The notes under the pieces are model-generated. The model was not told the DNA's origin. It did not search any database and saw only the letters and a program-made list of their open reading frames with translations. A DNA stretch of 24,011 nt, taken from a virus. This document shows, piece by piece, positions 1 through 24,011 of the stretch; position 1 is the stretch's first letter; each line of letters starts with the position of its first letter. The translations under genes and the position numbers were made by a program. The stretch covers positions 1-24,011 of IMG/VR virus record IMGVR_UViG_3300042387_000217. One strand, 5' to 3'.

Positions 1-54
1 CAGCCATTATAACCCCTCCATTAAACCCTCTGTATAAAATCCCCTTTATCGCTC

Positions 55-210
55 GGCTCGCTCAGGCGAGCCTCGCTAACCCCTCGGGTTCGTGGCTGGC
101 AATAAGCCAGCCTACACTATCGTTTCGGCTGTCTCAGCCAACCACTCACATCAAGATAGACTCACTCTGTAGGAGTCGTTCGTCTATATATACTAACCCG
201 TTCAAAACGG
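55..210. other. Array of six short perfect hairpins
   Basis: Six perfect inverted repeats follow one another. They are GGCTCGC/GCGAGCC (55-61 with 66-72), AACCC/GGGTT (78-82 with 86-90), GGCTGGC/GCCAGCC (94-100 with 106-112), GGCTG/CAGCC (127-131 with 135-139), GACTC/GAGTC (159-163 with 173-177) and CCGTT/AACGG (198-202 with 206-210). Most loops are 3 to 5 bases. The stems differ from one another, so this is not a simple sequence repeat. ATAGAC (156-161) could instead pair with GTCTAT (182-187), giving an alternative to the fifth hairpin. Function is unknown: it could be a structured RNA, an untranslated leader, or a single-strand protein-binding or origin region. Confidence 0.6.
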
Positions 211-262
211 AAATCCGAACGCTACATATTAGCAAATGTGATGTACTTCACTAACTTATATG

Positions 263-380
263 TATAATACGGACATTTCCCCCGTAAATACTGGAAAAAT
301 ATTGTAATGCGATAGTGTATTATACGACCAGCGGGAGTTATAAGCACTGGGGTCGCCCCAAGCGACTCGATGCTTTTTTC
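263..380 (+). ncRNA. Candidate short transcript (promoter-like to terminator)
   Basis: A perfect TATAAT lies at 263-268, preceded by TG. No good -35 is visible at the usual distance (GATGTA at 240-245). About 105 bases downstream of the implied start is a terminator-like hairpin with six T at 374-379, and there is no open frame with a ribosome binding site between them. A small RNA is possible, but the evidence is only this arrangement. The opposite strand also has a TATAAT (319-324) with a poor -35, so direction is uncertain. Confidence 0.2.
344..380 (+). terminator. Possible intrinsic terminator in the leader
   Basis: The stem GGGTCGC/GCGACTC (one G-T pair) closes a CCCAA loop. A GCA/TGC pairing can extend it outward across mismatches. 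Six T follow directly at 374-379. It would end any rightward transcript entering from upstream. Confidence 0.45.
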
Positions 381-493
381 TTTCCGAGCCTTTAGTCCAA
401 GAATCTTTTTGCTTGTCGCGTGAGGGCTATGCCCTGCCTGTGGCACTGAGGGTTTAAGTAACGCTCCGCGATTTAAGTACCGCCGAGGGTCTA

Positions 494-530
494 CCGCGAG
501 CCCGTTTACGGGCGAGCGCGCCGATTTTTT
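494..530 (+). terminator. Possible intrinsic terminator before the first gene
   Basis: GCCCG/CGGGC (500-504 with 509-513) with a TTTA loop is flanked by CGCG on both sides (495-498 and 517-520). It is followed by CCGA and then six T at 525-530. It lies 115 bases upstream of the 645-673 promoter and may insulate it from upstream transcription. The offset of the T-run makes this less certain. Confidence 0.4.
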
Positions 531-540
531 ACGCCTGAGA

Positions 541-551
541 GTTTGTGTCGG
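541..551 (+). repeat. 11-mer directional repeat, copy 1 (GTTTGTGTCGG)
   Basis: Exact copy of the 11-mer, upstream of the first gene and of its promoter. It is one of seven same-strand copies in the window (see 1473, 1499, 1509, 1579, 6252 and 11309). Confidence 0.75.
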
Positions 552-607
552 GAGACTATCTGCTCAGGGGGGGCTGGCTGGCTGAGCGTATTTTGAGCGT
601 GGGATCT

Positions 608-623
608 GTTTGGATTTCCAAAC
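608..623 (+). repeat. 16-bp palindrome, copy 1 (ATTT centre)
   Basis: GTTTGGATTTCCAAAC, palindromic except at one central position. It ends 21 bases before the -35 box of the 645-673 promoter, a position that could suit an operator or activator site. It is one of eight copies, all between 608 and 6040. Confidence 0.85.
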
Positions 624-644
624 GCTTTTGAGGTGCTTTGGTAT

Positions 645-673
645 TTGACTCGACTACTGATCCATGAGATAAT
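645..673 (+). promoter_or_regulatory. Sigma70-type promoter of the 720 gene
   Basis: TTGACT (645-650) and GATAAT (668-673) are separated by exactly 17 bases. The expected start is near 680, about 40 bases before the ATG at 720. Both hexamers differ from consensus at one position. The sequence shows this directly; activity is inferred. Confidence 0.75.
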
Positions 674-680
674 TTTCCCA

Positions 681-706
681 TCGAATCAAGCGAACGTCTT
701 GATCGA
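681..706 (+). promoter_or_regulatory. 5'-end mRNA hairpin touching the ribosome binding site
   Basis: TCGA-A-TCAAG (681-690) pairs with CTTGA-TCGA (698-706), giving nine pairs with one bulged A and a 7-base loop. It would form at the very 5' end of the transcript from the 645-673 promoter, and its last bases overlap the start of the Shine-Dalgarno GAGGAAGG (705-712). It could stabilise the mRNA, limit translation, or act as a DNA operator at the transcription start. Confidence 0.45.
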
Positions 707-719
707 GGAAGGCAAAAAA

Positions 720-1355
720 ATGTCAGCAAAGAAAGACGCTCCACAAGGTAAGGCCGTTTCATCTCTCGTTAAGTCCTACGCTTCACTTGTTGCTTCTGGT
801 GATCAAGGCGTCCGCGCTTGGTATCGCTCAGCGGTCAAGGTCTCGGTTCGTGACTTCGAGGCAACTATCGAAGAAGCAAAGAAACTCGGCGAAGTTCGCG
901 GAATCACCAAGAACTCTGCAAAGTTCGTTCCAGTGATCGTCCGCGCATTTGATATCGCTGGAGCCGATAAGGTCTCAGTAGTTGAAATCTGCAAAGGCGC
1001 AGAATTGGCGCAACGCGCTCTCAAGGCTGACGGCGCACTGGCTCTCGCAGGAATGGTGAAGTCATGGGATGAATTCGTGAAGAAGGCGGAAGATGCTCGT
1101 GACGCCAAGCCTAAGCGCAATAATACGGGCGCTGGTCGTAAGTCTGGCGAGGTCGAGGTCACGCTTAACGCTGACGGCCTAATCGCTCAAGCGCTCGAAG
1201 GTCTGCGCGATTTGGTGGACGTCACTGTTACCGATTTTGACTCCGCGTCTGATCTGATTAAACTCGTGAACCACCTCGTCACGACATCACTCCATAACCA
1301 AGCGCTGAACGAGTCAGTCGAGCGCCATCCTGCGAAGGGTGCGAAGGTCGCCTAA
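720..1355 (+). CDS. Hypothetical basic protein, 211 aa
   Basis: I do not recognise this protein. The start at 720 is set by GAGGAAGG (705-712) seven bases upstream and by the strong promoter at 645-673. A longer frame opening at 633 would begin upstream of the promoter and is rejected. The product is mostly predicted helix. It has a Lys-rich N-terminus, a basic segment PKRNNTGAGRKSG near residues 130-142, and an acidic-hydrophobic C-terminal part (about 143-200). There are no transmembrane segments. It is transcribed alone: its own promoter in front, a terminator immediately behind, and copies of both repeat families on each side. This makes a DNA-binding role (replication, partition or control through the repeats) a reasonable guess, but no motif proves it. 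It looks more GC-rich than the following genes, judged by eye. Confidence 0.8.
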   Translation: MSAKKDAPQGKAVSSLVKSYASLVASGDQGVRAWYRSAVKVSVRDFEATIEEAKKLGEVRGITKNSAKFVPVIVRAFDIAGADKVSVVEICKGAELAQRALKADGALALAGMVKSWDEFVKKAEDARDAKPKRNNTGAGRKSGEVEVTLNADGLIAQALEGLRDLVDVTVTDFDSASDLIKLVNHLVTTSLHNQALNESVERHPAKGAKVA

Positions 1356-1370
1356 CCCCTAGAAGATCGA

Positions 1371-1402
1371 ACCCCCTACCCTTTCGAGGGTGGGGGGTTT
1401 TT
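1371..1402 (+). terminator. Intrinsic terminator after the 720 gene
   Basis: ACCCCCTACCCT and AGGGTGGGGGGT form a 12-bp stem (one G-T pair) around a TTCG tetraloop, followed by TTTT. It starts 15 bases after the stop codon at 1353-1355. Confidence 0.9.
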
Positions 1403-1435
1403 CTATGCTCCGATTTTTTCTGTGCTCCGAAAATT

Positions 1436-1451
1436 GTTTGGATTTCCAAAC
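1436..1451 (+). repeat. 16-bp palindrome, copy 2 (ATTT centre)
   Basis: GTTTGGATTTCCAAAC in the intergenic region after the 1371-1402 terminator. It is 22 bases before the first of the clustered 11-mers. Confidence 0.85.
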
Positions 1452-1472
1452 GGGCGCGGACGGGGCGCGAAA

Positions 1473-1483
1473 GTTTGTGTCGG
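1473..1483 (+). repeat. 11-mer directional repeat, copy 2 (GTTTGTGTCGG)
   Basis: Exact copy in the 1403-1714 intergenic region, 26 bases before the next copy. Confidence 0.75.
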
Positions 1484-1498
1484 CCAGTCCTCATGGCA

Positions 1499-1519
1499 GT
1501 TTGTGTTGGTTTGTGTCGG
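1499..1519 (+). repeat. 11-mer directional repeat, copies 3 and 4 in tandem
   Basis: GTTTGTGTTGG (1499-1509) and GTTTGTGTCGG (1509-1519) share one G, so they sit 10 bases apart, about one helical turn, and face the same way. This is the densest point of the family. Confidence 0.8.
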
Positions 1520-1578
1520 GGGTGGTGGTTCAGCCATAGTCGTCTCGGCGCACCTACCCTAGCCCTAGCCGTTCTTTG

Positions 1579-1589
1579 GTTTGTGTCGG
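1579..1589 (+). repeat. 11-mer directional repeat, copy 5 (GTTTGTGTCGG)
   Basis: Exact copy ending 27 bases before the -35 box at 1617. It is followed by CGCACC, so this copy also belongs to the repeated TCGGCGCACC segment. Confidence 0.75.
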
Positions 1590-1616
1590 CGCACCAGATC
1601 CAGTGGTCATGCTCAT

Positions 1617-1645
1617 TTGACTTAGGGTAGCCACTAGCGTAAAAT
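1617..1645 (+). promoter_or_regulatory. Sigma70-type promoter of the rightward small-gene operon
   Basis: TTGACT (1617-1622), a 17-base spacer, then TAAAAT (1640-1645). The expected start is near 1652, which places the palindrome at 1679-1694 in the 5' untranslated region. The -35 box is identical to that of the 645-673 promoter. It probably drives the run of overlapping genes from 1715 on. Confidence 0.7.
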
Positions 1646-1678
1646 AGTTTCTGCAAGGGCAAAGTATGTCCTCGCACT

Positions 1679-1694
1679 GTTTGGATTTCCAAAC
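1679..1694 (+). repeat. 16-bp palindrome, copy 3 (ATTT centre)
   Basis: GTTTGGATTTCCAAAC about 27 bases downstream of the expected transcription start and 20 bases before the ATG at 1715. It is followed by the same ATGAAAGG ribosome-binding context seen after copies at 2285 and 5548. Confidence 0.85.
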
Positions 1695-1714
1695 ACTACA
1701 TGAAAGGTAAGATA

Positions 1715-1852
1715 ATGGATAAGTACGAAGTGTTCGAGAAACTAGCAGATCAGTACAAGAGAGGACTTCTCACCAATGATGAATTCTGGGCTGAGGTCAG
1801 AGAGCGCGATCTTATGGACAAGATCGGCATTAACGAAGGGATGGCAAGATAA
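1715..1852 (+). CDS. Hypothetical small charged protein, 45 aa
   Basis: This is the first gene of the rightward operon. The ATG at 1715 has AAAGG seven to eight bases upstream. An in-frame ATG at 1700 lies too close to the palindrome and has no ribosome binding site. The product begins MDKYEVFEKL and is charged and helical, with a NDEFWAEVRERD segment near residues 21-32. There is no cysteine and no membrane segment. Its stop TAA is followed directly by the ATG of the next gene. Function unknown. Confidence 0.65.
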   Translation: MDKYEVFEKLADQYKRGLLTNDEFWAEVRERDLMDKIGINEGMAR

Positions 1853-2023
1853 ATGATAGTTCTATCAGCATGGGATTTGGTCGCGCTTACCATAGCGCTC
1901 ACCTCATCCCTTATCGTAATCATCACCACCGCAGTTGCTAATCACCGACTCACCGAGTCAGTCCATTACTGGCGCGATGCTTACCTACAAGCCGAGCAAG
2001 ATCTAAACAAGTCAGGGATGTAG
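1853..2023 (+). CDS. Small single-span membrane protein, 56 aa
   Basis: ATG at 1853 comes immediately after the upstream stop, so translation is probably coupled. Residues about 8-29 form one hydrophobic segment (LVALTIALTSSLIVIITTAVA), followed by a polar helix containing RLTESVHYWRDAY and a Gln/Glu-rich end. The layout (membrane anchor plus short cytoplasmic helix) is common among phage early peptides of unknown role. No family recognised. Confidence 0.7.
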   Translation: MIVLSAWDLVALTIALTSSLIVIITTAVANHRLTESVHYWRDAYLQAEQDLNKSGM

Positions 2024-2025
2024 CC

Positions 2026-2316
2026 ATGATCTGCGACATTATCGAACGCATCAACATCAAGAAGGTTGATGAGTGCCTAGGTTCTGAGGTTCACTTAGAT
2101 TCTAGTTACGCCACAATGCACCCTAACGCTGAACGCATGTACTGCCACCTTTTCCACGTTAAAGGCCCGAAGTATCACAATGCGTTTTACATCACAGACA
2201 TGATCTGTGAGATGATGCTTCACCCATTCAGTGCCAAGCGTCTATGGTCTGAGATGCGAAACACTCTCAAGAGAAGAGCCAGCCGTTTGGATTTCCAAAC
2301 AGAAATGAAAGGATAA
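2026..2316 (+). CDS. Hypothetical protein, 96 aa
   Basis: The ATG at 2026 follows the previous stop by two bases. The product is a soluble protein with several His, Cys and Met residues (YCHLFHVKGPKYH near residues 39-51) and a basic C-terminus (MRNTLKRRASRL). No family recognised. The last codons run through the palindrome at 2285-2300, so RLDFQT near the C-terminus is encoded by the repeat. This suggests the site was tolerated or acquired at the gene's end. Confidence 0.7.
   Translation: MICDIIERINIKKVDECLGSEVHLDSSYATMHPNAERMYCHLFHVKGPKYHNAFYITDMICEMMLHPFSAKRLWSEMRNTLKRRASRLDFQTEMKG
2285..2300 (+). repeat. 16-bp palindrome, copy 4 (ATTT centre)
   Basis: GTTTGGATTTCCAAAC inside the 3' end of the preceding gene and 20 bases before the ATG of the amidoligase-like gene. 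It is followed by ATGAAAGG as at copy 3. Confidence 0.85.
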
Positions 2317-2320
2317 TGGA

Positions 2321-3772
2321 ATGACGATAACCGCAGAAGATGTAGTCACCAGTAATGCATGGGGCTACCTTCACAATGCAAGATGTCTCAACTGTCGCAC
2401 CTTTCAAGAGATATGGGTGCTATCAGCCTTGCAGACTCCAGAAGGGTACTGCGTGAACTGCCAGATGGGGGCACTGCGTGATGTGCAACGCTACTCAGAT
2501 AATGTCCTCACTGAGGAGGCTCTAGTAGCACTCAGGGATAGCCGTCCTCGTCCAACCGAGGATACCTGCTACTCATGCGAGGGGATATCTGATCTCATCC
2601 CTTCGTTGGATGGCTCAGGTAATGAAGTGCAGAGCCACGATAACAATGAGTGTTCTCGCTCATGTGATCGTTGCGACACTCAATATGCGCGCTATAACTG
2701 GCGCGTAAACTCCTTCTATAGTGGCGATCTAGTGGTAGTGAACTTCGAGAAGATATTCGGAGATGAAGTCTGCCCTAAGTGCCAGAAGGAAATCTATGAG
2801 GATAATGGTGGAGAAGATAACTTCTTCCACTGCTCATGTTGCGAGAGTATCGAACTCATGGATGATAGCGGTTGGTTCAACGGCTCTCGCTATTGTGAGT
2901 CATGTATAGATAACAACGTCTATACATGTGATGAGTGCGGTCAGCAATACTGGGATGGTGACGGGCATTACTGTCCAGATGAGGATTCAAGTCACCTCAT
3001 CAACTCCTACTCGTACAAGCCACGTCCGTACTTCTTTGGCACTGCTACCTATCACATGGGGTTCGAGTTAGAAGTCGAGTCTGACGGCAACTCAATAAGA
3101 GATGCAGCAGAAGTCGTGACCAATGCCCTTGGTGAGCGTATCTATCTGAAAGAGGATGGCTCTCTCAGTCAAGGCTTCGAGATCGTCACTCATCCTCACT
3201 CGCTTGAGGAATACCAAGCCAACTTCGACTGGGAGGCACTTACCTCACTGCGTAGGCTGGGCTTTCGTTCATGGGATACCAGTACATGCGGTCTGCATGT
3301 TCATGTCTCACGTTCTGCGTTTGGAAATCCAAACACTAGACGAGATATCGTCAAGGTTCAGGCTCATGAGTTACGCTTCATGAAACTGATCTACGACAAT
3401 GATCGCCAGATCAGTAGGCTGGCAGGTCGTAAGTCCACCTATGCAACCTTCGAGGATAAGGGTCACCTAGTCCAGAAGGTTAAGTATGGACATCAAGAGA
3501 ATGGTCGCTATTCGGCTATCAACTCAGAGAACTCTGAGACACTTGAGGTTCGAGTGTTCAGAGGATCACTCAAGCCTGCACGCGTACTCATGGCACTAGA
3601 ACTTGTCCAGTGTGCCGTAGAATATACGCGTGGCTTACATGTGAACGCCAGTAACAAGGCTCTCTCATGGATGATGTTCACTCGGTATGTCGTAGACAAT
3701 GCCTCAACCTATCCAAATCTATTTGCGGCTATGGAAAAATCTTTCATGTCCGATTCAGTCAATGAGTCCTAA
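2321..3772 (+). CDS. Amidoligase-like protein with N-terminal zinc-ribbon array, 483 aa
   Basis: The C-terminal half matches the amidoligase (COOH-NH2 ligase type, Amidoligase_2) pattern: GFELEVE at 247-253, EDGSL at 278-282, GFEIVTHP at 285-292, CGLHVHVSR at 323-331, and RYSAIN plus TLEVRVFRGSL at 396-417. That family forms amide bonds between a carboxyl and an amine using ATP, often on peptides or cell-wall-like substrates. The N-terminal 220 residues hold 19 cysteines, mostly as CxxC pairs (22/25, 44/47, 83/86, 115/118, 151/154, 171/174, 192/195, 203/206), which suggests stacked zinc ribbons for binding a protein or nucleic acid. AAAGGA (2308-2313) sets the start at 2321. The next gene is a class II glutamine amidotransferase, the partner known for several amidoligase systems. 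Residues 333-338 are encoded by a copy of the palindrome. The family call comes from motifs recognised by eye; the substrate is unknown. Confidence 0.75.
   Translation: MTITAEDVVTSNAWGYLHNARCLNCRTFQEIWVLSALQTPEGYCVNCQMGALRDVQRYSDNVLTEEALVALRDSRPRPTEDTCYSCEGISDLIPSLDGSGNEVQSHDNNECSRSCDRCDTQYARYNWRVNSFYSGDLVVVNFEKIFGDEVCPKCQKEIYEDNGGEDNFFHCSCCESIELMDDSGWFNGSRYCESCIDNNVYTCDECGQQYWDGDGHYCPDEDSSHLINSYSYKPRPYFFGTATYHMGFELEVESDGNSIRDAAEVVTNALGERIYLKEDGSLSQGFEIVTHPHSLEEYQANFDWEALTSLRRLGFRSWDTSTCGLHVHVSRSAFGNPNTRRDIVKVQAHELRFMKLIYDNDRQISRLAGRKSTYATFEDKGHLVQKVKYGHQENGRYSAINSENSETLEVRVFRGSLKPARVLMALELVQCAVEYTRGLHVNASNKALSWMMFTRYVVDNASTYPNLFAAMEKSFMSDSVNES
3319..3334 (+). repeat. 16-bp palindrome, copy 5 (AAAT centre), inside coding sequence
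   Basis: GTTTGGAAATCCAAAC, the reverse complement of the ATTT form, inside the amidoligase-like gene, encoding A-F-G-N-P-N. It is the only copy well inside a gene, just after the CGLHVHVSR motif. Confidence 0.85.
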
Positions 3773-3774
3773 TC

Positions 3775-3790
3775 GTTTGGAATTCCAAAC
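3775..3790 (+). repeat. 16-bp palindrome, copy 6 (perfect, AATT centre)
   Basis: GTTTGGAATTCCAAAC is a perfect palindrome, two bases after the amidoligase-like stop codon and 17 bases before the amidotransferase ATG. Confidence 0.85.
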
Positions 3791-3807
3791 AGAAATGAGT
3801 ATATGAA

Positions 3808-4653
3808 ATGTGTATGTTATGTGTGATTCCGCCAAATGTAATTCCATCACGAGAGAAGTTGGAAAACTCTGCTCTCAACAATCCTCATGGCTTCGGCTTC
3901 GCTATCGTAATTCCTAGCGAGAATCGTATCCATGTAGAACGCACCATGAACGCTGATACATCCATCAAGCGATTCCTCGAAATGCGTGGCAAGTATCCAG
4001 AAGGTTATGCCATGTGGCATGCACGATTCGCCACTCATGGTTCTCAGACTGTCGAGAACTGCCATCCATTCCAAGTAGGCGTAGGTAACAACCTTACTTA
4101 TCTTGCACACAATGGCATCCTGCCAATCGTTGAGCCTCAAGGTGATGATCGTAGCGATACGCGTATCTTTGCTGAGGATCTACTACCTGCAATCGGTGGG
4201 GTTACTGCCCTAGATAACCCACAAGTGTCCAACCTCATTGAGGATTTCACTAGCGGTTCCAAGGTATGTATTCTCACGATAGATCCACGCGCTGAGTATC
4301 AGTGCTATCTATACCATGCTGAGAAGGGTAAGAAGGATGAGTCTGGCGTGTGGTGGTCTAACGACTCCTGCTATCTCGATACTTATTCTCGCAAGTGGAC
4401 ATCCACCAACCCTTTAGACTTTGGGCTAGGTTTCGGCGGTTATTCCACTAACGAAGAAGTCAAGTGGCGTGAGTGCGAGGTCTGTGAGACCTATGTAGAT
4501 GAGATGATGATCGAGTCATGGGATGATAACTACTGCATGGCTTGTGGCTCATGCTATGACTGCAAGGCGTATCTCACCAACTGCCTATGCTACAAGGGCA
4601 AAGATCAGACATGGGCTGGTCTAGGTAAAGAAGGTGGGTGGGCTCTATCATGA
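3808..4653 (+). CDS. Class II glutamine amidotransferase-like protein (Ntn hydrolase), 281 aa
   Basis: The protein starts M-C-M-L-C, so removal of Met exposes Cys2, the nucleophile of class II glutaminase domains. Supporting motifs are WHARFATHG at 70-78, NCHPF at 84-88, LAHNG at 99-103 and DDRSDT at 113-118, in the order of the GATase_2 fold. These domains release ammonia from glutamine or cleave related amides. After residue 220 comes a Cys-rich tail (C223, 226, 243, 246, 249, 252, 259, 261), a likely double zinc ribbon echoing that of the preceding amidoligase-like protein. There is no synthetase domain of its own, so it probably works with that neighbour. The ribosome binding site is weak. 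ATG at 3808 is preferred over 3814 because it puts Cys at position 2. The stop overlaps the next ATG. Confidence 0.8.
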   Translation: MCMLCVIPPNVIPSREKLENSALNNPHGFGFAIVIPSENRIHVERTMNADTSIKRFLEMRGKYPEGYAMWHARFATHGSQTVENCHPFQVGVGNNLTYLAHNGILPIVEPQGDDRSDTRIFAEDLLPAIGGVTALDNPQVSNLIEDFTSGSKVCILTIDPRAEYQCYLYHAEKGKKDESGVWWSNDSCYLDTYSRKWTSTNPLDFGLGFGGYSTNEEVKWRECEVCETYVDEMMIESWDDNYCMACGSCYDCKAYLTNCLCYKGKDQTWAGLGKEGGWALS

Positions 4654-4754
4654 GTAAAGAGTATGAGCAAGAAATAATTGGAATCATGTATTCAATTATG
4701 AAAAGTCTCAATCGCATAGCCAATGCCTTAGAAAAGGAAGGGGATCAGTCATGA
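4650..4754 (+). CDS. Hypothetical peptide, 34 aa
   Basis: ATGA overlaps at both ends (start at 4650 within the previous stop region, stop overlapping the ATG at 4751) support a translationally coupled gene. The product, MSKEYEQEIIGIM followed by YSIMKSLNRIANALEKEG, is one amphipathic helix that could dimerise. No family recognised. Too short for similarity judgement. Confidence 0.6.
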   Translation: MSKEYEQEIIGIMYSIMKSLNRIANALEKEGDQS

Positions 4755-4936
4755 GTAAGAAACGCAAGCCAGTACCGCCTACCCCTTTCTATCTAGGGGT
4801 TCGCGCTGAACTATTCCTGCATGACGCCGAACAAGCGTTACGGGATGGCAACAAAGAACGTCATGCTCAACTGATGCTCAGAGCCACTGAGTATCAGCGC
4901 ATGGCTGGTCAATTACCAATGGAAGGAAACTCGTGA
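4751..4936 (+). CDS. Hypothetical helical protein, 61 aa
   Basis: The start is preceded by AAGGAAGGGG, a strong ribosome binding site, and overlaps the previous stop. The basic N-terminus (MSKKRKPVPP) is followed by a helical stretch with LFLHDAEQALRDGNKERHAQ and LMLRATEYQRMAGQ, reminiscent of a TPR-like helical hairpin. Its stop TGA overlaps the next GTG start. Function unknown. Confidence 0.7.
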   Translation: MSKKRKPVPPTPFYLGVRAELFLHDAEQALRDGNKERHAQLMLRATEYQRMAGQLPMEGNS

Positions 4937-5085
4937 GCAAATATAAAGATGCTCTATGCGCCAAGTGTGCTATGCCAATTCTGGTACTGGCACACGATCA
5001 CAGTGCTGGGTTCTATTGCCAGCAGTGTGCATGGGATAAGATGGATGCCGTAGGTTTAGTCTATGGTATCGAGGTGAGTAAGTGA
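4933..5085 (+). CDS. Zinc-ribbon miniprotein, 50 aa
   Basis: GTG start at 4933, overlapping the previous stop as GTGA and preceded by GGAAGGAAA. CAKC (residues 9-12) and CQQC (29-32) form a four-cysteine zinc ribbon around AMPILVLAHDHSAGFY. It was found by reading through the gap between the neighbouring genes. The stop overlaps the GTG start of the WhiB gene, so the two are probably co-translated. A nucleic-acid or protein adaptor role is inferred from the fold only. Confidence 0.7.
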   Translation: MSKYKDALCAKCAMPILVLAHDHSAGFYCQQCAWDKMDAVGLVYGIEVSK

Positions 5086-5420
5086 CCGAACATCATTTTC
5101 CTATCTTCGATAACCGCGCTCTATGTGCTGAGGTTGACCCAGAAGTCTGGTTTCCAGAACATGGTGGCAACAACAAATACAAGACGCCAGAGGCTGTTCA
5201 CGCTAAGCAATTATGCAAGGCGTGTCCAGCACTGGCGGAGTGTCGAGAATACGCTCTCAGATATACTGGACTTTATGGTATCTGGGGCGGTCTCGATCCT
5301 AGTCAGAGGCGAGATATCCAAAAGCAGTTAAACATAATCCCCGTCCATGTCTTAGCGACTACGCCAACCATGCACGAGGGGTTCAGAGATGGAGTACCAC
5401 TTGATACAGGACGACTATGA
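5082..5420 (+). CDS. whiB: WhiB-family iron-sulfur transcriptional regulator, 112 aa
   Basis: Four cysteines at 15, 45, 48 and 54 give C-x29-C-x2-C-x5-C, which coordinates a 4Fe-4S cluster in WhiB/Wbl proteins. GIWGG at 66-70 is the family's turn motif, followed by a basic helix (SQRRDIQKQ). Wbl proteins bind the host's primary sigma factor region 4 and redirect transcription; they are confined to actinobacteria and their phages. The GTG at 5082 overlaps the previous TGA. The protein is longer at the C-terminus than minimal Wbl proteins (about 30 residues after the basic helix). The placement, among early genes, fits control of host transcription or of superinfection. Confidence 0.92.
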   Translation: MTEHHFPIFDNRALCAEVDPEVWFPEHGGNNKYKTPEAVHAKQLCKACPALAECREYALRYTGLYGIWGGLDPSQRRDIQKQLNIIPVHVLATTPTMHEGFRDGVPLDTGRL

Positions 5421-5520
5421 CCACTTCGTAGGAAGTGTCTCAGAACAACTCATGCTCATGTTATGGACATGCGTTGGGACGCTTATTGCAACGGGCATGA
5501 TACTTGCCTTAGCATTATGA
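5389..5520 (+). CDS. Small membrane peptide, 43 aa, overlapping WhiB
   Basis: ATG at 5389 lies inside the WhiB C-terminus in another frame (32-base overlap) and is preceded by GAGGGG at a good distance. The N-terminal half is acidic (MEYHLIQDDYDHF). From about residue 20 there is one hydrophobic segment running LMLMLWTCVGTLIATG and MILALAL to the end. No family known. It could be a membrane-targeted early toxin or exclusion peptide, but nothing specific shows this. Confidence 0.6.
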   Translation: MEYHLIQDDYDHFVGSVSEQLMLMLWTCVGTLIATGMILALAL

Positions 5521-5533
5521 GTCGGAGTATAAT
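5504..5533 (+). promoter_or_regulatory. Possible internal promoter before the 5593 gene
   Basis: TTGCCT (5504-5509), an 18-base spacer and TATAAT (5528-5533). The implied start near 5540 lies just upstream of the palindrome at 5548-5563, which would place a bound protein on the initial transcribed region. The -10 is consensus and the -35 has two mismatches. Confidence 0.5.
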
Positions 5534-5547
5534 AGGTGATGGCTGGC

Positions 5548-5563
5548 GTTTGGAAATCCAAAC
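5548..5563 (+). repeat. 16-bp palindrome, copy 7 (AAAT centre)
   Basis: GTTTGGAAATCCAAAC in the short gap between the membrane peptide gene (stop 5520) and the 5593 gene, followed by ATGAAAGGA as at copies 3 and 4. Confidence 0.85.
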
Positions 5564-5592
5564 ACTTGCCATCCTTCATGAAAGGAAAGATC

Positions 5593-5724
5593 ATGTCAGA
5601 ACCCAGAGTGGATGACGACATAGCACTAGGCAAGGATGACTCATGCGAGGACTGTGATGAACGGTTGCGCGACTGTGAGTGTCATGAGCCTGATGTGTGC
5701 TATGACGAATTCTACAATGACTAG
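5593..5724 (+). CDS. Acidic Cys-rich miniprotein, 43 aa
   Basis: ATG at 5593 follows AAAGGAAAG at a good spacing. Longer in-frame starts upstream would have to read through the palindrome and are rejected. The product is very acidic. It carries CEDC, then RDCEC and a final Cys in EPDVCYDEF, a plausible single zinc-binding unit. It belongs to the set of tiny Cys-rich proteins scattered through this arm. Function unknown. Confidence 0.65.
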   Translation: MSEPRVDDDIALGKDDSCEDCDERLRDCECHEPDVCYDEFYND

Positions 5725-5735
5725 AAGGGAATACC

Positions 5736-5915
5736 ATGCAAGTATATCAAGATGAAGTCATGCAAGTTGCTGGCTTTATCGTTCAAGTGAGCGATGAATA
5801 TGGCAACGGAACATGGTCGTATGGAATGTTCGATACTGAGGATGAGGCGTTAGCGTTTACTGACGGCTTACTTCATGCGGTTATCGAGCCTATCTACAAG
5901 CCAGTAAAACACTGA
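5736..5915 (+). CDS. Hypothetical protein, 59 aa
   Basis: ATG at 5736 is preceded by AGAAGGGA, a good ribosome binding site, 11 bases after the previous stop. The sequence MQVYQDEVMQVAGFIVQVSDEY continues with a TWSYGMFDTEDEALAFTDGLL segment. The alternating beta/helix pattern suggests a small folded domain. No family recognised. Its TGA overlaps the next ATG. Confidence 0.7.
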   Translation: MQVYQDEVMQVAGFIVQVSDEYGNGTWSYGMFDTEDEALAFTDGLLHAVIEPIYKPVKH

Positions 5916-6022
5916 TGAAGTGTTACTACTGCGCTCGTAAAATAAGCAAGGATAGTGCGACCCTAGAGGGCTTCGCTAAATGCGAATCTTGTGGCTGGGT
6001 GTCACCTGTCCGAGTTGCTTAA
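5915..6022 (+). CDS. Zinc-ribbon miniprotein, 35 aa
   Basis: The start at 5915 overlaps the upstream stop. CYYC (residues 3-6) and CESC (23-26) followed by GWVSPVRVA form a minimal four-cysteine zinc ribbon of the kind common in actinophages. It is the last gene of the rightward operon; the palindrome (6025) and terminator (6043) follow at once. Confidence 0.7.
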   Translation: MKCYYCARKISKDSATLEGFAKCESCGWVSPVRVA

Positions 6023-6024
6023 CT

Positions 6025-6040
6025 GTTTGGAAATCCAAAC
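6025..6040 (+). repeat. 16-bp palindrome, copy 8 (AAAT centre)
   Basis: GTTTGGAAATCCAAAC squeezed between the last rightward stop codon (6020-6022) and the terminator stem (6043). It has no gene to control downstream on the + strand, which argues against a plain promoter-operator role for every copy. Confidence 0.85.
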
Positions 6041-6042
6041 AC

Positions 6043-6075
6043 GCCCCTCACCCTTAACTGGGTGGGGGGCTTTTT
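6043..6075 (+). terminator. Intrinsic terminator between convergent operons
   Basis: GCCCCTCACCC (6043-6053) pairs with GGGTGGGGGGC (6060-6070) with one G-T pair and a TTAACT loop, followed by five T. It ends the rightward operon. On the other strand the stem is followed by GTGTTTGG, so leftward termination would be weaker. Confidence 0.9.
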
Positions 6076-6215
6076 CATGCCTTCTTTTTGTACCAACCTT
6101 CGCCAGTCTTATGCTGGCACTCGCAACCTTTGCATAGATCATGCAACCCAATAGCGATATAGATATCACCCAACTTATTGGCCTCGCCACCTGCCGTGCA
6201 CTTCTCGCAAATCAT
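6075..6215 (-). CDS. Zinc-ribbon miniprotein, 46 aa
   Basis: The ATG at 6215 overlaps the stop of the upstream gene (ATGA). The product begins MICEKC and has a second cluster CKGCECQH at residues 28-35, giving CxxC...CxxCxCxH, a pattern frequent in small actinophage proteins. It ends GEGWYKKKA. It is the last gene of the leftward replication operon and stops within a few bases of the terminator T-run. Confidence 0.7.
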   Translation of the reverse strand: MICEKCTAGGEANKLGDIYIAIGLHDLCKGCECQHKTGEGWYKKKA

Positions 6216-6523
6216 GGGACGACAACTTCCTCAGGGGCAGGGTCGGAAGAAGTTTGTGTTGGATAGACCTTGCCGTCCTCTGGAACTTCCCCAACTTTGC
6301 TAGGTGAGAAGACAGCAGACTCTTGAACAGCGTCGACATACTGGTGGAAGTACTCGATGAAAATATAAATCTGACTGACGAGATTCTCCGACATGTCCCT
6401 GACGTCGTTGAAGAATTTAACATCTTCCTCTGAGTGCTTACTCGTCCATGTCTGATCCTGGATCTTCTCCTCCAGCGTCTTGTAGATCTCCATCACTTCT
6501 GTTATCTGCATTGATCTTGTCAT
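6212..6523 (-). CDS. Hypothetical protein, 103 aa
   Basis: The start at 6523 (MTRSMQITEVM) is chosen for AGAGGA just upstream. It overlaps the 3' end of the sigma-like gene by 86 bases in a different frame. A start at 6493 would shorten the overlap, and one at 6571 would lengthen it. Residues about 10-70 are helical and charged (IYKTLEEKIQDQ, DVKFFNDVRDMSENL, IYIFIEYFHQYVDAV), like a coiled-coil or helical bundle. The C-terminus is Pro/Glu-rich and disordered. One copy of the 11-mer lies in this gene (6252-6262). Function unknown. Confidence 0.65.
   Translation of the reverse strand: MTRSMQITEVMEIYKTLEEKIQDQTWTSKHSEEDVKFFNDVRDMSENLVSQIYIFIEYFHQYVDAVQESAVFSPSKVGEVPEDGKVYPTQTSSDPAPEEVVVP
6252..6262 (+). 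repeat. 11-mer directional repeat, copy 6 (GTTTGTGTTGG), inside a gene
   Basis: Same strand as all other copies although the host gene is read leftward, where it encodes P-T-Q-T. It has the T variant also seen at 1499. Confidence 0.6.
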
Positions 6524-7142
6524 TGGCTTCCTCTTCTGTGTAGTCGCGTTCCTTGCGTGGCTTACTGCCACCGAGGAAGTTAATCAAATTGTTTAGTGCT
6601 CTGTTCACTCTCATACGTGCTGCATCTTCTGTGATGTCCAGTTCCTTAGCAAAGGTCTTGTTATCACAGCCATCGCCGTAACGTAGAAAGATAATACTCT
6701 TCTGTTCACTGGTTAGTTTCTCAAGTCCCCAGTCAATATCAGCCATCATGGCAAACCAATTGCCTCCCTCGGAGGCTACCTTCTTGCCTGAGACAAAGCC
6801 TAGTTCGACCACTGCTGGTGCTACTAGATCACCTCTGATGACTGCTGGTAACAATGCTTCAACGAGTTCCTTATCGTAGTAGTAGTTGTCCTCTACACGA
6901 TAGCCACCCATCTGTGCCTTCTGTTTCTGGCAGTAATCCTTAGCAGCGTTACGCAGTGACCTAGCAATTAGTTTTATAGACTGCTTGCCCTCTAACTGTT
7001 CCCATGTATTCACCTTGTTAGGATGCTCAAGGAACCATACCCACAACTCTTGACGAACATCATCAACGTCAACGATCTTGTATTTACGAGCGAATTCGTA
7101 AGCAATAGCACTCACAATTCCATCGTATCTTTCGATTACCAT
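6438..7142 (-). CDS. Sigma-factor-like protein, 234 aa
   Basis: An N-terminal region-2-like segment (DDVRQELWVWFLEHP at 27-41) precedes a second helical part (KLIARSLRNAAKDYCQ, 57-72). A region-4-like helix-turn-helix follows at about 139-190: LEKLTSEQKSIIFLRYGDG then FAKELDITEDAARMRVNRALNNL. This is the ECF/sigma70 arrangement. The tail after residue 193 is charged and disordered. Related phage proteins are annotated as sigma factors or as helix-turn-helix proteins. It could direct host RNA polymerase to phage promoters. ATG at 7142 overlaps the metallophosphoesterase stop. Its position near the operon's end may make it a delayed product that switches on later genes, but that is inference. 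Confidence 0.75.
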   Translation of the reverse strand: MVIERYDGIVSAIAYEFARKYKIVDVDDVRQELWVWFLEHPNKVNTWEQLEGKQSIKLIARSLRNAAKDYCQKQKAQMGGYRVEDNYYYDKELVEALLPAVIRGDLVAPAVVELGFVSGKKVASEGGNWFAMMADIDWGLEKLTSEQKSIIFLRYGDGCDNKTFAKELDITEDAARMRVNRALNNLINFLGGSKPRKERDYTEEEANDKINADNRSDGDLQDAGGEDPGSDMDE

Positions 7143-7876
7143 TTGAATGTTTTACCATCCACTGTGAATGAGTTGTTGATGATAGGGACAAGTTGAGGAG
7201 TTACATTCTTCCCATCAACATGTAAGATACCAAAGCCTTGTTGCCATGTGAATAGCCCAGCCTTGATGTATTTTGCATTACGATAATCCATGAGGTTTCC
7301 GAGTTCCATACCCCAGATAGTCTTAGGCTTACCACCACGATAGGTCTGAGTCTGATGTGTCAAACCCATGCGATGCGTGTGACCACAGACTACGGACATG
7401 CCTGAGCGTTTCGCTAAACCCAACGCAGTGGCTCCTGCAGTAGGTTGTACGTTGCCCTCATCACCATGCATAAGCAACCAGCCTGGGGCTAGTTCGTATG
7501 GATCTGTGTGGTACTTGATCTCAAGTTCACTGAGTCCAAGGAAGTTTTCTAGTTGTAACTCAGGAAGTCCAAGCAATCCTGGAGCACGCATAGCAACTGT
7601 GTTAAATAATCTATCAGTATGGTTGCTACGAATCATATGCTCAACGGTTAAGTCATAGAGCACTTGACGAGTAAGATCACGGTCACGTCCAATAGAGCGT
7701 TCAAACTCTAGTTCAGTCCCCTTACTCCATTTCGAGATGGTCTGCATATCCATTTCATCACCGCAGGATACTACAGTCTCAGGTTGATACCACTGAATGA
7801 ACTTTGCCACTGCCTTCGTGGCCTCTACATCGTGATATGGAACCTGCAAATCAGATATGCAAACTATGTTTTTCAT
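7136..7876 (-). CDS. Calcineurin-like metallophosphoesterase, 246 aa
   Basis: The metal-binding motifs occur in family order: SDLQVPYHD (8-16, the D-x-H motif with Q11 in place of the usual His), GDEMD (39-43), SNHTD (84-88, the GNH[DE] motif with Ser for Gly), HGDEG (137-141) and GHTHRM (165-170). Such enzymes hydrolyse phosphomonoesters or diesters with two metal ions. In phage replication operons they are thought to process nucleic-acid ends or nucleotides; the substrate here is unknown. The start overlaps the HNH gene stop (ATGA), and the stop overlaps the sigma-like gene start. The Gln at the D-x-H position is common in phage members and may alter metal use. Confidence 0.88.
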   Translation of the reverse strand: MKNIVCISDLQVPYHDVEATKAVAKFIQWYQPETVVSCGDEMDMQTISKWSKGTELEFERSIGRDRDLTRQVLYDLTVEHMIRSNHTDRLFNTVAMRAPGLLGLPELQLENFLGLSELEIKYHTDPYELAPGWLLMHGDEGNVQPTAGATALGLAKRSGMSVVCGHTHRMGLTHQTQTYRGGKPKTIWGMELGNLMDYRNAKYIKAGLFTWQQGFGILHVDGKNVTPQLVPIINNSFTVDGKTFKW

Positions 7877-8208
7877 TTCTTTTTGGTCGCCTTCTTCACT
7901 GTTGGTTTCTTGGCGCGTCGCTTGTTTTCTTTAGCAACATTCTTGCTCTTAGAGATAGTGGTCAGGTTAGACATTCTATCGTCGCCTGCTCTACCCTTGT
8001 GGTTCTTGTGATCTACTTCTGTTCCTCTTGGGAGGGTTTTTCCTGTGGCCTTTTCGTAATCAACTCGAGCCTTATTGCTAGAAGTCGTAACCACTTTGCC
8101 ATCTTTAGTCCTCTTCTTAATCACATAGATTGGTCGTCCACCGTTTTGTTCGCTACCTTTGTAAGGTCCGAAGATACGTTTGATTGTTTTTTTGATTGAC
8201 TTTTTCAT
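7873..8208 (-). CDS. HNH endonuclease, 111 aa
   Basis: The ATG at 8208 overlaps the upstream TGA; an in-frame start four codons earlier is possible. Residues 65-70 (VDHKNH) and N81-L82, with NVAKEN at 90-95, form an HNH motif of the HNH_3 type with a preceding beta strand (RGTE). Both termini are strongly Lys/Arg-rich, useful for DNA binding. Short HNH proteins in phages act either as free-standing homing nucleases or in packaging and recombination. This one sits in the replication operon with overlapping neighbours at both ends, so it does not look like a recent insertion. Confidence 0.85.
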   Translation of the reverse strand: MKKSIKKTIKRIFGPYKGSEQNGGRPIYVIKKRTKDGKVVTTSSNKARVDYEKATGKTLPRGTEVDHKNHKGRAGDDRMSNLTTISKSKNVAKENKRRAKKPTVKKATKKK

Positions 8209-8588
8209 TCTGCTGGCCATTTACCTTTCAGTACCATTAGTGCGATGATTGAATAGTTGGCTAAGTCAGCAAAGGAATCCTCAAGAGATTCATTCTGTGC
8301 ATCCTTGCCAGTGTCAATGAGATTGTTGATACGTGCCACCTTGTCCCACATACGAACACGGAGGCCATTGAGTGGGCCTCCAGGACTTTGTGAGATATTC
8401 TTTGGGCCGTAGTCGGCATGCTTCTTGATGAGTAGGTTGGTCAGTGTGTCACTGATCTCCCAGATGTCTAACTCAAAATTGGTTGGACCAATATCATCAA
8501 ACTTGTACTCACCTACTTTAGTAGGCGGTTCAAACTTGTATTCATCAGTCATTAACTTTTTTACTTGCTTAATCTTTTTCATCGCCAT
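8205..8588 (-). CDS. DUF1599 / Nmad1-like nucleotide-modification-associated protein, 127 aa
   Basis: The core HADYGPKNI (residues about 56-64), GLRVRMWDKVARI (about 74-86) and ESLEDSFADLANYSIIALMV (about 99-118) matches the DUF1599 / nucleotide modification associated domain 1 pattern, recognised from memory. The family is linked by genome context to enzymes of modified DNA bases or nucleotide pools, but its activity is not firmly established. The start is at 8588 or two codons later; both overlap the end of the upstream gene by about 20 bases, and the ribosome binding site (AAGAAAG) is modest. No hypermodification enzymes are visible nearby. Confidence 0.7.
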   Translation of the reverse strand: MAMKKIKQVKKLMTDEYKFEPPTKVGEYKFDDIGPTNFELDIWEISDTLTNLLIKKHADYGPKNISQSPGGPLNGLRVRMWDKVARINNLIDTGKDAQNESLEDSFADLANYSIIALMVLKGKWPAE

Positions 8589-8925
8589 CTTTCTTGAGTA
8601 GTCTTTCTATGTCGCTCATCATGTCATTCATCTCAGAGGCAACGACTGTCTCCTCAACGAATTCTTCTAGGTCTCCCTCACTTGCATTGACCATCATGAG
8701 GGTTGCATCTTGGACAATAGTCCATGCATCATCAAGATCACCATTGTTCACAGTGTCATTGAGAAGGCTCAAAAACGTATATAAATCAAAGGAAAAACGC
8801 TTATTTAGGCGTACTTGCCAACCAAATTCGATGCCACAGTGATCCATAAACTCGAAGATATCTGCCGTTGCAAACGAGCACTTATCTTCACATCTAAACA
8901 CGCCAGTCTTATCAGGCATTAACAT
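8569..8925 (-). CDS. Hypothetical acidic protein, 118 aa
   Basis: ATG at 8925 overlaps the primase stop as TAATG. The N-terminal 35 residues contain CEDKC and a later Cys (MDHCGIEF), possibly metal-binding. The middle (FDLYTFLSLLNDTVNNGDLDDAW) and the rest are helical and very acidic (EGDLEEFVEETV), ending KKDGDEKD. No family recognised. It lies between primase and the Nmad1-like gene. Confidence 0.7.
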   Translation of the reverse strand: MLMPDKTGVFRCEDKCSFATADIFEFMDHCGIEFGWQVRLNKRFSFDLYTFLSLLNDTVNNGDLDDAWTIVQDATLMMVNASEGDLEEFVEETVVASEMNDMMSDIERLLKKDGDEKD

Positions 8926-9545
8926 TAGGCACTCGCAATCTTTTGTTGGAAATATTCTACACCATTTGTCCGATATATGCTGTTTACATCCTCGCCCTCG
9001 GGCATGTTGACGATGGTCAAGTTAGGTAACTCCTTAGCAAGAGACTTACCAAACTCAGCACCAGCATTATCCCCATCAGCAAATAGAAATACTTTCTCAA
9101 AGTCCGAGAGGAGTCTGGTGTAGTGCTTCTTCCAGTTGTTGACTCCAGGGACCCCCACCGCAGGTATCCCGCAAACAGCATCAAGCGTGATCGTGTCAAT
9201 TTCACCCTCGCAGATAGAAATATATGAGGACGCTTTGAAGAATGCACCCACGTTGTAGAGATGCGTTGTTGCCCCAGTGATGCCCATGTACTTTGGTTCT
9301 GAGTGGTCCATCGCACGGAATCTAAGGTCAACCACCCCCGAACGCGTAAGATACGGAATCGCCAAGCGATTGATATAGGCTTCATGACCCGTGAGCGGCT
9401 CTAGCACGACGCCCAAGCGCATCCGCTGGGCTTGCTCCAGAGAGATCCCCCGTTCTGCGAGGTAGTCCTCCGCTTCGTGCAGTGCGCTGTGGTAAAACTT
9501 TGCCGCTCTGGTCAAAGATTCTCTTTGCAAGTGTGATTGCTTCAC
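8925..9545 (-). CDS. DNA primase, TOPRIM-containing part, 206 aa
   Basis: The N-terminal segment (FYHSALHEAEDYLAERGI, then RMRLGVVLEP) is the typical linker after the zinc finger in phage DnaG-like primases. RLAIPYLTRSGVVDLRFR (60-77) precedes the TOPRIM signature: CEGEIDT (112-118) and FADGDNAGAE (155-164), which bind catalytic metal. It makes RNA primers for lagging-strand synthesis. The GTG start at 9545 has AAGGAG nine bases upstream, which explains translation without the zinc-finger part. The CHC2 module is encoded upstream in a different frame (9382-9762) and overlaps by 164 bases. Joining the two needs a +1 shift. So the enzyme is either two polypeptides, a frameshift product, or the result of an indel. 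Confidence 0.85.
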   Translation of the reverse strand: MKQSHLQRESLTRAAKFYHSALHEAEDYLAERGISLEQAQRMRLGVVLEPLTGHEAYINRLAIPYLTRSGVVDLRFRAMDHSEPKYMGITGATTHLYNVGAFFKASSYISICEGEIDTITLDAVCGIPAVGVPGVNNWKKHYTRLLSDFEKVFLFADGDNAGAEFGKSLAKELPNLTIVNMPEGEDVNSIYRTNGVEYFQQKIASA

Positions 9546-9762
9546 GAAAATTCACTCCTTCTTTCTGCATAATGATAGCATACGCATCGCCTTTGTACTG
9601 GCAACCATGACACTTAAAGATGTTCTCTTTGAGGTGCACTGCTGCTGACGCATGTGAATCATCGTGGAATGGGCATTTGAGTTTAGCCCAACCACTACGG
9701 GTAGGAACCTGAGCACCATAGTACTCAAGAATTGTTGTTATATCTGGCTTATCTTGGCTCAT
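9382..9762 (-). CDS. DNA primase, CHC2 zinc-finger part, 126 aa
   Basis: CPFHDD (30-35) and FKCHGC (49-54) supply the Cys-His-Cys-Cys zinc site of bacterial and phage primases. GDAYAIIMQKEGVNFREAITLAKRIF (58-83) is the rest of that domain. After about residue 85 the sequence becomes Arg/Ala-rich and unlike any primase, while the other frame carries the conserved continuation. The true domain therefore ends near 9510, and the last 40 residues are probably just read-out. The start at 9762 overlaps the resolvase-like gene by 14 bases. The zinc domain recognises template DNA for primer initiation. Confidence 0.8.
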   Translation of the reverse strand: MSQDKPDITTILEYYGAQVPTRSGWAKLKCPFHDDSHASAAVHLKENIFKCHGCQYKGDAYAIIMQKEGVNFREAITLAKRIFDQSGKVLPQRTARSGGLPRRTGDLSGASPADALGRRARAAHGS

Positions 9763-10099
9763 CTTTCATCGCCTTCTTTAGTAACTCTAAATACACTGAC
9801 CCAGGCATTGTAGCATACCAATCAGCAGGAGATGACTTACCTTTGCGCTTGTGCCATACCACGCCAGTCCATGCCTTAGCATGAATCATCTCAACTCGTA
9901 ACTCTTCTAGCCAACCAGAGAGAGCCATCTTTGCATGGTCTTTAACTTCGATGCAGACACCATTGACACCAGCGATATCGCCCTTATCCTCTTGCGCCCC
10001 TGCTAAACGCCTTTCAGCGTATGGGAATCCGTTCTCAATTAGATAAGTGACAATATCTCTTTCGGCCTTAGATCCTTTGGCCTTTGCTGCGTTGCTCAT
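9749..10099 (-). CDS. Holliday-junction-resolvase-like / PD-(D/E)XK nuclease, 116 aa
   Basis: KGSKAERDIVTYLIENGFPYAERR supplies the conserved N-terminal Glu helix. KGDIAGVNGVCIEVKDH supplies the D and E-V-K catalytic residues of the PD-(D/E)XK fold, and the later WTGVVWHKRKGK strand fits. This is the small resolvase-like nuclease frequent in actinophage replication operons, acting on branched DNA. The ATG at 10099 forms a TAATG overlap with the upstream stop; a TTG three codons earlier is less likely. Confidence 0.8.
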   Translation of the reverse strand: MSNAAKAKGSKAERDIVTYLIENGFPYAERRLAGAQEDKGDIAGVNGVCIEVKDHAKMALSGWLEELRVEMIHAKAWTGVVWHKRKGKSSPADWYATMPGSVYLELLKKAMKDEPR

Positions 10100-10530
10100 T
10101 AGTACCAACCATGTCTGTTATGGAACTTCAACGCCTTGGTAGGCGTGCCATAGCGGTGCTTAATATATTTCAATCCTAAGTCAATCTGCTTTATTAATGG
10201 AGTCTTTGGGTCCATCTTGAGCAGTTGAGGTATGCCATAGGCAGTAGAGCGAGGATTGTCTGCTGTGTAATCCCAGCGTGACTCGATGTACCATAGTTCA
10301 TCTAAAGCCTTCCACTCTTTAATGCTCTTGAACTGTGCCATGACTTTCATCTTAGCAACGTCCTTGGCAATTAACTTCATCTCCCTCATCGCTGGGTTAG
10401 CGCATCGGTAGACGATCTCTTCTTCAATTTGAATAATCTTCTTTTGCAAAGTAAGAGCACCCACAGTATGGGGCAGTGTACCCACAAAGACCACAAAAAT
10501 CATCAAGAATATGTATGTTCTTAGTTTCAT
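10099..10530 (-). CDS. Exported transglycosylase-like (muralytic) protein, 143 aa
   Basis: The N-terminus (MKLRTYIFLMIFVVFVGTL, then PHTVGA) is a signal peptide or membrane anchor with possible cleavage near residue 25. Residues 30-70 are a Lys/Glu-rich helix. Residues 76-143 match the actinobacterial lytic-transglycosylase/Rpf-like fold: LWYIESRWD with Glu83 as likely catalytic acid, NPRSTAYGIPQL, YIKHRYGTP and the closing HGWY. It would cut peptidoglycan glycan strands outside the membrane. GGAGTAAAG sits directly before the ATG. Its location among replication genes, far from the CHAP endolysin, is unusual and suggests an early envelope role rather than final lysis. The family call is by motif. 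Confidence 0.75.
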   Translation of the reverse strand: MKLRTYIFLMIFVVFVGTLPHTVGALTLQKKIIQIEEEIVYRCANPAMREMKLIAKDVAKMKVMAQFKSIKEWKALDELWYIESRWDYTADNPRSTAYGIPQLLKMDPKTPLIKQIDLGLKYIKHRYGTPTKALKFHNRHGWY

Positions 10531-10532
10531 CT

Positions 10533-10733
10533 TTACTCCTCAGTTGGGGCAGTTGCCTGTGTTCCACAGTCAGCGCACTCCATATCTAGAAAGTACATTC
10601 CTATCGTACCATCTGCTTCAAATGTTACTTTAAGATTCCAAACGAAACACCCACATACGCATACAGTGGTGGGTTCACCTCTGATATCCATAGCCCTTGA
10701 GTAGTCAGGTTTCAAATCATTGATGTGCTTCAT
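10533..10733 (-). CDS. Zinc-ribbon protein, 66 aa
   Basis: CVCGC (residues 25-29) and CADCG (53-57) flank a beta hairpin (FVWNLKVTFEADGTIGMYFLDME), a classic four-cysteine zinc ribbon. The ATG overlaps the ATPase stop. Such proteins in replication operons may bind single-stranded DNA or partner proteins; no specific role is shown. Confidence 0.75.
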   Translation of the reverse strand: MKHINDLKPDYSRAMDIRGEPTTVCVCGCFVWNLKVTFEADGTIGMYFLDMECADCGTQATAPTEE

Positions 10734-11521
10734 TGTACCCGTTCAGGTATATCTGAGACATCCATAAATTCGGGATTGAACTGCAACCAAAAAGCCGTAT
10801 CCCCAGTTGGATCTGCCTTACCATAGCGGTTCTTAACGGGCGCTACCGCGAGGTAGCCTGGTGCGTTAGTTCCCACTGTACAGATAAGTGCAGGCAACTG
10901 CGCCACCATGCCCTGCAAAGCAGAGCGAGGTTGGCACGGGTTCCCCATATACGACTCTTTGGTATGATGCAGTATCAATACCGCAGCGTTGGTATCTCTT
11001 GCGAGATATTTCAACTCTTTGATTGTGGAACGCATGTTAGCAAACTCTTCTCCCCCGTCATTGGAGATATCCATAAGGTTATCAACAACTATGAGAGTCG
11101 GCGAACAGCCCCACAATTCCTCGAATGCTTCTACCTCTTGATCGAGATCTGCCAGCGTAGGTGCTGACTCAAACGACCAGAAGATATGCCCCGAGGAATC
11201 ATTAATTGTTTTACGACTACCCTCAATATCTTCGTTGAGCATGTGCTCAGCATCAGACTGGGACTTGCTGGTAATCATAGATAGCAGACGCATAGCCATT
11301 GTGTGAGCGTTTGTGTCGGCTGATACATACAAGGTAGGAACTTTAGCCCGTAGCGCAATAGCCAAAGCCAGTGTCGACTTACCAGCACCAGGAGTGCCAG
11401 CAATCATCGAAACTTCGGATCGGCGAATAACTACTTTGTTGGCATCAAACGTGCGGAACACTGATGGTAATGGTTCACCACCGATGTCCTTTCCACCAAC
11501 TGCACGGGCTAGGGTTCTCAT
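10730..11521 (-). CDS. DnaB/RecA-like replicative ATPase, 263 aa
   Basis: Walker A GTPGAGKST (42-50), a Walker B-like LIVVDNL (143-149), HHTK (185-188) and a late Lys/Arg-rich segment KNRYGK (230-235) match the RecA-like motor core of DnaB-type helicases and KaiC/RadA-like ATPases. There is no DnaB N-terminal domain, as is usual in the short actinophage proteins annotated as DnaB-like helicases. With the primase pair downstream, it probably unwinds the phage replication fork. The start at 11521 is three bases after the previous stop. An 11-mer repeat copy (11309-11319) lies in the gene and encodes the stretch A-D-T-N-A. Confidence 0.82.
   Translation of the reverse strand: MRTLARAVGGKDIGGEPLPSVFRTFDANKVVIRRSEVSMIAGTPGAGKSTLALAIALRAKVPTLYVSADTNAHTMAMRLLSMITSKSQSDAEHMLNEDIEGSRKTINDSSGHIFWSFESAPTLADLDQEVEAFEELWGCSPTLIVVDNLMDISNDGGEEFANMRSTIKELKYLARDTNAAVLILHHTKESYMGNPCQPRSALQGMVAQLPALICTVGTNAPGYLAVAPVKNRYGKADPTGDTAFWLQFNPEFMDVSDIPERVQ
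11309..11319 (+). repeat. 11-mer directional repeat, copy 7 (GTTTGTGTCGG), inside a gene
   Basis: Exact copy inside the helicase-like gene, again on the + strand although the gene is read leftward. It is isolated from the left-arm cluster by about 5 kb, so it could be chance. Confidence 0.5.
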
Positions 11522-11524
11522 ATC

Positions 11525-11947
11525 TTAGAATGTACTCCATTCAGAATCGTGTCGGCGTACCCATACTGGTTCGCACTGATCTGGTGTTCCTTTAGGTGAA
11601 GGACACATGTATGCCTTCCATGGACCCTTTGCACCTGCACCTGTTCGCTTGGTCATTACACCATGTGAGCAGGTCTTAGATGATGGTCCAAGATTACCAG
11701 CATTGGTTGGGTGTGCAGTGTGAACTGCCTCAGCCCCAGGAAATGCTGCTGCGATATTTTGAACTGCCTGAACACCGTTGCTAGGTGCTCCTGTTAGAGA
11801 CTGTGCCATTACCTTGAGTACATCCTGTGACTCTTCGATACCGACTGCACTCTCTAGTGCTTCACAGAAACCAACGTAGGTCTCTGAGGCTACCACGAAG
11901 ATACGTCCATCGGGTAGTTTACTGCTGACTTGGAAGTTTCCAGTCAT
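11525..11947 (-). CDS. Zinc-ribbon protein next to Cas4-like nuclease, 140 aa
   Basis: The N-terminal half is a small alpha/beta domain beginning MTGNFQVSSKLPDGRIFVVA. A variable linker follows, and then a C-terminal zinc ribbon: CSHGVMTKR (about 93-101), GPWKAYMC (about 108-115) and QCEPVWVRR (about 124-132). This CxHG...GPWKxYxCP...QCxPxWVRR pattern recurs in actinophage proteins adjacent to Cas4-like exonucleases and is often treated as single-strand-DNA-binding, which I cannot confirm. AAGGAG precedes the ATG, which overlaps the Cas4-like stop (ATGA). Confidence 0.7.
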   Translation of the reverse strand: MTGNFQVSSKLPDGRIFVVASETYVGFCEALESAVGIEESQDVLKVMAQSLTGAPSNGVQAVQNIAAAFPGAEAVHTAHPTNAGNLGPSSKTCSHGVMTKRTGAGAKGPWKAYMCPSPKGTPDQCEPVWVRRHDSEWSTF

Positions 11948-12699
11948 TTGTTATCTCCTTTTTTTGTTGAGTGAAGAAACTTGCATGAGGATATCACACC
12001 ACATCTGCCACAGTTTGAGAAGTTGGGCAGGAATACTGAGTTCTTTCGAGCGATGTCGAAGGTGTTGAGTATGTCCTCGACTCGTTCAGCATGTAGAAAT
12101 TCTAGGTTCCATTGTGAAACTGTACCAGTACGTGCATCCCAGAAACCTGCCCTATCGACAGTAATCCCATGCTTACCCAATGCCCATGCATACACTGCAA
12201 GTTGCAAAGGATGCTTCTGGGATGACGCACCAGTCTTGATGTCGATGAGTACCCTATTCCCATCGAAATCGGTCATGACTCTATCAATTGCCATCTTGAC
12301 GATGGTATCCTCGATAGGAATTTCGTATTGCTTTTCAATAAAATCTTCGTAGACATTCCAGCCATTGTTGCGGAACTTGATCCACTTCTCAAGCATCCAG
12401 ATGCCTTCGCCATACCACCACGACATATCCTCACGTTTGGCATACTGCCATGTGTTCATGTCTCCGTGGAGTTCTTCATCTTCTTTGACCTGATCGAACC
12501 AGACCTTGTTCCAGATGGTTTCGGGATCTCCGCCTTCAAGATCATAAACTTCGGTAGCCTTATGTACGGCTGTACCGCCAGTGAACCAGACGGCGTGTGC
12601 TTCTTGCACACCCTCGACCTTGGTGAGGTAGTACTTCCAACCACATTCTTGCCAAGTGGTTAGTGACGAGTAAGAGATATGTTCAGGTAATGATTTCAT
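11944..12699 (-). CDS. Cas4-like RecB-family exonuclease, 251 aa
   Basis: C19 together with C230, C233 and C239 (CGRCGVISSC) gives the four cysteines of a Cas4/AddB-type iron-sulfur cluster. GGTAVH (41-46) supplies the nuclease His, D139-R140 the acidic strand, LIDIKTG (151-157) the D-x-K core, and QLAVYAW (166-172) the QxxxY motif. The full set supports an active single-strand exonuclease used in phage recombination or end processing rather than CRISPR; no cas genes or CRISPR arrays are in the window. The ATG at 12699 overlaps the upstream stop. Confidence 0.88.
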   Translation of the reverse strand: MKSLPEHISYSSLTTWQECGWKYYLTKVEGVQEAHAVWFTGGTAVHKATEVYDLEGGDPETIWNKVWFDQVKEDEELHGDMNTWQYAKREDMSWWYGEGIWMLEKWIKFRNNGWNVYEDFIEKQYEIPIEDTIVKMAIDRVMTDFDGNRVLIDIKTGASSQKHPLQLAVYAWALGKHGITVDRAGFWDARTGTVSQWNLEFLHAERVEDILNTFDIARKNSVFLPNFSNCGRCGVISSCKFLHSTKKGDNK

Positions 12700-12794
12700 T
12701 AGTCGCAGTCCTTATTAGAGCATTGAAGACCTGCTCTAGTATTGACAAGAGGCGATTTACAGAGTGGGCAAAGTAAGGTAGTTTTTGTATTCAT
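12699..12794 (-). CDS. Zinc-ribbon peptide, 31 aa
   Basis: The stop forms a TAATG overlap with the Cas4-like start, supporting translation. CPLC (residues 9-12) and C25/C30 (CSNKDC) make a rubredoxin-like zinc knuckle after a short basic N-terminus (MNTKTTLL). It lies seven bases after the stop of the first operon gene. Very small; function unknown. Confidence 0.65.
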   Translation of the reverse strand: MNTKTTLLCPLCKSPLVNTRAGLQCSNKDCD

Positions 12795-12801
12795 GGAAGT
12801 A

Positions 12802-12924
12802 CTATATCAGACGATTATGTTTTAGGAAGATTGAACCTTCCACGAAGTCAATCGCGTCGTCGATATCCGATTCGATATCTATCCAGAGTTCTGACGAACT
12901 CCCCATCACACTACATCTCCGCAT
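12802..12924 (-). CDS. Hypothetical acidic peptide, 40 aa
   Basis: ATG at 12924 follows AGGAAGAT at a good spacing; an internal ATG at 12906 is an alternative (34 aa). The product reads MRRCSVMGSSSELWIDIESD followed by a helix with IDDAIDFVEGSIFL. It is apparently the first gene of the leftward replication operon, and stop and next start are seven bases apart. No family recognised. Confidence 0.55.
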   Translation of the reverse strand: MRRCSVMGSSSELWIDIESDIDDAIDFVEGSIFLKHNRLI

Positions 12925-13094
12925 TTCTTATCTTCCTGCCTGAGTCCTGAATTTAAGAAATGCCCCCCTACCCCCCAAAAAAATTGGTGGTTCAGGGAGG
13001 CGATGAACTAGGCTTTGCCGTCGTCCGTCATTTGAAGTTTCTGCCCCACGGTTTAACCCGCCCACGAAGGATATCATGTGATACGATCTTCCGC
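12925..13094. promoter_or_regulatory. Divergent intergenic region with two G-runs
   Basis: This region separates the leftward replication operon from the rightward island. On the - strand it reads six G, TA, six G (12961-12976 on the + strand as C-runs), preceded by seven T. TTGGGG and TAAATT on the - strand are 17 bases apart and could be a weak leftward promoter for the 12924 operon. For the rightward genes only a TTGAAG (13032-13037) without a clear -10 is seen. The G-runs could form a four-stranded structure on the non-template strand. Confidence 0.35.
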
Positions 13095-13208
13095 ATGATA
13101 GAGATAACCATTTGCGACGAGTGTCGCAAGACCATCAACACCGAAGATGACACCTTTGTAATTGTCGACAAAGTATACTACTGCTACGATTGCTGGAGGG
13201 ATGTCTGA
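13095..13208 (+). CDS. Zinc-ribbon peptide, 37 aa
   Basis: CDEC (residues 7-10) and CYDC (30-33) around a beta-rich centre (DDTFVIVDKVYY) form a complete small zinc ribbon, reading MIEITICDECRKT at the start. No clear ribosome binding site precedes 13095; AAGGA is 24 bases away. The frame is open further upstream but has no better start and runs through the C-runs. Its stop overlaps the next ATG (TGATG), which supports its being real. Confidence 0.55.
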   Translation: MIEITICDECRKTINTEDDTFVIVDKVYYCYDCWRDV

Positions 13209-13375
13209 TGCCAACCTACGACTACGAATGCCCTGGGGATGGGGAAGTCATAGAGTTCACCCTACCCTTCGACCATGAGGCCCCTCTATGCGCCTGTGGT
13301 GACGTTATGAGGCGTGTTTTTAACCCTGTGCCAGTCAAGTTTAACGGCTCAGGATTCTATTCCACAGGTGGTTGA
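13208..13375 (+). CDS. FmdB-type zinc-ribbon protein, 55 aa
   Basis: MPTYDYECPGDGEVIEF at the start and CACGDVMRRVFNPV are the FmdB-family signature (first strand, CxxC-like pair, then an RRxxxP segment). The usual first CxxC is degenerate: Cys8 only, with Asp-Gly in place of the second Cys. It ends in GSGFYSTGG, also typical of the family. GGAGGG six bases upstream sets the start at 13208. Its role is unclear; these proteins are widespread in actinobacteria and their phages. Confidence 0.8.
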   Translation: MPTYDYECPGDGEVIEFTLPFDHEAPLCACGDVMRRVFNPVPVKFNGSGFYSTGG

Positions 13376-13395
13376 ACAGAAGTTAATCAGAGTAA

Positions 13396-13503
13396 ATGCA
13401 CTTCGAGTTGGGACGATTTGATGACCCGACCTATACAATCACCCTCGGAAGCCAAAAACTAGGCGCAACTCGCCATCTTTCGGGGCGATTTGGGGCATTG
13501 TAG
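13396..13503 (+). CDS. Possible small protein, 35 aa
   Basis: The open frame MHFELGRFDDPTYTITLG, then SQKLGATRHLSGRFGAL, follows the FmdB-type gene by 20 bases. The ribosome binding site is weak (CAGAGTAA). The sequence looks like a beta hairpin and ends just before the opposing terminator. There is no other support. Confidence 0.35.
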   Translation: MHFELGRFDDPTYTITLGSQKLGATRHLSGRFGAL

Positions 13504-13510
13504 AGACGAC

Positions 13511-13548
13511 AAAAAGCCCCCCACCAGAGGTTAGTCTGATGAGGGGCT
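13511..13548 (-). terminator. Intrinsic terminator of the leftward late operon
   Basis: On the - strand AGCCCCTCA pairs with TGGGGGGCT (one T-G pair) and is followed by T's, 22 bases after the stop of the last late gene at 13570. Confidence 0.8.
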
Positions 13549-13569
13549 GATTGTTGAGAGCAGGCTAGG

Positions 13570-13761
13570 TTACTTAGAACCCTTGCCGAACTCTGGGGAC
13601 TTAGGATCGAGAGCCTTCCACACAGGTGCGATGAAGGCTGAGACGAAGGCATAAGCCAAAGTCTTTGGGTCAGTTACACCTGCCATGTAAAGCGCTGTAA
13701 CTGCAGGAACTGCAGCACGTGCGTACGTGGTTAGGATTGCAATGAGTTTATCTGTTGTCAT
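13570..13761 (-). CDS. Small membrane protein of the lysis cassette (holin-like), 63 aa
   Basis: ATG at 13761 (MTTDKLIAIL) is preceded by AAGGAGAAAC, a strong ribosome binding site; a longer frame upstream overlaps the endolysin and is rejected. Two modest hydrophobic stretches (YARAAVPAVTALYMAG and LAYAFVSAFIAPVWKAL) are separated by TDPKT. The C-terminus is polar (DPKSPEFGKGSK). It lies directly downstream of the CHAP endolysin in the late operon. A holin or lysis regulator is likely by position, not proven. Confidence 0.65.
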   Translation of the reverse strand: MTTDKLIAILTTYARAAVPAVTALYMAGVTDPKTLAYAFVSAFIAPVWKALDPKSPEFGKGSK

Positions 13762-13769
13762 GTTTCTCC

Positions 13770-14279
13770 TTATGACTTGAATACTGGCTTGCCAAAACCG
13801 ACGACAGACACGACTTGTGACTTGCGGAGTTTGGAGCCATTCTTCTTCTTGTAGGCGCGTACCTTGAGGCATACTTGTCCTCCGTTACGCTGGTCGCCCT
13901 TCTTATCTGGGGCGGTATTGCCTTCGATACAGGTGACTGTGCCATCGCCGTTATCTTTAACGACAATGCCAACATGTGAGATTCGGTCTACCCCGTCGTT
14001 TGGAAAATCAAAGAACACGATATCTCCTGGAAGAGGAATTGCTTCCTCAGCCTTTTCCCACTGGTTCTTCTTCATAAACGCGGTAGCACCTGCAACTGTT
14101 GATACGCAATTAGGGATCTTGAGACCCACTTCATTGGCACACCAGTTCACAAATGAGCCACACCAAGGCAAGAAGTTCGCCTTAGTGAAAGCACCGTACT
14201 TGGTTTCGTTGTCCTTAGGACCTTCGATTACACCGATTTCGCCTCTGGCGATTGCGATGAAGTCTAAACGTTGACCCAT
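13770..14279 (-). CDS. CHAP-domain endolysin, 169 aa
   Basis: The catalytic Cys40 lies in LPWCGSFVNW (37-46), His102 in ISHVGIVV (100-107) and Glu119 in CIEGNT (117-122), the Cys-His-Glu/Asn triad of CHAP amidase/endopeptidases. PLPGDIVFFDF (82-92) is the typical preceding strand. It cleaves peptide bonds of peptidoglycan to release phage. There is no signal peptide, so export needs a holin; small membrane proteins are encoded on both sides. The C-terminus is short and Lys-rich (YKKKNGSKLRKSQ) with no obvious separate wall-binding domain. TAATG overlap with the upstream gene. Confidence 0.9.
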   Translation of the reverse strand: MGQRLDFIAIARGEIGVIEGPKDNETKYGAFTKANFLPWCGSFVNWCANEVGLKIPNCVSTVAGATAFMKKNQWEKAEEAIPLPGDIVFFDFPNDGVDRISHVGIVVKDNGDGTVTCIEGNTAPDKKGDQRNGGQVCLKVRAYKKKNGSKLRKSQVVSVVGFGKPVFKS

Positions 14280-14521
14280 TATTCTCCTGCTTTCTTATCA
14301 ACCTTAGCAAAGGCTGCGTTGATTTCTTCTGAGGTGAGGCTTCCATCTGCTAGGTAGAAACGGGCAAGGGCTTCAAGCACACGTGCTGCTCCCAAGGCTC
14401 CAGCAAGCGTTGCTGCCTGCCATACTTCAATCCCAACCAATGATCCAGCACCGATAACTCCGAGAGATTCTGCTGCGATTACCGCAAAGATTCTCATCAT
14501 TACGTTCTTGAATGTATCCAT
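14279..14521 (-). CDS. Holin-like membrane protein, 80 aa
   Basis: Two hydrophobic segments (about 10-32: RIFAVIAAESLGVIGAGSLV; and about 35-55: WQAATLAGALGAARVLEALA) are followed by an acidic helix with DGSLTSEEINAAF. This matches the small holin-like proteins beside endolysins in many actinophages. Its stop overlaps the endolysin ATG, and its ATG overlaps the upstream stop. It would permeabilise the membrane to time lysis. Confidence 0.7.
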   Translation of the reverse strand: MDTFKNVMMRIFAVIAAESLGVIGAGSLVGIEVWQAATLAGALGAARVLEALARFYLADGSLTSEEINAAFAKVDKKAGE

Positions 14522-14691
14522 TATTCGTCCTTCATGTTTCGGATGTTGAGGGTCACTACCCAGACAACAAGTGTGACCATGATTGCGTAACCAACTATGG
14601 TCTTTGCAGACCCTTCTAGAACAACCCAGGCGATGAACATGCCCAGGATTGTCCAGAGTTGGTTAAAGAAATCTGAGAACCATTTTTTCAT
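14521..14691 (-). CDS. Small two-span membrane protein, 56 aa
   Basis: TAATG overlaps at both ends (stop with 14521 ATG, start with the upstream stop at 14691) mark a real gene. [13 protein letters not shown] precedes hydrophobic segments ILGMFIAWVVLEG and IVGYAIMVTLVVWVVTL, with a polar end NIRNMKDE. It fits a second holin or antiholin of the lysis cassette. Confidence 0.7.
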   Translation of the reverse strand: MKKWFSDFFNQLWTILGMFIAWVVLEGSAKTIVGYAIMVTLVVWVVTLNIRNMKDE

Positions 14692-16055
14692 TAGGGTTTC
14701 CTTCTGTATGCGGCTACTGCAGCAGCACCTGCTGCGGCTTGGGTGGCTATGTTTCCAGCGATGATGGCTGATAGAACAACCTTCTCTGACTCTTCTCTTA
14801 CCTCTGGTGACATATCTGCACCAATGTTTGATAGGGCGGTAAGGACTTGTCCTGGATCTGTAAAGAGTTCTGCGAGCAATTCAGCAGGATTCTCAAGGAG
14901 TTCAAGAGCAATCACTACCTCTGCTGTCAGGATGACTCCGTTCTCCAGTTCCACTGGAGTATCAGGAGGCAACACGCTGAGGTCTGTCGATTCAGTAAGT
15001 TGTACAACTTCTGGTACAGTTGGCTCAGGTGTTTCTATAGGAGGCTCAGGTTGTACTGGTTCAGGCGTTGGCTCAGGTTCAGCAAGTTCAACCTCAGGCT
15101 CAAGTGGCTCTGGTTCGTCAACGATCTCAGGCTCCGTAATTTCAGGTTCCTCAACGGGCTCTTCTGGCTCAAGAGGAATCTCAGGCTCTACGACCTCTGG
15201 TTCATCCACTGGTTCGTCAACCTCAGGCTCTGGTTCTTCAGGAACTTCAGGCGTGGGTTCTGGTTCAGGCTCAGGTTCTGGCTCTGGAGTAGGTTCAGGT
15301 AATGGTTCGGGTGATGGCTCTGGTTGAGGCTGTGGCTCAGGTTCTGGTCTTGGTGGCGATACCACTATTGGCTCTGGTTGTACTATTGGCGTTGGCTCGG
15401 GAAGAGGAGTAACCACAGATGTTGGAATTGATTCTGCTGTTTGGGTATCTACCGTTGATGTCTCTACTGGTAGTACAGGTGTTGAAGTATCGGAAGTTTG
15501 AGTCTGTGTCTCAACGGTTGCAGACTCAGTTACAGTTGTTGTCTCAGCAGGTGCAGAAACTGTATCAGGAGACGGAACAACTACAGTCGGAGAATCGACA
15601 CTTGCGGTCCCAGAATCTTCTGTTGAAGGACTCGGAGAAGGGCTTGGTTGAGGCGAGGGAGCAGTTGAAGTTTCTGAAACAACAGTTTGAGTCTCAGAGA
15701 CTACAGTTTGAGTCTCGGTGGGACTTTCGTGAGTAGGAACTATACCGCCATAATAACGAAGAGTGTTATCAGAAAGACTGTCACTAATATAAACAGTGAA
15801 TCGTCCATTAAATCCGCCTTCACAATACAATCGGGCAATATCACCCTTACCATTAAAGAAACTATTACTATTATCCCAGCCAACACTAGCAGTTCTAGTC
15901 TCAGTGCCGTCGGCAGTGGTACAAGTAATCTGTACGTTTGAGACCATTACGGCCTGTGATGATGCTGGGAATAGATAAGATGTGCCTATAACTAGGAGAA
16001 TAATCCCTAGTCTACTTGCCGTCCTTCTCGCAGAGGAGGAGATATATTTGGTCAA
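14691..16055 (-). CDS. Secreted Pro/Glu/Thr-rich surface-like protein, 454 aa
   Basis: A clear signal peptide ([15 protein letters not shown], then cleavage after ASSQA near residue 35) leads into a small domain with two cysteines (C45, C78; about 36-105). A long low-complexity stalk follows: Thr/Ser/Val-rich repeats (110-210), then PEP/PEPE repeats (about 215-360). The C-terminus holds a helical part, a hydrophobic segment [21 protein letters not shown] and a basic end YRRKP, like a membrane anchor without an LPxTG box. TTG at 16055 is the only plausible start; it overlaps the upstream gene by 44 bases. It lies between the tail and lysis genes. It could bridge membrane and wall during lysis (a spanin-like idea) or mask the cell surface. 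No family recognised. Confidence 0.75.
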
Positions 16056-16215
16056 CGCGTTGTTCCAATCGGTTCACTTGATCTTTGACAGAACTACCCC
16101 CATTTGGCTTTAATTCTGATAGATAGTGTTTAACTAACCATCGAACAAAACCTGTAAACCCTGCAAGCAGAGTCATCAGCGCTACGAAAAAACCAGCCCA
16201 CTCAGTAACTGTCAT
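16012..16215 (-). CDS. Membrane-anchored coiled-coil protein, 67 aa
   Basis: One membrane segment (residues about 5-27, [21 protein letters not shown]) is followed by a Gly-Gly hinge and a coiled coil ([25 protein letters not shown]). Proteins of this shape follow minor tail genes in many actinophages. The role is unknown; membrane or lysis functions are suggested. ATG overlaps the tail gene stop (ATGA). Confidence 0.75.
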
Positions 16216-18446
16216 AAGACTGTCTTAACTGTTACTGTGAGTAAACCACCAAACCCAGAGAAATTTCCACTAGGTGGGGTCTTGCGAGAGAACTGCACTT
16301 GCTCAATTAGCCCTTGCACACGCTCTCCTGTTGTGAAGTCTTGGATGTTGATAATGTCACCCTCTGCTTCGATAGTTTCTAGTAATTGAATACGCTCCCA
16401 CGCACGGCCTTCATAGCCAGTGATTACGTTATAACGGTCTTTCTCAACGTCAAAGCACCATACGGGGAACTGAATCAACCGTTGGCGCTTAGTTGCAGGA
16501 AGCGCTTTTATTTGGAAGCCCTTAAACACGGGTCCTTGACTGGTATCGCTTGCGCTACGTGAGAGCGTAAATTTATAGGATAGGAACTCTTGTGGGAGTT
16601 CTGGAGCAGTAGTTGCTGCCTCTGGTGTGCCGACTGCGGCATTGTAAGTAATGACGTTGTTAACATCGCCATTCTCTTCTATTGTCTGAATGTCCATAGC
16701 ACCGAAGGTGAATACACCTCTAGCGCGTACAAACTTAAAGTTCTTTGGCTCTAGTGTGCCATAGCGAATAGCACCTGTCTGTACATACCCAGATGTCACT
16801 AGAGCGCTTGCTGACTCTAAGTAGATTGCTCCATCGGTAACTTCAAACGCAGTAGCAAAGGCTAGGCGATTGGTTGTCCCAATAAAGGCAACGGCTGTAG
16901 TAAAGTGTGTTCCTGATTTAATTCCCACCAAGTCATTTGCATAAGCAAATCTTAGTGGTTCTCCTTCAATGAGTTGACCAAGATCAACGCGAGTAAGACC
17001 AGCGTTAGAACCCACACCTGTAGTAGCCCATACGAAGCGATCAGCACAGGCGACGTCATAGACAGGTTGAGTTGATTCAAAGACAAGTGGACCATATTCA
17101 AGGGAACCATCTTGGTCATTAACATTGGCAACGCGTAGACCTTTGCTGGTTCCAATAATCATATAGCCTAGATAGAAGTATAGTTTTTCAACTATCTCTC
17201 CTGGTGGAAACTCTGCAGCAACGACAGCCTGTGTAAGGACCGGCATTGCTCCGTTGGTTCCTAGAGTGTACTTCTGAATTGTAGAATAGATACCAGAGTG
17301 ACCTGCGGTGTAGATGGCAGGACCAGATGCGGCTACAGAAGTGTAGTGATAGTTAGTATTAGGATTGGTGTAAATCGCGCTAGGTAGAGATGTAGCACTG
17401 GTTGATAGTTCATAAACTACGTTATTGACGCATAGAATAATACGATCTTTAACGAACTCCATGGCTGCATATACGATTTCAATATTTGCATCTTGGAACA
17501 TCTGAGTAACATCACCTGTTGCAGACGGGTTAGATGAGCCAGTAACTGAGTCACCTGATAGTGGCTTCTTAAACATAGTAAGGCGTTGATTGCCGCCTGC
17601 AGTCTTATTAGTAACCCAATAAGCATTGACTCCATCATCACAGATAGCGTGTACCTTGCGGTCAGTGCCAGAGATATAGTCAATAAAGTGGATTACTGGA
17701 TTGGTTACACCAGTGCCAACTGGGGATACTGCAGTAGAAGTTACATTAGATGCTGTCTTGGCATACGTAAATGTAGTTGAAGTGGGTACAGTTGTAATAC
17801 GATATTCGCCATTAAATGTAGCATCTACACCTGTAATCGTAATGGTCATACCAACCGTAAGCCCGTGTGCTGCTGATGTAGTCAACGTGGCTACGTTAGA
17901 TGTTAAAGCCTTATTGCTAATTGATACAGTAATTGATGGATAAATCTTGTCTACATCAAACTCATCGTGTAACAGTACGCCATTTACTCCACTCCATTGA
18001 ATAGAGCGAATATGCTGATTTGGATGTTGGTGATCTGTTCCAGTTACAGGACCAGTTGTTGGGTGAGTATTTGTTGTATCTTTGAGCAGGGTTACTTGAC
18101 CCTTTACCCAAGGATTTACACCTTGTGAATCTAAATAGCGATAAGCAATAGACTCACCTGCTGATGGATCATAGAACTTAATACCTGCACCACCATGGAA
18201 AGATGACTGAGATCGTAGCCACCAGCCTGTTAGGGACTGCTCGCCTGGTTCTCTTGAGTTATCAAACTGATCCTTGCGGTATGGTGCTGTCTCGCGCTGA
18301 TATGGGTTCTGATCTGTTGGAGCCATGAAGAATGGGATACCACCGAAGGCTACGTCATAGTCTTCTGCGTTATTGGTCCAGAATCCACTTGTTCCAGGAT
18401 TACCTACATTGAGGGGTAAACCCTCGGTAATATCTTGGCCAGCCAA
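16212..18446 (-). CDS. Minor tail protein, 744 aa
   Basis: A large beta-rich protein without signal peptide or membrane segments. Repeated blade-like strands (YWVTNKTAGGNQRLTMFKK, IYTAGHSGIYSTIQKYTL, GTSKGLRVANVNDQDGSL, FVWATTGVGSNAGLTRVDLG) suggest a beta-propeller-like body with possible receptor or tail-tip function. The C-terminal 100 residues (FPVWCFDVEKDRYNVITG on) look like a separate attachment domain. Residues about 171-245 form a self-contained insert with the AHGLTVGMTITITG motif. The TTG start at 18446 is chosen for GGGAGG six bases upstream; the nearby ATG is in another frame and soon stops. It lies directly downstream of a strong terminator. The tail role is inferred from position and composition. 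Confidence 0.75.
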   Translation of the reverse strand: MAGQDITEGLPLNVGNPGTSGFWTNNAEDYDVAFGGIPFFMAPTDQNPYQRETAPYRKDQFDNSREPGEQSLTGWWLRSQSSFHGGAGIKFYDPSAGESIAYRYLDSQGVNPWVKGQVTLLKDTTNTHPTTGPVTGTDHQHPNQHIRSIQWSGVNGVLLHDEFDVDKIYPSITVSISNKALTSNVATLTTSAAHGLTVGMTITITGVDATFNGEYRITTVPTSTTFTYAKTASNVTSTAVSPVGTGVTNPVIHFIDYISGTDRKVHAICDDGVNAYWVTNKTAGGNQRLTMFKKPLSGDSVTGSSNPSATGDVTQMFQDANIEIVYAAMEFVKDRIILCVNNVVYELSTSATSLPSAIYTNPNTNYHYTSVAASGPAIYTAGHSGIYSTIQKYTLGTNGAMPVLTQAVVAAEFPPGEIVEKLYFYLGYMIIGTSKGLRVANVNDQDGSLEYGPLVFESTQPVYDVACADRFVWATTGVGSNAGLTRVDLGQLIEGEPLRFAYANDLVGIKSGTHFTTAVAFIGTTNRLAFATAFEVTDGAIYLESASALVTSGYVQTGAIRYGTLEPKNFKFVRARGVFTFGAMDIQTIEENGDVNNVITYNAAVGTPEAATTAPELPQEFLSYKFTLSRSASDTSQGPVFKGFQIKALPATKRQRLIQFPVWCFDVEKDRYNVITGYEGRAWERIQLLETIEAEGDIINIQDFTTGERVQGLIEQVQFSRKTPPSGNFSGFGGLLTVTVKTVL

Positions 18447-18464
18447 GTCATGCCTCCCTTAATT

Positions 18465-18488
18465 AAAAAACCCCGCCGAAGCGGGGCC
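18465..18488 (-). terminator. Strong intrinsic terminator inside the late gene cluster
   Basis: On the - strand, GGCCCCGC-TTCG-GCGGGG followed by six T. The core stem is 18471-18476 with 18481-18486. The + strand also has T's after the stem. It begins about six bases after the stop of the 18494 gene and ends about 20 bases before the start of the minor tail gene, so transcription of tail and lysis genes must read through or restart. Confidence 0.88.
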
Positions 18489-18493
18489 TTTTA

Positions 18494-19189
18494 TTATTTA
18501 TATTCTTTACTCTGTCTAAACATATTTTTATATCTATCAAAGAATTTTGTTTGAAGATTCTTAGTTACATTTGCTTGCTCTTGAAGTTCTTTTTTTCCAC
18601 CAAACTTCATGCTCCAAGAATCTCTTTTGAACGGTATAACTTGAGCAATAGGAGTTCCCTTAGGGATTAATCCTTCAAACTCTGGGTCATTAATCACCAT
18701 TGGAAAGTTAACTGGAGCACAGTAAGTATCCGTGTCTACTATTCCAGGAAGAATAGTAAATACAGATTCTCTGTGCATAGGTTGAACAAACATCGTTGAA
18801 TAACCTTTAGGGGTTTTAATTGCCCAATAGTTTATCCACTTTGGATATGCGTGCGGTTTTTTCATTGGATGGTCAGGTGCTTGTTCAATTGGATGGAATC
18901 CAATCAAACTTAAATCTGACCATTCAAAATACTGTGCGCCATCCTTGATTGATACATAAACATCTGCTGGAGAAACAATAATATAACCAGCGTTGATTGC
19001 ATCAAATACTGGCATACATTTTTTTATTGTTGCTTTAGAGTTTCCACCGCCATCTGGAATTTTTTTATTTCCTATGTAACTATCCATTTTTTTATACCAC
19101 TCTGGCATAAATTTTGATGACAGTTGCGGTGGCTCTAAATCAGTAAATGAAGTTGTATTTGTGAATATGATTTTCAAAGCATCCCCCAT
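18494..19189 (-). CDS. DUF6065-like accessory protein, 231 aa
   Basis: Segments KKCMPVFDAINAGYIIVSPADVYV (about 56-79), HRESVFTILPGIVDTDTYCAPVNFPMVI (about 141-168) and GTPIAQVIPFKRDSW (about 178-192) resemble DUF6065, a family I associate from memory with cyanophages and other aquatic phages; the function is unknown. The Lys/Gln-rich C-terminus is helical. The gene is visibly more AT-rich than its neighbours, with many A/T runs. It has no overlap with flanking genes and is followed at once by the terminator. These are signs of a moron-type insertion into the late operon. The start at 19189 has no good ribosome binding site; TTG four codons later is an alternative. Confidence 0.65.
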   Translation of the reverse strand: MGDALKIIFTNTTSFTDLEPPQLSSKFMPEWYKKMDSYIGNKKIPDGGGNSKATIKKCMPVFDAINAGYIIVSPADVYVSIKDGAQYFEWSDLSLIGFHPIEQAPDHPMKKPHAYPKWINYWAIKTPKGYSTMFVQPMHRESVFTILPGIVDTDTYCAPVNFPMVINDPEFEGLIPKGTPIAQVIPFKRDSWSMKFGGKKELQEQANVTKNLQTKFFDRYKNMFRQSKEYK

Positions 19190-19200
19190 TTATTTGGTTT

Positions 19201-19500
19201 TTATCTAACCCAGGAAAGGGTTTCATTATCCCAAGTATATACTAAATCATCTGCTGGATAGGGAACTGGAGGTTCCCAGGAATACTGTTCCTCATTAAAT
19301 GTCCAACCGTTATGAATTTGTTTTGGAATAAATTTTCCATCTATAAAAAAATCAGATGGAGTAACATAGATATGTGGGGCTAAAACAATTTCGTCTAAGT
19401 CAAATTCATTCTTAAACTGCTCTAGTAATTCTGACGTAGGGTCGTCAAAAATTGCAACATTAACAACTATCTGATTTTTAATAAATGCGTAGTTAGCCAT
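19201..19500 (-). CDS. Tail-fibre assembly-like protein, 99 aa
   Basis: MANYAFIKNQIVVNVAIFDD at the start and the C-terminal YSWEPPVPYPADDLVYTWDN, with aromatic residues spaced as in PxPYP...W, resemble small proteins found next to tail fibres in aquatic phages, possibly chaperones or fibre-capping proteins. Its position just downstream of the glycine-rich adhesin agrees. AT-rich like the next gene. Confidence 0.6.
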   Translation of the reverse strand: MANYAFIKNQIVVNVAIFDDPTSELLEQFKNEFDLDEIVLAPHIYVTPSDFFIDGKFIPKQIHNGWTFNEEQYSWEPPVPYPADDLVYTWDNETLSWVR

Positions 19501-19511
19501 TATTTATTCCT

Positions 19512-20534
19512 TTACTTAACATAGACTAGAATCTGTGCGGCGCCACCTGCGCCACCATTACCAGCGTTCATTTGAGTATGCCCAGCAGCAACTAAACTGC
19601 CACCACCACCACCGCCGCCTCCGCCGCCAATGCCGTTAGCACCAGCACCAGGAGAACCGCCATTTGCAGTATTGTAACTAATAAAGTTTCCGCCTTGACC
19701 ACCTGCGCCGCCATTAGGACTTCCACCGCTACCGCCATTACCGCCATTGCTATCGTAACCACCAAGTCCACCTGCACCACCACCACCACCATAAGTAAAT
19801 GCTGAGATTTGTGCAATGTTTGAATTTGCAGTTGCGTTAGTAGCACTACCTGCACCGCTATTTGGTGAACCACCAACTACACCAGCAGTAGCAGTATCGG
19901 CTGTTCCAGTATTGTAAGTTATTGTTCCACCATTACCTCTAGTTCCAATAACACCACTATTACCACCATTGGCTGTTAATATATTTCCAAAAGTAGTTGC
20001 AGCGCCAGCACCACCAAGAGTTACAACATAGTTGGCACCAGGAGTTACAGAAATATCTCTAATTGAAAATCCTGCACCACTACCTCCTCCACCTCCGCCA
20101 GTACGGTTTGCTCCGCCACCACCGCCATTACCGCCAGCAGATGCACCAACAAGAGCCATAAGATTTTTTCCACTAGGAACAGTAAAGTTTCCAGACGCGT
20201 TGAATGTTGTACTTAGAGAATATATTGGATTTGGAATAAGGGAAACACTATTACTAGCGTCAGAAGTTCCTAAAGAATTTGTGGCAGTCATAGTTATTGC
20301 ATATGTAGTACCAGCAACAAATGTTCCAGTTACTGTCGCAGGGCTACTTGTTGAAGAAGTTGTTAAAGTAACCGAAGGACTTGAAGTAAACGTTAAACTT
20401 GTAATTGGTAATCCGCCGTCAACCACTGTAAAAGAAACAGAAAGCGAACCTGTTGTTGGCGCTGTTATAGTGCTAATAACTGGAGCCGAAGGCTTTACTC
20501 TTTTACTCTCTGCAAAAACACCAATTAGGGGCAT
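19512..20534 (-). CDS. Glycine-rich tail adhesin with FnIII-like domain, 340 aa
   Basis: ATG at 20534 overlaps the upstream stop (TAATG). The upstream extension in frame is rejected. Residues about 14-105 form an Ig/FnIII-like domain (SAPVISTITAP, SLSVSFTVVDGG, TTYAITMTATNSLGTSDASNSV). From about residue 130 the chain is dominated by glycine: runs GGGGG, a ten-glycine stretch near residues 305-318, and NGG/GGAGG repeats separated by short variable strands. This is the layout of polyglycine-II sandwich adhesins that cap tail fibres (as in T4-like gp38 of S16-type phages). It would be the receptor-binding tip. The separating strands are the expected specificity loops. Confidence 0.78.
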   Translation of the reverse strand: MPLIGVFAESKRVKPSAPVISTITAPTTGSLSVSFTVVDGGLPITSLTFTSSPSVTLTTSSTSSPATVTGTFVAGTTYAITMTATNSLGTSDASNSVSLIPNPIYSLSTTFNASGNFTVPSGKNLMALVGASAGGNGGGGGANRTGGGGGGSGAGFSIRDISVTPGANYVVTLGGAGAATTFGNILTANGGNSGVIGTRGNGGTITYNTGTADTATAGVVGGSPNSGAGSATNATANSNIAQISAFTYGGGGGAGGLGGYDSNGGNGGSGGSPNGGAGGQGGNFISYNTANGGSPGAGANGIGGGGGGGGGGSLVAAGHTQMNAGNGGAGGAAQILVYVK

Positions 20535-20887
20535 TAGGAAATATCTCCTATTACAAGAAACGTGTTGCTTGCTGTACAGATAATTGTTGCAGCAGACCAT
20601 TGGACTCTGAGTTTAGGGGCAGTTGGTGATGCACCATTTGAGTTAATTGTTACACCAGCACCCTGAGCAAGGGTAACCTGACCAGAACCAATTTGTGCAA
20701 TGTTAATTTGTTGGCCAACAGTAAAGACTGAAGGTGGCACTGTAAGTGTAATCGATGAACCGTTTGACAAAGTTACAAGTTTGTTTTCAGCATCACCAGC
20801 AACAAGTGTGTATGTTGTTCCAGTCTGTGCATTAAAGTTAAGGTAGGCGCTTGCTGATACTGTTCCGCCAGTGATTGAGACTGCCAT
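20534..20887 (-). CDS. Fibre-associated structural protein, 117 aa
   Basis: A beta-rich domain: TTYTLVAGDAENKLVTLSNG, ITLTVPPSVFTVGQQINIAQ, GSGQVTLAQGAGVTINSNG and WSAATIICTASNTFLVIGDIS. This pattern (single-strand beta repeats ending in W/FLVIGD-S) recurs beside tail fibres in marine and freshwater phages. It overlaps both neighbours by TAATG. Probably a virion appendage component. Confidence 0.65.
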   Translation of the reverse strand: MAVSITGGTVSASAYLNFNAQTGTTYTLVAGDAENKLVTLSNGSSITLTVPPSVFTVGQQINIAQIGSGQVTLAQGAGVTINSNGASPTAPKLRVQWSAATIICTASNTFLVIGDIS

Positions 20888-21210
20888 TAGTTTCCATCCG
20901 TTCCGAATGCGCTAAATGCGCTATTTCCAGTAGTTGAATATATTGTTATTACATCTGTATTTGCTAACGTTACGCCACCAGTAAATGTAAATACAGAACC
21001 AGCAGGAACCTGGACTCCATAAACAATATAATGTTCATTAGATAAAGAAGCACCTGCTGGACGCACGGCAATTCTAATAGTATCTGGGGCTGCACTTAAA
21101 TTTGCTACGTTAATTGTAGAAACAATTGCTGCTCCTGACGAAGTATATAAGGTTGTTGCTGTTGTTGCGCTAGGGGCAGATTGCCCAAGTACTTTGTAAG
21201 TTGTTGCCAT
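20887..21210 (-). CDS. Fibre-associated structural protein, 107 aa
   Basis: Begins MATTYKVLGQSAPSATTATTLYTSSG and continues with beta strands IVSTINVANLSAAPDTIRIAV, HYIVYGVQVPAGSVFTFTGG and DVITIYSTTGN. A compact beta-sandwich-like protein often encoded just after tail fibres. Three bases separate it from the fibre gene stop. Structural role inferred from context. Confidence 0.65.
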   Translation of the reverse strand: MATTYKVLGQSAPSATTATTLYTSSGAAIVSTINVANLSAAPDTIRIAVRPAGASLSNEHYIVYGVQVPAGSVFTFTGGVTLANTDVITIYSTTGNSAFSAFGTDGN

Positions 21211-21213
21211 TTA

Positions 21214-23199
21214 TTATGCTCCCATTAGTAGAAAGATGGATGGTGTTGGGTCCGTTGCGACAGTTGCCCAGGACGATGTGGTTCCATCTGTTTTTAGATA
21301 TTTTCCACTGTTTCCAGTCTGCGAAGGCACTACATACTGAGTTGAATCTGTAGCAACAAGGGTTTTGGATGATGGAATTGTTGTATTGTTAATTGTTCCA
21401 GCAGTTGTATTTCCACTAAGTGTTGGAGTTACGATTGTTGGGCTATTATCTACAACAAATTTTGTTCCTGTACCAGTTTGCGAAGCAATGGATGTTGCAC
21501 TACCAACAGATGTAATAACACCAGTAAGATTTGATGGAGCAAGAACAACATTGTCAAGATAATACTTTGTAACAACATCTTGTGCATTTGTTGGGTCACC
21601 AACGCCAGTAATTTTATTGGTTCCCATTGCAATAGAGCCAGTCATAGTTCCACCAGCAAGAGGCAACATTGTGTCTGCGTATGCCTTGGTTGCTGCATCT
21701 GTTGAAGATGTCGGAGTTCCAAGACCAGTAATCTTATTGCTTCCCATAGCAATAGCACCAGACATTGTTCCGCCAGCCAGGGCCAATTTGCTCGCTAGGT
21801 TATTAGTAACGGTGGTCGAGAATGATGCGTCGTTGCCAAGGGCTGATGCCAACTCATTAAGGGTGTCAAGTGCTCCTGGAGCAGAAGCAATCAAATCATT
21901 GATTTCAGTTTGCACATAAGCGGTTGTAGCAATTTGAGTTGTATTAGTATTTGCTGCTGCTGTTGGGGCAGTAGGAACACCAGTCAAGGCTGGTGATGCT
22001 AAAGGCGCATATGTGCTTGATGCTGTGGATGTTGCTAGTTTAGAATCAATTTGTGCTTGAATTGCAGAAGTTACGCCATCAAGATATCCAAGTTCTGTTG
22101 CAGATACTGTTGACGATGGAGCAATTTTTGTCCATTCAATAGCAGCGCTAGCATTAATGTCTGCATTAACAATAGTTCCATCAGCAATCATTGTTGATGT
22201 AACTGTTCCAGTATCGCCTGCTGTAATTGCAGTTCCAGAAATCTTTGTTTTATCAATTGCTGCAGAAGCATTAATGTCAGCGTTTACAATGCTGTTAGTT
22301 AAATTAGTTTTGCTATAAGCAATCTGAGCAGATGAGTTTACATCAGCATTAACAATTACTCCAGTACCAATTACTGTTGTAAGACTTAAGTTTCCAGTTC
22401 CATCAAAGGTAACTCCGCTTGCTTCTACATCTCCAGTAAGTTGAAATGTACGAGCAGTTGCCAAGGCTGTAGCCGTAGCAGCATTACCTGTTGTAGAACC
22501 AGAAGAACCGCTAACGTTACCAGTTACGTTGCCTGTAAGGTTACCTGTAAAAGTACCTGCAATAGCACCAGTACCAGTAATGGTTGGGCTAGTAAGAGTT
22601 TTATTAGTAAGAGTTTGAGTTGTATCTGTGCCGACAAGAGTTGTAGTGGCATCTGGGATTGTTACTGTACGGTCAGCAGTTGGTTCTGCTACAGAGAGTG
22701 TTGTCTCATAGGAATCTGCGGTTGCACCCTCAAAGACGATGCTTCCATCATTAAGGGTAAGCCCTGTGACTATTGGAGAGGTAAGAGTCTTGTTGGTTAA
22801 GGTCTGGCTGTTGGTTGTACCAACTACAGCACCAGTTGCACCGTGTCCTGTGGTTGCTTCGATGTGATTGTTAGCCTCACGGAAGTCAACACCGATAGCC
22901 ATGTGACGAACCTTGGCTCCTGCTGAGTGAGCAACACCAGAAACACCTTCTGTACCAGTTCCATCTACACCACGGATAATTGTTATTGTTGTGCTAGAAG
23001 GTGAACTAGGTGATGTGGCATAGACAATTTCTTCAAGGGCTGTATCTGGATCAATAACGAGAGTAAAGCGCTCACCAGCAGCAGGTGTGATGTTACCAAG
23101 TACCGCTGCTGAGTTTACTACCATAGTAGTTGCAGTTGCGTTAAGCGCTGCTGTAAGTGATGTCTCTTGGGAGATGGAGGAGTATCTGCGGACTGTCAT
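21214..23199 (-). CDS. Repetitive tail fibre protein, 661 aa
   Basis: The N-terminal domain (about 1-120, with ITPAGERFTLVID-like strands and IIRGVDGTGT) probably attaches to the baseplate. After it come repeats typical of trimeric fibres: QTLTNKTLTSP twice (near 132 and 194), IVNADINASAAI twice with a related VIVNADVNSSAQI (about 280-360), and LPLAGGTMTGSIAMGTNKITG with a near-identical second unit (about 475-545). The C-terminal 100 residues carry the SQTGNSGKYLKTDGTTSSW element. Ser/Thr/Ala/Gly-rich with few aromatics. The repeats mirror the DNA and may allow length variation by recombination. Confidence 0.82.
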   Translation of the reverse strand: MTVRRYSSISQETSLTAALNATATTMVVNSAAVLGNITPAAGERFTLVIDPDTALEEIVYATSPSSPSSTTITIIRGVDGTGTEGVSGVAHSAGAKVRHMAIGVDFREANNHIEATTGHGATGAVVGTTNSQTLTNKTLTSPIVTGLTLNDGSIVFEGATADSYETTLSVAEPTADRTVTIPDATTTLVGTDTTQTLTNKTLTSPTITGTGAIAGTFTGNLTGNVTGNVSGSSGSTTGNAATATALATARTFQLTGDVEASGVTFDGTGNLSLTTVIGTGVIVNADVNSSAQIAYSKTNLTNSIVNADINASAAIDKTKISGTAITAGDTGTVTSTMIADGTIVNADINASAAIEWTKIAPSSTVSATELGYLDGVTSAIQAQIDSKLATSTASSTYAPLASPALTGVPTAPTAAANTNTTQIATTAYVQTEINDLIASAPGALDTLNELASALGNDASFSTTVTNNLASKLALAGGTMSGAIAMGSNKITGLGTPTSSTDAATKAYADTMLPLAGGTMTGSIAMGTNKITGVGDPTNAQDVVTKYYLDNVVLAPSNLTGVITSVGSATSIASQTGTGTKFVVDNSPTIVTPTLSGNTTAGTINNTTIPSSKTLVATDSTQYVVPSQTGNSGKYLKTDGTTSSWATVATDPTPSIFLLMGA

Positions 23200-23202
23200 T
23201 GA

Positions 23203-24011
23203 TTAGTACCTCGTATAGTGGATTCGGGTGGGGTAAACATCACGAAGTTTTCCTGCTTCTTCGTTCAAGCGTTGCTGATAGAGTCCCAGCATGAATCGTG
23301 CTGTTGAAGCACCGGAGCCATACTGGATCTTTGTATCTGCGTTATCTGCTTCTGCAGATGAATAGTTGAGTCGGCCTGGGTCAATAAATGACGCAAGACG
23401 GTATGATGCTCCGTAAAGGATGACATCCTTGCATGATGATGGAAGTCCTGTGACTGTCTCAAATACTGCAGAACCTGCAGATGCTGAGAGGGTAGTTGGC
23501 TTCTTGGTGTAGTAGACCTGAACCTTGCGACCTGGCTGAACATTGTCATAGACTGAAATGCTGTTACCTGATGTAAATGCTGTGGTGTTTGCAAGAGGAT
23601 CCTGACGCCAGTTACGAAGTGGCAACCATTCCTCAGTAGATCCTGTTGGCTGCCATGAGACATAGAGGATAGTCTCAGCCTCTTCTGGCAGGCTGTAGGT
23701 TGTCTTAGCAGAGTTAAAGTTAAAGACATGAACCGCAACTGCAAATAGTTGAGGAAATACTGCGTCAATTGTATCGTTGATTGCTTTCTTAACTACTGCC
23801 TTAGGGAAGGTAGGAGCAACAGTTACACGAGAGTTGACCGTGTGTACCGCTGCTGTAGTTCCGTTATAGCCTCGGCCATACGGAGCCACAGTAGCGGTAT
23901 TCGACACACGATCATAACTATCAATCCAAAGTAGTTCTTCGTCAATCTCGACAACACCTTTACCAATGTTTGAGACATCTGCCAAGTTAAGAGTTAGGCC
24001 AGATGCTGATA
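23203..24011 (-). CDS. Tail/connector-like structural protein, 5' end outside the window
   Basis: The frame is open to the right edge (an extra SASGLTLNL precedes the TTG at 23985), so this is the C-terminal at least 269 residues of a longer protein. Beta strands at the start (GVVEIDEELLWIDSYDR, TVAPYGRGYNGTTA) are followed by VVKKAINDTIDAVFPQLF and a structural domain with YVSWQPTGSTEEWLPL, VYYTKKPTTL and a C-terminal helix RFMLGLYQQRLNEEAGKLRDVYP. It precedes the fibre gene by three bases in the late operon. I cannot assign a precise role; a head-tail or tail-attachment protein is likely. Confidence 0.6.
   Translation of the reverse strand, partial: SASGLTLNLADVSNIGKGVVEIDEELLWIDSYDRVSNTATVAPYGRGYNGTTAAVHTVNSRVTVAPTFPKAVVKKAINDTIDAVFPQLFAVAVHVFNFNSAKTTYSLPEEAETILYVSWQPTGSTEEWLPLRNWRQDPLANTTAFTSGNSISVYDNVQPGRKVQVYYTKKPTTLSASAGSAVFETVTGLPSSCKDVILYGASYRLASFIDPGRLNYSSAEADNADTKIQYGSGASTARFMLGLYQQRLNEEAGKLRDVYPTRIHYTRY

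Follow-up and report, generated by a model that had tools for sequence, protein, structure and literature searches.

An intergenic stretch with consecutive short, perfect hairpins of unrelated sequence raises the question of whether folding itself is selected there and, if so, whether the folded molecule is RNA or DNA and what it serves. The stretch lies near the left edge of the DNA analysed in this study (the window), a 24-kb fragment (24,011 nucleotides) from virus record IMGVR_UViG_3300042387_000217, which belongs to a tailed phage genome of ~41-42 kb in full. The window encodes WhiB, a sigma-like factor, DnaB, a split DnaG-type primase, a RusA-type resolvase and a Cas4/RecB-type exonuclease. 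In addition, amidoligase-like and class II glutamine amidotransferase-like genes lie adjacent to each other at 2321-4650, a possible pair for peptide or cell-wall modification. The gene for the terminase large subunit, terL, begins at the left edge and exits the window leftward; its full length (624 aa) was read from relatives whose contigs reach further left. A rightward gene starts near 723, which places the hairpins 40-200 bases before terL, in the intergenic region from which the two genes diverge. The named relatives of this terL are the Streptomyces Beephvirinae, and the nearest are OX376640 and OX376641, the Planktophila phages E7 and F5, which were isolated on a 'Ca. Nanopelagicales' host (PMC10202952). 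We infer that the host of the window phage is likewise a freshwater actinobacterium.

Six perfect stems had been predicted, and all of them are present in the window (55-72, 78-90, 94-112, 127-139, 159-163/173-177 and 198-202/206-210). RNA folding of the stretch from 55 to 210 gave -54.1 kcal/mol (z -4.98), with 0 of 200 shuffles as good, and DNA folding gave z values of -5.08 and -5.18 on its two strands. The stems were compared first in ~45 aligned relatives and then in 119 distinct regions from related contigs. The proposal that selection acts on structure was strongly upheld by compensating changes for the stems at 55-72 and 94-112 and for the outer stem 156-161/182-187, and the covariation check showed that the stem at 127-139 is retained in some lineages only. 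In contrast, the stems at 78-90 and 198-210 and the inner stem at 159-177 were broken or replaced in relatives without compensation, an outcome that the original prediction itself had named as speaking against selection. The proposed switch of the 156-187 segment between two pairings fared no better: both pairings exist in the window, but the inner one is not conserved. Judged by this comparison, half of the six-stem list and the switch are local coincidences. Moreover, the array continues past 210, with an invariant CGTTC/GAACG repeat at 199-221 and two further variable, covarying hairpins, here called X and T. Five hairpins are conserved over diverged relatives, in the same order and position. 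The elements of the region are as follows:

5-7, minus strand: terL start codon, assigned by homology with an ORF of contig L014 (4257-6131, minus strand; 624 aa; Terminase_6C).
13-19: terL ribosome-binding site, GGAGGGG.
49-78, minus strand: hairpin A, 5'-TAGYGA-[stem 55-61/66-72]-GARCGA-3', with GGGG runs on both flanks (79-83 and 41-44); 45-55 distinct stems, practically all Watson-Crick.
94-112, minus strand: hairpin P3, 7 bp with loop TTNNT; covarying stems GGCTGGC, GGATGGC, GGCGGGC, GGCAGCC, GATTGGC and others.
127-139, minus strand: hairpin P4, 5 bp; its presence in some lineages only rests on the alignment and a stem scan.
156-187, minus strand: hairpin B, in plus-strand coordinates [GTCTAT 182-187]-GARCG (177-181)-N10-AGYGA (162-166)-[ATAGAC 156-161].
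186-195, minus strand: TAGTATATAT, near-invariant in the alignment and a candidate -10 region of a putative terL promoter.
199-221: invariant inverted repeat CGTTC-N13-GAACG, which includes most of the sixth predicted stem.
237-252: putative CRP/GlxR-like site, the palindrome TGTGA-N6-TCACT, kept in most relatives.
About 318-343: hairpin X, 5-7 bp with mostly 3-nt loops; degenerate in the clade of the window, with 62 distinct stems among relatives.
352-366: hairpin T, GTCGC/GCGAC, with a conserved CCCCAGT after it on the minus strand; 52 distinct stems with 281 Watson-Crick and 2 A.C pairs.
541-561, minus strand: conserved GCAGATAGTC-NCCC-RACACAAAC, a probable genome-end site.
606-626, 1435-1459, 1677-1697, 2283-2303, 3317-3337, 3773-3793, 5546-5566 and 6023-6043: copies of the palindrome GTTTGGAWWTCCAAAC, repeated across the rightward (early) gene block and probably an operator of a phage regulator.

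The CRP/GlxR-like site lies upstream of the candidate terL promoter, and two similar sites occur in the Beephvirinae phage WRightOn, which suggests possible control of late transcription by a host regulator of the CRP family. A pairing of AGTGT with GCACT near 314-348 was also considered and was dropped, as it is broken in several lineages.

Hairpins A and B carry one and the same module, AGYGA/GARCG, on the terL-sense (minus) strand, with the order of its two strands swapped: A reads TAGYGA-stem-GARCGA, and B reads stem-GARCG-N10-AGYGA-stem. The degenerate positions covary, and this covariation falls outside the perfect stems. The Y-R pair of hairpin A is C-G in 42 and T-A in 13 of 55 distinct sequences, and the R-Y pair of hairpin B is G-C in 13 and A-T in 10 of 23 distinct variants, with no mismatched combination in either hairpin; altogether 78 of 78 agree, never with T.G or C.A. 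Once paired, the module strands would give a G-C pair, the Y-R pair and potential tandem sheared G.A mismatches of the PyGAPu type, which are stable in both DNA and RNA, whereas the same positions on the opposite strand would form unstable T.C mismatches. This difference suggests that it is the terL-sense strand that folds. The module has a limited range. In phages E7 (L094 2940-3160) and F5 (L224 1740-1960), the GTTCGG...TTTGAACGGGTTA element is retained and perfect hairpins of 8 and 9 bp precede terL, but AGYGA/GARCG is absent, and GARCG is not conserved in Beephvirinae.

RNA helices that change in sequence normally do so via G-U pairs, so the wobble pairs of the array were counted. Among 222 distinct stems, 1393 of 1427 pairs were Watson-Crick, with 9 G.T (0.6%), 16 A.C and 9 other pairs, several of these exceptions being wrongly chosen hairpins; only 39-70% of pairs formed when the arms were shuffled. 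Terminator-like hairpins of the same contigs, scored in the same way as a control, contained 85 G.T and 8 A.C in 763 pairs. When more contigs were included and only loop-proximal pairs were counted, the terminators held 41 G.T and 6 A.C in 515 (P about 1e-16, to be taken as indicative only because related sequences share ancestry). On the transcribed strand of terminators G.T exceeds A.C and makes up 8-12% of pairs, whereas no such excess was found in the array on either strand; unrestricted hairpin counts over the whole region, with chance hairpins mixed in, were symmetrical (113 G.T and 90 A.C). Furthermore, RNAalifold showed that the variable pairs of hairpins A and B change on both sides together, with no one-sided changes, and the outer stem column of hairpin B contains 21 G-C, 21 A-T and 3 T-A pairs and zero G-T. 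The near absence of G.T pairs despite freely varying stems indicates that what is selected is folded DNA and not folded RNA.

This result bears directly on the option of a structured RNA or leader, which the original prediction had offered and which was our first choice until the wobble-pair test led us to drop it. According to this option, the array is the 5' leader of a terL-first late operon and controls antitermination, translation or stability. Hairpins A, P3, P4 and B do lie between the conserved TATATAT and the terL ribosome-binding site, the tandem G.A motifs are stable in RNA too, and the RNA fold scores well against shuffles (z -4.98). The array did not display, however, the covariation through G-U intermediates on one strand that is expected of a leader. 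Its G.T content is far below that of the terminators of the same phages, with no excess over A.C on either strand, and hairpins X and T, which fall outside such a leader, have the same pairing pattern. Moreover, a tRNA search found none and Rfam 15 gave zero matches in the window at the gathering threshold, in agreement with the earlier remark that no tRNA or known riboswitch form is apparent. An RNA leader is, on balance, clearly unlikely.

Pairing at the level of DNA could also arise without selection, if template-switch mutation at inverted repeats kept the palindromes perfect around ordinary promoter or operator sequences. Double changes without intermediates are an expected trace of such a process, and so are loop inversions, in which the loop is reverse-complemented on identical arms; 10 of these were found where 4.2 were expected (maximum 9 in 1000 shuffles). 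The excess gives modest support to strand switching at DNA hairpins, which is a DNA-level event. Mutation as the whole explanation is nevertheless very unlikely, given that the five hairpins hold their order and position across diverged relatives, that AGYGA/GARCG covaries outside the perfect stems and that hairpins of this type are 2-3 times commoner in the array region than elsewhere in the genomes.

The location of the genome end is relevant to the function of the array. In six Beephvirinae records, a direct terminal repeat of 253-266 bp lies before terL (the 396-bp end repeat of Abafar was left out, as it disagrees with the others). The right boundary of the repeat, marked here by ^, is always GGGGGAGTG^AGTCC (AGTG^AGTCC); the left one reads ACA, ACT or ATA^GTC, with ATA^GTCCC in Dennebes. 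In the window family, GCAGATAGTC-NCCC-RACACAAAC is found upstream of the CGTTC...GAACGGG anchor, at a distance of about 240-350 nt, and its GATA^GTC resembles the left repeat boundary of Dennebes. CACAAAC, which corresponds to 547/548 of the window, is the exact starting point of nine contigs from different lineages, one of them 40.8 kb long (Poisson about 2e-17, with independence assumed), and two contigs start at GTC; another, L138, terminates shortly after hairpin A. Contig ends scatter over about 900 nt upstream of the anchor, and most of these breaks may be assembly effects, so that weight was given only to the exact shared start, which might itself have an assembly cause. Taken together, these data suggest, indirectly, a physical genome end near 547-557. 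A short element, GTTTGTGTCGG (CCGACACAAAC on the minus strand), is repeated at 536-551, 1468-1483, 1494-1519 and 11304-11319, and one of its copies coincides with the shared contig start.

The packaging signal and the single-strand initiation site, which were also among the functions first suggested, fit better than RNA because the array sits between the probable genome end and terL. The best explanation, held tentatively and with a little under half of our confidence behind it, is that the array is a cis-acting folded-DNA site between the probable left virion genome end (about 547-557) and terL, used for genome-end processing or packaging. The array lies directly upstream of terL in all relatives and so adjoins the terminase gene, as a packaging site is expected to do; this position, the conservation, the DNA-type pairing and the shared module are what the comparison establishes, and a function in packaging is the interpretation proposed for them. 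In such a mechanism, the terL-sense strand would become single-stranded or be extruded during concatemer replication or end maturation and would fold into the hairpin array, whose A and B modules could then serve as recognition sites for the machinery of packaging or end processing, most likely the terminase itself, possibly with the phage RusA resolvase or primase-helicase as helpers. By analogy with the right repeat boundary of Beephvirinae, AGTG^AGTCC, the AGYG^AG of modules A and B may be a cleavage site, and perhaps the other boundary in the window family; the likeness may be coincidence, since the Beephvirinae boundary lies upstream of the promoter-like TATATATA and A and B lie downstream. 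Against the packaging function it counts that A, P3, P4 and B would also fall within the terL mRNA leader, that the module is missing from the E7 hairpins and that its GARCG half is not conserved in Beephvirinae. A more specific proposal, which we consider unlikely, is that the terminase or end-maturation machine reads the shape of single-stranded hairpins with tandem sheared G.A (AGYGA/GARCG) and not a fixed double-stranded sequence, in which case the array would represent a new class of folded-DNA element.

The main rival of the packaging site is a replication initiation site, at which the folded, single-stranded terL-sense strand would load the phage primase-helicase or the host primosome. 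The hairpins are formed at the DNA level with loops of mostly 3-5 nt, the phage has genes for a split DnaG-type primase, DnaB and RusA, and the array is found where leftward and rightward genes diverge, all of which would suit an origin. On the other hand, the GC skew of two near-complete genomes has no clear origin signature or skew switch, and the gene adjoining the array is terL, not one for a replication protein. Initiation of replication is accordingly regarded as possible rather than probable.

Several known systems resemble the packaging site proposed here. The Beephvirinae (WRightOn, FlowerPower, Dennebes and others) share a homologous terL, the genome plan and the AGTGAG string, and have the same order before terL, namely CRP-like sites, TATATATA, perfect variable hairpins and terL; their left end, A^GTCC, is comparable to GATA^GTC of the window family. 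Unlike the window family, they have hairpins of other number and sequence and lack the AGYGA/GARCG module, and their repeat boundary lies upstream of the promoter-like site, apart from the hairpins. Concatemer processing of the T7/T3 type involves hairpin intermediates and palindromes near the terminal repeat at the packaging end, a likeness in position, but in the window family the short hairpins form an array and share a G.A module, and there is no sign of covalently closed hairpin ends. Single-strand initiation sites and G4-type origins also consist of short hairpins that work on single-stranded DNA, and they differ from the array in sequence and context. The promoters of the phage N4 virion RNA polymerase, with 5-7 bp DNA stems and 3-nt loops near genome ends, are similar in stem and loop size and in nearness to the genome end, whereas the loops and stems of the array have no fixed consensus; PHROGs and Pfam searches with proteins of the window, which covers 24 kb of the ~41-42 kb genome, revealed no gene for a virion RNA polymerase. 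The conserved core had zero matches in 84,980 bacterial and archaeal genomes, and hence gave no prophage or host clue there, and blastn of the region against named phages also gave zero matches. Searches of openly accessible papers on T7 hairpin ends and folded DNA gave nothing decisive. Functional DNA hairpins are already known from N4 promoters, single-strand origins and attC sites; the searchable literature yielded no account of a comparable array upstream of terL.

In conclusion, compensatory change is usually read as proof of RNA structure, but in this array, without wobble pairs, it points to a selected DNA structure, for which more than 100 relatives are on hand for testing. Counting wobble pairs, with terminators from the same genomes as the control, is a cheap general discriminator of DNA-level from RNA-level structure. 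Should the array function in packaging or end formation, it would be a case of single-stranded DNA recognised by its shape at the end of a phage genome, in a phage family that is relevant to the abundant freshwater Nanopelagicales.
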